A stretch of 64,000 nt of DNA. It comes from an uncultured Acidobacteriota bacterium. Its GTDB lineage: Bacteria; Acidobacteriota; CAIWXX01. Made by a program: the position numbers and the translations under genes. Location of the stretch: assembly GCA_903916735.1 (NCBI GenBank), contig CAIWXX010000024.1, positions 1-64,000 of the forward strand, in the 5' to 3' direction. Below the pieces are notes generated by a model that was not told where the DNA came from, searched no databases, and saw nothing but the letters and a program-made list of their open reading frames with translations. This document shows, one piece after another, positions 1 to 64,000 of the stretch (the stretch's first letter is position 1; each line of letters begins with the position of its first letter).

Positions 1-2
1 GA

Positions 3-461
3 CTGGGAACGACGTTCAAGATATATCTGCCCCGGCATGCGGGCAAGGCCGGGCAGATGCAGAACAAAGGTCAGGCGACGCTTGCTGCGCGCGGCCACGA
101 GACCGTCCTGCTGGTGGAAGACGAGTCGGCCATCCTGAAGGTGACACGGAGAATGCTCGAGCGGCAGGGCTACACCGTGCTGGCCGCGAGCACTCCGGGC
201 GAGGCCATTCGCCTGGCCAGGGAGCACGTTGGCGAGGTCCACCTGCTCATGACCGACGTGGTCATGCCCGAGATGAACGGCCGGGACCTGGCCAAAAACC
301 TTTTGTCCCTCTATCCGGACCTCAAGCGCCTGTTCATGTCGGGATATACGGCCAACGTCATCGCCCACCGAGGCGTGCTGGATGAAGGGGTGTATTTCAT
401 CCAGAAGCCGTTCTCAATGGAAGACCTGGCCTCCAAGGTCCGGGAGGCGCTGGATCGGTGA
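3..461 (+). CDS. Hybrid sensor histidine kinase, C-terminal fragment (end of ATPase domain plus receiver domain)
   Basis: The reading frame is open from the left edge, so the gene starts outside the window. The first codons read LGTTFKIYLPR, the G2-box end of a histidine-kinase ATPase domain. A linker follows, then a complete receiver domain. The receiver shows the acidic pair (VEDES), the phospho-acceptor Asp in LLMTDVVMPEMNG, a Ser/Gly turn (MSGYT) and the conserved Lys (IQKPF). It ends at a stop codon with no output domain. A response-regulator ATG at 57 is possible, but the kinase-like residues continuous with it argue for a fused hybrid kinase. The substrate or signal cannot be told from this piece. 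It probably passes phosphate to a downstream phosphotransfer protein or regulates its own kinase. Confidence 0.88.
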   Translation: MGTTFKIYLPRHAGKAGQMQNKGQATLAARGHETVLLVEDESAILKVTRRMLERQGYTVLAASTPGEAIRLAREHVGEVHLLMTDVVMPEMNGRDLAKNLLSLYPDLKRLFMSGYTANVIAHRGVLDEGVYFIQKPFSMEDLASKVREALDR

Positions 462-504
462 AAGCAATGACGGACATCTTGCATGGCATAGCGATATGGC
501 ATCT

Positions 505-674
505 TGGACCCTTTCCGGATTTCCCGCAGAACAGTAGTGCGCGAGGTGAGCGTCTCGGTCCGGGATGTGATTCGTGACGCGAGTCATCCACTCGATGTCA
601 TCGAAGGTCCTCAATTCGGGCTCGGGATGGGGAGAGCCGAAATAGGCATCGAAGCCGCTGCGGCGCCAACTCGA
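505..674 (-). pseudogene. Remnant of an IS91-family (Y2) transposase, C-terminal part
   Basis: On the minus strand, one frame reads RRSGFDAYFG, then FDDIEWMTRVTNHIPDRDAH, then LAHYCSAGNPER. The pattern FDxxEWxxxVTxHIPxxxxHLxxYY is the C-terminal signature of Y2 transposases of the IS91 group, where it usually continues into a YYGxYSN segment. The frame is closed by a stop just upstream (675-677), and no start codon or catalytic tyrosine region can be followed. This is therefore a decayed fragment. The rest of 462-972 has no convincing coding frame and may hold further degraded pieces. The family assignment rests on motif memory and has not been searched. Confidence 0.55.
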
Positions 675-972
675 TCACCTTGTCGACTCGGATCCTGGCT
701 GATGAAACCGCCGCCGCGGAGCAGAGAGAAACCCCAGGCCGTGCTCTTTCTGGAAGCGTCCTTCGTCGGCTGCTTGGACATCCTCATTGGTCTTTCGAGG
801 CGCACCTGCCAATCGTCCTCGCTTCCGAGATCTTCGCGAACATCCCGACCGTTCCATGGTGGAACGGCGCACGTTTAGTTTTCCGCAGCGAGCGGCCAGG
901 TCAGGGCATTTCCCGTGCGTGGGAATCCAGGCCATGGATAACTACCCCCAACTATGTCAGATATTGTTACTC

Positions 973-2517
973 CTATCGTGGGATGGGATAGTTGCCGCCG
1001 GACATCAGAATGGCTCCGGTGCTCTCAGCGAGCTTATCTTGCATGCCGATGAAGCCCTGTAAGAGCTCCAAGTTGTTGTCTATCTGGCCCGACAAGAGCC
1101 CTTGCATGGCGATGAGTTGAAATGATCCGGCAAGGCCGACAGCCTGCTGTGCTGCTGCGCCCTGCACTCCCGAAACGGCGATGGCGGCGCCGTATGTCGC
1201 CAGCACAGCCTGTTGAATGGCCGCCTGAGTTGCGGGGCTGAGAGCTCCGATGCCCACAACCTTGTCCTTCATTTCGATGAAGCTGTATCGGATCGCAACT
1301 TCCAGATTGTCCTTCAGCGCGGTTTGAATCCCGGTCATGGCCTGACTATCGATGAGAAGTATCCCATAGTTCATCGCGATTGAATCAGTTACGACTTTCT
1401 GCAAAGAGCTTGATGCCAGGAATCCCTGAAGGCTATCCTGGAGGGCCTTTGCGATGGCATCTTGCATTTTTGGGTCCGCCATCGCCCCCTGCATGGATTG
1501 GCTATTAAAGGCCAGGTTTTGCAGGCTGCTATTGCAGACGAGGAGAAACGCATTTTGCATGGAAGAATTGACCTGGTATGCGATCGTATTTTGCAGCGCA
1601 ACATTCGTGGCGTTCTGCAGGCTATTGATGACTGAAGTGTTCATGAGGATGCTTTTGACGGAGTTGGGCGCGGAGTTCGCGACCGCGCTCACAGCGTTCT
1701 GCAGAGCGGTCATCGCGAGGCCCTGCATACCCGGTCCAACAACTCCACTTGCCATGCCTCCGCCGACTCCGGCCTGATTCGAGCTATTCCATGCCATGGC
1801 AACGGCATCCTGCGAGGCCTTCTGGACGTAGGGCGACTTCATGATCGTCACATAATTAATCTTCGCGAGAATCTTCTGGATCTGCTCTCTTTGCTGCGCT
1901 GTTGTCGGTACCTGGGTCACGATGTCTTTCTGCGACATCTGCTGATTGCGATAGCGCTCTGCTTTCTGAGCTCCTCCCATGGTGCCGACGGCTTCCCTCG
2001 AAGTCGGCCAGGGGTAAATGATCGAAAAATACACCACCAATGTCACAGCCATGCCGCAGACAGCGCCGATGGCCGCCCATTTCACTTTGCCTGTGCTTGT
2101 CAGTACGTCAGCCATGATTGTCTCCTTTGTAAATCTCCAGATTTTTTTGAAAACGTGTTCGATTCCTGGTTCACAGATATTCTTCCCGGCAGGCGCAGTG
2201 GACAGAAACGCGGCGCGTTTTACGATCCGCTCCTCCAGCCGCCGAACCTGATCCTCGTTGAATGTTGCCGGGATTCGAAATTCACTTTTTTTCAAAACCA
2301 AGCCGATCGCCACTTGTTCTTTTAGAAAATCACCGCACTCGCCACATCTGCTCACATGTTCAGCAAACCCTGCTCGTTCCGACAGGGGCAAAAACTCAAG
2401 TGAATCCGGATGATTTTCCAAATAGCGGGAGATCGAATCCGGTTCTCCGGTTTCCCGGTGAAGAATGTCGTCCACCAGGCGAGCCAAAGTGATTGGGTCG
2501 CACCTTTTTCCGATCAT
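973..2517 (-). CDS. Anti-sigma factor with zinc-finger N-terminus, one membrane helix and a long repetitive extracytoplasmic tail
   Basis: 514 residues. The N-terminus has a ZAS-type zinc-binding signature, HVSRCGEC (H-x3-C-x2-C), near residue 53, as in cytoplasmic anti-sigma domains. A single membrane helix follows (about 145-167, WAAIGAVCGMAVTLVVYF). The remaining roughly 345 residues should lie outside the cytoplasm. They are Ala/Ser/Gln/Asn-rich, with about nine (L/M)-Q-(N/G/D/K) units spaced mostly 8-12 residues apart, such as SLQNA, SMQNA and SMQGA. The start codon overlaps the stop of the upstream sigma gene (ATGA), so the two are translationally coupled. The expected role is to hold the ECF sigma factor at the membrane until a signal arrives. 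The tail matches no domain I know and may be the sensor or an assembly module. Confidence 0.8.
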   Translation of the reverse strand: MIGKRCDPITLARLVDDILHRETGEPDSISRYLENHPDSLEFLPLSERAGFAEHVSRCGECGDFLKEQVAIGLVLKKSEFRIPATFNEDQVRRLEERIVKRAAFLSTAPAGKNICEPGIEHVFKKIWRFTKETIMADVLTSTGKVKWAAIGAVCGMAVTLVVYFSIIYPWPTSREAVGTMGGAQKAERYRNQQMSQKDIVTQVPTTAQQREQIQKILAKINYVTIMKSPYVQKASQDAVAMAWNSSNQAGVGGGMASGVVGPGMQGLAMTALQNAVSAVANSAPNSVKSILMNTSVINSLQNATNVALQNTIAYQVNSSMQNAFLLVCNSSLQNLAFNSQSMQGAMADPKMQDAIAKALQDSLQGFLASSSLQKVVTDSIAMNYGILLIDSQAMTGIQTALKDNLEVAIRYSFIEMKDKVVGIGALSPATQAAIQQAVLATYGAAIAVSGVQGAAAQQAVGLAGSFQLIAMQGLLSGQIDNNLELLQGFIGMQDKLAESTGAILMSGGNYPIPR

Positions 2518-3074
2518 CTTTTCCCTCCGCCGATGAAACCCGACAACTTTTTGCGAAGGATATCCCGGCCTTTATTCAATCGTGAAAAGACGGTGCCCAC
2601 TGGAATTCTGAGGATGTTGGAGATGTCGCCGGCTGTCCGGTCATCAAATGCACTCAGGATCATCACGGCCCGGTATTTCTCCGGCAGGCTGTTGACAGCT
2701 TGATGGACAGCGGTCGACATCTCTCCAATGATCGCCTCCTGTTCGGGTGTCGGGTCTTGAGATTCCGTCACGCCCGCGTCCTCGATGCAGGCTGATTCCA
2801 ACGATAGCTTCTGTCTGCTATTGATACAATGCGAGACAGCGATCGAATATATCCAAGTGCTCAAAGCCGATTCTCCGCGGAAACCGCCGAGGTTCCTGAA
2901 GACCCTCTCGAAAACCTCCTGGCACAGATCCTCGGCACGACTCTCATCGCGCGTGAATCTCCAGGTAATGCTCAGAACCATGCGCAAATACTCCCTAACG
3001 AGTTTCCCCTGGCTGTCGGCTTCCCCAGCCAGGCATCCTTTAACCAATCCGGCCTCATTCATTTCATGCCTCAT
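2514..3074 (-). CDS. RNA polymerase ECF sigma factor (sigma-70 family, group 4)
   Basis: 186 residues, typical ECF length. Region 2 (about 20-90) contains DESRAEDLCQEVFERVFRNL, the -10-recognition and core-binding helix set. Region 4 (about 125-180) carries the helix-turn-helix that reads the -35 element, ending GTVFSRLNKGRDILRKKL. A shine-Dalgarno-like GAGGTG lies 8 nt before the ATG at 3074, which supports this start. The gene overlaps the anti-sigma gene by 4 bp, so they form a regulator pair that is probably autoregulated. The regulon cannot be deduced here because the neighbours are a transposon remnant and a membrane protein. Confidence 0.93.
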   Translation of the reverse strand: MRHEMNEAGLVKGCLAGEADSQGKLVREYLRMVLSITWRFTRDESRAEDLCQEVFERVFRNLGGFRGESALSTWIYSIAVSHCINSRQKLSLESACIEDAGVTESQDPTPEQEAIIGEMSTAVHQAVNSLPEKYRAVMILSAFDDRTAGDISNILRIPVGTVFSRLNKGRDILRKKLSGFIGGGKR

Positions 3075-3630
3075 TAGACAGGCACCTCGTATGTTTTCTT
3101 CAGTTTTTTTGCAAGCACGATATCAGGTTCAGGATAGAGCGATCCATCCGCTGTTCGACACTTCAGCCGGTGGCATAGATGTCTCCCCCAGATCACCCGG
3201 GATTATAGGCCAAAAAGCCTTTTATGAACCACTGCGAACTGATTTTTTCACTTCAGCCAATAAGCTCGAAGGGAACCGTGCATCCGGAACGACAGTTTTT
3301 TCAATATCTCAATACGATGAGGCCGTGAGATGCTCGGCCGGCTGGATTCCAAGTGCCAATCCATGCGTTTGTCGCACAATCGCCGCGCATTGACGGAACA
3401 AAACAATTCATCACGACGTAATCGAATGTGGGACGATGTGCGTCAGCCGGGCGCGATACTTCCTCCACAGCTCCTGTAGTGAGATGAGTTCACACTTGGC
3501 GATAACTCTCTGTGAGGTTGTGTATCAAGCCACAATTGCCCAAAAAATGCAGGCCATGACACAGTGCAGCCAATAGGAAATGAATAATGCCAACAGCATT
3601 ACAAATCGAATCCTATAGGTTCTCGATTTT
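3075..3630. other. Intergenic region, promoter space of the sigma/anti-sigma pair
   Basis: About 555 bp without a credible gene. It is upstream of the ECF sigma gene and downstream of the minus-strand membrane protein, so it must contain the sigma operon promoter. I could not pick out a convincing ECF-type or sigma-70-type promoter. The short frames here overlap each other and show no family resemblance. Confidence 0.5.
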
Positions 3631-5412
3631 TTATGATCCTTCCGTCTTAATTAAGATCTCACTAACAAGAACTGAGAGGCGCCTCATATCCGTATTTTTC
3701 TGTGACTCGCGAGCGGGGCGGGCATCGGGCGCTTCAAACATCAGATCATTTGTCACCCTCATGGACTCTATCGGCAACGAAAATGCGAAAACGGATTTTT
3801 CAGGTGAACGCAGAATGAGATCTCCAATTCGAGTCCCGTTGAAACTGATCTGAAGGCGTTGGGATGTGATTTCAGGCGTGTGAATGTAAGGACGCAATGT
3901 CATCTGCGCGATCAAGTGTTCTTTTTCCCGGAGAGCGAAAAAGACACGAGCGCGGTTGTCAATCATCCAACAGCCGGTGGCTCCCGGTGTTCCCCATCCT
4001 TCCCAAAGGAATTGCAGACAGTCCGGTTGAGTCATGAGAATAGGCCTGCCCGGTGTTAAAACACGATAGTCGAGCGGCGGCGGGACATTGATGATGCCTG
4101 CGAGGAAGGGAGGATATCTCCAATCCCATGCTCGTGTGGTCCACAGGTTAACATTCCGCGGCATCTCATTCCAGAGATGAGGATAGACAGAAAAAATTCC
4201 ATGGCCGTGCATCCAAACGCTGACGATGATAAGACTGCCGGCAGAAAGTTGGAACCCAACGCCGAGGTGGGGAGAATAGCGACCGTTGGGTTTAATGCTC
4301 TCCGCCGACCCGGCAAGTCCCTGGACAATCACGAGCAGGAACCATGGTAAAAGAGGCGCCATATAGCGAGGTCCATAAGAAAACCCCGCCCACCAGAGAG
4401 CATAACTCGAAACAAGAAAGACATGGAGAGCAGAAAATAATAACGCCGTTTTCGTGAGATCGTGCAGAGGGAGCTTCTTCCAATACTTGATGAGCAGATA
4501 GCCTGCTACCAATAGCATCGGGCTATAAACAAATAGACCACGGGCGGGGCTTATCAAGATGCCGGCAAACCCCTCAGGTATATTTTGCCACCGAAAAAGA
4601 AAAGTGGCATTTGTATTTTCGCTGGGGAGAATTTGGCCATTATTCCAGAGTGAACTTCCAATGAAAACGCCAAGCCAGAAAACGCCTGTGGAAGCGAAAG
4701 AAAGAAAATGCACCCTATGCACCATCAATATATATATCGAAATGACGACGATGAAGATGCAATAAGTCGGCTTGATCATGAATGACCATGAGCAGAGAGT
4801 TGCGACGAGAAGTGGACGAAAACGTGCGCCGGAGATCCTGACTGCGACGAATCTATCTATTACAAGGGACTGAATAAGGATGCCCCAGGTGTCCATCCAG
4901 AGAGCCCTCGATAATGTGCTCCATACCGATGTTCCCAAAGTCATCACAATGGCGATGCCGACACTCCACGAGTCAGGCAGAAAACGGTTCGCCGTGCGGT
5001 ACCAAACAAGACAAAGAAACGCCATCAAGAAGGATGCGGCGATTTGCTGGACGCGTTCTTCGTTGGCTGCATGGTAAACCCCATTCTTGAAATGAAAGGA
5101 ATATCCCATCATCTTCGCAACCGCGGCGATCGGCACACAAAGAAATGCGTTTCCCAATGGATAGCTGTTATAAATGTGCCCCCGCTTGATCTCCACTTGA
5201 TAGGGGTATCCGGTCTCGTTGATTCCGGGATATCGGCCCGGATTCAATGGCTGCTTGAAGCAATCGTCCAACCAGAGTCGTCCCTTTGTTAGTAGTGTTT
5301 CACTCACGAGTAAGGTGTAGTAAGAATCCGAAGGCGGTTGTGGAGGCGAGATATAGAAGATCGACAGAATGAAGGCGAACATGATGAGAGGGATCACAAT
5401 GCTTCTCTTCAT
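3631..5412 (-). CDS. Polytopic membrane protein resembling GT-C glycosyltransferases
   Basis: About 593 residues from ATG at 5412. There are around ten hydrophobic helices spread over the first 430 residues, beginning with SIVIPLIMFAFILSIFYI. A soluble C-terminal part of about 150 residues ends near the membrane-free tail. The acidic loop after helix 1 (SDSYYTLLVSETLL) and overall layout resemble GT-C enzymes that use lipid-linked sugars, such as the dolichyl-phosphate-mannose transferase class, but no diagnostic motif is certain. A TTG start at 5439 is also possible; neither has a good ribosome site. A perfect 12-bp palindrome, AGGATATATCCT (5419-5430), sits 6 nt before the ATG. It stands just outside the glycan island and could glycosylate lipid or protein. 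Confidence 0.65.
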   Translation of the reverse strand: MKRSIVIPLIMFAFILSIFYISPPQPPSDSYYTLLVSETLLTKGRLWLDDCFKQPLNPGRYPGINETGYPYQVEIKRGHIYNSYPLGNAFLCVPIAAVAKMMGYSFHFKNGVYHAANEERVQQIAASFLMAFLCLVWYRTANRFLPDSWSVGIAIVMTLGTSVWSTLSRALWMDTWGILIQSLVIDRFVAVRISGARFRPLLVATLCSWSFMIKPTYCIFIVVISIYILMVHRVHFLSFASTGVFWLGVFIGSSLWNNGQILPSENTNATFLFRWQNIPEGFAGILISPARGLFVYSPMLLVAGYLLIKYWKKLPLHDLTKTALLFSALHVFLVSSYALWWAGFSYGPRYMAPLLPWFLLVIVQGLAGSAESIKPNGRYSPHLGVGFQLSAGSLIIVSVWMHGHGIFSVYPHLWNEMPRNVNLWTTRAWDWRYPPFLAGIINVPPPLDYRVLTPGRPILMTQPDCLQFLWEGWGTPGATGCWMIDNRARVFFALREKEHLIAQMTLRPYIHTPEITSQRLQISFNGTRIGDLILRSPEKSVFAFSLPIESMRVTNDLMFEAPDARPARESQKNTDMRRLSVLVSEILIKTEGS

Positions 5413-5458
5413 CGCAATAGGATATATCCTTTTTCTCAAGGGCTCAAATTTGTCTTAT

Positions 5459-5553
5459 CAGACTCCACCCGTAGTGGCGCCCAGGGTTTGATCAGATATA
5501 GCAATATTCACAGGCGGCACCGTCTTGGGTTCCTCGGAGAAGGCAAGCGGAGG
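5459..5553 (+). repeat. 95-bp repeat, left copy (pairs with 18152-18246)
   Basis: Begins CAGACTCCAC and ends GCAAGCGGAGG. An ungapped copy in the same orientation lies at 18152-18246; by eye about 77 of 95 positions agree. The longest shared run is GGGTTCCTCGGAGAAGG. The two copies bracket the glycan gene cluster. Confidence 0.75.
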
Positions 5554-5709
5554 AGCTGGTCGGCGACCTCGCTCTCCGCGAATACATGAATTCGCCGTGC
5601 AATTGAGCGCCATGGATTCCGATAGGCGCCCGCGCAAGAATTGAATCCGGTCATCGGGCGTAATTCGGACATTCCGTGCTCGTTCCGGATGCTGCTAGGA
5701 ACAGCGGTG

Positions 5710-5892
5710 TCATCCTTTGTAAAAAGGGTTCTCCTGGTTACGAGAGTCGCTTGCGGACAGGAGATGCCGGTCATTCATGGAATTGTATTGAATGAGGGCG
5801 CGGACACGAACCCCCTCGATGAGAAGTCTCTCGACGAGGTGGCTCCCGATGAAGCCACCTGCCCCGGTCACAAGTACATGTTCATCGTTCCA
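5710..5892 (-). pseudogene. Fragment of NAD-dependent epimerase/dehydratase (LegB-like short-chain fold)
   Basis: The minus strand reads [20 protein letters not shown], then [14 protein letters not shown], before running into unrelated codons and a stop at 5710. TGAGGFIGS is the Rossmann NAD-binding motif of sugar-nucleotide epimerases, and the VRALxxYNS segment is typical of UDP-GlcNAc 4,6-dehydratase/LegB relatives. Only about 45 N-terminal residues survive. A stop (5893-5895) lies just upstream in frame with no start codon, so both ends are broken. It sits at the edge of the glycan island, next to the left copy of the 95-bp repeat, which suggests a rearrangement point. Confidence 0.72.
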
Positions 5893-5977
5893 CTATCTTT
5901 CCATGACGCCGCAACGCTATTGTATTGCATATGGACGGCCCAGGTAAGGGGGCATAAAGGGAAAGTGAAAGAGGGGG

Positions 5978-6814
5978 TCAGCGGATCGCGATGTGTTCGA
6001 CCATTCTTCTAGATATGCGCTGGCCTAACCGTCCGATAAGGGCGCTGAATCCCCATGTCCGGAAGGTCCAGGCATGGTGGGTGATCCTATGCCGCTGCCA
6101 ATCAAATCCAGGTAATGGCCATAGCTTCCGTCCGTATCGCGCCTCCAGGATTTCCCTTTCCAAACGGATCCGGCCGATCTGCTCGGCACTCTCGGTTTTC
6201 GTCCCCGCATACTTCCGGAATGCTCCGAGAGGGTGATTGATGTAGGCGACACGAGGCTCCAGGAGCGCGATCCGGGCAAGCAGATCCGTGTCCATGTGTA
6301 TATGCAAAGATTCATCGATCGGGCCGGCCTTCTCGAGCACATCCCGACGGATGAAAACGGCTTGATTGTAGGGCCAATATCCGTGAAGCCATATTCGAGG
6401 CGGGACAGGCGAAACCCCAATCAGGTGTTTCATCACCCCATATTCATCAGCGATGGCGGCATCGCCGACGACCACACCGACCTCAGGATGTTGTTCCACG
6501 CAGTGTGCCAGGATCCAGAATGCGCCGGGAAAATAAAAGTCGTCCGAATTCTGCCATCCAATCCAATCGCCGGTGGCGCGGGAGAACCCCTCATTCAGGG
6601 CATGGGACTGACCTCTGTCGGGATGACTGCGCCACCATGTGACTCGATCCGGATGATCTTCAAGGAATTGAGCTGTTCCGTCTTGAGATCCTCCATCCAG
6701 AACGAGGTGCTCAACTTCGGGATAGGCTTGAATCTCGATGCTGGCGATGCATGCCTTCAAAAACCCGAGTTGATTGTATGACGGAGTCACGATGCTGAGC
6801 GATGGTGAAGGCAC
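5978..6814 (-). CDS. Family 2 glycosyltransferase
   Basis: 278 residues from a GTG start at 6814. That start is chosen because AAGGAG lies exactly 6 nt upstream; a GTG at 6886 would add 24 weak residues. The fold is GT-A: SLSIVTPSYNQLGFLKACI at the N-terminus, the nucleotide-binding DGGSQDGT, and the metal-binding region WQNSDDFYFPGAFW. A C-terminal part (about 210-278) ends with a basic amphipathic stretch. Such enzymes transfer a sugar from a nucleotide donor to a growing glycan on the cytoplasmic face. It is the last intact minus-strand gene on this side of the glycan cluster. Donor and acceptor cannot be told. Confidence 0.88.
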   Translation of the reverse strand: MPSPSLSIVTPSYNQLGFLKACIASIEIQAYPEVEHLVLDGGSQDGTAQFLEDHPDRVTWWRSHPDRGQSHALNEGFSRATGDWIGWQNSDDFYFPGAFWILAHCVEQHPEVGVVVGDAAIADEYGVMKHLIGVSPVPPRIWLHGYWPYNQAVFIRRDVLEKAGPIDESLHIHMDTDLLARIALLEPRVAYINHPLGAFRKYAGTKTESAEQIGRIRLEREILEARYGRKLWPLPGFDWQRHRITHHAWTFRTWGFSALIGRLGQRISRRMVEHIAIR

Positions 6815-7005
6815 GTGGCACTCCTTGGATTTGCGCTGCGTGTTATTCGTGATCACAGAGGTCCATTCGGTGTCATGTTGATCCACTGATCAGGCCAAGC
6901 TATTATATGTCGACTGAACATGAGAGTGAAGACCGCACCAATGGACATTCGAGCCGCTTTTCCGCAGGGTATCCCATGTGCACGATTCCCTATCGCGGTT
7001 AATGG

Positions 7006-7824
7006 ATGAAAACAATCACAATCGAACCGAGCCATGGCCGGGTGGCACTCAAACTCCAGGACTTGTGGGAATACCGCGAGCTGGTCTATTTCCTGGTTTG
7101 GCGAGATATTAAAGTTCGCTATAAACAAACTTTTCTCGGAGCTGCATGGGCTATTCTGCAGCCGCTTCTCACCATGATTGTATTCAGTGTGATTTTCGGG
7201 CGACTCGCCAAAATCCCTTCCGATAACATACCCTATCCTCTCTTTGTCTTCTGCGCCCTTTTGCCGTGGCAGCTCTTTGCTCATTCGCTCAACGAGTCAT
7301 CCAACAGCCTCGTTGTCAATCGACAACTCCTCACGAAAGTTTATTTCCCGCGACTTGTCATACCGATAGCCGCGGTGCTGGCTGGATTACTGGATTTTTT
7401 CATCGGCTTTTTGGTGCTCCTGATCATGATGTCCGCGTATCACATGACCCCAACGGCTGCGATTGTCTCACTCCCCTTTTTCCTGCTTCTGGCGACCTGT
7501 ACAGCTCTTGGGGTTGGTCTCTGGCTGTCGGCGCTGAACGTCCAGTATCGGGATGTGAGATATGTGATTCCGTTCCTGATTCAGATCTGGTTTTTCTCGA
7601 CTCCTGTGGCTTATCCCAGCACGCTGATCCCCGAATGGGTTCGCCCGATTTACGGCTTGAATCCAATGGCAGGGGTCGTCGAAGGATTTCGCTGGGCTCT
7701 CATCGGCAAAGCCCCTGTCCCCGGTTGCATGATCCTGATCTCCACCGCCGTCGTTTTCCTTGTGATCATCGCCGGACTGATCTATTTCCGGCGGATGGAG
7801 AGAACCTTTGCCGATGTCATTTGA
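7006..7824 (+). CDS. wzm: Polysaccharide ABC exporter, membrane subunit (Wzm/TagG type)
   Basis: 272 residues with six predicted membrane helices and the ABC-2 permease pattern. The N-terminal interface segment VYFLVWRDIKVRYKQTFLG is characteristic of Wzm/TagG/KpsM permeases, as is the later SALNVQYRDVRYVIPFLIQI. It would pair with the Wzt ATPase encoded at 13970-15265 to flip or export a lipid-linked O-polysaccharide across the inner membrane. It lies alone on the plus strand among minus-strand glycan genes, so it must have its own promoter. I see no strong Shine-Dalgarno before the ATG. Confidence 0.93.
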   Translation: MKTITIEPSHGRVALKLQDLWEYRELVYFLVWRDIKVRYKQTFLGAAWAILQPLLTMIVFSVIFGRLAKIPSDNIPYPLFVFCALLPWQLFAHSLNESSNSLVVNRQLLTKVYFPRLVIPIAAVLAGLLDFFIGFLVLLIMMSAYHMTPTAAIVSLPFFLLLATCTALGVGLWLSALNVQYRDVRYVIPFLIQIWFFSTPVAYPSTLIPEWVRPIYGLNPMAGVVEGFRWALIGKAPVPGCMILISTAVVFLVIIAGLIYFRRMERTFADVI

Positions 7825-7846
7825 CACGAATGATGTGGTGATTCGG

Positions 7847-9190
7847 CTACGTCGGATGGCGCTCATTTATGATGAGATCAATGATTCTCCACAGCTCATT
7901 ACCGAGTGCCTGAACTCGAGCTGCCCCCGCTTGAATCAACTCTTCCCTACTCCTCCGCCTCTCACGAGGCGTCGAAAGATGATCTTTCATACATCGTGCA
8001 AGTGAGTAGGAATCGAGTGGATCGAAGAAGTCCAGCGATCCAAGATCAGCGGTTAATTCCCGATTAACAGGAATGTCGGAAAGAATGACAGGAACCCCGA
8101 GAGAGATGGCATCATAAACAGCGCCGCCCCCGGGGCCTCCCTCAAAGAGGCTTGGTTGAATCACCGCCAGCGCGTGTTTCATCACTTCAATCTGCACCCG
8201 CTTGGGGATGAACCCCAGGAGCCTCACATGCTCGTTCAGCTGGTTCTCATCGAGGAATCGGAGGAGTGATGGATAGTACTCACGATCCCGGCTTTCCCAC
8301 GGCCCACCGGTGCAGACGAGGCGGACGTCAGGCAGACCGAATCGATCTCGCAAGATGCGTATCGCATCGAAGACGGCATGATGGTTCTTGTGCTTCCAGA
8401 ACTGATTGGATACAAGGAAGTACTGCGACGGAAGTCGATAGCCGTCAAGTAATTCGGGGCGTCCATCCAGCCAATCCGGCCGCGGCGATGCACCGAAGGG
8501 AAGCGAAATAAGCTCCGCGCGCCTATCTGGGAAAGCGTCAAGACAGTCCTGACGTGCATCCTTCGAATTGAAAATTACGCAGCGGGCACTGGATACCAGC
8601 ACCCCGAAAGCTTTGTCCCTGCAGGATTTTTCTTCGGCGGAAAACATGTCTGGAAGATGGCGGTGTTGGAAATCGTAGATGTACCCAATCCAGGGAACTC
8701 TCACCGAGGGTGACAGGGGACGTATACAGGGCATCACGCACAAAAGCCTGTGTTTTTTCGTCGCTTCGTGGATCTCCTGGTCGGTTCGATAACGAAGAAC
8801 GCGGAGCCCTGGCGGGAGGGCCTCAAGCAGGTGGTTGAGCTGCCACCTTTGAGACAGCGTCGTGGCCCCTTGCTCAAGTGCCTCGCGCAACTGTCGTCCT
8901 CCGTGTGGCCCACAGTCTTCCTTGAGCCAGTGATAGACGGGAGCGATTCTCGACCGTATCCGTGCATAGAATGACTGCGCTGGCGCGAGAACGAACAGTT
9001 CGGCGATTCGGCCGTGCTCACGAGCCGATTGCAGCAGAGCATCGGCAATCGTTCTGAGGAAATCGATCCCTCCTCCCCAGGACATGAGATCCTCCGACAG
9101 GAGCCCGATTCTGAAAGGAAATGCCGAGTCTGTCCGAGGGGCCGAGGATGCTGCCTCATCAGCCCGGCTAGAGGTCGATGAACCCGACAT
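7847..9190 (-). CDS. Family 4 glycosyltransferase (GT-B fold)
   Basis: 447 residues. The C-terminal GT-B domain has the donor-binding run FLVSNQFWKHKNHHAVFDAI, then LGFIPKRVQIEVMKHALAVI, and the signature SLFEGGPGGGAVYDAISLG, where the Glu is the conserved EX7E-type residue. The N-terminal domain starts FRIGLLSEDLMSWGGGIDFL, with the glycine-rich loop for the acceptor side. Its start overlaps the stop of the acetyltransferase gene by 23 bp, so the genes are co-transcribed. It is predicted to be a cytoplasmic, retaining enzyme acting in glycan assembly; the linkage is unknown. Confidence 0.9.
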   Translation of the reverse strand: MSGSSTSSRADEAASSAPRTDSAFPFRIGLLSEDLMSWGGGIDFLRTIADALLQSAREHGRIAELFVLAPAQSFYARIRSRIAPVYHWLKEDCGPHGGRQLREALEQGATTLSQRWQLNHLLEALPPGLRVLRYRTDQEIHEATKKHRLLCVMPCIRPLSPSVRVPWIGYIYDFQHRHLPDMFSAEEKSCRDKAFGVLVSSARCVIFNSKDARQDCLDAFPDRRAELISLPFGASPRPDWLDGRPELLDGYRLPSQYFLVSNQFWKHKNHHAVFDAIRILRDRFGLPDVRLVCTGGPWESRDREYYPSLLRFLDENQLNEHVRLLGFIPKRVQIEVMKHALAVIQPSLFEGGPGGGAVYDAISLGVPVILSDIPVNRELTADLGSLDFFDPLDSYSLARCMKDHLSTPRERRRSREELIQAGAARVQALGNELWRIIDLIINERHPT

Positions 9191-9650
9191 ACTCCTGATC
9201 GTTCTTCTCTTGATAGAGATATCCCAAGCCGGTGTAGAGACGAACTGCTGGGACGTTGTCCTTGAAGACGGTCAGCCTGACCTTCGACGCGCCGCGCCAC
9301 TTGGCTGCCAGATGAAGGAATAGCATGAATGTTCTGGCAAGTCCTCGCCCCCGAGCCGCGGGATGAAGGGCGATCCCCAGGCTCGGTATCTCGTAGCCTT
9401 CATCCCAGCCACACAACATTCCGTAGGCCAGGATCGCACTTCCATCGTATGCGACGTAATAAAGATCCCTCCCTGTGTACTCGCATAACTCTCGCGCCTT
9501 CTCAGGTGTGAAAGCATGAGGGTGGAAGAATGAGAGATCTTCTGGATTGTTGATCGTCTGGAAGAACCTCTCGAACTCCTCTGCGAGCTCCGGGCGGAGG
9601 CGGCGGAATTCGATCGGACCTGCCTCTTCTCTCCCACCCTCGCAGATCAC
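9168..9650 (-). CDS. GNAT-family N-acetyltransferase
   Basis: 160 residues from a GTG at 9650, chosen because AGGAGG lies 4 nt upstream. Longer in-frame extension would run into the aminotransferase gene. The acetyl-CoA-binding motif A region reads LGIALHPAARGRGLARTFML, with the R-G-x-G-x-A loop. Motif B covers KVRLTVFKDNVPAVRLYTGLGY. The stop of the preceding aminotransferase gene (9652) abuts this start, so translation is coupled. The pairing of an aminotransferase with an acetyltransferase suggests synthesis of an N-acylated amino sugar such as an N-acetyl dideoxy-aminohexose. This is inference from context. Confidence 0.88.
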   Translation of the reverse strand: MICEGGREEAGPIEFRRLRPELAEEFERFFQTINNPEDLSFFHPHAFTPEKARELCEYTGRDLYYVAYDGSAILAYGMLCGWDEGYEIPSLGIALHPAARGRGLARTFMLFLHLAAKWRGASKVRLTVFKDNVPAVRLYTGLGYLYQEKNDQEYVGFIDL

Positions 9651-9651
9651 A

Positions 9652-10773
9652 CTACCTCCTTTGGGCTCGAATGCGATCCGCGATGAATTCGATGTCCTCT
9701 TCTGGCAAAGTGTTATAGGTCGGAAGATTGAGGCCTCGGGATGCGAGATACTCCGTATGTGGCAGCCGTTCACCGCGTTCCACGGATTGTTGACGAAACG
9801 GTGGCTGCAGATGGAGAGGAAGGAAGAAGGGGCGGGTCTCGATACCCTCTTCAGCCAGAAGGCTCGCAAGCTCGTCCCGGGTTCGACCGAAACTCTTTTC
9901 ATCAACCACGATGCTGAAAAGCCACGGTGCGGCTTCGGCCCATCCGGCATTCGGCTGTAAGCCGATCCCGGAGATTCCTTCGAGTCGCTCCCGGTAGGCA
10001 GAGAAGATCTTACGCCTCTTCGCAAGGATCTGTTCGCGGCGCTCGAGCTGCGCGCACAGAATTGCACTCTGAATATTAGTCATTCGGAAGTTGTATCCGG
10101 TGACTGGAAAATAGTACCTGCGGGCAGGATCCATGCCCTGCCCGCGAAGTGTCCGGAGCCTGAGCTCGAGTTGGGGGTCGGACAGCGTCAGGGCTCCGCC
10201 CTCGCCGCAGGTGAAGATCTTGTTTCCGTAGAAAGAGAACGTCGCCAGTTGCGCGAGTCCGCCGGTAGGTCTCCCACGGTATCGGGCCATATGGGACTCG
10301 GCGGCATCCTCTGCCACCCACAACCCGTGCACACCGGCAAGATAACAGATGGCATCCATGTCGGCAGGGTGGCCGTATAAGTGCACGGCGATGATGCCTT
10401 TGGTTCGCCGCGTGATGGCCGGCTCCAGTTTGCCGGGATCGATGCACCAGGTTTCCGGATCGACATCCACAAATACCGGCTCGGCGCCCACGTATCGGCA
10501 TGCGTTCGCTGTCGCAATGTACGTGAGGGATGGGACAAGAACCTCGTCCCCCGGTCGCACGTCAAGTCCCAGCAACGCCAGGTGCAGCGCGACAGTGCCA
10601 TTGCAGACACCTATGGCGGCGCGAGTTCCACAGAGCTTCGCAAATTCACTCTCAAACCGGCCTATGTAGACTCCCGTCGAGGAGATCCAGGTGCTCCTGA
10701 TGGCGTCGACAACATACTGCTCTTCGTTCCCGCCAAGGTCTGCCGCTGCTACCGGGATTGATCGCTTCGCCAT
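9652..10773 (-). CDS. DegT/DnrJ/EryC1-family sugar aminotransferase (perosamine-synthase-like)
   Basis: 373 residues from ATG at 10773, with AGGGGATC upstream. It is a PLP-dependent fold-type I enzyme that aminates a keto-sugar nucleotide. The catalytic lysine is likely K185 in FYGNKIFTCGEGG. Other signatures are PSLTYIATANACRYVGAEPV, VDVDPETWCID and the PLP-phosphate site AEDAAESHMARYRG. Length and motifs match GDP-perosamine synthases and related 4-aminotransferases. It is followed directly by the GNAT gene, so the product may be acetylated next. The exact sugar (GDP- or UDP-linked) is not determinable from sequence alone. Confidence 0.92.
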   Translation of the reverse strand: MAKRSIPVAAADLGGNEEQYVVDAIRSTWISSTGVYIGRFESEFAKLCGTRAAIGVCNGTVALHLALLGLDVRPGDEVLVPSLTYIATANACRYVGAEPVFVDVDPETWCIDPGKLEPAITRRTKGIIAVHLYGHPADMDAICYLAGVHGLWVAEDAAESHMARYRGRPTGGLAQLATFSFYGNKIFTCGEGGALTLSDPQLELRLRTLRGQGMDPARRYYFPVTGYNFRMTNIQSAILCAQLERREQILAKRRKIFSAYRERLEGISGIGLQPNAGWAEAAPWLFSIVVDEKSFGRTRDELASLLAEEGIETRPFFLPLHLQPPFRQQSVERGERLPHTEYLASRGLNLPTYNTLPEEDIEFIADRIRAQRR

Positions 10774-11586
10774 TTTGTTTGATCCCCTAGCTTTGGGAAT
10801 AAGGATTGAGGACAGAGCGAGTTGTGTGTTCCGCTGCTCCAGTGGCAAGGGCACTGTGCCGCACCCGTCGGATTGGCGAAAACGGCATGATACCCACCGT
10901 GGATCTCCACCTTCCCGCACCATGACATTCGAATGAGAGGATTCCCGCCCGGACCAACTCCTGCTGCTTCTTCTTATCTAAACTCGGGATATATCTTCGC
11001 ATTCGCCTTTCCAAAGAGGGCATCAGAGAATAGGGATAGAATATCTGCCTAGGCAGATCTCTTGTCACATGTTGATGCGAACCCCTGATCCTGCAATACG
11101 GGCACCTCTGCTCCGGGGGACAGAGGTGTTCGCTTGGTTTGTTCTAGAAACACTACAGGCGTAGTAGACCGGGTGTGCGTGTATGGTTATTGACATCCAT
11201 CCTCTGTTCCTGGAGATGGAGGATGAGTGTGTTTGGCCATCGCTTTGCGGTGATCGCTGTTGAAGCATAGGCAAATGTAGGCCTGCGATGAACTCATGTC
11301 AAGGGAAATCGAAGCTCGAACGCCTGTGCCATGCGATTACAGGGAATTGGAATCAGAGGACCCCGGTTGAGGTTTGGGAGAGAGCAATGAGGCAGGCGGG
11401 CATGCGACAGGAACTGCAGAACATCGAGGTGGTATTTGATGGGTTTCAAGATTACTCTGAGCACATCCGGCTGAGACAGCGCCTCGATAAGAAAATCACT
11501 TTCCCGGTTGAACCGCACTCACCAGGAGAGAGGTCCGTTTCATGAACGTGTCCCCGGTTGGAATCGGGGTTCTCCATCCGGCCCCG
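10774..11586. other. Long intergenic region inside the glycan island
   Basis: About 810 bp with only short, mutually overlapping frames. One minus-strand frame (10787-11068) and one plus-strand frame (11288-11545) are open for 80-90 codons but match no family I recognise, and neither has a convincing ribosome site. It may be decayed coding sequence or the promoter region of the aminotransferase gene. A 7-bp inverted pair, CATCCTC/GAGGATG, lies near 11200-11225. Confidence 0.45.
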
Positions 11587-12462
11587 TTATTTTTCGAACA
11601 TCAAACAGCATACACCTGTTCCGGGCATCTCATCCCATGCCGCGAATTCTCGAAAATTGTCTGCGATCTCCCTCGGATCGTTCACTGTGCAATCGAGTCC
11701 CTCTCGCATCCATCTCTCCTCGTATCGTGAATACCGCCCGGGTGATTTTTCGCCGAACCACCGAATCCCGCGAGGTTCGCGGGCTATCACATCACCCAGG
11801 CGCCGTTGTATGGCCTTCGCATCGTAGTGGCGTTGAAAAAAGAACCGGCCTGATGCATCCGGGATACTGACGGTACCGTAATAGGGCCGGTCCCGGTATT
11901 CGACCCAATACCTGCGATCTACCGGTACGGTCAGAATCAGCCGGCCCCCGACGTTGAGGGCTCCAAACATGAGTTTCAGTGCCTGCTGATCGTCAGTTGC
12001 CCCTGAGATATGCTCGATCACGGAAATGGACCAGATGCAGTCATATGCCATGCCGTGTTGTTCAAGGAAATCAACGCCGGCGCATTGCGTTCGGATATTG
12101 GTGATTCGATTTTTCTGAATAAGAGAGGCTGTTTCAGTGATGTCCTCTCGGTCCGGGTTCAGCATCAGGATCGAAGCCGACGAGTATCTTTGGGCAACGA
12201 AGAGGCTGAAAAGTCTCGGTGAGCTGATGTCAAGACACTTCGCCGGCGCGTGGGGGAGGAAGGAGAGCACGCAGGGGAACTCGAAGTACCGCACGATGGA
12301 AACCGGATTGAGCAGATAGTTCAGACCGGCCCAATGGCCCCTCAACAGAAGCCCGAGCCCGAGCGTTCGGCCGAATTGATCGAACTCGATGCCCGGGATT
12401 CCCCTGGCACGTGCATAGGAAGCAGCTCTGAACGCCCGGATTGCCCTTGTAATGTGTTTCAT
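11587..12462 (-). CDS. Class I SAM-dependent methyltransferase
   Basis: 291 residues from ATG at 12462; a GTG at 12480 is an alternative, and neither has a strong ribosome site. The Rossmann methyltransferase core appears as motif I KCLDISSPRLFSLFVAQ (less canonical than the usual DxGxGxG), a post-motif acidic loop SILMLNPDREDI, motif IV YDCIWSISVIEHI and motif VI GGRLILTVPVDRRYW. The N-terminal 60 residues are basic and hydrophobic and may contact membrane or lipid-linked substrate. It lies between the radical SAM gene and the aminotransferase, so a role in methylating the glycan is likely. Confidence 0.8.
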   Translation of the reverse strand: MKHITRAIRAFRAASYARARGIPGIEFDQFGRTLGLGLLLRGHWAGLNYLLNPVSIVRYFEFPCVLSFLPHAPAKCLDISSPRLFSLFVAQRYSSASILMLNPDREDITETASLIQKNRITNIRTQCAGVDFLEQHGMAYDCIWSISVIEHISGATDDQQALKLMFGALNVGGRLILTVPVDRRYWVEYRDRPYYGTVSIPDASGRFFFQRHYDAKAIQRRLGDVIAREPRGIRWFGEKSPGRYSRYEERWMREGLDCTVNDPREIADNFREFAAWDEMPGTGVCCLMFEK

Positions 12463-12522
12463 GAGTACTCGTTTTCTCACCGCCAGCGATCATGCATTCA
12501 GATCGGGGCCTCTACACGATTG

Positions 12523-13935
12523 TCAGAGTTCAACCGAACCCTTCCAGCAGCCGGTCCGCTTTCTCGTCTCGACGCACAGCCGCTTCATCGCGCGGCCCGC
12601 ATACCGGCGAAGGTAGATGAACAACGAACCATATAGTCCATAACGTGCAACGAGTCTCACAATGCGGCCCAGGTGGGATAAGTGAAAATAGTTATGAGTC
12701 TCGAGATTCGCCATCAACCAGGCTTTAATCCGATCTTGCTTCGGGAAGTCGGCTGAAACGGCCACCGGGTCGCTGAAGCGAACCTGTGGATCGATGAGAG
12801 TCGAAAAGTTGCGGATGTCGCCGATTGTTCCGTGCTCGATATACCATCTGTGGATCCCGGTTCCCGGCCAGGGAATGCACATATTCCAGAAGATGTAATC
12901 CGGTTTGATCTGCCGGGCCAGTTGCATGGAAGCCCGATGGCGTTCAAGGGTGTCTCCAGGAAGGCCGATCACGAAACAGAGGCCGAGTGCCAGGCGGTAT
13001 TTGTGGATCATTTCCGCGGCATAGCGGATGTCCTGGAGCGACTCCCCTTTGTTTATTGCGTCGAAGACCTCGGGATGACCGGTCTCCACACCGAGACAGA
13101 TATTCGAGCCGCCCGCCTTGACATAAAGCTGCAGCATCTCCTCGTCGAGCAAGTTGGCACGCATATTGTCCACCCAGATCGTGCCGCCGATTTTACGCTC
13201 GGCGAACCCCCTGAGAAACCGTTTGAATCGCTCCCGGTCGTATGTCGGACAATCATCCGTGATGCAGACGGTCTCGATGGAAGGCCAGCGATCTTTTGCC
13301 TCGCAGATCTGCTCGAGACAAACGTCAATGTCGCGAGCTCGGATCGTCCTTGAACTCACTTGATGGACCGAGCAGAACGTGCAGCCATAGGGACAACCGC
13401 GGCTGAGCTGTATCTGATAGACTTTGAGATGTGGATTACCTGCCGCGGCATCGAGATTGATCTTCGGGATTTCCCCGGCTAAAGGCGATGGTGCCTGGAT
13501 GAAGACCGACCTCTTCCCCCGAGTCGCGTTGTTCACGAGTTCCAGGATCACGTCCTCGGCTTCGCCTCGCACGATATAACTCACCCGTGGATCCTGACGG
13601 AAATCCTCGGGAAAAACGGCGAAGTGGGGTCCACCCAGGATGAGGGGTGCCTGAGTGCACGCGGAGATCCGCTCGACCAATTTCAAACATTCATCGTAGA
13701 AGTAGGTAAAGACGGTCACTCCGACCACATCCGGCTGGAAATCAGTGATGACCTCTTCAACTTCGGGTGCCCGCACCTCTCTCCCCATTCCTCTGAGAAA
13801 GGCGTAATCCACGATTCTCACGGTGTGGCCCCCCTCTTCAAGTATCTGGGCCAGCAGGCTCAATCCCATGTGGAGCCGATCTGTGACGATCCCGTCCTGT
13901 TTGACCGGGTTCATCAGCAGGACGTTCTTCATCAA
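12523..13935 (-). CDS. B12-binding-domain radical SAM protein
   Basis: 470 residues. Residues 1-150 form a cobalamin-binding-like Rossmann domain (VLLMNPVKQDGIVTDRLHMG at the start, LGGPHFAVFPEDF later). The radical SAM core follows, with the iron-sulfur motif CPYGCTFC near residue 191 (C-x3-C-x2-C). The later LGVETGHPEVFDAINKG and FVIGLPGDTLERHRASMQLA stretches are typical of this class. These enzymes methylate or rearrange unactivated carbons. Residues after 400 are basic, with a hydrophobic amphipathic segment (YGLYGSLFIYLRRYAGRAMK). It lies 34 bp from wzt and next to a methyltransferase, so it may modify a sugar or lipid in this cluster. Confidence 0.9.
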   Translation of the reverse strand: MMKNVLLMNPVKQDGIVTDRLHMGLSLLAQILEEGGHTVRIVDYAFLRGMGREVRAPEVEEVITDFQPDVVGVTVFTYFYDECLKLVERISACTQAPLILGGPHFAVFPEDFRQDPRVSYIVRGEAEDVILELVNNATRGKRSVFIQAPSPLAGEIPKINLDAAAGNPHLKVYQIQLSRGCPYGCTFCSVHQVSSRTIRARDIDVCLEQICEAKDRWPSIETVCITDDCPTYDRERFKRFLRGFAERKIGGTIWVDNMRANLLDEEMLQLYVKAGGSNICLGVETGHPEVFDAINKGESLQDIRYAAEMIHKYRLALGLCFVIGLPGDTLERHRASMQLARQIKPDYIFWNMCIPWPGTGIHRWYIEHGTIGDIRNFSTLIDPQVRFSDPVAVSADFPKQDRIKAWLMANLETHNYFHLSHLGRIVRLVARYGLYGSLFIYLRRYAGRAMKRLCVETRKRTGCWKGSVEL

Positions 13936-13969
13936 GGGTGCCCTTGTATTGCCCGCACGGAATGCGTTT

Positions 13970-15265
13970 TCATTTCACTCGTTTTCTCGTCCATGCGAGA
14001 TCGGGACAGATCACACCCGCCCACCGCTCCCCAAAACGCCCACTGACACCCCCGGTTTGCTCGACACACAGACGGAGGCAGTCTTCGACGAGGAACAAGA
14101 CCCGGACAAATGGGATATCGGCCCAGAGGTTGAGGATATGGTAGTCCCCTTCGTTGAGAAAGTTGCCTTCGATGCGGCATCGACTGACGTAGACCCCGGG
14201 ATCGAGCGGGTCCGACTCGGTGGAGCATCCTTCCATGTCGGCTGTGGTGAAAACAATAACACCATCGCTCGTCGACAACCTGAATCCAATCCGGAAATTA
14301 CGGATGGGGCGGAAGATTTCGTACTCAATCTCCACACTGAAGGGAAGCTTGATATCCAACTTAGCCCCGACCTCACCGCTGGGGCCCAGGATCCGGATCG
14401 CCCGAAGCCGTGCATTCTCGCCTCCTGGGGCGCTCTTGGGATCCTCCCAGATCCGCACCGCTGTCTCTTCCTGCTTGCCGATCAGATAGTCTCTAATCAC
14501 CGTCTCCGGTGGTCCAATCTCCTTCACCTTGCCCTCATCAATCCAAAGGGTTTGCGAGCAGAGCTGCCGGATCGCACTCATGTTGTGACTCACGAGCAGA
14601 ACCGTACGCCCACACTTCGCGACCTCTCCCATCTTCCCCAAACACTTCTTCTGAAAAGCAGCATCGCCTACAGCCAACACTTCGTCGATGAGGAGTATCT
14701 CCTGTTCCAGATGTGCTGCAACGGCAAACGCCAGGCGGAGATACATTCCCGTTGAGTAATGCTTCACGGTCGTGTCCAGGAATTTCTCGACCTCTGCAAA
14801 GGAGACGATCTCGTCGAACTTTGCGATGATCTCCGCTTTCTTCATGCCGAGTATGGCGCCGTTGAGGAAGATGTTTTCTCGCCCGGTCAGTTCCGGGTGG
14901 AATCCCGTGCCGACCTCGAGTAAGCTGCCCACTCGGCCCTGAATTTCTGCCCGGCCTGAAGTGGGCTCGGTGATGCGTGAGAGTATCTTGAGCAACGTGC
15001 TTTTTCCGGCCCCATTTCGGCCGATGATCCCGACGACCTCTCCGACACGGATTTCGAAAGAAACGTCATTCAGTGCCCAAATCGTACTGTCCAGGGATCT
15101 TTCGATGGGACGAAGGGATAATGGCTCTGTACGTCTCTTTCTCAGCCTGCTGAGAGGACGTGCGATGGCTCCTGCAAGCGAATCTCGAAGTGTCCGGTAC
15201 CTGTGCAACTCTCCGAGTCGGTACATCTTCGAAAGATGCTGGACTTGGATGGCTATGTTGTCCAT
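13970..15265 (-). CDS. wzt: Polysaccharide ABC exporter, ATPase subunit with C-terminal carbohydrate-binding domain (Wzt)
   Basis: 431 residues. Residues 1-245 form the ATPase: Walker A GRNGAGKST (82-90), ABC signature HYSTGM, Walker B ILLIDEVLAVGD and the H-loop LLVSHNM. Residues 280-420 fit the Wzt C-terminal immunoglobulin-like domain that reads the capped end of O-antigen, as in E. coli O8/O9a. A terminal modification, such as a methyl group, is the usual export signal in such systems, and a methyltransferase is encoded 1.5 kb downstream on the same strand. The partner permease, wzm, lies about 6 kb away on the opposite strand. Confidence 0.94.
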   Translation of the reverse strand: MDNIAIQVQHLSKMYRLGELHRYRTLRDSLAGAIARPLSRLRKRRTEPLSLRPIERSLDSTIWALNDVSFEIRVGEVVGIIGRNGAGKSTLLKILSRITEPTSGRAEIQGRVGSLLEVGTGFHPELTGRENIFLNGAILGMKKAEIIAKFDEIVSFAEVEKFLDTTVKHYSTGMYLRLAFAVAAHLEQEILLIDEVLAVGDAAFQKKCLGKMGEVAKCGRTVLLVSHNMSAIRQLCSQTLWIDEGKVKEIGPPETVIRDYLIGKQEETAVRIWEDPKSAPGGENARLRAIRILGPSGEVGAKLDIKLPFSVEIEYEIFRPIRNFRIGFRLSTSDGVIVFTTADMEGCSTESDPLDPGVYVSRCRIEGNFLNEGDYHILNLWADIPFVRVLFLVEDCLRLCVEQTGGVSGRFGERWAGVICPDLAWTRKRVK

Positions 15266-15863
15266 CTTACTGGAACAACCCTCGGCGCGGTCCGCGATTT
15301 AGATGACCGTCCGCCTCGCCATCAGGGAGTGATGTCGGTCCTCTCCGATCCATGAACCCATCCTTCCAGATTAGAGCAAGTCCGTGAGTGACCATGCTTC
15401 TGATTGAAGCACTCCTGTCCGATCATGGAAAGAAGGACCATGGCACGAGAAGAAACGAGAAGGGTCAATCACCGTTTCTACGAATTGCCTCCCCGATCCT
15501 AAACGATTCTCTCGAACGTTCTGTTTGCCAGGAAAGAGGATTTCAGCTGGTTGCACGAACTAAATTTGTCACGAACCTGCATCGAAGTCAACGAAAATGG
15601 GCAATTGGGCGGAGTGGTCATGAGAAGACCGGGAGGGTCAATCCCAGAGCTAGGGACATGCTTCGCCAGACCCCCGCTTCATTTGAAGCAGGTCGGGTCG
15701 AAGGGACGGAGTGCTGATGGACAACACATGCTTTTTGAGTGTGATGCAGATCGAGCCGATGTGAATTTTTATGCCGAGATCCTCCGGAGCGAAATGAGGG
15801 GGGAGTTAATATGAGTCAGTTTGATGTGACACAATTGAATGTATGCAGTGCGCCTGATCGGGG
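15266..15863. other. Intergenic region between divergent wzt and truncated fcl
   Basis: About 600 bp. It must carry the promoter for the wzt-side operon (minus strand). The plus-strand frame ending at 15814 reads ADVNFYAEILRSEMRGELI at its end, which looks weakly protein-like, but I recognise no family and see no start. It could be the decayed tail of a neighbouring sugar gene. Confidence 0.4.
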
Positions 15864-16223
15864 ATGGGGCTCAACATGAGCGATCAGTTGATTTCATTAC
15901 AGTCGCGAGTGTACATCGCAGGTCATCGTGGTCTTGTCGGATCTGCGATCCTCCGCCGTTTGGAGGCAGAGGGATTCAAGAATGTCCTGACACCGACACG
16001 GGATCAGCTTGACCTCCGTAATCAGGCAGCCGTGAACTACTGGTTCCGAGCCAATCGCCCTGAGTATGTCTTTCTCGTTGCCGGGACGGTGGGGGGCATA
16101 TGGGCCAACTCAACACGCCCTGCAGAATTCATCTATGACAACATGATGATTCGCGCCACTGGGATTCATGCCGCCTATTTGTATCACGTCAAGCGACTCC
16201 TCTATCTGGGGTGCACGTCATAG
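15864..16223 (+). pseudogene. fcl: Truncated GDP-L-fucose synthase
   Basis: The N-terminal 119 residues match the Fcl/WcaG family: the Rossmann motif VYIAGHRGLVGSAILRRLEA, then LDLRNQAAVNYWF, FLVAGTVGGIWANSTRPAEF and YDNMMI. Family members are about 310-320 residues. Here the frame stops right after RLLYLGCTS, where LLYLGSSCIYP is expected, so the catalytic Ser-Tyr-Lys residues and substrate domain are missing. No continuation was found downstream. The break falls just before the DUF6788 gene and its promoter, so an insertion or deletion probably removed the rest. ATG at 15876 is an alternative start. Confidence 0.87.
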
Positions 16224-16247
16224 GAATTGGAGGGCGCATTTATGGGT

Positions 16248-16276
16248 TTGATTTTGTCTTGTCTTACGGCTATAAT
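16248..16276 (+). promoter_or_regulatory. Sigma-70 promoter upstream of the DUF6788 gene
   Basis: TTGATT (16248-16253), a 17-bp spacer and a perfect TATAAT (16271-16276). The -10 element sits inside a perfect palindrome, GGCTATAATAGCC, which could be an operator. AAGGAGG (16283-16289) precedes the ATG at 16294 by 4 nt. Confidence 0.75.
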
Positions 16277-16293
16277 AGCCGCAAGGAGGAATA

Positions 16294-16731
16294 ATGGCAC
16301 GCATCACCGACATACCACCCAATGTAAGCGAGCTCGCGGCGGATCTGGCTCGGCACCACCCAATGCGCCGGGGGTCGCTGTCCGAGAGATACGTCAAGTG
16401 CAGCAAGCCTGGTTGCGGCTGCGCCAGCAGCGCAGAAAACCGGCATGGGCCATATTACAGCCTCACACGGGGTATCGATGGGCAGACAAAGTCCCGGTTT
16501 CTTACAGCAGAGCAAGCTGCAGTCGTCCGAGAACAAATACAGGAAGGTCAGGTGTTTAGGAAGCTGCTTGAGGAGTATTGGATGGCATGCGAAGGATGGG
16601 CCGACGCGTGCATCGAAACTCCCAAGGGCGCGGTGGATGCCGAAAAAAAACCGTCATCTCCACGGCGTTCCACCAGAAGGAGATCACCGCTGAAGTCGAA
16701 GACATTTGGCTTGACAAACATGCGGCCATAG
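16294..16731 (+). CDS. DUF6788-like protein (small cysteine-containing protein of unknown function)
   Basis: 145 residues with a strong ribosome site and promoter. The core reads RRGSLSERYVKCSKPGCGCA, then ENRHGPYYSLTRGIDGQTKS. The C-x4-C-x-C cysteines and the HGPYYSLTR motif fit a family I know as DUF6788, whose function is unknown. The tail is very basic (RRSTRRRSPLKSK). An 8-A run (16643-16650) lies in the tail, and the +1 frame continues with plausible residues (KEITAEVEDIW), so a frameshift there cannot be excluded. A second, broken relative follows, suggesting a small mobile or duplicated unit inserted in the glycan region. Confidence 0.7.
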   Translation: MARITDIPPNVSELAADLARHHPMRRGSLSERYVKCSKPGCGCASSAENRHGPYYSLTRGIDGQTKSRFLTAEQAAVVREQIQEGQVFRKLLEEYWMACEGWADACIETPKGAVDAEKKPSSPRRSTRRRSPLKSKTFGLTNMRP

Positions 16732-16818
16732 TATGGCATATATATGCTATATATGGAAGGGAAAAGATCGCGAAAAGAGCGGAAATCCGCGATGATTCAC
16801 CGTCGAAAGGAGTCAAGG

Positions 16819-17118
16819 ATGAGCGAAGAGAGGCTGAGACAGATCGAGCGGAAAATCGATTGGATCAAGGAGGCTCTCTTGAAGACCGGCCCGCTGACGT
16901 GCCAGTACAAGGACCCCAGGGCGAAAAGCGGCCCCTACTGACAGATCAGCTACACCCGCAACATGAGGAGCAAAACCGACTATGCAAGACCCGATTGCGT
17001 GGCGGAGCTCCGAAAGGAAATCGCAGCCTACAAGCGGTTCAAGAAATTGATGGACGAGTGGGTCGACTTCGGCATCGAGGCGTCAAAGTTGCGCATGAAA
17101 GTGTCGCATGGAGGTTGA
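16819..17118 (+). pseudogene. Second DUF6788-like gene, interrupted by an in-frame TGA
   Basis: From ATG at 16819, with AAAGGAG 6 nt upstream, the frame reads MSEERLRQIERKIDWIKEAL and later KDPRAKSGPY, then TGA (16939-16941). After it the same frame continues QISYTRNMRSKTDYARPD and KRFKKLMDEWVDFGIEASKL to a stop at 17116. The family has GPYWQxSYT at this point, so the TGA most likely replaces a TGG tryptophan codon. No SECIS-like hairpin follows and a selenocysteine here would be unprecedented. It is read as a nonsense-mutated gene of about 99 codons. Confidence 0.72.
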
Positions 17119-17233
17119 CGAAAAGACGGGCTCAGGGTGGAAGAGAACTCGGTACTCTCAAGGTATTACAAAAAACGGAAAATTAAGCGGGCGAAGGCTT
17201 GACAAGCGTCACGTGATAGTTTGCAAATACGCT

Positions 17234-17515
17234 GTGATAAAAACGTTTGTCGCCAAGCATACGCAGGAACTATACGAAACAGGAAAGTCGAAACGGTTTC
17301 CACCGGAGATTCCAAAAAGAGCGGCGATGAGATTGGAATACCTCGATTTGGCGACTGGGTTGGACGACTTGAGGGTTCCGCCCAGCAACCGCCTGCATGA
17401 GTTGGAGCGGGGTCGTAAAGGGCAATATTCCATCTCCGTCAACGATCAATGGCGTATTTGCTTTCGTTTCATTGATGGCGATGCCTACGACGTTGAACTC
17501 ACAGATTATTGCTGA
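17234..17515 (+). CDS. higB: HigB-type (RelE superfamily) toxin
   Basis: 93 residues from GTG at 17234. The pattern is that of the HigB family: VIKTFVAKHTQELYETGKSK, then FPPEIPKRAAMRLEYLDLAT, RVPPSNRLHELERGRKGQYS and SVNDQWRICFRF, with DAYDVELTDY at the end. These are ribosome-dependent mRNA endonucleases whose basic and aromatic residues in the last third do the cutting. The frame is intact. It is followed after 12 nt by a HigA-like antitoxin gene that is frameshifted. No strong Shine-Dalgarno sequence precedes the GTG. Confidence 0.87.
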   Translation: MIKTFVAKHTQELYETGKSKRFPPEIPKRAAMRLEYLDLATGLDDLRVPPSNRLHELERGRKGQYSISVNDQWRICFRFIDGDAYDVELTDYC

Positions 17516-17527
17516 AAGCGGGTAAAA

Positions 17528-17845
17528 ATGAGCATTCCAAATACAAGAGGAAGAAAAGTCCGCCCGATTCATCCTGGTGAGATGCTACGTGAAGATTTTC
17601 TGCCGGATTATGGGCTTACCGTTTCTAGTTTGCCAAAGGCATAGGGGTTTCACGCCAGACGGTAAACGAGTTGATCCGGGAACTTCGGAGGGTGAGCCTG
17701 GGAAATGGCGCTGCGGCTTTCGTGGTTGTTTGGAAACACCCCGGAGTTCTGGTTGAATGCGCAGCGTGCTGTCGATCTTTGGGATGCTTCACATGGCATC
17801 AAGAAGGAGATTGATCGTATTTTTCAGTTGAATGCCGTGAGCTGA
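17528..17845 (+). pseudogene. higA: HigA-type antitoxin with two compensating frameshifts
   Basis: The first frame reads RKVRPIHPGEMLREDFLPDY and GLTVSSL, then hits TAG (17642-17644). The next frame gives AKGIGVSRQTVNELIRE, the helix-turn-helix. After about 17702 a third frame gives EMALRLSWLFGNTPEFWLNA and then QRAVDLWDASHGIKKEIDRI. Joined, this is a complete HigA/XRE antitoxin of roughly 105 residues. A 1-nt loss near 17632 and a 1-nt gain near 17702 explain the breaks. As read, no full antitoxin can be made. Sequencing or assembly error is the main alternative. Confidence 0.8.
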
Positions 17846-18395
17846 GCAAATGTTGTGGACATAGGATTTTGTTTTTTTTGCTATGGATGCTCAACTGCCA
17901 ATTGCGTAGTAAATCGAGTATCCTCGCGTCGATATTCATAGCCTAAACAACTCAGCCGAGTTCAGTGGGCCATAGAAAAATAGTTTTCCGCTACTGGCGC
18001 TGGAACGGTCCGGACGGTCCCTTTCCCCTTTGGAGGGGCGTTCGGCCACTGATCAGCGGAATTTCCATTGCAAGGGTGGTATCAAGGGTCCAGATTGCAG
18101 TCAACACGAAGATGATGCGCTCAGCGAGGAGAGCCGCGCGCAATATGTAGACAGACTCCACCAGCCGTGACGCCGCAAGGTTGATCAGACATAGTGGTAT
18201 TCGCAGGCGGCGCCGTCTCGGGTTCCTCGGAGAAGGAAAGTGGAGGCGATCAAGCAGGGAGAGGCAAGAACTGGAAGCGCGCTGCGGTTTTGTCCGCTGT
18301 GCCTGCCGGGAGGAATATCAGCGAACCAGGAGAGGATCCTGGGGAGGCATGAACACATCGATACCGTCGGGACGTCGCGCTCGGGGTTTGAGCAC
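17846..18395. other. Intergenic region at the right edge of the glycan island
   Basis: No credible gene. It contains a run of eight T (within TTTTGTTTTTTTT, near 17867-17880), a CCCCTTTGGAGGGG palindrome near 18026-18040 and the right copy of the 95-bp repeat. The open frame that reads through the repeat into the next gene is not treated as coding, because the next gene has a better start at 18450. Confidence 0.5.
18152..18246 (+). repeat. 95-bp repeat, right copy (pairs with 5459-5553)
   Basis: Same length and orientation as the left copy, beginning CAGACTCCAC and ending GAAAGTGGAGG. About 81% identical by eye, with most differences in bases 11-30. The two copies enclose about 12.6 kb of glycan genes. 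Confidence 0.75.
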
Positions 18396-18404
18396 TGCTA
18401 TAAT
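18396..18404 (+). promoter_or_regulatory. Extended -10 promoter upstream of the EEP-family gene
   Basis: TGCTATAAT gives a perfect TATAAT with the TGn extension. No good -35 hexamer is seen, which is acceptable for extended -10 promoters. It would start transcription near 18411, about 40 nt before the ATG at 18450. Confidence 0.5.
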
Positions 18405-18449
18405 GGCTCTTCTCGTGATGGCGATGATTTTGCAGGAAGAATAAGAGAT

Positions 18450-19673
18450 ATGGAAATGCCGGTGAATCAAGTTGTCGACAGCGGACTCTCGACAGATCAG
18501 ATCTATGACCTGATCCGGTCCCGCATACGGCCCCACCTGGGCGAATTGTCTCGATGCCGGTCCACCGAGGATCTGCTGCAAAGCCCTGTCTATCAGTCCA
18601 TCAAACCGACGGTTGATATCGCGCTCAAAACGCCCGAAATCGGGAGTTATTCAAAGAGCACATCGCCGGCAAAATCCCGCTACCGGATTGTGGCCTACAA
18701 TGTGGAGCGCGGCATTCAGCTCGCCGGCCAAATTGAAACCTTCCGATCGCATCCATACCTGAAGGAATGCGATGTCATGCTTCTGACGGAAACCGATGTC
18801 GGAATGGCGCGATCAGGAAATCGCGCTGTTGCACAGGAACTTGCTCGCGAGCTCCACATGCACTTCGCTTTCGTGCCCTGCTACCTGAACCTCGCCAAAG
18901 GCTCCGGCGTTGAATACGATGTCGGGGGCGAAAACGATCTCGGCCTTCACGGCAATGCTATCCTGAGCCGCTATCCGATTCGCAAGGCCTGGCCGATTCA
19001 CCTCCAAAACGGGAAGGATAAAATGAAGGGCCGCGAAAAAAGGCTCGGCGTTCAGACGGCCCTCGCCGCCGATATCGATTTCCCCAACTATCCGGTGACC
19101 GTTGCCTCCGTCCATCTCGATGCCAACTCGACTCAACGCCATCGTCATGATCAGATGAAGGAGGTGATTGATAATGTCGATGCAAACCGACACGTGATCA
19201 TTGGAGGCGATTGGAATACCAGCACCTATGATTCTTCTCGCGCATTTCATTCGATCATGGGCTTCTGGCTTCGTGTTTTCATGGGTGTCGACAACGTCAT
19301 CAGGAATCACTACCTCCATCCCTATAACCGGTTTGAAAAAGAATTGTTCCAGATGATCGAGTCTCGCGGATTCGATTACAGGAACTGCAACAGGCTTGGC
19401 GAACGAACGTCATCTTATGATGTGGATTGTCCGAAAACCCGCAAGAATCTCGGCGAATGGGTCCCTGCTTTTTGTTTTCCCTTTATCCGGTGGGCTCTCC
19501 GGAACCACGGTGGTTATTGTCCGATCAAGATCGACTGGTTCGCCGTGAGGGGCGCTGCCTGCGAGAACCCTGTCATCATCCATGAATTGCGGGAAGGCAG
19601 ATCCGTGCCCCTTTCCGATCACGACCCGATTGGAGTGGATCTCATCGTGCCGGAAGAAGCCGGCGGCGCATAG
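18450..19673 (+). CDS. Endonuclease/exonuclease/phosphatase-family hydrolase
   Basis: 407 residues from ATG at 18450; upstream open codons overlap the 95-bp repeat and look non-coding. The EEP fold signatures are present: RYRIVAYNVERGIQ with the catalytic Asn, VMLLTETDVGMARSGN with the metal-binding Glu, VASVHLDANSTQ, HVIIGGDWNTSTYDSS with Asp and Asn, and LSDHDPIGVDL with the catalytic His. The family includes DNA repair nucleases, sphingomyelinases and inositol phosphatases. The substrate is not clear; the long middle insert (about 240-340) is unlike ExoIII. No signal peptide is evident. Its 3' end overlaps the convergent STAS gene by 55 bp. Confidence 0.85.
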   Translation: MEMPVNQVVDSGLSTDQIYDLIRSRIRPHLGELSRCRSTEDLLQSPVYQSIKPTVDIALKTPEIGSYSKSTSPAKSRYRIVAYNVERGIQLAGQIETFRSHPYLKECDVMLLTETDVGMARSGNRAVAQELARELHMHFAFVPCYLNLAKGSGVEYDVGGENDLGLHGNAILSRYPIRKAWPIHLQNGKDKMKGREKRLGVQTALAADIDFPNYPVTVASVHLDANSTQRHRHDQMKEVIDNVDANRHVIIGGDWNTSTYDSSRAFHSIMGFWLRVFMGVDNVIRNHYLHPYNRFEKELFQMIESRGFDYRNCNRLGERTSSYDVDCPKTRKNLGEWVPAFCFPFIRWALRNHGGYCPIKIDWFAVRGAACENPVIIHELREGRSVPLSDHDPIGVDLIVPEEAGGA

Positions 19674-20005
19674 AGCCCTCCGAGGACGGCGTCTGCTTCG
19701 TTTTCAAAAACGGGTATGATCCCGCTGAAACCAGCCGTCTCCAGCACCTCATAGGCGTAGCTCGCCTTCGGGCAGATGATGCCCAGCCGGCCTCCCGATT
19801 TCTTCAACAATTTGGAATAGGCCAAGAGGACGCGCAAGCCGGCACTGGAAATGTATTTAGTCTGGCTGCAATTGCAGATGATGTTGCGTGCCCCGTCATC
19901 AACAAGCTTCTGCAAGGCTGCTTCGATCTCTTTGGATGTCGTCGCATCGACCTGAACGATGAGTGTGAGGACGGTGGTGGCGTCGGGATAGTTCTTGGTT
20001 TCCAT
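19619..20005 (-). CDS. STAS-domain protein (anti-sigma factor antagonist type)
   Basis: 128 residues from ATG at 20005, with AGAAGG 6 nt upstream; a GTG directly before it is also possible. The STAS fold shows VLTLIVQVDATTSKEIEAAL and the switch segment TKYISSAGLRVLLAYSKLLK, where the SSAG serine is the residue phosphorylated by partner kinases in SpoIIAA/RsbV proteins. The C-terminal 25 residues extend past the domain. No anti-sigma kinase is encoded nearby. The 3' 55 bp are also the end of the convergent EEP gene. Confidence 0.88.
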   Translation of the reverse strand: METKNYPDATTVLTLIVQVDATTSKEIEAALQKLVDDGARNIICNCSQTKYISSAGLRVLLAYSKLLKKSGGRLGIICPKASYAYEVLETAGFSGIIPVFENEADAVLGGLYAPPASSGTMRSTPIGS

Positions 20006-20015
20006 CACGTGCCTT

Positions 20016-20513
20016 CTATTTCACGCCGACGCTTTTGAGAAATGCGGCGAGCTGATCTGCCGAAAATGCCATCGGGTGGCCTTGCCAGCGAATGAAACCA
20101 TTTTGGTCGATCAAGACGAGATAGGGAATCGATTCAATTCCAAAGGCCTCGTGCGTGGCGCCGTCATGATCGACGGCAACCCGTGACTTGATGCCCATCA
20201 TCCCGATGCGGGATGCAATGTCCTCGGCCTTTTCGTGCGTCATCGAAATAAAGACGATGTTATCATTCGCGAATTTCGCGACGAGTTCATTCATGTGAGG
20301 CACAGCCGCCCAACAGGGGCGACACCATGTCGCAAAAAATTCGAGGATCACCGTCTTCCCGGCGAACGGCCCGGCCCCCTTGATCTCGCCACTCAGCCAC
20401 TGCCCGATTTCAATGCGTGGCGCCAGGGCGCCCAACGCCGGCACCCCTTCGGCCCGAGCGACGCCGGCGGTTGACGCGATCGCGAGGAAAATCATCCCTA
20501 TCAGCGATTTCAT
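20016..20513 (-). CDS. TlpA/ResA-like thiol-disulfide oxidoreductase
   Basis: 165 residues from ATG at 20513; AAGGAG lies 6 nt upstream and an adjacent ATG sits at 20516. A signal peptide ends near VARAEG. The thioredoxin fold carries the active-site CxxC in FFATWCRPCWAAVPHMNELV and the cis-proline loop IESIPYLVLIDQNGFI. It should act in the periplasm, reducing or forming disulfides, for example in cytochrome c maturation. A multihaem cytochrome is encoded 17 kb away, which is only suggestive. It is 40 bp downstream of lolD and could be cotranscribed. Confidence 0.9.
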   Translation of the reverse strand: MKSLIGMIFLAIASTAGVARAEGVPALGALAPRIEIGQWLSGEIKGAGPFAGKTVILEFFATWCRPCWAAVPHMNELVAKFANDNIVFISMTHEKAEDIASRIGMMGIKSRVAVDHDGATHEAFGIESIPYLVLIDQNGFIRWQGHPMAFSADQLAAFLKSVGVK

Positions 20514-20553
20514 CATTTTCTCCTTTTCGATACGACGATCTAATTTTCCCATT

Positions 20554-21252
20554 TTATCGGAAAACTTCCAAAAGAGCGCCTTCATGAAAACTCAGGACAC
20601 GAGAACAGCGCTTCGCGAGAGATTCGTTGTGCGTGACGATGATGGTGGTCACGTTCTCCCGGCTGTGAAGTGATTCGATGATCTCCATGACGGCCATGGC
20701 GGTGCGGGAGTCGAGGTTGCCGGTGGGCTCGTCGGCAAGAAGCAGCCGTGGATGCATCACCAGCGCGCGGGCGATGGCCACCCGCTGCTGCTCACCCCCT
20801 GAGAGCTCAGAAGGACGATGGTGAGCACGCCCTTCAAGCCCGACGGCCCGGATTTCCTGTCGTGCCAGTTCTTCAGCCTCACGTCGGCCCCTGCCTGCAA
20901 TCATCGCCGGTATCATGATGTTTTCAAGAGCGCTGAATTCCGGAAGGAGGAAGTGAAATTGAAAAACGAATCCGATATGACGATTCCGGAAATCGGCGCG
21001 GTGGTCGTGAGTGAGTGAGGGGAGATCCTGACCGAAAATTCGAATGGTGCCTTGATCGGGCTGGTCGATACCACCGATGAGGTGAAGCAACGTTGATTTG
21101 CCCGAGCCGGATGGTCCCATGACGGCCAGAATGTCGCCCTCTGCTACTTGAATGTCAAGGTGGTCGAAGACCGGCACTGGACCGGCAGCGGGATGATAGG
21201 TCTTCGCCAGATCCGTCACGGAAACTGCGGATGGCTTTGGTTGGGATTCCAC
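20554..21252 (-). CDS. lolD: Lipoprotein-releasing system ATPase
   Basis: 232 residues. Walker [11 protein letters not shown]-loop [23 protein letters not shown] signature LSGGEQQR, Walker [13 protein letters not shown] and H-loop IIVTHN are all present. The NLDSRT stretch after Walker B and the [10 protein letters not shown] pattern are typical of LolD/MacB-type ATPases. With LolC it extracts lipoproteins from the inner membrane for delivery to the outer membrane. The order lysS-lolC-lolD on one strand is common in diderms. Confidence 0.92.
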
Positions 21253-21393
21253 TAGTTGCTGGTTCCTTGTTCCAGGTTCTCAGTCAGTATTCCGGCGGCG
21301 ATGAAAGCGGCGGATGACCGGATGAGCATGGCGAGCGGGTCCTTGATGCTCGGAGATTTCATCGTGCACGAGGCCCTTTCATGTCTCAAGCTC

Positions 21394-22626
21394 TCATTGA
21401 TAACGAATGGCTTCCGACGGATCCAGTTTCGCCGCGCGACGCGATGGGAAGATGGTCGACAGGAGAGTGATCAGGAAAGCGATGCCGTCAATTGCCAGAA
21501 CGTCGGCCAGCCGGATTCGGAATGGAACATAGGGGATCTGGTAGATGTCGACGGGTATCTGGATGAGTTGATATCTGTTGAAGAGGAAGCAGGCGAGGAT
21601 GCCGAGGAGCGTTCCCAGAATGATCCCGCCGCATCCGATAATCACTCCGTGATAGAGAAAAATTCTCAAAACTGATCGCCGCCTTGCCCCCATGGACATC
21701 AGAATGGCGATGTCCCGGTTTTTTTCGATGACCATCAGGATGATGGTTGAAATGATGTTGAAGCTTGCGACGAGCACGATCAGCGAGATGGTCATGAACA
21801 GGACTGTTTTTTCAATCTTGAGCGCCGAGAAGAGCGGGCGATTGAGCTCCATCCATGTCATGACGAAGAAATTTTGTTTGAGCAGGCCGTTGAGTGCTTT
21901 TGCCACCTCAGACGCTCGATAGATATCGTCCAGCCGAATTTCGATATACGTGCACCGGCCGGCTGAGTCGAAGAGCCTTTGAACAGCATCAATCGATGCC
22001 ATCGCCGAATTTGAATCGTAATCGTAGATGCCGGTCGAGAAGAGTCCCGTCACTCGAAACCGGCCGACCGCCGGGAGATTGCCGAAGGGCGTTGTGTGGC
22101 CGCGCGGGACATAAATTTCGATTGTATCGCCGGGCAGAGCGGCGAGACTATTGGCGAGGCCCTTTCCGAGCAGGATGCCGGGCCGATCGGTGCCGGATGC
22201 CGGCATGCGACCTGATGTGATCTGCCTGGAAACCTCGGTGGCGATTACCTTGTTGGCGAGATCGACTCCTTTCAGGAAGGCGCCGCTTGTGCGCGTATAA
22301 CTCGCCATCATCACTGGCCCATAAGCAACCGGCGACGCGGCTGTGATGTGCGCGAGTTTTCTAATTTTTTCTACATGTGTAGTATAATTGGAGATCCCCA
22401 TTCCGAGCATGTCGTAGACAAGAATATGTGCGTTCGCGGACAGGATTCTTCCACGGATTTCTTCGTTGAAGCCGGTGAGAAGGGCGAGGGCAATGACGAG
22501 AGCCGTGACGCCGACCGTGATGCCGGCGACCGAAATCATTGTGATGACGGCGATGAAAGCCTGCTTTCGCCGAGCCAGGAGGTAGCGGCGCGCGATAAAT
22601 GCTTCGAAGCTCAAGATCTCAGTCAC
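21394..22626 (-). CDS. lolC: Lipoprotein-releasing system permease (LolC/LolE type)
   Basis: 410 residues. An N-terminal cytoplasmic FEAFIARRYLLARRKQAFIA precedes helix 1 (about 25-50). A periplasmic domain of about 220 residues follows, then three C-terminal helices around 275-300, 318-345 and 370-395, separated by MVIEKNRDIAILMSMGARRR, the coupling helix typical of FtsX/MacB-type permeases. Only one LolC/E-type gene is present, so it may act as a homodimer (LolF arrangement). A 141-bp gap separates it from lolD. Confidence 0.92.
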   Translation of the reverse strand: MTEILSFEAFIARRYLLARRKQAFIAVITMISVAGITVGVTALVIALALLTGFNEEIRGRILSANAHILVYDMLGMGISNYTTHVEKIRKLAHITAASPVAYGPVMMASYTRTSGAFLKGVDLANKVIATEVSRQITSGRMPASGTDRPGILLGKGLANSLAALPGDTIEIYVPRGHTTPFGNLPAVGRFRVTGLFSTGIYDYDSNSAMASIDAVQRLFDSAGRCTYIEIRLDDIYRASEVAKALNGLLKQNFFVMTWMELNRPLFSALKIEKTVLFMTISLIVLVASFNIISTIILMVIEKNRDIAILMSMGARRRSVLRIFLYHGVIIGCGGIILGTLLGILACFLFNRYQLIQIPVDIYQIPYVPFRIRLADVLAIDGIAFLITLLSTIFPSRRAAKLDPSEAIRYQ

Positions 22627-22670
22627 CTCTCGTATCGATGCGCAGCTTGTTTGGTGTAGTGCGTATGGTC

Positions 22671-24164
22671 CTACCTTTCCTCATGTGGGCGCAGGAGTGG
22701 GAAGAGGATGATTTCACGGATGTTTTCGGAATCCGTCAGGAGCATCGTGAGGCGATCGATACCGACGCCTTCGCCGGCCGTCGGCGGCATTCCGCACCGC
22801 AAGGCACGAATGTAATCAAGGTCAACAAGATGTGCTTCTTCATCACCGGCAGTGCGATCCTTCGTCTGCTCTTCAAAGCGGCGCAATTGTTCGACCGGAT
22901 CGTTCAATTCGCTGAACCCGTTGGCGATCTCCATTCCGCCGATCCAGAGCTCGAAGCGTTCGACAATCGCCGGGTTATCGGGATGCTGCTTCGATAGCGG
23001 AGAGATGCTTGTCGGATGATCGATTACATAAGTGGGCCGCTGAAGTTTCGGCTTCACATAGCGGTCGAAGAGATAGTCGAGCGCCTTGCTGTGAGTTTTG
23101 GCGCCACTCATCCCCCAGCGAAGGGCTTCCTGAAGTACCTTTTGCTCGTCGGCGAGGTCGTTCCGCGTCAGCCCCGAGAATCGTTCGATCGCTTCCATGT
23201 AGGCCATTCGAGGCCATGGTCCATCCAGCGGAATCAGCTCCTCACCGTATTTGAGCTCGGTTTTGCCGAGCACATTCTGAGCGATTCCGGTGACCATCTC
23301 CTCGGTCAAGGCCATCAGATCGGTATAGCAACTGTACGCTTCGTAGAATTCGAGCATCGTGAATTCCGGATTGTGCATGTGGGAGACCCCTTCATTCCGG
23401 AAGACCCGGCTGACTTCATACACGCGGTCGAAGCCTCCGACGATCAGACGCTTGAGATAGAGTTCGGGGGCGATGCGCAGATAGAGGTCCATATCGAGCG
23501 CGTTATGGTGTGTGATAAAGGGCCGGGCCAATGCTCCACCCGGAATCGGATGCAGCATGGGTGTTTCGACTTCCACATATCCCCGCTGGTCGAGGAACCG
23601 GCGGATGGCCTTAATGATGGCACAACGGGTTTCGAAGATGCGCTTAACGTCGGGATTGACCGCGAGGTCGACGTAGCGCCTGCGATGGCGCAGTTCGACA
23701 TCGGCAAGGCCATGGAATTTTTCCGGCAACGGGAGGAGGGATTTGGCAAGAAAATGGAGCGATTCGACTTTCACCGTCAATTCGCCAGTCTTGGTCCGAA
23801 ACAGCGTCCCGGCGATGCCCACATGGTCTCCGAGATCCAGGAGCTTGAGGAGCTTGAAATCGCGCTCCGGGACAAGCTCTTTCCTCACATACACCTGCAG
23901 CCTTTCGCTGGCGTCGGAAATATGGAAGAAACTGGCTTTGCCCATGTCACGTATGAGCATGATGCGCCCTGGGACTCTGACGGCGACCGGTTGTCCTTCC
24001 AGCTCTTCGGCGCTCTTCATCTTATATGCGTTCACGATCTCACGGACCGTTTGTGTCCATTCGAATTTATTAGGATAGGCGGGCAGCCCGAGCTCAATGA
24101 TCTTCCCAAGCTTCTCCTCCCGCTGTTTCAGGAGCTCGTTTTTTTCTTGTTCTTTTTCTTCCAT
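22671..24164 (-). CDS. lysS: Lysyl-tRNA synthetase, class II
   Basis: 497 residues. The anticodon-binding OB fold is at about 60-160 (VAVRVPGRIMLIRDMGKASF). Class II motif 2 reads RVFRNEGVSHMHNPEFTMLE, and motif 3 is GVGIDRLTMLLTDSENIREI. The enzyme charges tRNA-Lys. Length and motif order match LysS, and the N-terminal lysine- and glutamate-rich helix is normal. It heads the lysS-lolC-lolD group. A 415-codon plus-strand frame covering it is a shadow. Confidence 0.97.
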   Translation of the reverse strand: MEEKEQEKNELLKQREEKLGKIIELGLPAYPNKFEWTQTVREIVNAYKMKSAEELEGQPVAVRVPGRIMLIRDMGKASFFHISDASERLQVYVRKELVPERDFKLLKLLDLGDHVGIAGTLFRTKTGELTVKVESLHFLAKSLLPLPEKFHGLADVELRHRRRYVDLAVNPDVKRIFETRCAIIKAIRRFLDQRGYVEVETPMLHPIPGGALARPFITHHNALDMDLYLRIAPELYLKRLIVGGFDRVYEVSRVFRNEGVSHMHNPEFTMLEFYEAYSCYTDLMALTEEMVTGIAQNVLGKTELKYGEELIPLDGPWPRMAYMEAIERFSGLTRNDLADEQKVLQEALRWGMSGAKTHSKALDYLFDRYVKPKLQRPTYVIDHPTSISPLSKQHPDNPAIVERFELWIGGMEIANGFSELNDPVEQLRRFEEQTKDRTAGDEEAHLVDLDYIRALRCGMPPTAGEGVGIDRLTMLLTDSENIREIILFPLLRPHEER

Positions 24165-24228
24165 GATCTCACGTTTCGTTGGTGGCTCAAGCTATCGAGA
24201 ACGTTGTCTGCTCTATTAAGCTTGAAAC

Positions 24229-25371
24229 TCAGAAATCAGAGTTCGCTGAGTTGCCGATGGTGAGAAGAATCTGCCGGATCTCGCGGTCTTTCACTTTGAG
24301 CTTGTCGCTGGAAGCATGGTTATTTCCCTCATCAAATCGCAGCGTGAACTCGCCGCCCTTCAATCCAACAAATGAAAACCTGCCATCGGGCCTCACGGGC
24401 TGCTTCGATGTCACAGCCGATGACATGAGGGTGATCATGCCACTTCCGATCGGCCGTCCGTCGGCAAACTGTACTCGCCCTTCAATCGCGCCGGCATAAC
24501 GCAGGTCGAAATTCTTGCGAATAAAAACGCGTCCCTGCCCGGCACCTGGACGGAAATCTTCTTCGAGCAGTGCGCCGTCTTCCTTCGAACGGAAGATTTG
24601 CATGCCTTCGAGATTGATGTGGGCTTGTGGGGCTCCAGGATCGATCGGTTTCCAGTGGATATAAACAGGAGAGACGAAGTTGACTGTTTTCTGAGGATCC
24701 GAAAAGACCCAGCCGACATCCGGATAATAAACCTCGATCAGGCGATGAAGCTGGAAATCCATCCGTGTTTCACCGCCGTCGGAGCCATCGGGGGTCAGGA
24801 TCAACCCTTGGTCACTGCGGGCGGGGATGCCGGCATTACGGAGCAGTGTCAGCGAAAGATTGGCCAGACCGACACAGTAGCCGCGCTTTTTTTCCAGCAC
24901 AAGGGCCGGATCATCGTCGCGGCTTTTCTCATCATATGCTATGTTCTCGCCGATCCAACTCAGGATCGCTTCAACGGCTTCGCTCTCATACTTGCAACCG
25001 TGCACTAGGTCCTCGGCAAGCTTCGCGAACGGTTTCGCGCCGACCGGCACATTCGGCTCAGCCAGGAGATAGTCCTTAATGAATGATGGAATCGTCTCAG
25101 GCTTTGGTTCGAAGATGGCCCGGGACTGCATCAGATCAGCGCTGGTTGTGACCTTTAAGCGGACTCGCCCCTCCCAATCGGGCATTCCTCGCTCAAGCGT
25201 ATAGCCGCTCGATTGATACGAGCCAAGAGTCAACCAAGTCGGGATCAGCTTGATGAAATAGGTGGCGGAAGCCGCCCCCTTGACGAATATCTGCGATGCT
25301 GTGGCATATTCTGCATGAAGAAACGGCACGACCAGAAGAGCTATTACGGCTGCCGGGTATCTTTTGCACAT
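24229..25371 (-). CDS. Secreted transglutaminase-like protein with a C-terminal regulatory-like domain
   Basis: 380 residues with an N-terminal signal peptide (AAVIALLVVPFLHAEYATA). The transglutaminase-like core has the cysteine in EKKRGYCVGLANLSLTLLRN, the histidine in MDFQLHRLIEVYYPDVGW and an aspartate in VFSDPQKT, consistent with a Cys-His-Asp triad. The last 80 residues (GAIEGRVQFADGRPIGSGMI) look like a carboxypeptidase-regulatory-like beta-sandwich. The substrate is unknown; relatives act as proteases or crosslinkers in the periplasm. Its start overlaps nusB by 28 bp, so it is likely in the same operon. Confidence 0.82.
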   Translation of the reverse strand: MCKRYPAAVIALLVVPFLHAEYATASQIFVKGAASATYFIKLIPTWLTLGSYQSSGYTLERGMPDWEGRVRLKVTTSADLMQSRAIFEPKPETIPSFIKDYLLAEPNVPVGAKPFAKLAEDLVHGCKYESEAVEAILSWIGENIAYDEKSRDDDPALVLEKKRGYCVGLANLSLTLLRNAGIPARSDQGLILTPDGSDGGETRMDFQLHRLIEVYYPDVGWVFSDPQKTVNFVSPVYIHWKPIDPGAPQAHINLEGMQIFRSKEDGALLEEDFRPGAGQGRVFIRKNFDLRYAGAIEGRVQFADGRPIGSGMITLMSSAVTSKQPVRPDGRFSFVGLKGGEFTLRFDEGNNHASSDKLKVKDREIRQILLTIGNSANSDF

Positions 25372-25781
25372 GCGATTTTCCCCTGCTCAATGCCTTTGCG
25401 AATGCCATCAAGAACTCCGTTGACAAAAGCGTGGCTCTCGTTGGGCCCGAATTTTTTCGATACTTCGATCGCTTCGTCGATGACAACCTTAGGCGGAGTC
25501 GTCCACTCGAAAAGAAGCTCAAAGGCGGCAATTCTCATGATATTTCGTTCGATCGCACCGATACGATCGACCGACCAGTTCACTGAATATTCTGTGATCA
25601 GAGTGTCAATCTGGTCGCGATGAGCACCACAGCCGCTAATCAGATGGCGGGCAAAATCCTCGATTCGCTTCGAGACCCGATGATGTTCGAAATAAACGGT
25701 CGTCTCGGGTTCTTCACCGTTGATATCCGCCTGGAAAAGGACCTGGAGCGCACATTCGCGGGATTTCCGACGCATTCCCAT
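25344..25781 (-). CDS. nusB: Transcription antitermination factor
   Basis: 145 residues, the standard NusB length. It opens with RRKSRECALQVLFQADINGE, and later has VDRIGAIERNIMRIAAFELL and PPKVVIDEAIEVSKKFGPNE, the conserved all-helical NusB features. It binds boxA RNA with NusE to allow antitermination, chiefly in rRNA operons. ribH lies 210 bp upstream, the usual ribH-nusB pairing. Confidence 0.96.
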   Translation of the reverse strand: MGMRRKSRECALQVLFQADINGEEPETTVYFEHHRVSKRIEDFARHLISGCGAHRDQIDTLITEYSVNWSVDRIGAIERNIMRIAAFELLFEWTTPPKVVIDEAIEVSKKFGPNESHAFVNGVLDGIRKGIEQGKIACAKDTRQP

Positions 25782-25991
25782 GTGTCAATCAACGGGGAAC
25801 TGTGGGCTCAGCCCTTCGTTCCGCCCCTCTCCTTTTTCTTCCACTCGTCTGGTGCTATTAATAAGAATGGACAACCCAGCAGCAGATCACCTCTGTCTTG
25901 GTGAAAAGAATGTGGAACCATTTACAATCAGCAACGATCCATCATTTCTGGGATTCATCTTCATGTCGGTGATCGCATTGCCCGCTTTTTC

Positions 25992-26489
25992 TCATGTGTT
26001 CTTTGATGCATGCCGGCCTTTTCCGCCAAGCTTTCTGAACAGGTTTGCCATTTCGATGGCCGTCATGGCGGCGTCGAACCCTTTGTTGCCGCTCTTGGCG
26101 CCGGCGCGGTCCATGGCCTGGTCTAATGTATCTGCCGTGATAATTCCGAAAGCGACGGGCACACCTGTTTGCAACGAAATATGAGCGATACCCTTTGATG
26201 CTTCAGCTGCAATAAACTCGAAGTGCGGCGTTTCACCTCGAATGATGGCCCCCAGGCAGATGATGGCATCGTAGGCGCCGCTGGTTGCAAGCCGGCTCGC
26301 TACTACAGGGATTTCAAAAGATCCGGGGACACGGACGATCGTTATGTCCTTCTCGGAAGCCCCGGTCCTGAGCAACGCATCACGTGCGCCGTCAAGCAGG
26401 TGGCCGGCGACAAAATCGTTAAATCGTGCGACGATGACTGCGAACTTAAATCCCGTCGATTGCAGGGCACCTTCGATGATCTCAGCCAT
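25992..26489 (-). CDS. ribH: 6,7-dimethyl-8-ribityllumazine synthase
   Basis: 165 residues. Conserved signatures include [56 protein letters not shown] and [20 protein letters not shown], with the active-site His in TPHFEF. It makes lumazine from the ribityl-aminopyrimidine and 3,4-dihydroxy-2-butanone phosphate in riboflavin synthesis. Other rib genes are not in the window. It is probably cotranscribed with nusB. Confidence 0.97.
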
Positions 26490-26581
26490 GACTCTAACTC
26501 CTCGATAAACAACAAAATATATGCTGAAGAGGAGCCGGAGTCAAACATGTGGTTCTCTTGTGGTGTACTCCGAAAAATTGC

Positions 26582-26683
26582 GCACTAATAATTTAGTGCA
26601 TCGAATGGAACCACAAATGAGCTTAGATAAACACAGATACCCGGCATCCGATCTGTGTTCATCCAAGTCCATCCGTGGTTTCC
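26582..26683. repeat. Palindromic intergenic repeat (two nested hairpin-forming units)
   Basis: First a perfect 7-bp hairpin, GCACTAA TAAT TTAGTGC (26582-26599). Then a long imperfect inverted repeat with arms 26607-26638 and 26651-26683, starting GGAACCACAAATGAG and ending ATCCGTGGTTTCC. The arm sequence (CACAGAT ... TCCGTGGTT) resembles a dispersed intergenic element that I recall from many unrelated genomes. That recollection was not checked. Confidence 0.6.
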
Positions 26684-26761
26684 ATGGGTTTTCCTGCGCA
26701 CAGCACTCGGAACTTGCTACTGGCAACCAGGAACCGGCATCCAGGAGCACCGTCTCGATAA

Positions 26762-28987
26762 TTACTTCCGATACTGCCCTTCAGTATAACGCGGCCAATA
26801 CCTGCGAACGATCTCAACCCCTTTGTAGTAGGTCTTCAAAATGTCCTGATCATTCATTCCCCGCATTGCCAGTCCATAGGCTCCGACCTGGCAGAGCCCG
26901 ACGCCATGGCCCCAGCCCTTTCCGCTGAAGTGGAACGCGGCGATATTGCCGTTCGAATCATAGATCCGATCGATGACAAAGAGGCTGTCTCGAAGGCCTA
27001 ATGCCCATCGAATTTTGATTCCGCGAATCGTCACGTTCTGGGTTGATCCCATCACCATGAGCTCCGTCACGCGATTTGATTCACCGGTGGAAATAACCTG
27101 AAGATCAAGCAGCTCACCGACAGAATAATTGCGCGCGACTCGAGCGGAAAGATCAGCACGGCTGATTCGATTTTCCCAGCGATAGTATCTTGAAGAGCGG
27201 TCATTTGCGAGCCCTTGCGGCTGTTCAACGGCCAACACAGATATATCCCCAGCCGAATCCGGCACGAATTGAACCCGTTCACCTCCGATGAAGATCAGCC
27301 GCTGCTCCTGGATCGCGGCCGGCCCTTGCTGCATGAAGAAGGTGACGTTTTTTGCAAGATGGTAGGATTTTTCATTGATGCCCTCTTCCAGTGTCACCAA
27401 TCCACCTGTCGCTTTTAGAAACGAGGCGGTATGCCTGGGATCGTCGGCTGAGAGTATGACATTGTAGAGAAGCCCGACGACCTGTCGGCGGGTCAACGGC
27501 TTCGTGCCGTCGACGGGAATATCCGCAACATCCAGCAATTTTTCACTCAGCAGATAGGCCACTGACCGTCGATCCTTTTCATCAGGCATCACCACATTTG
27601 CTATCATCCCAAGCATCTGCGATGTGTCTCTTTCGATGAAGAGCCGGTCCACCTTCTCTTTCCAGCCGAACCGGTTGATGATGTATGTGGCTAGTGGCCC
27701 GATCGTGGAAATCCCATGTGGTTCCACATCGGTGCTTTTTCTATGGCAGGCCGCAATAGATTGGGAAACACATGCCGCTAATTCATCTTCTCGCGCGTTT
27801 TCGGCCAGATCGGCGGGCGTCAGATCGACGACACCGAGTGTCCGGAGCAGAGCGAGGGCAAATGCTTTAGGATCCTCCGCCGCTGGAACCTCGGAACGCA
27901 GCTCATATTCCTTCATCTGTTCCGGATAGCAGGCGACTGGAACGAGGTATGGCTCGCCGCGGCCTTCGAAAATTTTGTCGGCGGCCTCAGTCGACCCGCC
28001 GCATGTCGACGTGTAGAGTGCGTTGATCAGCTCGCCATTGTACACGGCCACTTCGCCGGCTGTTTCTTCGACGGCCCGATCAGACATCGCGGTCTCGCTG
28101 GATGCGCCTTCGTAGACCTGACAGGCAGGCGTGGCACAGATGTCGTATCCGTCAAACTGCCCCAGGTTCTTGAGTGCGTAGGTACGTGCTGCGATGGCCT
28201 GCGCCTTCAAAGCCTCAATTTGCGGAAAGGAGCTCGGCGAGAGCTCATTCGGCACAACCCCACGCAAATAATCTTCCAGGTTGAGGATATCGATGATTGT
28301 GAGGCGGTTTCCGGTATTCAAATGGACTTCGAAAACTCCGCGATAGGACTTCGCCGCCAGTTCAATGGCGGGTTCGTTTGTCTCAGGGACAAGAAAGACA
28401 GTCCCTTCCCTGACACGATCGAAATACTTGTCATCGAACGCAAGTTTGAAAGTGCGTGTGGCGGACTCCTTGGATGCTTCTTCCTGAATGAATCCATCCG
28501 GGTATCCGTTGGAAACCAGATAATCAAGAGCTGCCTTTGCTTCAGGCTTGCTCGTGAACGGCCCGACACGAACCTGATTTCCCTTTGTGACAAATGCCTT
28601 GAAAGAACTTTCCGTTCGGACTTGCTGAGCAATCGCTTCTGCGTCCTTCGCCGTGACGAATGACCCTATCTGCACGGAATGCCGGCTATCCAGCCCCTTC
28701 ATAAGAGACTCGGCCGTCAGTTCGACGACGACCTTCCGAGTCGCTTCTCCGAGAAAAATCGAACCGTTTCTCCCTGTGTAGATCTGAACTTTTTGACGGA
28801 GGTTGATTTCCGTACTCCGGAAATCGGTCCCCAAGCCGACTCGTATGGCCGGTGATTTCAATCTTGCGAGTGGTGGAAGCAGAGGAACGATCGGAGCAAC
28901 TCGGGGTGAATGACATGATTGCACATTGACGAAAAGCAGAGCGGCGCCAATAACGGCAAGCGTTGAGCATCGCCTGAGGATTAACAT
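26762..28987 (-). CDS. SpoIID/LytB-domain protein with an N-terminal SPOR domain
   Basis: 741 residues. The N-terminus is a signal peptide with a borderline lipobox (VQSC). A SPOR-type repeat region lies around 100-175 (HSVQIGSFVTAKDAEAIAQQ), which binds denuded peptidoglycan. The SpoIID domain follows (LEDYLRGVVPNELSPSSFPQ, AQAIAARTYALKNLGQFDGY). SpoIID relatives are lytic transglycosylases that cleave glycan strands. A middle stretch around 440-520 (SVAYLLSEKLLDVADIPVDG) has SLH-like spacing, and the end is GKGWGHGVGLCQVGAYGLA, the conserved SpoIID C-terminal motif. It likely acts in cell-wall remodelling at division sites. Confidence 0.86.
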   Translation of the reverse strand: MLILRRCSTLAVIGAALLFVNVQSCHSPRVAPIVPLLPPLARLKSPAIRVGLGTDFRSTEINLRQKVQIYTGRNGSIFLGEATRKVVVELTAESLMKGLDSRHSVQIGSFVTAKDAEAIAQQVRTESSFKAFVTKGNQVRVGPFTSKPEAKAALDYLVSNGYPDGFIQEEASKESATRTFKLAFDDKYFDRVREGTVFLVPETNEPAIELAAKSYRGVFEVHLNTGNRLTIIDILNLEDYLRGVVPNELSPSSFPQIEALKAQAIAARTYALKNLGQFDGYDICATPACQVYEGASSETAMSDRAVEETAGEVAVYNGELINALYTSTCGGSTEAADKIFEGRGEPYLVPVACYPEQMKEYELRSEVPAAEDPKAFALALLRTLGVVDLTPADLAENAREDELAACVSQSIAACHRKSTDVEPHGISTIGPLATYIINRFGWKEKVDRLFIERDTSQMLGMIANVVMPDEKDRRSVAYLLSEKLLDVADIPVDGTKPLTRRQVVGLLYNVILSADDPRHTASFLKATGGLVTLEEGINEKSYHLAKNVTFFMQQGPAAIQEQRLIFIGGERVQFVPDSAGDISVLAVEQPQGLANDRSSRYYRWENRISRADLSARVARNYSVGELLDLQVISTGESNRVTELMVMGSTQNVTIRGIKIRWALGLRDSLFVIDRIYDSNGNIAAFHFSGKGWGHGVGLCQVGAYGLAMRGMNDQDILKTYYKGVEIVRRYWPRYTEGQYRK

Positions 28988-29002
28988 GATAGGTAGTAGC
29001 TG

Positions 29003-29896
29003 CTATTCCTGCAGGAAAATGTTGTAGTAGAAGGTAAAATGGGCTTCCATACTACTCTTGGGGTAAATATCCGGGAGTTTCGGCAACGGGCTCGATCCCC
29101 GGACAGCGTTAAACGCGGCCGAGTCCATGCTGATGACGCCTGATTGCCTGATGATCTCGCATTGACTGACCACGCCGGTTTTTTCTATGACAAGATAGAT
29201 ACCGGTGATGCCTTTCATTCCCATGTAAGCGGCTGTCGGTATGATCCAATTGCTGCGGACCTTGAGCTTGACAAGTTCTGCCCATTCACTCAAATCCAGC
29301 CCGCCACTGTCATATGTGAAAGAAGCATCTCCTGAAACCCCGCTGGGGACCCTCCACCCACCGCTACCCGGTCGAGTTCCGCCCTTTCCCTTCCCGGCGC
29401 CGGATCCGAAGTTATTGAGTAGCGAAGTGAATGGCTTCGTATTGAAAGAATGCGACGGCATTTGGGTTGTCGATGGTGCTTGCAGGCGAGAAGGTTTCTG
29501 TTCGGGGGGTGGAGATAGAGGGGGCGCCATTTCCCGAGGTTGCTGGGGTTGATTATTCGTGGTGGACTGTTGAGCCGGTGGGGGCGAAGATTGTGGCGCC
29601 ACCGGGGCGCCATTGCCGCCTGATTTCGGATTCCCCTGCTCTGGTCGAGGCGGAAGCCCCATCACTTTCCGGCCGTCATCGGGTCCTGTTTTGTTGAATC
29701 GAATGTGAACCTGCGGCTCCTCCGACATGGAACCCCTCCGCAACGATAGCATCGTCGTTTTTTCCTTGGGTATCTCCACCAGTCTCCTGGGCGGTACGAT
29801 TAAGAGAAGCCCAATCAACAGCAGGTGGAGAAAACCCGAAATCGCTAGGAATCTCTCCTGGCGGCTGATGACAATATGAATGTGCGTGCGCTCCAG
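29003..29896 (-). CDS. TonB-like energy transducer
   Basis: The C-terminal 90 residues (SEWAELVKLKVRSNWIIPTA and YLVIEKTGVVSQCEIIRQSG) fit the TonB/TolA C-terminal domain that touches the outer membrane transporter. The middle is Pro-, Gln- and Ser-rich, as in TonB linkers. The membrane helix is coded by FLAISGFLHLLLIGLLLIVP, which starts upstream of the first ATG/GTG/TTG-type start (TTG at 29818). The frame stays open to a TAA near 29920, so a CTG at 29896 is the likely start. No ExbB/ExbD genes are seen in the window. Confidence 0.75.
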   Translation of the reverse strand: MERTHIHIVISRQERFLAISGFLHLLLIGLLLIVPPRRLVEIPKEKTTMLSLRRGSMSEEPQVHIRFNKTGPDDGRKVMGLPPRPEQGNPKSGGNGAPVAPQSSPPPAQQSTTNNQPQQPREMAPPLSPPPEQKPSRLQAPSTTQMPSHSFNTKPFTSLLNNFGSGAGKGKGGTRPGSGGWRVPSGVSGDASFTYDSGGLDLSEWAELVKLKVRSNWIIPTAAYMGMKGITGIYLVIEKTGVVSQCEIIRQSGVISMDSAAFNAVRGSSPLPKLPDIYPKSSMEAHFTFYYNIFLQE

Positions 29897-30127
29897 GAAA
29901 TAATTGTATCGTTATTGCAGATATCTCGTTGTTTCAATTGATAATCCATAGCAACTCTCTTACGTCATCGGATGCTAGCGGATCATCCGAGGAGTGTCAA
30001 CCCCTGCCATCCCAGCTTCTCAGGCCTGCTTTTTCAGCGATCATCCGAGGATGCCGCCGTCACAGCGAGAGTGGAGCACAGGGGCGATCTGATGATCAAC
30101 GCCCCGTGTGACGAAGCCGCTGTATTT

Positions 30128-30985
30128 CTATTTAAAGAAGATCGTGAAAATCTGGACACCCAGATCGCGTTGATCAGTGGAGCCGGGCACGGCTTTGGCC
30201 GGCGAGAACGTCTTGTCGACTGAAATCCTGATCTGTATGAGATCTTCGGCGCCGATCTGATCCGCAGGGATTTGATAGTATTTTGCGAATTCGGCATCCT
30301 TCGGAGTGAACTCTTCAATCAGATTGTTGGCGATCTCGAATTTGACTTTCTGATCAGGAACGGCATCTTTGTTAACGAGGCCTTTGATATAGAGGATGGC
30401 GTTTTTCTTCGGGCTTCGGACGACGGCAATTGCCTGCGGGCCCGTCCAGCGCCATCGTAGAGTCATTTGCGGATTCCATTCTTCGGGATACCATCCATCT
30501 GTGTATTGAATCTTCTCCGGGCCTTTGGGGTTGTATTTCAGTTTGAGATCCTGTTCGAGCACACGATAGCTGGGGCCTTGAGCGTTCATCGGATCGTAGA
30601 GTCCGATGATCATCTTGATGGGCATGAATTCCTCATCGGTATCGGTCCGAGTGATCGCCGGTATCAGCAAGAGATGAGGTGCCGTATTGATGGCGAGCCC
30701 TTCTTTCCACTGGGACGTGGGGAGCTCGGGTTTGTAGTCATCCTGGAAAAGAATCTTGTTGTTCTTATCCATGAAATGCACATAGACGGTCAGGTCCTTT
30801 TCCTGCTGCTTGAAGCCAGTATTGATGTTCCACTGGTAGGTCGCGGTCCTCAGAGAGTTATCCTCCAACTGCGGAGGGTTGAATTCTGCCGAAACGGTCG
30901 CCTTGATCTGAGAACCGGGTTTGCAGGACGATGCCAAGAGTATAATTCCGAGCCATCCGACGAAACGACTCGCATTTTTTACCAT
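30128..30985 (-). CDS. Predicted lipoprotein of unknown function
   Basis: 285 residues. The signal peptide ends in a lipobox, LASSC (cysteine about residue 21), so the mature protein should be membrane-anchored and handled by the Lol system encoded in this window. The rest is a beta-rich, soluble sequence with motifs such as TYQWNINTGFKQQEKDLTVY and GLYDPMNAQGPSYRVLEQDL. I do not recognise a family. It sits 300 bp upstream of the TonB-like gene on the same strand. Confidence 0.7.
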   Translation of the reverse strand: MVKNASRFVGWLGIILLASSCKPGSQIKATVSAEFNPPQLEDNSLRTATYQWNINTGFKQQEKDLTVYVHFMDKNNKILFQDDYKPELPTSQWKEGLAINTAPHLLLIPAITRTDTDEEFMPIKMIIGLYDPMNAQGPSYRVLEQDLKLKYNPKGPEKIQYTDGWYPEEWNPQMTLRWRWTGPQAIAVVRSPKKNAILYIKGLVNKDAVPDQKVKFEIANNLIEEFTPKDAEFAKYYQIPADQIGAEDLIQIRISVDKTFSPAKAVPGSTDQRDLGVQIFTIFFK

Positions 30986-31367
30986 TTTCCAAAAACCTCC
31001 TCTTCGAACCCGCGAATCTTATGCTGATGGAGATGAAGTGTCAAGTAAGGCCAAAGACACAGGAGCGATCTCGGGGTCGCGTCGAGAACCAGACACATCT
31101 CGATTCGGTTTTATATGGGTTAGGGGCTGGAGTAGCGGCGGCACGTTCGAAAGAACAGGATATCGTTCGCCATGAACGCCTCTTTTTGGAAGAGCATCGT
31201 ATGAAATTCATGATTTCGACCGATCGATCTCTGCCGATGCGGTGTGTGTCGTTACCTGGTTCGCGATCGTAATGATAGACCATTTGTTGAAGGACCTCCA
31301 TGTCAAGCAGTGTACCTGGGCATCGGCCTGAAGTAAGACGATATCCCGTCCCGTTTCTGTGGTATAA
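30986..31367. other. Intergenic region between the divergent lipoprotein and thiolase genes
   Basis: About 380 bp that should hold promoters in both directions. Short frames overlap one another without family resemblance. I do not see a convincing promoter pair. Confidence 0.45.
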
Positions 31368-31376
31368 GTGAATAAT

Positions 31377-32555
31377 ATGGGTCAGAACAGTTATGTCGTC
31401 TCCGCTTCACGGACGGCCATTGGGAAATTCGGTGGGGCTCTCCAGGATAAGACGGCTGTTGATCTCGGGGTCGAGGTGACGGGCCATGTCATACGTCAAT
31501 CGGGGATCCCTGCAGAATCCGTCGACCATCTGGTCTTCGGCAATGCGCGACAGGCCGGGTGCGGGCCGAACCCCGCCCGGCAAATTGCCTGCCGCGCAGG
31601 AATCCCTCAGGAACGGGCCTCGTTCACTGTCAATATGGCATGCGCTTCGGGGATGAAGTCGATAGCGCTTGGCGCCGAACGCATAGGAGCCGGAAAGGCG
31701 GATGTTGTCGTCTGTGGCGGGACAGAATCGATGAGCCGCCTTCCCTATTACGTCGAAGGACTCCGATTCGGCGTGAAGATGGGGCATCAGCAGCTAGTCG
31801 ATGGCATGTACCGTGACGGATTTCTTTGCCCGATCGCTCAGATGATTATGGGCGAAACCGCCGAAAAATTGGGACTGATGTACGGCATCAGCCGCGTTGA
31901 ACAGGATGAGTACGCTCTGGAGAGCCAGAGCCGGGCCGCGGCAGCTCGCACGAGAATCTCCGATGAAATCGCGCCTGTCGCCATCTCCGACCGCAAGAAA
32001 GGAACGCGAATGTTCATCGAGGATGAACATCCTCGGCCTGACACGACACTTGAAGAGCTCCAGCAACTGTCCCCTGTCTTCAATCGCGAAGGGACGATCA
32101 CGGCCGGCAATGCATCGGGCATCACTGATGGAGCTTCAGCGGTTCTCCTGCTTTCTGAACGGGCCTTGAACCGCTTCGGCGTGAAGCCTCTCGCCCGCAT
32201 CATCGATTTCGAAGAGGCGGGTGTCGATCCGACGATCATGGGAATCGGTCCGGTTCCGGCAACTCGTACTTTACTGGACCGCACGGGCATTTCGGCGAAT
32301 GCCATTGACGTCATCGAGATCAATGAAGCATTTGCGGCTCAGGTCCTGGCCTGCCTGCGTGATCTTCCGTTTGATCGGAAACGGGTGAATGTGAACGGTG
32401 GCGCCATCGCACTCGGTCATCCAATCGGCTGCACGGGAGCAAGGATTGTTGTGACCCTGCTTCATGAAATGTGCCGCCGCTCTGCGCGGTACGGGCTGGC
32501 GACGTTGTGCGTCAGCGGGGGGATGGGAATGAGTATGCTGTTTGAGAGAGTTTGA
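31377..32555 (+). CDS. Acetyl-CoA acetyltransferase (thiolase)
   Basis: 392 residues from ATG at 31377; a GTG at 31368 is also open, and neither has a clear ribosome site. The nucleophilic cysteine is in VNMACASGMKSIALG. The catalytic His is in GGAIALGHPIGCTGARIV, and the second cysteine is in ATLCVSGGMG. The NEAFAAQ motif is present. Degradative and biosynthetic thiolases look alike here. The following overlapping SDR gene and the nearby enoyl-CoA hydratase suggest beta-oxidation or a related acyl-CoA pathway. Confidence 0.93.
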   Translation: MGQNSYVVSASRTAIGKFGGALQDKTAVDLGVEVTGHVIRQSGIPAESVDHLVFGNARQAGCGPNPARQIACRAGIPQERASFTVNMACASGMKSIALGAERIGAGKADVVVCGGTESMSRLPYYVEGLRFGVKMGHQQLVDGMYRDGFLCPIAQMIMGETAEKLGLMYGISRVEQDEYALESQSRAAAARTRISDEIAPVAISDRKKGTRMFIEDEHPRPDTTLEELQQLSPVFNREGTITAGNASGITDGASAVLLLSERALNRFGVKPLARIIDFEEAGVDPTIMGIGPVPATRTLLDRTGISANAIDVIEINEAFAAQVLACLRDLPFDRKRVNVNGGAIALGHPIGCTGARIVVTLLHEMCRRSARYGLATLCVSGGMGMSMLFERV

Positions 32556-33301
32556 TGCAGGATTTGAAAGATCGCGTCGCGACCGTGACGGGTGGCTGTT
32601 CGGGTATTGGACGTGCCATTTGCGTCGAGCTGGCAAAATGCGGGTGCGATATCGCCGTTATCGACATTGCATCAGGGCCGCCCGCTGATAGCCTCGCCCA
32701 GGAGATCCGAGATTTTGGATGTCAGGCATTTCTCTACCAGGCTGATGTCGCGAATTTCCAGAAAGCTCAGGAATGTCCCATGGCCGTCATGCGCGAGCTC
32801 GGCCGCGTCGACTTCTTGATTAACAATGCGGGCGTTCACTCGGATGCAGCCATTTGGAAGATGACGGAAGAGCAATGGGACAGGGTCATCGATGTCAACT
32901 TGAAGGGGGCCTTCAACTACACGCGTGCATTCGCTCCCATCATGCGTGAACGGCGAAGCGGATGCATCATCAACATCACATCAGTCAATGCGTTCCGCGG
33001 CAAATTTGGGCTCACGAATTATTCGGCCTCTAAAACCGGCATGATCGGTCTAACCAAGACCACGGCGCGGGAGATGGGGAAGTACAATGTTCGAGTGAAC
33101 GCCGTTGCCCCTGGGTATGTCCAGACCAGCATGATGGAGAAGTTCCCGCCGGAGTACCGGGAGCAGGCACTGGCCGAGAGTGTGCTCAACAGGCTGGGAC
33201 TCCCCGAGGATGTGGCGCACCTGGTCTGTTTCCTCTGTTCGGAAAAAGCAAGGCATATTACAGGCGATATCATCAAAATTGACGGGGGCCAGTATCTCTA
33301 G
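32555..33301 (+). CDS. Short-chain dehydrogenase/reductase (3-oxoacyl reductase-like)
   Basis: 248 residues, starting at the ATG in TTTGATG that overlaps the thiolase stop (TGATG), hence translational coupling. The NAD(P) motif is TGGCSGIGRA. NNAG is in DFLINNAGVHSDAAIW. The catalytic residues are in IINITSVNAFRG and YSASKTGMIG (Ser and Tyr-x3-Lys). GYVQTSMM and ITGDIIKIDGGQYL are typical ends. It probably reduces or oxidises 3-hydroxy/3-oxoacyl-CoA or ACP in step with the thiolase. Confidence 0.92.
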   Translation: MQDLKDRVATVTGGCSGIGRAICVELAKCGCDIAVIDIASGPPADSLAQEIRDFGCQAFLYQADVANFQKAQECPMAVMRELGRVDFLINNAGVHSDAAIWKMTEEQWDRVIDVNLKGAFNYTRAFAPIMRERRSGCIINITSVNAFRGKFGLTNYSASKTGMIGLTKTTAREMGKYNVRVNAVAPGYVQTSMMEKFPPEYREQALAESVLNRLGLPEDVAHLVCFLCSEKARHITGDIIKIDGGQYL

Positions 33302-33651
33302 GATGACACCTTTTTCATGACCCAGGGGAATGCCCGAGGTGAATGCAAACATGGACTGTTCCGGCAAGAGTCATCGACACCGGCGACCATGTCCCTGGTT
33401 AGGCGCCTTAGCGCGCGATCCTTACCAACATGTTGTCAGAGCCTCCAGAGCACGTATCGTAGACGTAATCGTAGACGTGGTCGATCGGCGCCTTTCATCC
33501 GCGTTTACGTCCACGTCTACGTGGTCTGCGAGCATAGCGAGCCTTTCATTTAAGGCGGAGCCGTGGTATGAACCTAGTTCTTAGAAGAGATGTCGTGCAA
33601 TCTGAGAGCCGAGAACTGGGGACCTGGAATTTGGAAAGGGGCGGCTAATTT
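33302..33651. other. Intergenic region with a small tandem and inverted repeat
   Basis: Holds a 12-nt tandem duplication, ATCGTAGACGTA/G (33456-33479), and an 11-bp perfect inverted repeat, CGTAGACGTGG (33470-33480) and CCACGTCTACG (33511-33521), with a 30-nt loop. The remaining sequence, near 33600-33640, resembles the short intergenic motif (GAACTGGGGACCTGG) seen elsewhere in the window. No gene is seen. Confidence 0.55.
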
Positions 33652-34428
33652 ATGGCTGTGAAGAATTACCGGTACCTGAAATACGAAGCAAAAGAGCTCA
33701 CGGCTTGGGTGACACTCGCCCGGCCGCCATACAACATCATGACGATCGACATGATCGTTGAGATGAATGATCTTTTCCAGTGGCTGGCGATCCAAGCCGA
33801 TGTCAAAGCGATTGTTCTTCAGGGCGAAGACAAGATCTTTTCAGCCGGTGTCGATATCAGCGAGCACACAGCGGAAAAGGCGTATCAGATGATTGATGGG
33901 TTTCACGAAGTCTTTCGCAACATCGTGCAGATGGACAAGCCTGTCATCGCGGCTGTGCGTGGCGCCGCTCTCGGCGGTGGCTGTGAGTTGGCCATTTTTT
34001 GTGACATTGTGATTGCAGGGGAAAGTGCGCGCTTCGGCCAGCCCGAAATCAAGGTCGGAATTTTCCCCACAATGGCGACCATCATCTTCCCGCGCTTGGT
34101 CGGCCGCAAGCGCGCCACGGAGCTCATCTTGACGGGAGATATCATCGACGCGCGGCAGGCGGAACGAATCGGCATGGTGAACCGGGTTGTGCCCGATGCA
34201 GAAGTGGATGATGCCGTCATGCAGATCGTTCGAAAGCTCTCGGAATACAGCGCCCCCGTCATCCAGATCGCTCGCAAGGCTATCTATTCAGCCTATGACG
34301 CCGAATTCCCGGTGGCTTTGCAGAGGGTCGAAGATCTCTACCTCAACCACCTGATGTCTCTGGAAGATCCGGCTGAGGGATTGAAGGCGTTCATCGAGAA
34401 AAGGAAACCTGTCTGGAAAAACCGATAG
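33652..34428 (+). CDS. Enoyl-CoA hydratase/isomerase family protein
   Basis: 258 residues, the crotonase-fold length. The first oxyanion segment is IFSAGVDISEHTAEK, and the second is AVRGAALGGGCELAIFCDIV. The sequence after that, FGQPEIKVGIFPTMATIIFP, lacks the usual second catalytic Glu of classical hydratases at the place I would expect. It could therefore be an isomerase, or a hydratase of dienoyl-CoA type. A function with the upstream thiolase and SDR in acyl-CoA turnover is likely. Confidence 0.87.
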   Translation: MAVKNYRYLKYEAKELTAWVTLARPPYNIMTIDMIVEMNDLFQWLAIQADVKAIVLQGEDKIFSAGVDISEHTAEKAYQMIDGFHEVFRNIVQMDKPVIAAVRGAALGGGCELAIFCDIVIAGESARFGQPEIKVGIFPTMATIIFPRLVGRKRATELILTGDIIDARQAERIGMVNRVVPDAEVDDAVMQIVRKLSEYSAPVIQIARKAIYSAYDAEFPVALQRVEDLYLNHLMSLEDPAEGLKAFIEKRKPVWKNR

Positions 34429-34546
34429 CCGAATCGAGGAATCTGCTGATTCTCATCTGGATTTTTTGGATGCCGACTGCTGTTGAATTCACGGGTGGTG
34501 ACGTCGTGGATCGCCCTCTTTTTCGGCGCTTCATATAGATTGCGCT

Positions 34547-36769
34547 GTGGCCGCTTTACAAGGCAAGACCGAACGCATTGTCTACCATAATGCGCAAAGT
34601 GGCTATGTCGTCGCGCGGTTGCGCCCAGTCGGACGAAAAGGGACTGTGTGCGTCGTCGGGACTGTATTGCAGGAGCTGCATGAAGGGGATGAGTTACAGC
34701 TTCAGGGAGAATGGACGGCTCATCCGAAATACGGCGATCAGTTTCATTTCACATCCTATCACGTCGCCCTCCCCACGGATGCCGATGGAATCGAACGCTA
34801 TCTTGGGTCCGGCCTCATCAAAGGAATCGGCAAAGGGATTGCCCGGCGTATTGTCCGGAAATTTGAAGCCGAGACGCTGACTATTATCGAGAATGAACCT
34901 GAGCGTTTGAGTGAGGTCAAAGGACTCAGTAGGAAAAAGATCGATGCGATTCTGGAGAAGTGGGGTGAGCAGCGGGACCTGCGGGAGGCCCTGATTTTTT
35001 ACCAGGGCCACGGGATCACGGCGGGGCAGGCGACGAAGATTTTCAAGCGATTCGGCCGGGGATCGATCACCGAAACCAAGCGGAACCCATACCAGCTGAT
35101 CGAAGAGATCTGGGGGATCGGATTCAAGACAGCCGATGAGATCGCCATGAAAATCGGCTTCGATCCACAGAGCCCGCTGAGGGCCGAGGCGGCACTGATG
35201 TATGTCCTCGATGCGGCTGTCGACGCCGGTCATGTCTACCTGCCGGCGACGGAGCTTCTGGAGGCGGCGGTGAAAATTGTGCCGATCGATGAGTCGCGCC
35301 TGTCGACGGCACTCGACTCGCTCCTCGCTCAACGGCGTCTCATCAAGTCAGGGATCTCCCTGAACGAACAGTCGATCTATGTGGCTCCACTTTTTTATGC
35401 CGAGAAAGGCGTGGCCGACATGCTCGCCCGCGGGCTCCGTTCCGAATCGGCGACTTCGCCCATGGTCGATGTCGACATCCCGGTGTTGGAGCGGCAGATC
35501 GGTATTTCATTTTCAGATGAGCAGCAGGAGGCCGTGAGGCTTGCAGCCGCCAGCGGCCTCTGTATCATCACCGGCGGGCCCGGTACCGGCAAGACGACAA
35601 TTGTCCGCGCTCTTGTGAACCTGCTCGGCGCCGGCAACCACATCGTGGCGCTGGCTGCGCCGACAGGCAAGGCGGCGAAGAGGCTGTCCGAAGCGACAGG
35701 GCGGCCGGCCGTGACGATTCATCGCCTGCTGGAATTCAATCCGATGATGGGCGAGTTCGGCCGCAATGCCGATGCTCCTCTCGACTGCCAGACACTCATT
35801 CTGGACGAATGCTCCATGATCGATCTTCTCCTCATGTACTCACTGCTGCGGGCCACGCCGGTCGGCTGCCGCATCATCCTCGTCGGGGATAAGGATCAGC
35901 TCCCGAGTGTGCGAGCCGGCAACTTCTTGCGTGATGCCATCGCCTGTGGCCGGATTCCGATAGTGGAGCTAAAAAGGATCTATCGACAGTCGGAAAAAAG
36001 TTATATTTCTCTCAACGCCCATCGCATCAAAGATGGTTCCTATCCGATTCTTCCCGACTCGATCAGCGGCGAGATCCGTAGCGATTTCTATTTTGTGCCT
36101 GAAGATCGCGATGAAAAGATACTCTCGCTGATCTTGCGCCTCTACATGGAACGTATCCCAAAACGTCTCTATGAACTTGGCCTTTCACGCTATGACCCGT
36201 TTTCGGATTCAATCCAGGTCATCTCCCCGATGTATCGGGGGATACTTGGCGTCGACAACCTCAATTCGACACTCCAGGAGTCGCTGAATCCTTCCAGCGG
36301 CGCCCCTCCTCTCTCCTTCGCGCGCGACTATCGGGTCGGCGACAAGGTGATTCAGATCCGAAACAATTACAAGAAGGAGGTTTTCAACGGCGAGATGGGG
36401 CGTATCGTCGGCGTCGATGAAGAAGAAAAAGCGGTTTCGGTGGCATTCGATGAAAGGACAGTCGATTATGAACTGTCCGAGATCGATGAACTGACTCTCG
36501 CCTATGCGCTTACGGTGCATAAGTCGCAGGGGAGTGAGTTCGAAGCCGTCATTATGCCCTTGCTGATGTCGCATTACATTATGCTCGACCGGAATCTGCT
36601 CTATACCGCCGTCAGCCGCGCCAAGAAGCTCCTGGTGATCATCGGCTCGGAAAAGGCCCTTCGTTATGCCATCCACAACAACAAGCCTCATCTCCGCTAC
36701 ACCCACCTTATGGATCGAATCGTGAAGCTGACGGAGCAAGGTGCATTGCAAAATAGAGAGTACGAATAA
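34547..36769 (+). CDS. recD2: RecD-like DNA helicase (RecD2)
   Basis: 740 residues from GTG at 34547. The N-terminal region (about 1-230) has the OB-like and helix-hairpin-helix parts of RecD2 (GKGIARRIVRKFEAETLTII). Walker A is GGPGTGKTT near 342-350, and motif II is LILDECSMIDLLLMYSLL. The late motif LAYALTVHKSQGSEFEAVIM is the superfamily 1 helicase motif V/VI region. It unwinds DNA 5' to 3' and acts outside RecBCD; no recB or recC is nearby. I see no clear Shine-Dalgarno. Confidence 0.93.
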   Translation: MAALQGKTERIVYHNAQSGYVVARLRPVGRKGTVCVVGTVLQELHEGDELQLQGEWTAHPKYGDQFHFTSYHVALPTDADGIERYLGSGLIKGIGKGIARRIVRKFEAETLTIIENEPERLSEVKGLSRKKIDAILEKWGEQRDLREALIFYQGHGITAGQATKIFKRFGRGSITETKRNPYQLIEEIWGIGFKTADEIAMKIGFDPQSPLRAEAALMYVLDAAVDAGHVYLPATELLEAAVKIVPIDESRLSTALDSLLAQRRLIKSGISLNEQSIYVAPLFYAEKGVADMLARGLRSESATSPMVDVDIPVLERQIGISFSDEQQEAVRLAAASGLCIITGGPGTGKTTIVRALVNLLGAGNHIVALAAPTGKAAKRLSEATGRPAVTIHRLLEFNPMMGEFGRNADAPLDCQTLILDECSMIDLLLMYSLLRATPVGCRIILVGDKDQLPSVRAGNFLRDAIACGRIPIVELKRIYRQSEKSYISLNAHRIKDGSYPILPDSISGEIRSDFYFVPEDRDEKILSLILRLYMERIPKRLYELGLSRYDPFSDSIQVISPMYRGILGVDNLNSTLQESLNPSSGAPPLSFARDYRVGDKVIQIRNNYKKEVFNGEMGRIVGVDEEEKAVSVAFDERTVDYELSEIDELTLAYALTVHKSQGSEFEAVIMPLLMSHYIMLDRNLLYTAVSRAKKLLVIIGSEKALRYAIHNNKPHLRYTHLMDRIVKLTEQGALQNREYE

Positions 36770-37549
36770 ACGGAGCGTCTCTCCATTTCGCTGAAGGGGT
36801 CAGGAACTGACAGCGCCTGATTCACCCGCTCATACATGCTTGGTCTTGCCTTGCAAGACGACGCCAAAGTCGGCAATCAAGCGCCGATGTGGCGAAGTAA
36901 AAAGTGAAAAGTAAAAAGGCAAACGCAGAATCGACCCACAAAGGAGGGACTCCCTCAGAGATCAGTGAGCGCGGCATATTGGGGTGATGAATGAGTTGGT
37001 GATATCAAGGAACTCGCGAGGCCATTGAATAGATTGCGCCTTCACTGACAGCCGGCGCAGATGCGGGCCCAGCTCCTCTCAATGCATACGTTTCTGCCTT
37101 TGACTTTTTATTTTTACTTTTTGCCGTCTCGAAATCCGCGGCTAAGCCGATTTCGGTGTCTAGTTCTTGCTTTTTTCTCCTGCAGTTCTATAATCATGAT
37201 GGGTGTGAGAATGTGCATGAAGATGAGAAAGGGCTTTGTGGGTAGGGCCCTCGTAGTCCGTCTGCGCTCGGGGCCCCATGCGGGCCTATTCCTCCCGCCC
37301 GGAAGACCCTTTTGGTCTCCAGTTAACGCCGTCTTCGGTTCTGGATTCCGCAGTGACACGACAAACCTTTGGAGGGTCAAACTGCCCAACCCTCCTGCCC
37401 TACCCACAGATTTTGCGGCATTTCCGGCGGCGTGAATACACACGACGGTTTCACGTCGCCGGCAATGGCCTCGGCCCGGGAAATATCCGATGAGTCAAGC
37501 ATTGTGAAGAAGGGTTATATTGGTATTTCATTATGAGGGAGGCGACTGA
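36770..37549. other. Long intergenic region with a hairpin and a structured GC-rich block
   Basis: About 780 bp. A perfect hairpin, GTCTTGC CTT GCAAGAC (36843-36859), lies 75 bp after recD2 but has no T tract. A-rich tracts (AAAAAGTGAAAAGTAAAAAGG at about 36898) and matching T-rich tracts (near 37100-37125) are roughly complementary. The block 37238-37407 is described separately. The 71-codon frame at 37278-37493 is not supported by a family. Confidence 0.5.
37238..37407. ncRNA. Candidate structured RNA or palindromic element
   Basis: Outer arms GTGGGTAGGG (37238-37247) and CCCTACCCAC (37398-37407) are perfectly complementary across 150 nt. Inside lie GGAGGGT (37371-37377) with ACCCTCC (37389-37395), a GCGGGC/GCCCG pairing near 37281-37300 and a GACC..GGTC pairing near 37305-37320. 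Strand and function are unknown. It ends 140 bp before the cytochrome gene. Confidence 0.35.
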
Positions 37550-38011
37550 ATGACACGATTCACGACGCTACTAATGGGAATTGGCTTCTCCGTCGTTTGC
37601 CTGATGCCTGCGGCGGCTTGGGCTGATCACACATTCATCGGAGCCGAAAAATGCAAAATGTGCCATCGACTTCAGTACGAAAGCTGGGCGGTTACCAAGC
37701 ATGCCAATACGTGGACAGCTCTCAAGGCCAATGAAAAGACAAAAGTGGAATGCGTTAGCTGCCATTCGACCAATGGCGCCGAACTTCCTAGCGTTCAATG
37801 CGAAGCGTGCCATGGTGCTGGGAGTGACTATAAGGCGCTTGCGATCATGAAGAACAGGGGAAAGGCGATTGCCGCGGGTCTGATTCTTCCGGACGAAGCC
37901 TACTGTACGTCCAAATGTCACAACCCGAAGAGCCAGACATTCAAAGGCTTCAATTTCCGAGCAGCTGTGCTGAAGGTCCACAACCACAAAGTATCTGCCG
38001 CTTCAAAATAG
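37550..38011 (+). CDS. Small multihaem cytochrome c (c554-like)
   Basis: 153 residues with a signal peptide (MTRFTTLLMGIGFSVVCLMP, cut near AWADH). Three standard haem sites are CKMCH, CVSCH and CEACH; a fourth candidate, CTSKCH, has an extra residue (C-x3-C-H). The first part, HRLQYESWAVTKHANTWTAL, is typical of cytochrome c554-type proteins. It should carry electrons in the periplasm. A strong ribosome site (GAGGGAGG) is 7 nt before the ATG. It has no obvious redox partner next to it. Confidence 0.9.
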   Translation: MTRFTTLLMGIGFSVVCLMPAAAWADHTFIGAEKCKMCHRLQYESWAVTKHANTWTALKANEKTKVECVSCHSTNGAELPSVQCEACHGAGSDYKALAIMKNRGKAIAAGLILPDEAYCTSKCHNPKSQTFKGFNFRAAVLKVHNHKVSAASK

Positions 38012-38420
38012 AAAACGGCCACCGTGTTTCAACGCTTGACGGCAGCATCCTCGGCCGGCGGCTTGGGGCAAGAATCGGATCAGTTTGGCGCTTTCTCTTT
38101 TTTGAGAGGGCGATGGGAATGCGTCTGCCAAAAGGGCGTCCTGCCCGCCTCTTCGGTCTAATCCACACCAAATACGGTTGATTCTCAGCCCTTTTCGAAG
38201 AATGTGGGAAGAATTCAAATAAAAACACTTCTTCTTGCGAAAAATCAAGGATGGATTCCGAAGTCCGGTCTTGGCTACTTGCTTCCAGGAAGTCCGTTCT
38301 CCGCTCGATGTGATATTATCGATTTTCTGAATTTTTCTATTGACAGAATGGAAATAGCCGTGCTACAACTGTTGCGTCCAAAAAGCGTGTGAACTTTCGA
38401 TGTCCGAGGAGCATTTGTTT
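38012..38420. other. Intergenic region before the M23 peptidase
   Basis: About 410 bp. Overlapping short frames on both strands have no family resemblance. The last 100 bp are AT-rich and likely hold the peptidase promoter. No T-tract terminator is evident after the cytochrome gene. Confidence 0.45.
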
Positions 38421-39329
38421 ATGGCCCAGAAATTCTTCACTATTATTCTGGTCCCGAACGCCAAAGCTCGGCTGAGGCGATTTACCATTTCCCATAAGCT
38501 CGTTGCAATCGCTGGAAGCGTCTCCGCCATTGTCATTCTTGTCGCAGGCATTTTTATTTATCGTTCGACGAGAATCGCCTGGCAGGTTTCGGAACTGGAG
38601 GCGATGCGAGCTGAAAACACGCAACTCCGGCAGGCCAATCTTGACTATCGCAAATCAGTCGAGACACTGAAGGACAAAGTCAACACGCTTCGCGAATACA
38701 CAAAGAAGCTGAATACGATTGCAGGCATCTCGGATCCCTCGTCGATCACGATGGTTGGCATGGGCGGAATCGGTGGATTCAATGAAGCGACGACGACGAC
38801 CTCCGACACGTTGACGCGCCCGCTCACAAGCGAATTGGGCCTGCTCAAGACCGAAACCGGCCAAATTGAAAAGCAAATGCAATCGCTGATGACGTTCTTC
38901 TCGAGTCAGTCATTGCTCTTGGCTTCAACGCCTTCCATTTGGCCGACGGCGGGCTATCTGAGCTGCAGTTACGGATGGCGTATCGATCCTTTCACGAAGC
39001 AGAATGACTTTCACTCAGGAATCGATATCTCTTCGCAGGTTGGGCAGCCGATCATCGCGCCCTCTGATGGGATTGTCATCTGGGCGGCGCCGAGAAATGG
39101 CTATGGAAATGTGATGATCATCGATCATGATTTCGGCTATCAGACACGATATGGACATATGAGCGGGTTCGCTGTCAGGCCGGGGCAAAGGGTTCAGCGC
39201 GGTCAAGTCATTGGATATGTCGGCAATACCGGCAAATCAACCGGTCCGCACCTTCATTATGAGGTGTGGGTTCACAATCAAGCCGTCAATCCGATGCAGT
39301 TCATCCTCGAAGAATACCGCAAAATGTAA
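38421..39329 (+). CDS. M23-family (LytM-like) cell-wall metallopeptidase with a coiled-coil N-part
   Basis: 302 residues from ATG at 38421, with GAGGAG 9 nt upstream; an in-frame ATG at 38400 has no ribosome site. One membrane helix spans about 28-50 (KLVAIAGSVSAIVILVAGIF). A coiled coil covers about 60-100 (QVSELEAMRAENTQLRQANL). The M23 domain has the zinc ligands of FHSGIDIS (H-x3-D) and GPHLHYEVWV (HxH). It likely cleaves peptidoglycan crosslinks, or activates amidases in EnvC/NlpD fashion. Most classical ligands are visible, so it is probably active. Confidence 0.92.
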   Translation: MAQKFFTIILVPNAKARLRRFTISHKLVAIAGSVSAIVILVAGIFIYRSTRIAWQVSELEAMRAENTQLRQANLDYRKSVETLKDKVNTLREYTKKLNTIAGISDPSSITMVGMGGIGGFNEATTTTSDTLTRPLTSELGLLKTETGQIEKQMQSLMTFFSSQSLLLASTPSIWPTAGYLSCSYGWRIDPFTKQNDFHSGIDISSQVGQPIIAPSDGIVIWAAPRNGYGNVMIIDHDFGYQTRYGHMSGFAVRPGQRVQRGQVIGYVGNTGKSTGPHLHYEVWVHNQAVNPMQFILEEYRKM

Positions 39330-39542
39330 TCGGCGTCGCGTTTTCGCAGGAGTCTCCTGCGGTTGGTGTGCGCCGGACAAATTGCTGGTTCTCAGGAGAG
39401 AGGGTGTCTCCGGCGTGCCGCTCGATGAGTAAAGGTGCCCGCGCTGTCTGGAAGCAAGGACAGCGATTCCGTCGCACCAAATTGTTGACCCAAAGATGCT
39501 GATGCGATCGAACTGAGAACCCGCAACTAATGGCCGGCAACT

Positions 39543-40697
39543 TTATGATGCCGCTTCCAGCCTGACATCGACTTCTCGCCGTGTCTCCCCATTCCGCAAG
39601 ATTCCCAGATGCACGACATCGCCGGGCTTGAAGCGTTCCAGACTGTTCATCAAATCGCCCGAATCAACGGTCTTCTGTCCATTGACAGACTGGATCACAT
39701 CGCCGAGGATCAGCGAACCGTCGATATCTCGTCGCGTCCCACGTAAGCCGGCCTGTTCTGCAGCCGATCCTTGTTCGACGTTGACAATGAGTGCGCCTTC
39801 GAGCCCCAGTCGTTGTGTGATGCGATCGTCGGCAAGGGCGATACCGATGTGAGGCCGCACAATCCGCCCATGGCGTATGAGTTGCGGCACGAACTGGCTA
39901 ACCGTATCGACCGGTACGGCGAATCCGATGCCTGCATAAGACCCGGTGGTGCTGGCGATCGCTGCGTTGATCCCGATCAGCCGGCCGGCGCTGTCCAGGA
40001 GAGGCCCGCCGGAGTTGCCCGGGTTGATCGCTGCATCTGTTTGGATGACGCCGTCGATCTTACGATTGTCTGCAGCCGGGATCGTCCTTCCAAGAGCACT
40101 GACGATACCGGTTGTGAGTGTCTGGTCGAGGCCGAACGGATTGCCGATTGCGTAAACCCTCTGGCCGACCTGCAGATCTTTGCTTGTGCCGAGAATGATC
40201 GGCTGGAGCTTATCGGGCGTGGCTGGAATCCAGAGCACAGCCAGATCCTTTTCTGGGGCGGCGCCGATCAGCGTGGCCTTCCAGTCAGACTGGTCCGCCA
40301 GCGTGACACGAATGGAGTCTGCATCCTGGATGACGTGGAAGTTCGTGACGATATGACCGTCGGTATCCCAGATGAATCCGGAGCCTGTACCCTGAGTGTC
40401 TTCCGTTATATCCCATAGGAATTGCTGGCGAGTGATCGATGTGATGTAGGCGACAGACGGGCTGCAGCGCCGGAAGAGCTCAATGGTGGACTTTTCATCC
40501 TCCGCCAGATCCCCGCGTGCTGTGACTGTGCGAGATTGAACCGCAGGCGGGGTCGAGGGTTGTGATGATGGCCGGAATGGCCAGCCATCTCCTTTTGACC
40601 ACCACTGAAAAATCACATACCCAAGCAGCATCCCGAACAGGATGGGCCAGAGGAGAGAGGAACGGCGAGAATGGAGACGGGGGTTGTCATGATTCAT
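39543..40697 (-). CDS. HtrA/DegP-type serine protease with one PDZ domain
   Basis: 384 residues. One N-terminal membrane helix (about 14-32, LLWPILFGMLLGYVIFQWW) anchors the protein to the inner membrane, as in DegS. The catalytic triad is seen in HIVTNFHVIQDA (His), APEKDLAVLWI (Asp) and DAAINPGNSGGPLLDSAG (Ser). A PDZ domain covers about 285-375 (VEQGSAAEQAGLRG, SVNGQKTVDSGDLMNSL). One PDZ domain and an anchor fit the DegS-like group, which starts stress-response cascades, or a simple quality-control protease. It follows the peroxiredoxin gene on the same strand. Confidence 0.92.
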   Translation of the reverse strand: MNHDNPRLHSRRSSLLWPILFGMLLGYVIFQWWSKGDGWPFRPSSQPSTPPAVQSRTVTARGDLAEDEKSTIELFRRCSPSVAYITSITRQQFLWDITEDTQGTGSGFIWDTDGHIVTNFHVIQDADSIRVTLADQSDWKATLIGAAPEKDLAVLWIPATPDKLQPIILGTSKDLQVGQRVYAIGNPFGLDQTLTTGIVSALGRTIPAADNRKIDGVIQTDAAINPGNSGGPLLDSAGRLIGINAAIASTTGSYAGIGFAVPVDTVSQFVPQLIRHGRIVRPHIGIALADDRITQRLGLEGALIVNVEQGSAAEQAGLRGTRRDIDGSLILGDVIQSVNGQKTVDSGDLMNSLERFKPGDVVHLGILRNGETRREVDVRLEAAS

Positions 40698-40812
40698 GTT
40701 GTATCCGGCACACCGGGCAATAAAAATTCCAGTTGACGGTTGTCATTCCCTACATGATGAAAGAAGCATGAGCCTGCTTGGCGGCGGATTTTTCGGCTCA
40801 GGGCAGAAGCGA

Positions 40813-41427
40813 TTATTGATTCAGAGCCTCGTGCACTCGTCCAACCATGGCAGCCGTCGGTATGAGTGTCTTGTCTCCTTCATCTTTCCATTTGGAAGGA
40901 CAGGCTTCATTTTTCTTTCGAGAGAGGTAAATGTTGGCCTTCAGTTTCCGGATCAGCTCTTCGATATTGCGGCCGAGGTTGTAATAATTGATCTCTGAAT
41001 TGAGAAGCAATCCCTCGGGGCTGATCAGGAATGTACCCCTCAATGCCAGTCCGGACATTCCGTCATAGACACCGAAGAGGCGGCTGAGGTGGCCGGTCGG
41101 ATCGGCGCCCATGGGATAGGTCACATCATGCAGTTGTTTTTCATGGCGTTGCCATGCGAGATGCACAAATTTGGTATCCGTGCTCACCGTAATGAGTTCG
41201 GCGCCGAGCTTCTTCATTCTGTCATACTGCTCTGCCAGAGCAGCAAATTCGGTCGCTCAAACGAATGTGAAGTCAGCAGGGTAGAAGAAAAGAATGGTCC
41301 ATTTGTTCTGAGTCTTCAGGCTCTGCAATTCGATCTTGCCGAAATCGCCCTTCGTTGGATCAAAGATGTCAATCTCGAAATCCGGCACCTTTTTTCCGAT
41401 TTCGATGCCATCGCTGTTACCTGCCAT
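40813..41427 (-). CDS. Selenocysteine-containing peroxiredoxin (AhpC/PrxU-like); TGA read as Sec
   Basis: 204 residues from ATG at 41427, with AAGGAGG 8 nt upstream. The frame runs GIEIGKKVPDFEIDIFDPTK and later WTILFFYPADFTFV, meets TGA at 41257-41259 (residue 57) and continues ATEFAALAEQYDRMKKLGAE. In AhpC/Prx1 proteins this position in PxxxTxxC is the peroxidatic cysteine. The conserved Pro50 and Thr54 are present, the Arg in LRGTFLI is present and the resolving cysteine is in EACPSKW (about residue 176). A 7-bp hairpin starts 13 nt after the TGA. Selenocysteine variants of this enzyme are known in anaerobes. It reduces peroxides. A mutated cysteine codon is the alternative. Confidence 0.85.
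41227..41243 (-). promoter_or_regulatory. Bacterial SECIS-like hairpin inside the peroxiredoxin gene
   Basis: Read on the minus strand, CTGCTCT GGC AGAGCAG is a perfect 7-bp stem with a GGC loop. It starts 13 nt after the in-frame TGA, close to the spacing in E. coli fdhF. Guanines open the loop, as bacterial SECIS elements need. Confidence 0.65.
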
Positions 41428-41563
41428 TTCCAGATCCTCCTTCTGTAAGCATGAGGTACCTGTTCATCATAGCACCTGTGCTTTCCGCTTCCAACAGAGG
41501 CCATTCGGCTGTCATTTGGATTCGACATGAGAAGACGGCTGCCCCGCGCTTCCAAATGAAAAA

Positions 41564-42046
41564 TCAGACTCTCTTGATCCTCCCTGTATCAGTGCATCCA
41601 TCGAGTAGTTCGGCGATTGTTTTCCCGAAAATGGGGTGGCGGAAGTTCGGAGCGATTTCACAAAAAGGCACGAGCACAAATCGACGTAAATGAAGCCTTG
41701 GGTGGGGCAGGACCAGTTTGCCGGTTTTGATAATGAGTGATCCATAGAAAAGCAGATCCATGTCCAGCACGCGAGGCTCCGCCTGGAAATGCCTGACGCG
41801 GCCGGCCGATGCCTCGGCATCGAGCAAAAATTGCAGGCAATCGGTACTCGATTTGTCCCACGATAGGCGGATGACGGCGTTGATGAAGTTGGGCTGAGGC
41901 ATGCATTCTCGAGGTTCCGTCTCGTACAATCCCGAAATCGAAGTGACCTCAGCACCGCCGCTTCGCAGCATCTCGACCCCTCTCAAAAGGTTGGTCGAGC
42001 GATCTCCCAGATTCGATCCGATGCCGATGAAGATGTCTGCCGGCAC
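41564..42046 (-). CDS. folK: 2-amino-4-hydroxy-6-hydroxymethyldihydropteridine pyrophosphokinase
   Basis: 160 residues from GTG at 42046; AAAGGAG lies 4 nt upstream. Signatures include IFIGIGSNLGDRSTNLLRGV, SGLYETEPRE, PNFINAVIRL, and the HPPK signature RVLDMDLLFYGSLII with PHPRLHLRRFVLVPFCEIAP. It transfers pyrophosphate from ATP to the pterin in folate synthesis. It is unlinked to other fol genes here. Confidence 0.96.
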   Translation of the reverse strand: MPADIFIGIGSNLGDRSTNLLRGVEMLRSGGAEVTSISGLYETEPRECMPQPNFINAVIRLSWDKSSTDCLQFLLDAEASAGRVRHFQAEPRVLDMDLLFYGSLIIKTGKLVLPHPRLHLRRFVLVPFCEIAPNFRHPIFGKTIAELLDGCTDTGRIKRV

Positions 42047-42404
42047 AAGTCTCCTTTATGTGCAGCGTCTTCTCCATCATCTGATGATCCGGCCATTCAT
42101 GCAAGAGGCGATCAAACCCCGAAATCCGCGGGTAAGCACACGCCTATTGCGACAAAATGGCTTCGGAGATTCTGCGGCACGGCTCGCGAGGATGCCGAGC
42201 CGTCATTCCGGGTCTATCGAGACTATCTGATGGCTTGCCGCCATTCCTTACTCGCGGATAGGGGAAGCCCCCCGTTCTTGAATTAATCGCTTTCTTTCCT
42301 GGGAATTCAAAAGTACACTAGATCACTGCTTGAGCCGAAAGATTCGGCGGCGCATTGATATTAAGGGATGGAGGTGATAGGTTCTGCGTGTAGGATATGC
42401 TCTT
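42047..42404. other. Intergenic region between folK and a small secreted-protein gene
   Basis: About 360 bp with no gene. Its right part should hold the promoter of the next gene; I saw no strong -35/-10 pair. Confidence 0.45.
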
Positions 42405-42857
42405 ATGCGAGTAGTCCTCTTCGTTCTTCTTCTGAGCTCGATGCCGGCGTTTGCTGAGGATCTGGTGCAGGCATCGAAAGAGCAGAAGGAGTATTTAAGG
42501 AAGCTGGGGGCATCGACAAAAGGGATCCCCTCCTACAGGCTGAAGGGCCCACAGACTCAGGAAGGGTCCAGTTCAGCTGCCTCACAGACTCAGAAATCGG
42601 TCTTTTTCGCCGAGCCGGAAGAGGCCCAACCGGTGGAGGGGCAAGCGCAGAAGTGGATTCAGATGCAGACTCGAGCCAAAGAACTGAAGGAGGAGATCCA
42701 GGCTCTGCAAAAGGATATCGATTCGCTTGCCACGGTAGATAATTTTCACGGGGAGTACCGCGCCAAGAAAGATCGGCTCGATGTGTTGAAAGCCGAGCTG
42801 GAGAGACTGAGAGAAGTTGCTCGTCAGCAGAACGTTCCACCGGGATATGTCCGCTAA
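42405..42857 (+). CDS. Small secreted coiled-coil protein of unknown function
   Basis: 150 residues. A signal peptide (VLFVLLLSSMPAFAED) is followed by a Gln/Ser-rich linker (about 45-80). A coiled-coil region covers about 80-140 (MQTRAKELKEEIQALQKDID and DRLDVLKAELERLREVARQQ). No catalytic motif is seen. It may sit in the periplasm or outer envelope. It is followed closely by another small gene on the same strand. Confidence 0.65.
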   Translation: MRVVLFVLLLSSMPAFAEDLVQASKEQKEYLRKLGASTKGIPSYRLKGPQTQEGSSSAASQTQKSVFFAEPEEAQPVEGQAQKWIQMQTRAKELKEEIQALQKDIDSLATVDNFHGEYRAKKDRLDVLKAELERLREVARQQNVPPGYVR

Positions 42858-42906
42858 GAAGGGACCAATATTGATTCACAGATAAAAATGTGAGGATCAA
42901 TAAGAG

Positions 42907-43185
42907 ATGTCAACCGCTGCTTTGATGTTGCTCCCGCCGGTCACAAGCCTGGATTCGGATTTCGGCCAGCGGAGCCGTGACTCGGCGCCCTCTTATGCGC
43001 CAAACGATCGCGAGATGTGGCTCGGAGGGCAGTGGACCGATTGGAGCAGCGAAGAACAAGAACCGCAGCTCGGCCGGTGGAGCGTCGAATCCTTCTTCGG
43101 CATCGACAGGGTCATTGGATACAACAGGGCAGGACAAGAGGTGCCTGGCAATCGGACAGGATATTTAGTCGACATTTATGCCTGA
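42907..43185 (+). CDS. Hypothetical small protein
   Basis: 92 residues, 49 bp after the coiled-coil gene on the same strand; ribosome site weak (AAGAG). Features are REMWLGGQWTDWSSEEQEP and RWSVESFFGIDRVIGYNRA, giving a tryptophan-rich, charged protein without a membrane helix. I do not recognise a family. A minus-strand frame covers the same stretch, so coding is not certain. Confidence 0.45.
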   Translation: MSTAALMLLPPVTSLDSDFGQRSRDSAPSYAPNDREMWLGGQWTDWSSEEQEPQLGRWSVESFFGIDRVIGYNRAGQEVPGNRTGYLVDIYA

Positions 43186-43252
43186 TGGAAACACAAGCCG
43201 CTGCACACACGGGCACAACTTAAGAACGGGTATCGCACGGCATCGATTAATC

Positions 43253-43486
43253 CTCACACTAGGCATCCCGATCGTGCACGATCTTCATATTTGGGCAATT
43301 TCGACGAATATTCCAGCCCTCTCGGCACATATCGTCATCGCCGATACCGACGCGGCCAACAGCCACCAGGTTCTGGAAGATGTTCACAGTACCCTTGAGA
43401 AACAATTTCGGCTCCTTCATACAACCATTCAGATCGAAATGGAGAGTTACTGGAAAAGCTGCAGCGGTGAATTGCACGGGGCATGA
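43253..43486 (+). pseudogene. C-terminal fragment of a cation diffusion facilitator (CzcD/ZitB-type)
   Basis: The frame contains VHDLHIWAISTNIPALSAHI and later DVHSTLEKQFRLLHTTIQIE, the conserved cytoplasmic C-terminal domain of CDF zinc or cobalt exporters. The six membrane helices and metal-site HxxxD are missing. The upstream codons from 43178 do not look like a CDF protein. This is a decayed or truncated copy about 75 residues long, with no start of its own. Confidence 0.75.
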
Positions 43487-43611
43487 TGAAGTGTCCGAGT
43501 GGCAGTGGAGCTTTGATCGAAATCAATATCAACTTCTGAAATGCCGCTCATGCCCGGCATGACAGACATCGATCATCCACAATTTGATCACATGTCGCCT
43601 GCGCGACGCTT

Positions 43612-44685
43612 TTACAAAATCCGGATCGATTGCTGCTTGCTGAGACAGGCCCAGAAGTGCGTTAGCATCATCCGAACCTCAGGAAGAACTCTTGCGGCCA
43701 CGGCGTAGGATGGAGGCTCATTGAGAGAGAGATTTTGCCCTGTGCCGGGCAGAGCGGCGAGCTCATCAAGAATTGCCGTTGTGCCGTCCCGAAGCCCCTC
43801 GTCGCTGTAGCCTCCTTCGAGTACATAGATAATCTTGCAAGAAGGGCCGGGCGCTACATGGAGCAACCGGGCAAGTTGTTGAATCCCGGCTGTCGTCGTT
43901 TTCATGCCTCCGAGCGGATCGGTGACGTGAATATCGAAGCCGGCAGAAATGATCAGGAGTTGCGGAGCAAACTCGGTGACGATCGGGCAGATGATGTGCT
44001 CGTATGCTGCAAGGATCTCGGCATCTCCACTGCCGGCAGGCAATGGCACATTCACCGTAAATCCTTCCCCCGCCTCATCTCCGATTTCCTCGACCGCTCC
44101 ACTCCCTGGATAAAAGGGAGAGCGGTGAGTCGATGCATAGAGCACGTCTCGTCGGTCGTAAAAGATCCATTGAGTGCCGTTTCCATGATGGACGTCGAAG
44201 TCAACGACGGCAATACGGTCGAGATGAGCTTCTTCGATGGCCCAGGCCGCTGCGACGGCGACATTGTTGATGAGGCAGAATCCCATGGCTCGTTCGCGCT
44301 CAGCGTGATGTCCAGGCGGCCGCGGAAATGCAAATCCGGCGTCGATGCTTCCAGTGAGCGCTTTCCTGACGAGTTCAATGCAGCCGCCGGCCGCCAGTTT
44401 CGCCACTTCATACGAATCGGCGCACACAGGCGTGTCAGCATCGAGATGCGTCGTGCCACGGTCGGCGATTTCGGAAAGCGTTTGGATATAAGACCGGCTG
44501 TGCACTCGGAGCAGATCCTCCTCTGATGCGGACTGCGGTCTGATCTGGATGAGTTCCCCTTCGCCGGAGTAAGCGTCGAGAGAGGCCTTTATTGATAGAA
44601 GCCGCTCAGGATTCTCCGGGTGCCGGGTTCCGGTCTCATGCTTGAGGAAAATCGGATCCCATACAATACCGATTCGATGATTCAT
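43612..44685 (-). CDS. Histone-deacetylase-family amidohydrolase
   Basis: 357 residues from ATG at 44685; a TTG at 44706 would add 7. The class II HDAC/acetylpolyamine-amidohydrolase fold shows RPPGHHAERERAMGFCLINN (tandem His), IAVVDFDVHHGNGTQWIF (metal-binding Asp and His), PQLLIISAGFDIHVTDPLGG (Asp) and ILEGGYSDEGL-like IYVLEGGYSDEG. It deacetylates small acetylated amines or acyl-lysine. It is upstream of no obvious partner; acetoin-utilisation or polyamine roles are both possible. Confidence 0.92.
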   Translation of the reverse strand: MNHRIGIVWDPIFLKHETGTRHPENPERLLSIKASLDAYSGEGELIQIRPQSASEEDLLRVHSRSYIQTLSEIADRGTTHLDADTPVCADSYEVAKLAAGGCIELVRKALTGSIDAGFAFPRPPGHHAERERAMGFCLINNVAVAAAWAIEEAHLDRIAVVDFDVHHGNGTQWIFYDRRDVLYASTHRSPFYPGSGAVEEIGDEAGEGFTVNVPLPAGSGDAEILAAYEHIICPIVTEFAPQLLIISAGFDIHVTDPLGGMKTTTAGIQQLARLLHVAPGPSCKIIYVLEGGYSDEGLRDGTTAILDELAALPGTGQNLSLNEPPSYAVAARVLPEVRMMLTHFWACLSKQQSIRIL

Positions 44686-44874
44686 GGTTGATATCGTACA
44701 GGGCAAAACGCAAAATGCAAATGATCAAATCTCAAAACTGCAACGCGTCCTGCTCATGAAGAAGTGCGATTGGACATCTGCTTCCGGCAATTCACTCAAT
44801 CCGAAATTCAGGAATGCCGGAATGCGATGCCCACCGCCGAAAACGCGCGGCCGAGGCGGCGGGTCCGCTCAATC

Positions 44875-46194
44875 TTACTGTGCGGGTCGGTATGTCTTCC
44901 TTCCGATAGAGTAATATGTGAAGCCCATTTCAGCCATATGCTGGCCATCATAAAGATTGCGCCCGTCGAAGATAACCGGTTTGACAAGGGTCGCTTTGAC
45001 TCGTTCAAGAGCCGGAATTCGGAATTCATTCCATTCGGTCATGATGAGAAGAGCATTGGCGCCTGCAAGGGTATCGAAGGCTTTTTCACAGAGCTTAATT
45101 TTTGATCCGAAAATCCTGTGAGCCGTCTCCATGGCCGCTGGATCGAAGGCGGATATGGCGGCCCCGGCACCAAGTAATTGATTGATGGTGATGATCGCCG
45201 GCGCTTCACGCATGTCGTCGGTGCGAGGCTTGAAGGCGAGACCCCAGACGGCGAATGCGAGGCCTTTTAATTTGCCGTTGTAATGCGCCGAAATCTTTTC
45301 AAACATCATCTGCTTCTGGCGCGCGTTGACGTCCTCGACGGCGCGAGTCAGTTTAAGATCCAGCCCATATTCCTCGCCCGTTTTCCTCAATGCACTGATG
45401 TCCTTCGGAAAACAGCTTCCACCGAACCCGATCCCGGCGAAGAGGAATGAGGAGCCGATTCGCGAGTCGGTTCCGATGCCGCGTCTCACCATTTCAATAT
45501 CTGCCCCGACGCGTTCGCAGAGCTGCGACAGCTCGTTCATGAGCGAGATTCGTGTTGCCAACATCGTGTTCGCTGCGTATTTCGTCATCTCGGCGCTGGC
45601 TGGATCCATAATGAGGATCGGTTTTCCGGTTCGGACAAACGGGGAGTAAATTTCCAACATCACTTTGGTGGCTTTCTCATCCTCACACCCGATGACGACT
45701 CGATCCGGTTTCTGAAAATCATCGATTGCCGATCCTTCTTTCAGAAACTCCGGATTGTTGACTACGGAGATGTGGTGAGGCGTCAGCGCGCTGATCGCCT
45801 CGCGCACTCGCCGGTTCGTGCCCACTGGAACAGTGGATTTGAGAACGACCACTTTTTCACCGTTGGCATTTCGTCCGATCGTCTCGGCGACGGCCAGGAC
45901 GTGCTGCAGATCAGCCGACCCATCGTCGTTTTCCGGTGTCCCGACGGCGATGAAAATGACCCCCGCTTCCTTGATGGCCTTCTCCATGTCGGTTGTGAAG
46001 GAGAGACGTTCTTCGCGGAGGTTGGCATGCATGATTTCTTCGAGCCCTGGCTCGTAGAACGGCACTTCTCCACGTCGTAGTTTTTTAATCTTCTCCTCAT
46101 CGATATCCACTCCAATGCAGTTATTCCCGGCGTCCGCCAGACATGTCACTGCCACCAGTCCCACATACCCTGTGCCAATCACCGTGATATTCAT
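44875..46194 (-). CDS. ugd: UDP-glucose 6-dehydrogenase
   Basis: 439 residues. The N-terminal Rossmann motif is ITVIGTGYVGLVAVTCLADA. The catalytic cysteine is in GFGGSCFPKDISALRKTGEE. The UDP-binding C-terminal domain follows (WGLAFKPRTDDMREAPAIIT). It makes UDP-glucuronic acid for polysaccharide synthesis, linking it to the glycan genes of the window although it lies 30 kb away. Related GDP-mannose dehydrogenases share this layout. The FAVWGLAFKPRTDDMREAP signature favours Ugd. Confidence 0.93.
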   Translation of the reverse strand: MNITVIGTGYVGLVAVTCLADAGNNCIGVDIDEEKIKKLRRGEVPFYEPGLEEIMHANLREERLSFTTDMEKAIKEAGVIFIAVGTPENDDGSADLQHVLAVAETIGRNANGEKVVVLKSTVPVGTNRRVREAISALTPHHISVVNNPEFLKEGSAIDDFQKPDRVVIGCEDEKATKVMLEIYSPFVRTGKPILIMDPASAEMTKYAANTMLATRISLMNELSQLCERVGADIEMVRRGIGTDSRIGSSFLFAGIGFGGSCFPKDISALRKTGEEYGLDLKLTRAVEDVNARQKQMMFEKISAHYNGKLKGLAFAVWGLAFKPRTDDMREAPAIITINQLLGAGAAISAFDPAAMETAHRIFGSKIKLCEKAFDTLAGANALLIMTEWNEFRIPALERVKATLVKPVIFDGRNLYDGQHMAEMGFTYYSIGRKTYRPAQ

Positions 46195-46397
46195 TTGACT
46201 CTCAGCCTCCTCGATAATGAAGCCGGCATTCCTAACATACCAGTGAAAGGTCCGTCAACCGGCAAGTGAATCGGCCGCCTGTTGAAATCGATTTCGCCAT
46301 CGCCTCTGCAGTCAAAGTAGAGCCGGCTTTTTCTGATTCGGATTTCATGGTTCCCGGTGATCCGAGCGGGTGGGTGCTGCAGAGAAAGTCGATGTCT

Positions 46398-47444
46398 TCA
46401 TGAGATCCGCTTTCGCGCGGGCTTCCTGAGAGCCTCGGCGACATGAACGCAGTCCGCCAGCACTCCGTATGCTGTCTGTGCAGGCCCGGGGTTTTCTTCC
46501 GAAAGAAAAATGGATCGCAGAGTGTCGGTCTCAATGAAAATTCCGTTCGATGTGCCTGTCACAAAAGCCAGCCGATCATCCTTTGAAAGGAGCTGGACAT
46601 CGACAGATGCTTCAATGTCTTTCCCGTTTCTGAAGGCGGTGGCGATGAGATGATAGTGCTTTCCCTGCTGGACCGCTTTCCGTATCACTTTTTCCGTCAG
46701 ATGACCCATGCCATTCCTGGCAACCTTGGAAGGCGGGAGACACTCTCCCATGATGACCTGGACCAGGATGGATGTCTTGATTTGGGCGTCATAGCCATCA
46801 AGATCGTAGCTCGGGTTTGTTTCCGCAATTCCGATCTCCTGAGAATAGGCGATGGCTTGTTTCAGCGAACTTCCTTCTTCCACCTTCTGGATGATGAGAT
46901 TGCTGGTGCTATTGAGGATGGCCCGAAATCCGAGAATTCTCGTACAAGGCAGCGTCTCACGTACCAGGCTGAAGATCGGGCAGCCGTCCATGACAGTCGA
47001 TTCGAAAAGGATATGAGCAGAATGTTCCCGCGCCAGAGCCATCAGCCGAGGATATGCGAAGGCGATCGGGCCCTTGTTGGCGGTGACGACGGAGATGGAT
47101 CGCGAGAGGGCTTCGGTGATGTAGCCGAGAGCCGGCTCGCCGTTGAACGGATTCAATGTTGAGACCTCAACCGCGATATCAGCCGGGCACGTCCGGATGA
47201 ACTCCAGCCCGCCGATGGCCGGCCGGCGCGGTTTCAACTCCCACAGATTATCGACGGCAAGAGCTTCTTCAAGATTGAGTCCCCTTCGAGCGATAACGTG
47301 ACCATGCCGCGCTGTGAATATCCCGGTCACAACAAACTGCACGCCTCTCGCATTGAGCTCGTCACGTTTCGAAAGAAGGAGCCGCGCCAGAGCCTTGCCG
47401 ACGTTTCCAAAGCCGATAATGGCCAGTCTCGTTGCTCGTGCCAT
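46398..47444 (-). CDS. hom: Homoserine dehydrogenase (short form without ACT domain)
   Basis: 348 residues from the ATG at 47444 (MARATRLAII). A GTG-like start 27 bp upstream is possible. The NAD-binding motif is LAIIGFGNVGKALARLLL. Signatures ISVVTANKGPIAFAYPRLMA, LFESTVMDGCPIF, SYDLDGYDAQIKTSILVQVI and the homoserine-dehydrogenase core are present. It reduces aspartate semialdehyde to homoserine for Thr and Met. The family often has an ACT domain of 80 residues; here it is missing, as in some archaea and thermophiles. Feedback control may therefore differ. Confidence 0.88.
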   Translation of the reverse strand: MARATRLAIIGFGNVGKALARLLLSKRDELNARGVQFVVTGIFTARHGHVIARRGLNLEEALAVDNLWELKPRRPAIGGLEFIRTCPADIAVEVSTLNPFNGEPALGYITEALSRSISVVTANKGPIAFAYPRLMALAREHSAHILFESTVMDGCPIFSLVRETLPCTRILGFRAILNSTSNLIIQKVEEGSSLKQAIAYSQEIGIAETNPSYDLDGYDAQIKTSILVQVIMGECLPPSKVARNGMGHLTEKVIRKAVQQGKHYHLIATAFRNGKDIEASVDVQLLSKDDRLAFVTGTSNGIFIETDTLRSIFLSEENPGPAQTAYGVLADCVHVAEALRKPARKRIS

Positions 47445-47569
47445 GGGAATTCTCGTTGCCACGCCGGTCATGAAGGCCAGGAACCTGCCCGGTGGGGATG
47501 ATTTCTTTTATCCTTGTCCCTTACAGGATCGAGCCCTGCATTGCTCCGATCGGCAAACTCTCCTTTTAT

Positions 47570-48439
47570 CTAGTTTTCGAAACGTTCGATAAGCACTGTC
47601 ATTCTATTCAAAACAGCCCGGCTGTCCAGTGTTTCAAGCCCCGCTAAGAACTCGTAGTTGGGACGCCTCTGTGCCCAGATCCTGGGATCCGTCGGGCCGA
47701 AGAGCGCCAGGACATGAGCGCCAGAGGCCGCGGCAAGATGCGAGATGCCGGAATCCATGCCCAGATAAGGCCTGCCGACCACAAGTTCCGCCAGGGTTAC
47801 CAACGGGGCGCACTCGATCAGCCGATCGAAGAGATTGGCGAGAGGCGCCTTGAGATCGGATTCTGCTTCCCCGAGCAGAAGGACCGGTTTGATATGAGGA
47901 TGCTTCTGTCTCAGAGATTCGATAAAAGGGCGGTAATTTTCGATCGCCCAGCGTTTCCGCCCGGTCCCTCCGCCTGGATGAATGAAAATTGAAGATGGGT
48001 CTGATGCCTCGCCACGAGTCATAATCGTCGGGGCTTCAGAAACCAGTTGAATTCCGTCTTCGCGAATGATTTTTGCGAGATGATGAACAATATACTCAGG
48101 CGTTGGGCGTGGGTCCAGGTAACGGATGGGTGAAACAGCGGAAATGTGCGAGATGAACCGGCTGTCGCCATGGAAGGAATAAATTCGATCAAATCCGGAA
48201 AAAGGCCGCAGCCGGTCGGTCGCCGGAGAGGGGCCGAAGAGCGAGGGGTCGACGGCATTTTCTATCGGCCAACAACAGGGCTGCGCGATCGAGCGCGATA
48301 GCAAAGGGACAAACCCCCGCGGCGCCATGTAATGAATGTCGGCGGCCGGATCAGCGGCTTTCACAGCTTCCAGAAGCGGAAGCACGAGCAGGCAGTCGCC
48401 AAGGCCGCCATCGCGGATAAATAAATAGCGAATCTGCAA
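47570..48439 (-). CDS. Family 9 glycosyltransferase (heptosyltransferase-like)
   Basis: 289 residues from a TTG at 48439, the only start before the family's opening strand. It opens RYLFIRDGGLGDCLLVLPLL, with the G-D-x-L loop of GT9. The donor site reads IFIHPGGGTGRKRWAIENYR and LGMDSGISHLAAASGAHVLA, with LFGPTDPRIWAQ after it. GT9 enzymes transfer heptose or related sugars to lipid A-core. It lies with PC4, GT4 and GT2 genes and a TolC gene, a second surface-glycan group outside the main island. Confidence 0.87.
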   Translation of the reverse strand: MQIRYLFIRDGGLGDCLLVLPLLEAVKAADPAADIHYMAPRGFVPLLSRSIAQPCCWPIENAVDPSLFGPSPATDRLRPFSGFDRIYSFHGDSRFISHISAVSPIRYLDPRPTPEYIVHHLAKIIREDGIQLVSEAPTIMTRGEASDPSSIFIHPGGGTGRKRWAIENYRPFIESLRQKHPHIKPVLLLGEAESDLKAPLANLFDRLIECAPLVTLAELVVGRPYLGMDSGISHLAAASGAHVLALFGPTDPRIWAQRRPNYEFLAGLETLDSRAVLNRMTVLIERFEN

Positions 48440-48516
48440 TCCCCTCGGCGTCTATCGCCGATCATCTCTCCACCGCCTTGGAACAGGCGGGAAATCCGAG
48501 GATGAGAAACCGGCAC

Positions 48517-48768
48517 TTACTCCTGAGGGACGTCGATGAGGCCTTGTTCGAGCAACCGCTTCTCGAGAAGCGTCATCGCTTTCTTCAGCTCCGGGAAGAG
48601 ATCCAGACTCACTGCGATGCCCTTCGGCGTCGGTTTTTTTTCTTCGCCCTCGAATCCAACGTACGTCCTGAAGTGGATGTACTTGTTGTTTTTGAATTCG
48701 TTGATGGTGACCCGAATCTCCTCACGCGCATTTTTTTGAAATTGCGCAATGATTTCCTCTTCCGCCAT
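48517..48768 (-). CDS. PC4/YdbC-like ssDNA-binding protein
   Basis: 83 residues with AAGGAGGG before the ATG at 48768. The middle, RVTINEFKNNKYIHFRTYVG, then KPTPKGIAVSLDLFPELKKA, resembles the PC4 transcriptional coactivator domain of bacterial YdbC-type proteins. These bind single-stranded DNA or RNA as dimers. The role in bacteria is not settled. Confidence 0.78.
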   Translation of the reverse strand: MAEEEIIAQFQKNAREEIRVTINEFKNNKYIHFRTYVGFEGEEKKPTPKGIAVSLDLFPELKKAMTLLEKRLLEQGLIDVPQE

Positions 48769-48974
48769 TTCTCCCTCCTTTCAAGATGCCCGGATGGGGG
48801 AGACTAGCAGAAGAGGAGGAAAGGAGCAACCGTTTGATACGCATCCCGCGGCAGCGATATGATCAGCTTGGTGCTTTATCACGAAACTGATCAACGAGTG
48901 GTGTCGACGCAAAAATAAACCCTCTCTGTGCCTCCGCCCCACTCCGACTTGGGCGATTTTCTCGTTGCCTGTTC

Positions 48975-50105
48975 TCAGTTCCTTGTATTGCCGTTTTGGG
49001 ATTGTCCGGCCCTTTGTTTCAAGGCTTGCTTGTAAACAGTCACAGTTTGCCGGACCATTTTTTCTCGTGTGAAGTTCCCCGCCTGGAGTCTGCCGCCATC
49101 CATCAGATGGTGTTTCAGTGTTTCATCATCAAGGACTCGATTGACCGCATATGCCAGCGCATTGGGATCCCGAGGCGGGACGAGCAGGCCGCTGCGGCCG
49201 TCCTCGATCACATCGGGAATTCCACCGGCTCGAGTGGCGATGCAGGGGATGCCGGCGGCAAGAGCTTCGATCAGGGCCTGGCAGAGTCCTTCCATGTGCG
49301 ACGGCAAAACGAAGAGATCGATTGCGGCCAGGAATTCCGGCACCTTTTCGATCTGCCCGAGAAAAGTGACGGCTTTGACAATGCCAAGCTGTCGGCTCTG
49401 TGATTCGAGAGATTTTCGAAGTGGCCCGTCGCCGGCAATCACTAGATGTGCATCGGATTTTTTTTCGAGCACCATCGGCATGGCGTCCAGGAGATATCGG
49501 TGCCCTTTATGATTGACAAGTGCCGCAACGACCCCAATGATCGGAATTCCGGGTGAAATGCCAATCGCCAGCCGGGCTCGCGCCTTCGGCATCATTGTGC
49601 CGAACCGCTCGATATCAATGCCGTCATGTACGATCGCGATTCGTTCTCTGAGGATGCCTGCCTGGAGGCAGATATCACCGATCCGATTGGAAACGGCGAC
49701 CACCGCATCTGCACGACGGTATTTTCGGCGTGAAAATGGATTCCGGCCGATGGGGAAGTCGACGCGACGCGAGACAATAATGGGCGGAATTCGCTGAACG
49801 CGAATCAGAGCCCCGATACCGGCACTGCGCGCGTCATGAAAATGGATGATATCCGGACGTTCCTGGTCGACAAGACGCAGTAGTGATCGCGCTGCTGAGA
49901 GGTCCCATTCGCCGCGCATATTAATCGAGTGGACCCGGAGTCCCTCAGAGGCGGCTTTCTCACCCAAGGGCGATGATGGAGGCGTTGCAATTTGATTGTC
50001 ATGACCGAGTTGTGTCAGACCCTCCATCAGATAGAGAACTTGTTGCTGCCCTCCACGCCACTCCACTCCTGCATCGACATGCAGAACGCTGAGCCCGTCA
50101 ATCAT
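48975..50105 (-). CDS. Family 4 glycosyltransferase
   Basis: 376 residues from the ATG at 50105, which overlaps the stop of the preceding GT2 gene (ATGA). A longer frame to 50189 exists but would overlap that gene further. Typical GT4 marks are VLHVDAGVEWRGGQQQVLYL, VVAALVNHKGHRYLLDAMPM, FLGQIEKVPEFLAAIDLFVL and SHMEGLCQALIEALAAGIPC (EX7E motif), with TRAGGIPDVIEDGRSGLLVP. It is predicted to add a sugar, often from a UDP or GDP donor, on the cytoplasmic side of a lipid-core or glycan. Coupled to the WaaE-like gene. Confidence 0.93.
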   Translation of the reverse strand: MIDGLSVLHVDAGVEWRGGQQQVLYLMEGLTQLGHDNQIATPPSSPLGEKAASEGLRVHSINMRGEWDLSAARSLLRLVDQERPDIIHFHDARSAGIGALIRVQRIPPIIVSRRVDFPIGRNPFSRRKYRRADAVVAVSNRIGDICLQAGILRERIAIVHDGIDIERFGTMMPKARARLAIGISPGIPIIGVVAALVNHKGHRYLLDAMPMVLEKKSDAHLVIAGDGPLRKSLESQSRQLGIVKAVTFLGQIEKVPEFLAAIDLFVLPSHMEGLCQALIEALAAGIPCIATRAGGIPDVIEDGRSGLLVPPRDPNALAYAVNRVLDDETLKHHLMDGGRLQAGNFTREKMVRQTVTVYKQALKQRAGQSQNGNTRN

Positions 50106-50854
50106 TTTCGTCGAAGCAGTTCGCGCAGCTTCAGATATTTCAGCAGGACTGAATACGATGTCAGCGCTGCAATGACGAAACCGGGCCATCCATCGAGGAA
50201 ACCAAATCGAATGATGTAGAAACGGAGGAATGCCCAGAGAGGCAAGAGTGTCGAGCCGATGAGTGTCCGGCGGCGCCCTTGCCGCAGGAGCTTGCGCGCA
50301 GCACGGCTCGTATAAAAATCGATCCTTCGAACATGATCGGAAATGTCACGATAGGAGTAATGGAAAAGCGGGCCATGAAGAGATCCGACGGGGCCATCGA
50401 TATCGAGTGCCTCATGAACTAACTCGCCCTTCCATGAGACACGCGCTTTGAGAAACAGGCGAGGCTTGATATCAGGATACCAACAGTGACGAATCAGCCG
50501 CCCGAGGTAGAACGTATGACGCGGGAATTTATAGGCTGTGACGGCAGGCTCTTGAGTGGCCTTCTTCAAAGCCTCGATTTCTTCGGCCAGTTCCGGCGAC
50601 ACACGTTCATCGGAATCGAGGCTGAGGATCCAGGAGTAGGAGGCACGGGAATTGGCGAAATTCTTCTGAGCGGAGAAATCATCAAACGGCCGTTCGATGA
50701 CCACAGCGCCGGCTTCGCTGGCCCGCTTTGCTGTCCGGTCTCTGCTCCCGCCGTCGACAACCAAGACTTCATCGCAGACCTTCTGCGCTGTCTTGATCGC
50801 CTCCCGGATGCGATCCTCTTCGTTGAGTGCGATGATCACGGCTGAGATTTTCAT
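50102..50854 (-). CDS. Family 2 glycosyltransferase (WaaE/KdtX-like)
   Basis: 250 residues. Signatures are ISAVIIALNEEDRIREAIKT, EVLVVDGGSRDRTAKRASEA, QKNFANSRASYSWILSLDSD with the metal-binding region, and KPRLFLKARVSWKGELVHEA. The last part (LLPLWAFLRFYIIRFGFLDG) is hydrophobic and resembles WaaE-type lipopolysaccharide core glucosyltransferases. Its stop overlaps the GT4 start. It likely acts on LPS core or a related lipid-linked oligosaccharide. Confidence 0.92.
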   Translation of the reverse strand: MKISAVIIALNEEDRIREAIKTAQKVCDEVLVVDGGSRDRTAKRASEAGAVVIERPFDDFSAQKNFANSRASYSWILSLDSDERVSPELAEEIEALKKATQEPAVTAYKFPRHTFYLGRLIRHCWYPDIKPRLFLKARVSWKGELVHEALDIDGPVGSLHGPLFHYSYRDISDHVRRIDFYTSRAARKLLRQGRRRTLIGSTLLPLWAFLRFYIIRFGFLDGWPGFVIAALTSYSVLLKYLKLRELLRRK

Positions 50855-50952
50855 CGTGCGACATTGTACCGGGATGCGAGTCGAGGCGCCATAAAATTTT
50901 GCGCCGACGGTGACGTGTCAGAAAGCCGAAGCGCCCACTCCGGTGCCTCCGC

Positions 50953-52491
50953 CTATTTCAGGTAATCGGTGATGATAACGTTGTTGTTTTCGAGCGTCCT
51001 GCCGACGACCTTGTCGAGGGCGATAAGTGCGAATTTGTAGTCGGTGACGGCTTGAAGGAGGTTGGTCTGAGCCTGAGTCAGGTCCTTCTGATATTGCAGG
51101 ACGAAGTAGTTGGTTGAAAGACCAACGCTGTATTTTTTCTGTTCGGCTTCGAGTTTCTTTTCGGCCAGACGCAGCGCGGCATTGGTCGCCTCAACCCGCT
51201 TGGCGTTGGTGTCGATCTGCCGGCAGGCGGCGCGCACATCTTGATGGATTTGCTGTTCGAGCGTTTTGATTCGCAGTTCGGACTGAAGTTGGGCCAGGGT
51301 TGCTTGATGGAGGGCCGCTTTGGACGCCTCGTTTTTCAGCTGTAGGGTGAAGTTGAAACCGAAGGTCCAATTACGGAATTTATATTTCGCTGCCTCCACC
51401 AAGGCGTCGCCATAGCCACCTGGAATCACGCCGATCTTCTCCCCGGTCTGCTGATCAAAGATGAATGTATTGCCGCCGATGCCCGTTGATCCACTCTGCG
51501 CAAACAGGCTCAAGTCGGGGCGTAGCTGGTTCCTGGCATATTCGAGGTTGATGTCGCTGCCTTCAAGGCTACGCTTGAGCTGGATGAGGTCGGGACGTTT
51601 CTCAAGAGCGATCTTCAACATAGCTTCTTCGTTGACTGCACGCGGCTTGAATTCGGCTTTATCCGCGGGGCGGATGCGCATCGACCAATCCTGTTGTAGC
51701 CCGGGCAGGTTCATGAGGGACTTCAGTTGATCCTCATAATTGTCAACAGCATTCTGCGCAGTGAGAATTGCTTCCTCACGGCTGGCCACTTCGGCCTCGG
51801 ACGTCAGAATGTCAATTGGAGCAAGTGTTCCAACCTGGACTCGCACCTTGTTCTGTCCGAGTAGGTCCTGAGCTAATTTCAAGGATTGTTGCTGGACCTT
51901 GAGATTGGAGATTGATGCCACAAAACCCCAATAGACCTGCTCAACCTGGGTCAGCACATTGGTGACGGAGCTCTTAAATCCTTCGACCGACCCCTCCTGA
52001 TCCTTCATGGCAATGAGCATTTTGGTCTGAGCAATTTTGGCGCCGAAGTTCTTCAGAATAGGCTGAGTCACGCGGAAGGCCAGATTTACATCGAAATAAG
52101 GACTGATGGTAGCGAATGTTGAGTCCGTGTTCTGGCGGGTGTTGCTGAAAGAGATTGAGTAGTTCGTGCTGGACTTGAGGTGCTGCGTCAGTGAGAAATT
52201 GAAATCTGCCTGGTTGATTTTCGAAGGAGAATACAGGCTCGTCTTTTTCGTCGTTTGGTCATAATCCTGGATGGATGCCTGTAGAGTGGGATCAAATATG
52301 GACTCAGCCGTTTGTACCAGCGATGCGCTGATTTGTGGAGTAATGCTTTCAACTCTGATCGACAGGTTTTTCTCCAAGGCGGCCTTGATACTCTCTTCGA
52401 GAGTCACAGAGCGAAAATTCTCTGCTTCCTGTGTCTGCTGAGCTTGAAGAGTTGCCACCGACAATATCAACCCTAAAATGATTTTCTGCAT
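50953..52491 (-). CDS. TolC-family outer membrane efflux protein
   Basis: 512 residues with a signal peptide (KIILGLILSVATLQAQQ). Two repeats typical of the family are visible, including VTNVLTQVEQVYWGFVASIS and later AALRLAEKKLEAEQKKYSVG, LQYQKDLTQAQTNLLQAVTD. These form the long alpha-barrel coiled coil of TolC/OprM. Membrane-fusion and pump partners are not next to it. It ends the minus-strand glycan-related series. Confidence 0.92.
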   Translation of the reverse strand: MQKIILGLILSVATLQAQQTQEAENFRSVTLEESIKAALEKNLSIRVESITPQISASLVQTAESIFDPTLQASIQDYDQTTKKTSLYSPSKINQADFNFSLTQHLKSSTNYSISFSNTRQNTDSTFATISPYFDVNLAFRVTQPILKNFGAKIAQTKMLIAMKDQEGSVEGFKSSVTNVLTQVEQVYWGFVASISNLKVQQQSLKLAQDLLGQNKVRVQVGTLAPIDILTSEAEVASREEAILTAQNAVDNYEDQLKSLMNLPGLQQDWSMRIRPADKAEFKPRAVNEEAMLKIALEKRPDLIQLKRSLEGSDINLEYARNQLRPDLSLFAQSGSTGIGGNTFIFDQQTGEKIGVIPGGYGDALVEAAKYKFRNWTFGFNFTLQLKNEASKAALHQATLAQLQSELRIKTLEQQIHQDVRAACRQIDTNAKRVEATNAALRLAEKKLEAEQKKYSVGLSTNYFVLQYQKDLTQAQTNLLQAVTDYKFALIALDKVVGRTLENNNVIITDYLK

Positions 52492-53015
52492 GCGTTCCTC
52501 CTCGCCAAAACAGCAATCATATCAGCAATACGGACCTCAATCGAGATTTGTTTCATCCCCGGTCCGTGAAAATTTCGCTTCTCGGTTACAAATGCGCCGG
52601 CGTCTCACGCCGGGGAGCCAGGGAGTGCTGCCCGAGCTTTTTCGGAGACTGATCAGAGAGAGGCCGCGGCGCTTCCGGCCATATTTTCCTAACGCGGCAT
52701 AGCCGCACCCAAACAAGATGGCTTCGACAACCATCGCTATCGAACCTCTCAGGAATGCAGGTAGAGAGGAAAGCAGGAACGGATTTTCATATCGACCAGC
52801 GCTGCTTTCATAAGTCATTTATGCATTCCTTTCTTCCTGAGAGGAATTCACGATCCTGCCCTACCACAACTTTTGCCATTTTGTGCACGGATTGCATCGA
52901 TCAGATACTAAAGTTGGAAGGCGGGAACTGGGAACTTGAACCCAGAATCCGTCACGGGCCAATCGGCCGATTGTCGTCACCTGAATGACGGTTTTAAACT
53001 TCTCCTTCCTATCAT
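52492..53015. other. Intergenic region with small palindromes
   Basis: About 520 bp. It holds CCGGCGT CTC ACGCCGG (near 52600-52620, perfect 7-bp stem) and GCGGC ATA GCCGC (near 52694-52708). The stretch near 52920-52950 (GGGAACTGGGAACTTGAACC) belongs to the dispersed intergenic motif family. Promoters of tolC (minus) and truA (plus) should lie here but I could not fix them. Confidence 0.5.
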
Positions 53016-53819
53016 ATGATGGCGCCGATGCCGGAAGAACAGATCATTCGAATGACCATCGCGTATGATGGAGCCGATTATATGGGGTGGCAGATTCAGC
53101 CCGGACGCCGGACGATCCAGGGTGAGATCGAATCGGCTCTCGCTCATATCGCCGGGCGGCGTGTCGTTGTTATCGGCGCGAGTCGGACTGATAGCGGTGT
53201 TCATGCTCGAGGGCAAATCGCCAGCTTTCGCTGGGGCATCGATATCCATCCCGAGCGGTTGCCCTTCGCGATCAACTCCCGGCTGTCGCCGGACATTAGA
53301 GTGCTTGATTGTCGAGTTGCTCAGCCCGATTTCGATGCCCGGCGGAGCTGTATCGGCAAGACGTATGCCTATACGATGTGCCTCTCCCGCATTCAAGACC
53401 CATTGAATCGCAGGTATACGGCTCATGTCCCCTTTCAACTGGATCTATCAGCCATGGCCGATGCGGCTCAGGTGCTGCAAGGGGAGATCGATCTTTCAGT
53501 CTTCTCTCGAGCCGAAGCCATCGGCAGGCTAGGGGATCGCGGAAGCATCCGCAAGATCACCTTTTCCAAATGGCATTTCTCGGAGCACACAGGTATCTTC
53601 AGAATTTCGGCGGATGGCTTCTTGCGCCATTCGATTCGCTGCATCGTCGGAACGATGATCGAGATCGGCCGAGGAAGGATCCAGACAGCTGATATGCTGG
53701 CTCTTATTCAAGGTGGCTGCGGCCGGGCTCAGCTGAGAGCGACCACAATGCCTGCGTGCGGGCTCTGTCTTGAAAAGGTCAATTACAATGATGCCGCTGT
53801 ACTCGGGAGTCGGGAATAG
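53016..53819 (+). CDS. truA: tRNA pseudouridine synthase A, first copy
   Basis: 267 residues. The catalytic Asp is in GASRTDSGVHARGQIASFRW. The N-terminal motif MTIAYDGADYMGWQIQPGRR and the substrate loop RISADGFLRHSIRCIVGTMI fit TruA, which makes pseudouridine at tRNA positions 38-40. A second, clearly different TruA gene lies tail to tail 66 bp away. The second copy has GRTDAGVHA, closer to the common form. ATG at 53016 is the only start with all of the N-terminal strand; no strong ribosome site. Confidence 0.9.
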   Translation: MMAPMPEEQIIRMTIAYDGADYMGWQIQPGRRTIQGEIESALAHIAGRRVVVIGASRTDSGVHARGQIASFRWGIDIHPERLPFAINSRLSPDIRVLDCRVAQPDFDARRSCIGKTYAYTMCLSRIQDPLNRRYTAHVPFQLDLSAMADAAQVLQGEIDLSVFSRAEAIGRLGDRGSIRKITFSKWHFSEHTGIFRISADGFLRHSIRCIVGTMIEIGRGRIQTADMLALIQGGCGRAQLRATTMPACGLCLEKVNYNDAAVLGSRE

Positions 53820-53885
53820 ACAGCGATTGCGCGTCATTTTGGACTAAAGGCCGCACAGTCTTCCTGCGGAGACGCCTGTTGCCCT

Positions 53886-54662
53886 CTACCTCAGCGGTGT
53901 GATGGCTCTCAGTGGCGGTGGCGGCGGGTCTCCTTTATAGCGGACGTATTCAAGAAAGAGTCCTGATGCCGGGGCAGTCAGTGCGGCAAAGTCACTGTGA
54001 CGTTCCTTGACGAGCTTTGCAAGAGGCTCATCCGGCAACGTTCCCATTCCGACAGCAACGAGAACACCCACGAGTCTCCGGACCATTTTCCAGATGAAGT
54101 GGGAGCCCCCGAAGCGGAAAAGGAGCATGTCGCCATCTCGAGTCAGGCTGCATTCGGTCAGGAGCACTTTGCCGCTCTCTTCATCGGATCGACGTTTGTC
54201 GGCAAAAGCCGAAAAATCATGGAGCCCTTTTAATTCCGGAAGCCGTTGCTCGATTCGATTCATGTCGATTCGCTCGCGAACCCACCAGATGTACTTCTTA
54301 TAAAAGGCGGATCGGCGCAGAGCGACTTGATAGATGTAATATCTTTCGATGGCATCATGCCTGGCGTGAAAACGAGGCGGGACTTCTTCCATCCTCAGTA
54401 TATTAATGTCGCGCGGGAGGCGTCTGTTCAGCTTGTCGGTGAATTTGCGAGGATCCCGTTGGTCAGATGAAATGAGATGGGCAACCTGGCCGAGTGCGTG
54501 GACGCCGGCATCGGTCCGCCCTGAGCCGGCGAGCCGCGCTCCCGGCGACAGCTCCTGGATTACGTTCAGAATCGTGCCCTGGATCGTCGTCGCATTCTGC
54601 TGTTCCTGCCAGCCCGAATATCGAGTGCCGTCATATTCGATAATTACTTTGTAAGTCGGCAT
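53886..54662 (-). CDS. truA: tRNA pseudouridine synthase A, second copy
   Basis: 258 residues. The catalytic Asp is in GSGRTDAGVHALGQVAHLIS. KVIIEYDGTRYSGWQEQQNA, the RYYIYQVALRRSAFYKKYIW loop and FRFGGSHFIWKMVRRLVGVL complete the TruA pattern. This copy looks canonical. The C-terminal tail is proline-rich (GDPPPPPLRAITPLR). It is encoded convergently with the first copy, so the two are not a simple tandem duplication. Which one modifies positions 38-40 is not known. Confidence 0.92.
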   Translation of the reverse strand: MPTYKVIIEYDGTRYSGWQEQQNATTIQGTILNVIQELSPGARLAGSGRTDAGVHALGQVAHLISSDQRDPRKFTDKLNRRLPRDINILRMEEVPPRFHARHDAIERYYIYQVALRRSAFYKKYIWWVRERIDMNRIEQRLPELKGLHDFSAFADKRRSDEESGKVLLTECSLTRDGDMLLFRFGGSHFIWKMVRRLVGVLVAVGMGTLPDEPLAKLVKERHSDFAALTAPASGLFLEYVRYKGDPPPPPLRAITPLR

Positions 54663-54868
54663 GCTTTTTCATCCTTGAATAAAAGCAATAAAAGCTCTTA
54701 TCACCGCCTCATTATATGTGAGAAACAAAGAGAAGGAAACGGGCCGGGTATACGACAATATTGTTATCGGCAAGGAAGAAACATTGAAATCACATGTCGC
54801 CGGTTTAAAGATCTTGCTTTCCCCTGCCGGATTGTGTTTTGGTGGAGACACAATAGGAGGATCTCCTC

Positions 54869-55816
54869 ATGGCTGATCAACTCGCTGACTACATTCGTAA
54901 TGCACTGGGAAAAGGCTATCAGGAGGCTGAATTGCGGACGCTGCTACGAGCAGAAGGTTGGAAAGATCAGGATCTCGATCGAGCATTCGCGGAGGTGAGA
55001 ACGATTTCGACTCCTGCTCGAACGATCATCCCGGCTCCGGCCGCCTCGGGATCCGGTTCGGTAGACATGATAGATTTTCCGGCTCTTTTCCGACGCTCAT
55101 TCGACCTCTGGCTGGACCGGCTTGCCACTCTCCTCTGCATCAGGTTATTCCAATTCGCGATGATGCTCCCACTGGGGATCCTGCTCCTTGTCGCTATCGC
55201 AGCTGCCGGCTTCAGTCTTTTCGGTGTTTCACATCACGGGGCCGCTCTTCTTGGAGGTTTTGTTGTCATCGTGGTCCTTCTGATCATGATAGTGGTGGCT
55301 TTGATCACGAGTGCATGGTCGAGTGCTGCGAGTGTCTTCGCCCTGAAGGACAGCCGGGAGCGCATTGGAGTCATCGAATCCTTCCGCCGCGGTTGGCCTC
55401 GAATGCCGGTGATGCTGCTGGCCATCATCCTGGTCACGCTGTGCGTCCTTGGAGGCTTGTTACTCTTCGTCGTTCCAGGAATCATTTTTGCCATTTGGTT
55501 TTCCTTCACCATGATTATTGTTGTTGTCGAAAACCGTCCCGCAGTAGCGGCCATGAGCAGGAGTAAAGAACTTGTCAACGGCTACTCCTGGGAGATCTTC
55601 TTGCGACTTCTGGTGCTTTTCATTTTGACCATGGTGGTTTTCATCGTCCCTGCCGGTTTCATGTCGGTGGCAGCGGCCATGACCCCTTTTCCGGCTTCCC
55701 TCTTGCTCAACCTCTTTTCTCTCATCATTCAGATGGCTCTCAGCCTTTTGTTTTCGCCCTTCTGGTATGTGTATCTATACACGCTCTACCTCGATTTGCG
55801 GAGAATCAAGGGGTAG
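54869..55816 (+). CDS. Membrane protein with an N-terminal helical domain (YciC/glycerophosphodiester-phosphodiesterase-membrane-like)
   Basis: 315 residues from ATG at 54869, with GGAGGA upstream. Residues 1-45 (ADYIRNALGKGYQEAELRTL, LRAEGWKDQDLDRAFAEVRT) form a short helical domain seen as a UBA/CUE-like or SHOCT-like module in some membrane proteins. Six hydrophobic helices cover about 85-310, and the loops include SSAASVFALKDSRERIGVIE and ENRPAVAAMSRSKELVNGYS, a pattern found in YciC/GPDPase-like membrane proteins of unknown role. No catalytic motif is visible. It is not obviously linked with the neighbouring truA or macro-domain genes. Confidence 0.7.
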   Translation: MADQLADYIRNALGKGYQEAELRTLLRAEGWKDQDLDRAFAEVRTISTPARTIIPAPAASGSGSVDMIDFPALFRRSFDLWLDRLATLLCIRLFQFAMMLPLGILLLVAIAAAGFSLFGVSHHGAALLGGFVVIVVLLIMIVVALITSAWSSAASVFALKDSRERIGVIESFRRGWPRMPVMLLAIILVTLCVLGGLLLFVVPGIIFAIWFSFTMIIVVVENRPAVAAMSRSKELVNGYSWEIFLRLLVLFILTMVVFIVPAGFMSVAAAMTPFPASLLLNLFSLIIQMALSLLFSPFWYVYLYTLYLDLRRIKG

Positions 55817-56073
55817 CTACCGGTTTTCGGTTCTCAGGGCATCGGGAGATGAAGGCATAGGAAAGAACAAAAGCTTAAGGTTTGATAAGTGAAACGTAAG
55901 AACTCATATGCGATTGCATTGATAAAGAACCTCGCCATGAATGCTCGCTAATGGCTCGTCCTCCATACAACGAGGTAAAGCCGTGAGGGGGATGAGATGG
56001 CGAGGTTGGGCGTCCAGCCTCGTTGCCGGTTACTGACTGGTAACTCTCATCATCTCGATCGTCCGCTTCCAAC

Positions 56074-56655
56074 TCATTTCTCCGATTCCGCTCGCTTTTG
56101 TGCCTCCTTCAGAAAGATCTCGTATGTCTCTCTATCGATGTTGACTGCGCGGACTTCCTCGAGTGAAGATTCCGTATTTTCAGTGAAAAATTGTTCGAGA
56201 GAATCCAGGAAAATTTGTGAGCATCGCTTCTTTGGAAATCCGAAGATTCCGGAGCTGATGGCAGGAATCGAAATCGTTGTGCAGCCGAGATCTGAGGCCT
56301 TCGCGAGTGCATTCTGGAAAGCTGAAAAAAGCTTCGCCTCCTCATTCCCTTCGCCCCATACAGGGCCCACCGCGTGGATGACGAAGCGCGCCGGTAGGCT
56401 TCCGGCTGATGTCACGGCGTTCTGACCCACTGTCACGGGCGCCAGCTGGTTGCTTTCTTCCTGGATGATTCGGCCTCCCTTGCGGACAATCGCTCCCGCC
56501 ACACCTCCTCCATGTGCCAGCTGCGAATTGGCCGCATTGACAATGGCATCCGCTTTTTGTTCGGTCAGATCACCGTGGACGATTTTCAGTAACCTGTCGC
56601 CCATAAAAATGTAGCTTGTCTGTTCGGGGTTTTGGGCTTGTAGCTTTATTTTCAT
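56074..56655 (-). CDS. Macro-domain protein (ADP-ribose-1''-phosphate or O-acetyl-ADP-ribose hydrolase type)
   Basis: 193 residues. Macro-domain marks are KIVHGDLTEQKADAIVNAAN with the Asn, HGGGVAGAIVRKGG, ARFVIHAVGPVWGEGNEEAK and TISIPAISSGIFGFPKKRCS, with the GIFG loop. Similar proteins remove ADP-ribose from proteins or hydrolyse ADP-ribose derivatives. It stands alone on the minus strand between plus-strand genes. The N-terminal 18 residues are an extension. Confidence 0.93.
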   Translation of the reverse strand: MKIKLQAQNPEQTSYIFMGDRLLKIVHGDLTEQKADAIVNAANSQLAHGGGVAGAIVRKGGRIIQEESNQLAPVTVGQNAVTSAGSLPARFVIHAVGPVWGEGNEEAKLFSAFQNALAKASDLGCTTISIPAISSGIFGFPKKRCSQIFLDSLEQFFTENTESSLEEVRAVNIDRETYEIFLKEAQKRAESEK

Positions 56656-56909
56656 GCAGGACCTCCAACGATTTGTTTATGGTGAAACCCCATCCCTCTC
56701 TTCACAAACTCAGCTCGATTCGCCCTCTCGGAATGCCCTCATCCCTCGCCCCTTGGTAAATTCAGCGCCGCTCTGCTGTGAGCCACGATGCCTTAAGTCT
56801 TGGAATTTCCGAGATGTTCAATTATACGATTCATTTGCCGACATGACATCAGATAAGAAAAGGGCGAACGGCGCGCGATCCTGCATGATGACCCTGCCCC
56901 ATGGTTGAA

Positions 56910-56939
56910 TTGACTTCTCCGGAATCCCGCTGCTAAACT
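56910..56939 (+). promoter_or_regulatory. Possible promoter of tatA with very short or no leader
   Basis: TTGACT (56910-56915), an 18-bp spacer and TAAACT (56934-56939). Transcription would begin at or next to the ATG at 56946, and no ribosome site is seen before it, so a leaderless mRNA is possible. Confidence 0.45.
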
Positions 56940-56945
56940 GATTCC

Positions 56946-57185
56946 ATGTTTGGATCGGTGGGCATCCAGGAAATTGTTTTGATTCTTGTGCTTGCCCTGA
57001 TCGTTTTCGGACCTCGAAAACTCCCCGAAATCGGCAGGAATATTGGCCGCATCATGGCCGATTTTCGCCGTGCTACCGAGGATATCAAGTCGACGGTCGA
57101 GCGCGAGATTAACAAGATCGAAGAAGAAGAACCTCCTAAACTCCCACCAGTAAACCAGGATCCAGGCAAGGGGAGTGCCGGGTAG
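56946..57185 (+). CDS. tatA: Twin-arginine translocase subunit TatA/E
   Basis: 79 residues. An N-terminal membrane helix (GIQEIVLILVLALIVFGP) is followed by the amphipathic GPRKLPEIGRNIGRIMADFR, which contains the conserved FGP-x-KLPE. The tail is charged and proline-rich. It forms the variable pore of the Tat pathway for folded proteins. tatC follows within 40 bp; no tatB is seen, so TatA may also act as TatB. Confidence 0.93.
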   Translation: MFGSVGIQEIVLILVLALIVFGPRKLPEIGRNIGRIMADFRRATEDIKSTVEREINKIEEEEPPKLPPVNQDPGKGSAG

Positions 57186-57221
57186 CTCCTGTGCAGCAGC
57201 CTATTAAAATTATGTCTATGC

Positions 57222-58055
57222 ATGCGGCAGAATGCTTGTTTCCGCTCATCCTCACTCCGGATTTTCACCTTGCCACGTACAAAGCATCATCCCGATAAGA
57301 TGACTTTTCTCGAGCATCTCGAGGAACTTCGCTACAGGCTGGTCATGTCGGCCATCGCCATTTTAGTAGGGTTTGTTGTTTGTTGGTACTTTTCCAAGCA
57401 CCTTTTCGCTTTCCTCGCCCGTCCCGTCTCCCAGTTTCTTCCTCCGGGACAAAAGCTCGTCTATACCACACTGCCATCCGCATTCATGCTCTATATGAAG
57501 GTCGCGCTCCTGGGCGGTATTTTCCTTGCCTCGCCGGTCGTGATCTACCACCTCTGGCGATTCATCGCTCCCGGCCTGTATCAGCGGGAAAAAAGGTACG
57601 CGCTTCCCTTCATATTTTTCTCGACCGCCTTTTTCCTTGGGGGCGCCGCATTCGGCTACTACTGGATGTTTCCGGTTGCTTGCAAATTTCTCATCGAAAT
57701 CGGCAGCGATTTCCAGCCGATGATCACGATCGACCAGTACTTTTCGCTGATTTCAAAAATCCTCCTTTGGGTCGGCCTTGTTTTTGAACTTCCCATTCTC
57801 ATTTTCTTCCTTGCCCGATTTGGCCTGGTGACCCACACCATGCTCCTTAAATATTTTAAATATGCTTTTATCGGGATTTTTGTGCTCTCTGCTGTCGTGA
57901 CGCCGACAGGCGATATGATGACGCAGACTCTGTTCGCACTGCCCGTTATCGGCCTCTATCTTCTTGGTATTCTGGTCGCCTGGCTGTTCGGCAAGAAGCG
58001 AGTCGACGATGGGGATTCAGCGCAGGCTGCCTCTGAGACGTCGCAGAGCGAGTGA
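57222..58055 (+). CDS. tatC: Twin-arginine translocase subunit TatC
   Basis: 277 residues from the ATG at 57222; ATG at 57300 (MTFLEHLEELRYRL) and TTG at 57270 are alternatives, the former matching the family start best. Six membrane helices and the conserved EHLEELRYRLVMSAIAILVG start, LYQREKRYALPFIFFSTAFF and LLWVGLVFELPILIFFLARF fit TatC, the signal-peptide receptor. The C-terminal tail is charged (GKKRVDDGDSAQAASETSQS). No good ribosome site is seen for any start. Confidence 0.92.
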   Translation: MRQNACFRSSSLRIFTLPRTKHHPDKMTFLEHLEELRYRLVMSAIAILVGFVVCWYFSKHLFAFLARPVSQFLPPGQKLVYTTLPSAFMLYMKVALLGGIFLASPVVIYHLWRFIAPGLYQREKRYALPFIFFSTAFFLGGAAFGYYWMFPVACKFLIEIGSDFQPMITIDQYFSLISKILLWVGLVFELPILIFFLARFGLVTHTMLLKYFKYAFIGIFVLSAVVTPTGDMMTQTLFALPVIGLYLLGILVAWLFGKKRVDDGDSAQAASETSQSE

Positions 58056-58113
58056 ATGTAGAAAACAGAACTGCTGATAGCGGTGCATGCCTCTCGGCCG
58101 CTTGTTCGCCGAT

Positions 58114-58142
58114 TTGACACTATTCGTGCCCGTTGTTATGAT
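58114..58142 (+). promoter_or_regulatory. Sigma-70 promoter of the phoH gene series
   Basis: TTGACA (58114-58119), a 17-bp spacer and TATGAT (58137-58142). The expected start is near 58149, about 56 nt before the phoH ATG. Confidence 0.75.
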
Positions 58143-58181
58143 TTAGAGGAAGAATTAGTGAAAATTTTGCGGCCTGAAGAT

Positions 58182-58204
58182 GGAGGGGACGCCTTACAAG
58201 GCGT
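58182..58204 (+). promoter_or_regulatory. Ribosome site separated from the phoH start by a hairpin
   Basis: GGAGGGG (58182-58188) is followed at once by ACGCCT TACA AGGCGT (58189-58204), a perfect 6-bp hairpin that ends at the ATG (58205). Unfolded, the spacing is 16 nt, too long; folded, the site lies next to the start. Confidence 0.5.
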
Positions 58205-59161
58205 ATGCGAAAAATAACTCTGGACGCTAAGACGATGCCTTCGATTTTCGGCATCCAAGATAAAAATCTCCTTCGATTGCAAGACAGACTCGAAGTTAAG
58301 CTCATCGGCCGAGGCAGTGAGCTGACGATTGATGGAGATGAAGAGTCAGTGGCGGCGGCCGAGTTCGCTTTGAAGAAATTTTCCGATCTCCTGGGCCGCG
58401 GGTACACTCCCAAAGAAGGCGATCTCGATATGGTGATCGATCTTTTGCAGGCCGACCAGAACGTTGAACTGATGGATTTCTTTGCCGGTGTGCCGTTGCA
58501 TCCCTGGGCTAAGAAGCAAATATCCGCCAAGTCCGTTAACCAGAGGCGATATTTGGCCGCTATCGAACATCATGACATTGTCTTCGGCATTGGGCCTGCC
58601 GGCACCGGCAAGACTTATCTAGCGATGGCCATGGCCATCGCCGCATTGCTCAACAAGTCAATCCATCGAATCGTTTTAACACGCCCGGCTCTGGAAGCCG
58701 GTGAGAAACTCGGGTTTCTCCCGGGTGATATGTACCAGAAAGTCGATCCTTATTTGAGGCCGCTTCACGACGCTCTTTATGATCTACTCGACGCCGAAAA
58801 GGCCAACTCGCTGCTCGAAAGCGGTTCGATCGAAGTGGCTCCTCTTGCCTACATGCGCGGCCGCACGCTGAACGACTCCTTCATCATTCTGGATGAGGCA
58901 CAGAATACGACCACCGAGCAGATGAAGATGTTTTTGACACGCATCGGGTTTGACTCGAAGGCGATCATCACCGGCGATCTGACTCAGACGGATTTACCTC
59001 AAGGGAGGATCTGCGGGCTCGTCGAAGCAAAGGATCTGTTCACGACCATCCCCGGCATTGCCTTCGTGTTTTTCAACGAAAAGGATGTTGTGCGGCACCC
59101 CCTGGTGCAGCTGATCATCAAGGCATACGAAGGTCGCCGCCGTGGTGACAGGGAGTCATAA
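58205..59161 (+). CDS. phoH: PhoH-family ATPase (YbeZ/PhoL type)
   Basis: 318 residues. Walker A is GIGPAGTGKTYLAM (about 127-140) and the downstream acidic motif is FIILDEAQNTTTEQMKMFLT (Walker B region). The start has a KH-like portion (about 1-105). PhoH/YbeZ proteins work with YbeY in rRNA and RNA processing. It heads the conserved series phoH-pgpH-ybeY-corC-era. A 20-bp overlap frame at 59142 belongs to pgpH, but the pgpH start at 59166 does not overlap. Confidence 0.93.
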   Translation: MRKITLDAKTMPSIFGIQDKNLLRLQDRLEVKLIGRGSELTIDGDEESVAAAEFALKKFSDLLGRGYTPKEGDLDMVIDLLQADQNVELMDFFAGVPLHPWAKKQISAKSVNQRRYLAAIEHHDIVFGIGPAGTGKTYLAMAMAIAALLNKSIHRIVLTRPALEAGEKLGFLPGDMYQKVDPYLRPLHDALYDLLDAEKANSLLESGSIEVAPLAYMRGRTLNDSFIILDEAQNTTTEQMKMFLTRIGFDSKAIITGDLTQTDLPQGRICGLVEAKDLFTTIPGIAFVFFNEKDVVRHPLVQLIIKAYEGRRRGDRES

Positions 59162-59165
59162 GGGC

Positions 59166-61439
59166 ATGCCCACGGAGAAAAACCAGAAGCTGGTCAGCTT
59201 TCCTAAGAAAGATGATGAGCCCCTGGAGGGCCCCACGCGGTGGTATGCACGGCCGGTTGTGTCGGGGAGCCTGGCTGCCATGATCGCGTTGTTGATCTTG
59301 TCTCCCCATCTTCAAATGAGCATCCCGACGTATGAAATCGGCCAGATTGCAGCGGCCGATATCGTCGTCCCCACGGATCTGACGGTTGAAGATATTCAGA
59401 CGACTGAGAAACGAAAAGCAGAGGCGCTGGAACAGGTGGCTCCAGTCTTTGACTACGATCCATCTGAGTATGCCAAGTTGACGCGGTCTCTGCGGGAGGC
59501 TTTCCAGTATGGCCGGCAATTGACCGGGCCCGGCAGTGTTGAAGAAGTCCGGAACGAAATTCAAGGGCAGTTCCAGCTCGGCCTCTCGCTCGATATGGTA
59601 CAGTCTTTGCTCGATAACGAGTTCTCATCAAAAATCGAAGCGGTTCTGACCGATATTGTCCATGAAGAATACGGGCAGCCGATTGTATCTGCGCGGGCCC
59701 TGACGGCTCGAGGAAAGAACCGCGAAATCGTCATTCGCAATATTCAGACGCACGAGGAACGGCGCGTGCAAGGAAAGGATGTGGCGAATGATGAGTCTCT
59801 TCTCCGCAGTATCGAGAAACTAATCCAACAGAGCTCTCAATTGACAGGCCCTCAAAAGAGGGTCTGCACGGCGCTGGCGGCGGAGATTCTTCATCCGAAT
59901 CTCCACCTCAGCAGCTATGAGACGGAGGAGAGAGAACGGTTGGCAGTGGCGCAGGTCGATCCTGTTTTCTATCAGCTGCGCCGCGGCCGCACGATCCTCC
60001 GAAAGGGCGATGAGATCACTTCGGATAAGCTGAGTGCGATCGTGAAGGTTCAGGATGCTCTCTCCAATCAACACGGTATCGCGGCCGCTGTCATGGGGCT
60101 GGCCGTTCTCCTGGCCACGATCTTCTTCTCACTCTGGTATTATCTGAGATCGTTTTACAAGAAGGGCAAGAAGACTCCATCGGAAACGTTTGTCATCATC
60201 TGTCTGGTGATGATCATTTCGATGGTTGCCTATAAGCTCATGCATTTTCTTGTCGGAGTCGTCTCACCGACGTTTACTCTGCCCTTTCTCCAGATGCCGT
60301 CGAATTATTACTATGTGATCCCGTTCCCCTTGGGCGCTCTGCTTCTGACACTCCTTCTCGATGGACAGGCTGCCATTATTTTTGCCCTGTTCAACAGCGT
60401 GCTCATCGGGCTTCTCTTTGGCGGCGATTTCTATGTCGTCTTCTACGGAATCCTGGGAAGTCTGGCGGCAATCTACGGCACGACGCATTACAAGGAACGA
60501 ACGGCAATCTATCGCACCGGTTTTGCGATTTCTGTCATCTGCACATTCTATGCGTTGATCCTCCAGCTCGTCATGAAGACGACCCCTGAGCCTGAGACCT
60601 TCCTTTTCATCTGCACCATGTCGATGCTCTGCGGCATGCTTGTGGCCGTCCTTGCCTATTCGTTGCTTCCGGCTTTTGAATCGCTTTTCAATTTCATCAC
60701 GGATATCAAGTTGCTGGAGCTTGCCAATTTGAATCTGCCCATTCTGCGGCAGCTCATGCTGGAAGCGCCTGGCACTTATCACCATTCCATTATGATCGGG
60801 TCACTGGCCGAAGCGGGCGCTGAAGCCATCGGCCTGAATCCGCTCTTCGTGCGGACTGCGGCTTATTATCACGACATCGGCAAGATCAAGATGGCCGAGT
60901 ATTTTATCGAGAACCAGCGAGGCGAGAACCCTCATGATCGGCTGAATCCGAGCATGAGCGCTCTGATCATCGGAAATCATGTCAAGGAAGGGCTGGATAT
61001 AGCGGCGCGCATCAAACTCCCCAAGCCGATCGCCGATTGCATCCCGCAGCATCATGGCACACGTCTGATGACTTACTTTTACAGCAAGGCCAAAGAGAAG
61101 CAGGATCCGGAAATGGATCCCGTCAAAGAAGAGGATTATCGCCACGATGGGCCCAAGCCTCAGACGAAGGAAGCTGCCATAATGATGCTGGCAGATGCTG
61201 TCGAAGCGTCGGCCCGGACGCTTGAAGATCCGAGCCCCGGGAAACTCAAGAACCTTATTAAAAAAGTTGTCGACTTAATCCTCGCCGACGGTCAACTCGA
61301 CGAATGCGAAATTAATCTGAAAGAGCTTGATCTGATCTGTCGAGCCTTCCACCGCGTGCTCCTCGGTGTTTATCACCGGCGTATCGACTATCCGGGCTAC
61401 GAGTTCGAGGTGAAGAAGAGTAAGAACGGCAAAGCGTAG
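59166..61439 (+). CDS. pgpH: HD-family cyclic-di-AMP phosphodiesterase (PgpH-like, 7TMR-HD)
   Basis: 757 residues from ATG at 59166; the GTG at 59142 is upstream but overlaps phoH. An N-terminal membrane helix precedes an extracytoplasmic domain (about 60-300), then seven membrane helices (about 305-520), and a cytoplasmic HD domain. The HD motif is TAAYYHDIGKIKMAEYFIEN, with EAPGTYHHSIMIGSLAEAGA before it and DCIPQHHGTRLMTYFYSKAK after. It hydrolyses c-di-AMP to pApA in known relatives. This is a large signalling protein in an RNA-processing and GTPase series. Confidence 0.92.
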   Translation: MPTEKNQKLVSFPKKDDEPLEGPTRWYARPVVSGSLAAMIALLILSPHLQMSIPTYEIGQIAAADIVVPTDLTVEDIQTTEKRKAEALEQVAPVFDYDPSEYAKLTRSLREAFQYGRQLTGPGSVEEVRNEIQGQFQLGLSLDMVQSLLDNEFSSKIEAVLTDIVHEEYGQPIVSARALTARGKNREIVIRNIQTHEERRVQGKDVANDESLLRSIEKLIQQSSQLTGPQKRVCTALAAEILHPNLHLSSYETEERERLAVAQVDPVFYQLRRGRTILRKGDEITSDKLSAIVKVQDALSNQHGIAAAVMGLAVLLATIFFSLWYYLRSFYKKGKKTPSETFVIICLVMIISMVAYKLMHFLVGVVSPTFTLPFLQMPSNYYYVIPFPLGALLLTLLLDGQAAIIFALFNSVLIGLLFGGDFYVVFYGILGSLAAIYGTTHYKERTAIYRTGFAISVICTFYALILQLVMKTTPEPETFLFICTMSMLCGMLVAVLAYSLLPAFESLFNFITDIKLLELANLNLPILRQLMLEAPGTYHHSIMIGSLAEAGAEAIGLNPLFVRTAAYYHDIGKIKMAEYFIENQRGENPHDRLNPSMSALIIGNHVKEGLDIAARIKLPKPIADCIPQHHGTRLMTYFYSKAKEKQDPEMDPVKEEDYRHDGPKPQTKEAAIMMLADAVEASARTLEDPSPGKLKNLIKKVVDLILADGQLDECEINLKELDLICRAFHRVLLGVYHRRIDYPGYEFEVKKSKNGKA

Positions 61440-61624
61440 CGAGACCCCGCATCGCCGCATCAATTATGCCAAACAGAGCTTTGCGTAGACAAACTCCGGC
61501 AGAGGAGAGGAAGGGCAGAGGAACCGGGGAGAATTGGTGTCTACCTTCACTAGATCATCCGCTTCTCCGCGAACCCCAACGCACGATCCGCAGGCGACAG
61601 ACACTCGAGAAAACTCCTGCGGGC

Positions 61625-62068
61625 ATGTCCGATCAGAGCCCAAGGGAGGTCCTCATCAGGAACACCTCGCGCGCCGCGCGTGTTGATGCTGAGGCCGTCA
61701 AGATGCTGGTTCATGATCTTGCGGACCATTACCGCACGAACAAAGGATGTTCGATTGTGTTTGTCGGTGATCAACGAATGCGCAGGTACAATGGGTTGTA
61801 TCGCGCCGTCAATCGAACGACCGATGTTCTGAGTTTTCCATCGGAGTTGAATGATTATCTGGGCGATGTGATTGTGTCTCTTCCGCGCGTTTTGGAGCAG
61901 GCACAGAACTCCTGCCGTCCGGCGGACGAAGAGGCGCGCTGGCTGATTATCCATGGCTTTCTACATCTTCTGGGATATGATCACGAGTCAGATCGAGGAC
62001 AAATGAGACGTTGTGAAAGACGATTGATGAAACGCATCCGCCCTCGGCGGCTGATCCGGACGGAGTAG
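61625..62068 (+). CDS. ybeY: Endoribonuclease YbeY
   Basis: 147 residues from ATG at 61625; the open frame begins earlier but without family similarity. The zinc site is HGFLHLLGYDHESDRGQ (H-x3-H-x5-H). The central region VDAEAVKMLVHDLADHYRTN and VNRTTDVLSFPSELNDYLGD fits YbeY, which trims 16S rRNA and works with PhoH/Era. It is 5 bp before the corC gene. Confidence 0.92.
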   Translation: MSDQSPREVLIRNTSRAARVDAEAVKMLVHDLADHYRTNKGCSIVFVGDQRMRRYNGLYRAVNRTTDVLSFPSELNDYLGDVIVSLPRVLEQAQNSCRPADEEARWLIIHGFLHLLGYDHESDRGQMRRCERRLMKRIRPRRLIRTE

Positions 62069-62073
62069 GTCGC

Positions 62074-63321
62074 ATGGAATCCACCCTCTACCTGATTCTG
62101 TCGCCGCTTCTGATGATGGTCTATACGATGGCGGCCACACTGGATATGTGCCTCTGCGCTCTCAATAGCGTCGAATTGAAGAAACTCGCCATCGGCGAAG
62201 AGCGGAAGAACCTTGACAATATTGTGCATTTTCTGGAAGTGCATCAGGATGTTTCGATCGCCCTGCACCTCAGCCGCCAGATACTGCTCATCCTCACCGT
62301 CATGACGACCGTGCTCGCGATGGTCTCCAAGAGTGTGCCGCATCCATATCTCACGTCACTCGGCGCCCTCATCATTCTCATCCTCGTTTTCGGGCAGGTG
62401 ATCCCGCGAACATTTGCCTATCGGTTTCCCGAAAAATCCATTCTGCTGCTGGCGCCGCTTTTCGCCCGTTTCTATGTTCTGCTCTGGCCGTTCATCTATC
62501 CGCTGCGGAAATTAAAATTGGTGTGGACGCGTGAGAAGGGGGAGCAACAGGGGGCCAGCGATGAAGAGATCGCCGCCTTCATCAAGGTGGGCAAGGAGGA
62601 AGGCATATTGGAGGAGGGCGAGGAGAAGCTGTTCAAATCCGTTGTCGACTTCGGAGACACAGTCGTCAGGGAAGTCATGACACCACGCATCGACATCGTG
62701 GCCGTCCGCGATGATGCGACAGTGGCCGAACTGCGGCGAGTGGTCATCGAAGAAAAACATTCCAGGATTCCTGTATACACAAGTGCCATGGACAACATCT
62801 GTGGTTTCGTGCTCGCTCGAGACCTCGTGCACATGCTGGCCGTCCCCGAACCGGCAACCAATGTTCGCCCGCTTCTGCGACAGCCATATTTTGTTCCTGA
62901 AACGAAGAAGGTGTCTGAGCTGCTGTCGGAATTTCAGAAGCTGCGCTTGAGCATGGCGGTTGTCGTCAACGAATACGGCGGTGTCGCCGGCCTCGTCACC
63001 ATCGAAGATTTGCTCGAAGAGATAGTCGGCGAAATCAAAGATGAATACGATGAGGACCGCGAGCAGATTGTTCGAGACGGCAGCCGAGGCTACCTGGTTG
63101 CCGGCAGCATGGAACTCGCGAAGGTGGGCGAGTTTTTCCAGGTGGACTTGAGAGAACACGAGGGGGGCGTGAATACAATCGGCGGCCTCGTCACCGCTCT
63201 CGCCGGCCGCATGCTGGCTGAAGGCGAATCGATTGAACACGACGGTCTCCGGTTCGAAGTCGTGCAGGGAGACCGGCGAAGGATTCATCGGATTCGAATT
63301 AAAAAAATCATGGAGACATGA
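62074..63321 (+). CDS. CBS-domain transporter-like protein (HlyC/CorC family, CNNM-type)
   Basis: 415 residues from ATG at 62074, with GGAG 8 nt upstream. An N-terminal DUF21/CNNM membrane domain (about 1-160) is followed by two CBS domains (about 205-330; TPRIDIVAVRDDATVAELRR and KVSELLSEFQKLRLSMAVVV) and the CorC/HlyC domain at the end (about 335-415; GYLVAGSMELAKVGEFFQVD). These are linked to magnesium or cobalt efflux. It fits between ybeY and era, as in many genomes. Confidence 0.92.
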   Translation: MESTLYLILSPLLMMVYTMAATLDMCLCALNSVELKKLAIGEERKNLDNIVHFLEVHQDVSIALHLSRQILLILTVMTTVLAMVSKSVPHPYLTSLGALIILILVFGQVIPRTFAYRFPEKSILLLAPLFARFYVLLWPFIYPLRKLKLVWTREKGEQQGASDEEIAAFIKVGKEEGILEEGEEKLFKSVVDFGDTVVREVMTPRIDIVAVRDDATVAELRRVVIEEKHSRIPVYTSAMDNICGFVLARDLVHMLAVPEPATNVRPLLRQPYFVPETKKVSELLSEFQKLRLSMAVVVNEYGGVAGLVTIEDLLEEIVGEIKDEYDEDREQIVRDGSRGYLVAGSMELAKVGEFFQVDLREHEGGVNTIGGLVTALAGRMLAEGESIEHDGLRFEVVQGDRRRIHRIRIKKIMET

Positions 63322-63397
63322 GTGTTCATGGAGGCGCGACGGATGTGGCTTGTTAATTGCCGGTTCCCAGTTAGCGGTTCGCAGATGGAGATGTGCG

Positions 63398-64000
63398 ATG
63401 TCGGAGAATGAGATGCCTGGCGTGACCAGGATATCAAAGGGCCGATATGCGATGGTGGCTGTGATCGGGCGGCCGAATTCGGGGAAGTCAACTTTTGTCA
63501 ATCGGTTGGTCGGGGAAAAAATCTCGATCGTCTCGGACAAACCGCAGACAACTCGACACCGGATCTTCGGAGTCCGCACGTCGGAACGCGGACAACTCGT
63601 TTTCATCGACACCCCGGGAATTCATAAGCCTCTCTACCGCCTCAACCGATTCATGATGCACAATGCCCTGAGCGCGATCGAGGATGCCGACATGGCGTTG
63701 CTGATTGTCGATGCATCCGAGAAGTTTGGCGGCGGTGATCGATATCTACTCGGTGCCATGAATGATTATAAAAAACCTCTGATCGTTCTCCTGAACAAAA
63801 TCGACCTGATCCGTCCGTCGCGACTCTTGCCGCTGATGGATCACTATGGCGGGGCGCTGCCGGCCAAAGAGATAATTCCCATGTCCGCTCTGCGTGGGGA
63901 TAATGTTGAGCTCATCGAGCGGACGATCTGGGAGAATGCGGCTGAAGGCGAGCCGATGTTCCCTATCGACATGCATACGGATAGGACCGAGGTGTTTCGG
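63398..64000 (+). CDS. era: GTPase Era, N-terminal part (runs off the window)
   Basis: 201 codons to the right edge; the C-terminal KH domain is outside. Start ATG at 63398 reads MSENEMPGVTRISKGRYAMV. The G domain has G1 GRPNSGKSTFVNRL, G2 around PQTTRHRI, G3 VFIDTPGIHKPLYRLN and G4 LIVLLNKIDL. Era binds 16S rRNA and supports 30S assembly, matching the ybeY and phoH neighbours. Confidence 0.96.
   Translation, partial: MSENEMPGVTRISKGRYAMVAVIGRPNSGKSTFVNRLVGEKISIVSDKPQTTRHRIFGVRTSERGQLVFIDTPGIHKPLYRLNRFMMHNALSAIEDADMALLIVDASEKFGGGDRYLLGAMNDYKKPLIVLLNKIDLIRPSRLLPLMDHYGGALPAKEIIPMSALRGDNVELIERTIWENAAEGEPMFPIDMHTDRTEVFR

Follow-up and report, generated by a model that had tools for sequence, protein, structure and literature searches.

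The frame at the locus

The window, the whole stretch of 64,000 nucleotides analysed here, belongs to a contig of an uncultured Acidobacteriota bacterium. On its minus strand lies a frame of 204 codons (40813–41427) that runs from an ATG at 41427–41425, with a strong ribosome site, AGGAGGA, a few bases 5′ of it, to a stop codon at 40815–40813. Its sole in-frame TGA is codon 57 (41259–41257). The joined protein matches the Pfam AhpC-TSA domain (PF00578, E=8e-34) over residues 10–140, which spans both sides of the TGA, and can be aligned end to end with AhpC proteins of both the Sec and the Cys type. The site reads FFYPADFTFV-TGA-ATEF, so that the TGA falls exactly at the peroxidatic cysteine of PxxxTxxC and, if read as selenocysteine (Sec), gives PxxxTxxU with P50, T54 and U57. 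Cys176 (40900–40902, in EACPSKW) follows position 57 by 119 residues. The spacing is that of C46 to C165 in Salmonella AhpC, as befits the resolving cysteine of a typical 2-Cys peroxiredoxin of the AhpC/Prx1 group. Standard gene calling, which takes the TGA as a stop, leaves a truncated ORF of 134 amino acids (40813–41217). A preliminary description, made from the letters alone, had already read an AhpC-like frame on both sides of the TGA, the ribosome site, the resolving cysteine near the end and the 134-codon remnant; all of these hold, on the minus strand.

An AlphaFold2 model built with Cys in place of Sec (mean pLDDT 76) matches AhpC and the plant and human 2-Cys peroxiredoxins with E values of 1e-18 to 1e-20, that to Salmonella AhpC being about 1e-19. 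Just downstream on the same strand lies a gene for a PDZ-containing, HtrA/DegP-like serine protease (39543–40697, minus strand). Neither this gene nor the FolK gene that also adjoins in the window is a conserved neighbor of the related peroxiredoxins, and a comparison of gene neighborhoods across the clade found nothing common except the peroxiredoxin gene itself. Promoter and terminator scans gave results close to those of shuffled sequence. No tRNA and no Rfam match was found within the 64-kb window.

Selenocysteine machinery and the genetic code

The preliminary description implied a selenocysteine system elsewhere in the genome and proposed a search for selA, selB, selD and selC. The source genome is a fragmented draft (5.37 Mb in 183 contigs, 98.7% complete), and it contains all four: a tRNA-Sec whose anticodon is UCA (76 bits, contig C92), SelB (328 bits, C164), SelA (491 bits, C78) and SelD (318 bits, C55). 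SelD is by its sequence a selenoprotein too, codon 24 being an in-frame TGA (GUASKLGP; L018:1462-2532, G000:C55), and the genome thus has at least one further selenoprotein gene. A distant PrxQ/Bcp-like gene of the same genome, with a weak NCBIfam match (L073:1414-1977; G000:C117:63145-63621), likewise has an active-site TGA, in FTGGUTAEC, and a hairpin downstream of it.

In-frame TGA in at least three genes (the peroxiredoxin, SelD and L073) could also mean that the codon has been reassigned to sense in this organism, as Trp, Gly or Cys. This is extremely improbable. TGA terminates 13 of the 39 long ORFs of the window, and the code is therefore standard; the UCA-anticodon tRNA that was found is tRNA-Sec; and in all three genes the TGA occupies a redox-active position.

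The SECIS hairpin and its codons

A hairpin at 41226–41244 of the minus strand is a strong candidate for a bacterial SECIS element. It starts 12 nt beyond the UGA, or 15 bases on if counted from the codon's first base, and has an 8-bp stem with G-U as the outermost pair and a GGC loop (41236–41234) that begins 20 nt after the UGA. The published bSECIS model requires a loop of 3–9 nt, a stem of 4–16 bp, G at loop positions 1 and 2, a distance of 16–37 nt from the UGA and an MFE of at most −7.5 kcal/mol (PMC13188914). Scoring of the hairpin had been proposed in the preliminary description, and the window copy satisfies the model throughout, with a 3 nt loop, 8 bp, GG, 20 nt and −15.2 kcal/mol. 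The folding energy of this copy by itself does not stand out: of 1000 synonymous re-encodings, 112 were as low. Folding energy is weak evidence for single sequences, and the case for the hairpin rests therefore on conservation.

A scan of GTDB genomes with the peroxiredoxin gave 49 loci, 43 of which cover the TGA site. The peroxidatic codon is TGA in 41 of these 43 relatives, which are 55–77% identical and come from Acidobacteriota, Nitrospirota, Rokubacteria, Methylomirabilota, Planctomycetota, Krumholzibacteriota, Binatia and Deltaproteobacteria. About 45 other species share both the TGA and a nearly letter-perfect RNA hairpin: the TGA genes carry GCTGCTCTGGCAGAGCAG at this place, a sequence that forms a perfect stem capped by a GGC loop. 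The stem varies only in its outermost pair, G-C or G-U, and in one double change; the loop reads GTC in three Planctomycetota genes (L059, L061 and L063). In a codon alignment of 50 TGA genes, 47 of them distinct, codons 62–67 of the hairpin are GCT GCT CTG GCA GAG CAG, each represented by one codon at 98–100%, while the most frequent codon at the remaining strongly conserved residues reaches 36–96%. These codons encode AALAEQ. Among the 1,536 possible encodings of this peptide, 4 fold into a perfect 7-bp Watson-Crick stem; just one of the 4 has G as the first loop base (a GG loop), and it is the one observed. Peptide and hairpin together leave zero synonymous freedom, and this explains the codon invariance. 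The SECIS thus appears to be locked letter for letter, with the AALAEQ peptide and the stem-loop constraining the same 18 bases.

A natural control is provided by L033, a relative from Thermodesulfovibrionales that has Cys (TGT) at the site. It keeps the AALAEQ peptide with the codons GCA GCA CTT GCA GAA CAG, and folding found no hairpin there (MFE −4.9 kcal/mol). A second control is L091, which encodes AALAER: here the changed codon CGG goes together with GCC on the opposite side of the stem, and a U-A pair becomes C-G. The weight of this compensatory change is limited, as it is a single gene with two TAG codons that may be decaying. The L091 gene (around 1483-2130) keeps the Sec TGA, has lost the resolving Cys, and has a very long, perfect hairpin of −37.9 kcal/mol; the two TAG codons are in frame. 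It may be a decaying gene, an assembly problem or a case of TAG recoding.

The same alignment bears on whether the window merely holds a broken or mis-sequenced cysteine gene, in which TGC or TGT is read as TGA. A single base change would suffice for this, and Cys forms do exist in two relatives, L033 and the Planctomycetota gene L057 (TGC). Against it stand 41 independent assemblies, drawn from several phyla, that all have the TGA, the near-invariant SECIS codons and the full Sec machinery in the genome. In practice the conservation refutes this explanation, which we give almost no chance of being right. Taken with the Pfam match, the TGA in 41 of 43 relatives and the near-invariant hairpin codons also indicate that the in-frame TGA within a joined AhpC frame is not chance.

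The idea that the two Cys relatives had lost the Sec machinery was considered and rejected, since the L033 genome keeps SelA and SelB and the L057 genome has a tRNA-Sec; the change from Sec to Cys hence does not go hand in hand with loss of the machinery. The only tRNA-Sec-like gene of the L033 genome carries the anticodon GCA and resembles the selC* tRNA-Cys known from Nitrospirae; this draft assembly may lack a true tRNA-Sec. In a Thermodesulfovibrionales genome, a gene of this kind (L147:239-366, G297:C58) combines the anticodon GCA with a very long variable arm and lies upstream of a YeeE/YedE-like gene. It fits the selC* tRNA-Cys as well (PMC7609411).

Place among selenocysteine peroxiredoxins

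Taken together, the frame, the TGA at the peroxidatic site, the Sec machinery, the conserved SECIS, the resolving Cys and the AhpC fold, all seen in the sequence, make it very probable that this is a working selenoprotein gene for a typical 2-Cys AhpC-type peroxiredoxin, in which Sec takes the place of the peroxidatic Cys while Cys serves as the resolving residue. Insertion of Sec in the cell and the peroxidase chemistry would follow by analogy with known families. SelB would bind the hairpin 12 nt past the UGA and bring the Sec-tRNA (UCA) to codon 57, where Sec would be inserted in place of termination. The Sec selenolate would then attack H2O2 or an organic hydroperoxide, Cys176 of the partner subunit would resolve the resulting selenenic acid, and the bond so formed would be reduced by thioredoxin together with its reductase, thioredoxin reductase. 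A search of the genome for AhpF gave nothing over the curated cut-off, the best match (246 bits) covering the thioredoxin-reductase half only. With no full AhpF found in the genome, thioredoxin is the likely reductant.

Compared with AhpC of Salmonella and E. coli, the clade shares the fold, the P-T-C(U)-R active site (Arg130 shows no variation among the aligned proteins) and the resolving Cys at +119, which is kept in 49 of its 50 genes. It differs in having Sec for Cys, in scoring 165–212 bits (189 for the window protein) against the AhpC model TIGR03137 with a cut-off of 272, and in the AhpF partner, which was not found in the genome of the window organism.

A selenocysteine peroxiredoxin, PrxU of the Eubacterium acidaminophilum type, was reportedly described by Soehling et al. 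in 2001. The preliminary description referred to PrxU for comparison. Its reading is supported on all main points; as to PrxU, the likeness stands in that the protein is by its sequence a Sec peroxiredoxin, but by the NCBI curated model it is not PrxU itself, and a neighboring clade is the better assignment. The window protein scores 175 bits against the PrxU model NF040737, below the cut-off of 270, and scores in the clade lie between 163 (L063) and 199 (L023). By comparison, a second TGA group in the same phylum, the PrxU genes, reaches 373 bits.

It could be argued that the clade is a divergent branch of the PrxU family proper. The two have in common the AhpC-type fold, Sec at the peroxidatic TxxU site and a SECIS at the same position just 3′ of the UGA; they are about 40–47% identical, and one common Sec clade uniting them is not rejected by the AU test (p=0.77). 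The scores given above speak against such a branch, as does a quick tree in which the clade and the PrxU group stand apart with support of 98 and 99. The SECIS sequences differ as well, being GCUGCUCUGGCAGAGCAG with the loop GGC in the clade and of the UCAGCGGUCGCUGA type with the loop GGUC in PrxU; the PrxU group of the phylum has a TCAGCGGTCGCTGA type with paired base changes. Inclusion in PrxU is accordingly judged unlikely. Two separate origins of Sec, one in the clade and one in PrxU, were also considered and are not established, given that the AU test does not reject one clade, with the p value above. The residue at the resolving position differs too: Cys in the 49 clade genes mentioned above, Thr in 14 of the 24 PrxU genes of the phylum (L103, L106, L109, L111, L112 and L117-L135), where EATPSGW stands for EACPSGW. 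With Thr at this position, these PrxU proteins may work with Sec alone.

Sec peroxiredoxins (Prx, TxxU) are a standard class in selenoproteome surveys, one that lumps several peroxiredoxin subfamilies (PMC1794560, PMC13188914). With its TxxU motif and bacterial SECIS the window gene would count in this class, although the clade is not singled out in either survey. A literature search that covered few subscription journals found no description of the clade. This kind of protein has been known since 2001, yet the branch seems to be unnamed. We lean, by a little, towards an undescribed subfamily of Sec peroxiredoxins, separate from PrxU and present in several phyla, whose SECIS and protein evolve as one unit; if so, a change in the peptide needs a paired base change. 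The codon-locked SECIS is the point of added interest. Gene calling with TGA as a stop yields a piece that lacks the active site, and the protein stays below the cut-off of every NCBIfam model. A gene that many uncultured bacteria are predicted to use in peroxide defence is therefore easy to overlook.

Within the window's phylum, of which 297 genomes were covered, the close TGA form (at least 59% identity) occurs in 8 others. This patchy distribution and the mixing of phyla in the tree suggest that the gene of the clade may have been transferred horizontally. Matches in IMG/VR were of Cys-type AhpC only, and every plasmid match was less than 60% identical. Of 20 TGA-form genomes that were sampled, 18 contain a tRNA-Sec (66–81 bits); tRNA matches at or below about 55 bits, of which there are several per genome, are most likely other long-arm tRNAs. 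Within the phylum, presence of tRNA-Sec does not cleanly separate the TGA form from the Cys form, as many Cys-form genomes also have it. Two distinct tRNA-Sec genes, of 75 and 72 bits, occur together in a single draft genome of the phylum (L148 and L149; G257:C681 and C789); they are either two copies or the sign of a mixed bin.

In some relatives the gene lies near others that, with families judged by eye, encode a Fur/PerR-type regulator (L026, L027, L033, L043 and L053) or a desulfoferrodoxin-like protein and an FprA-type flavoprotein (L024, L025, L028 and L029). Such neighbors would fit a part in the defence against oxygen stress.
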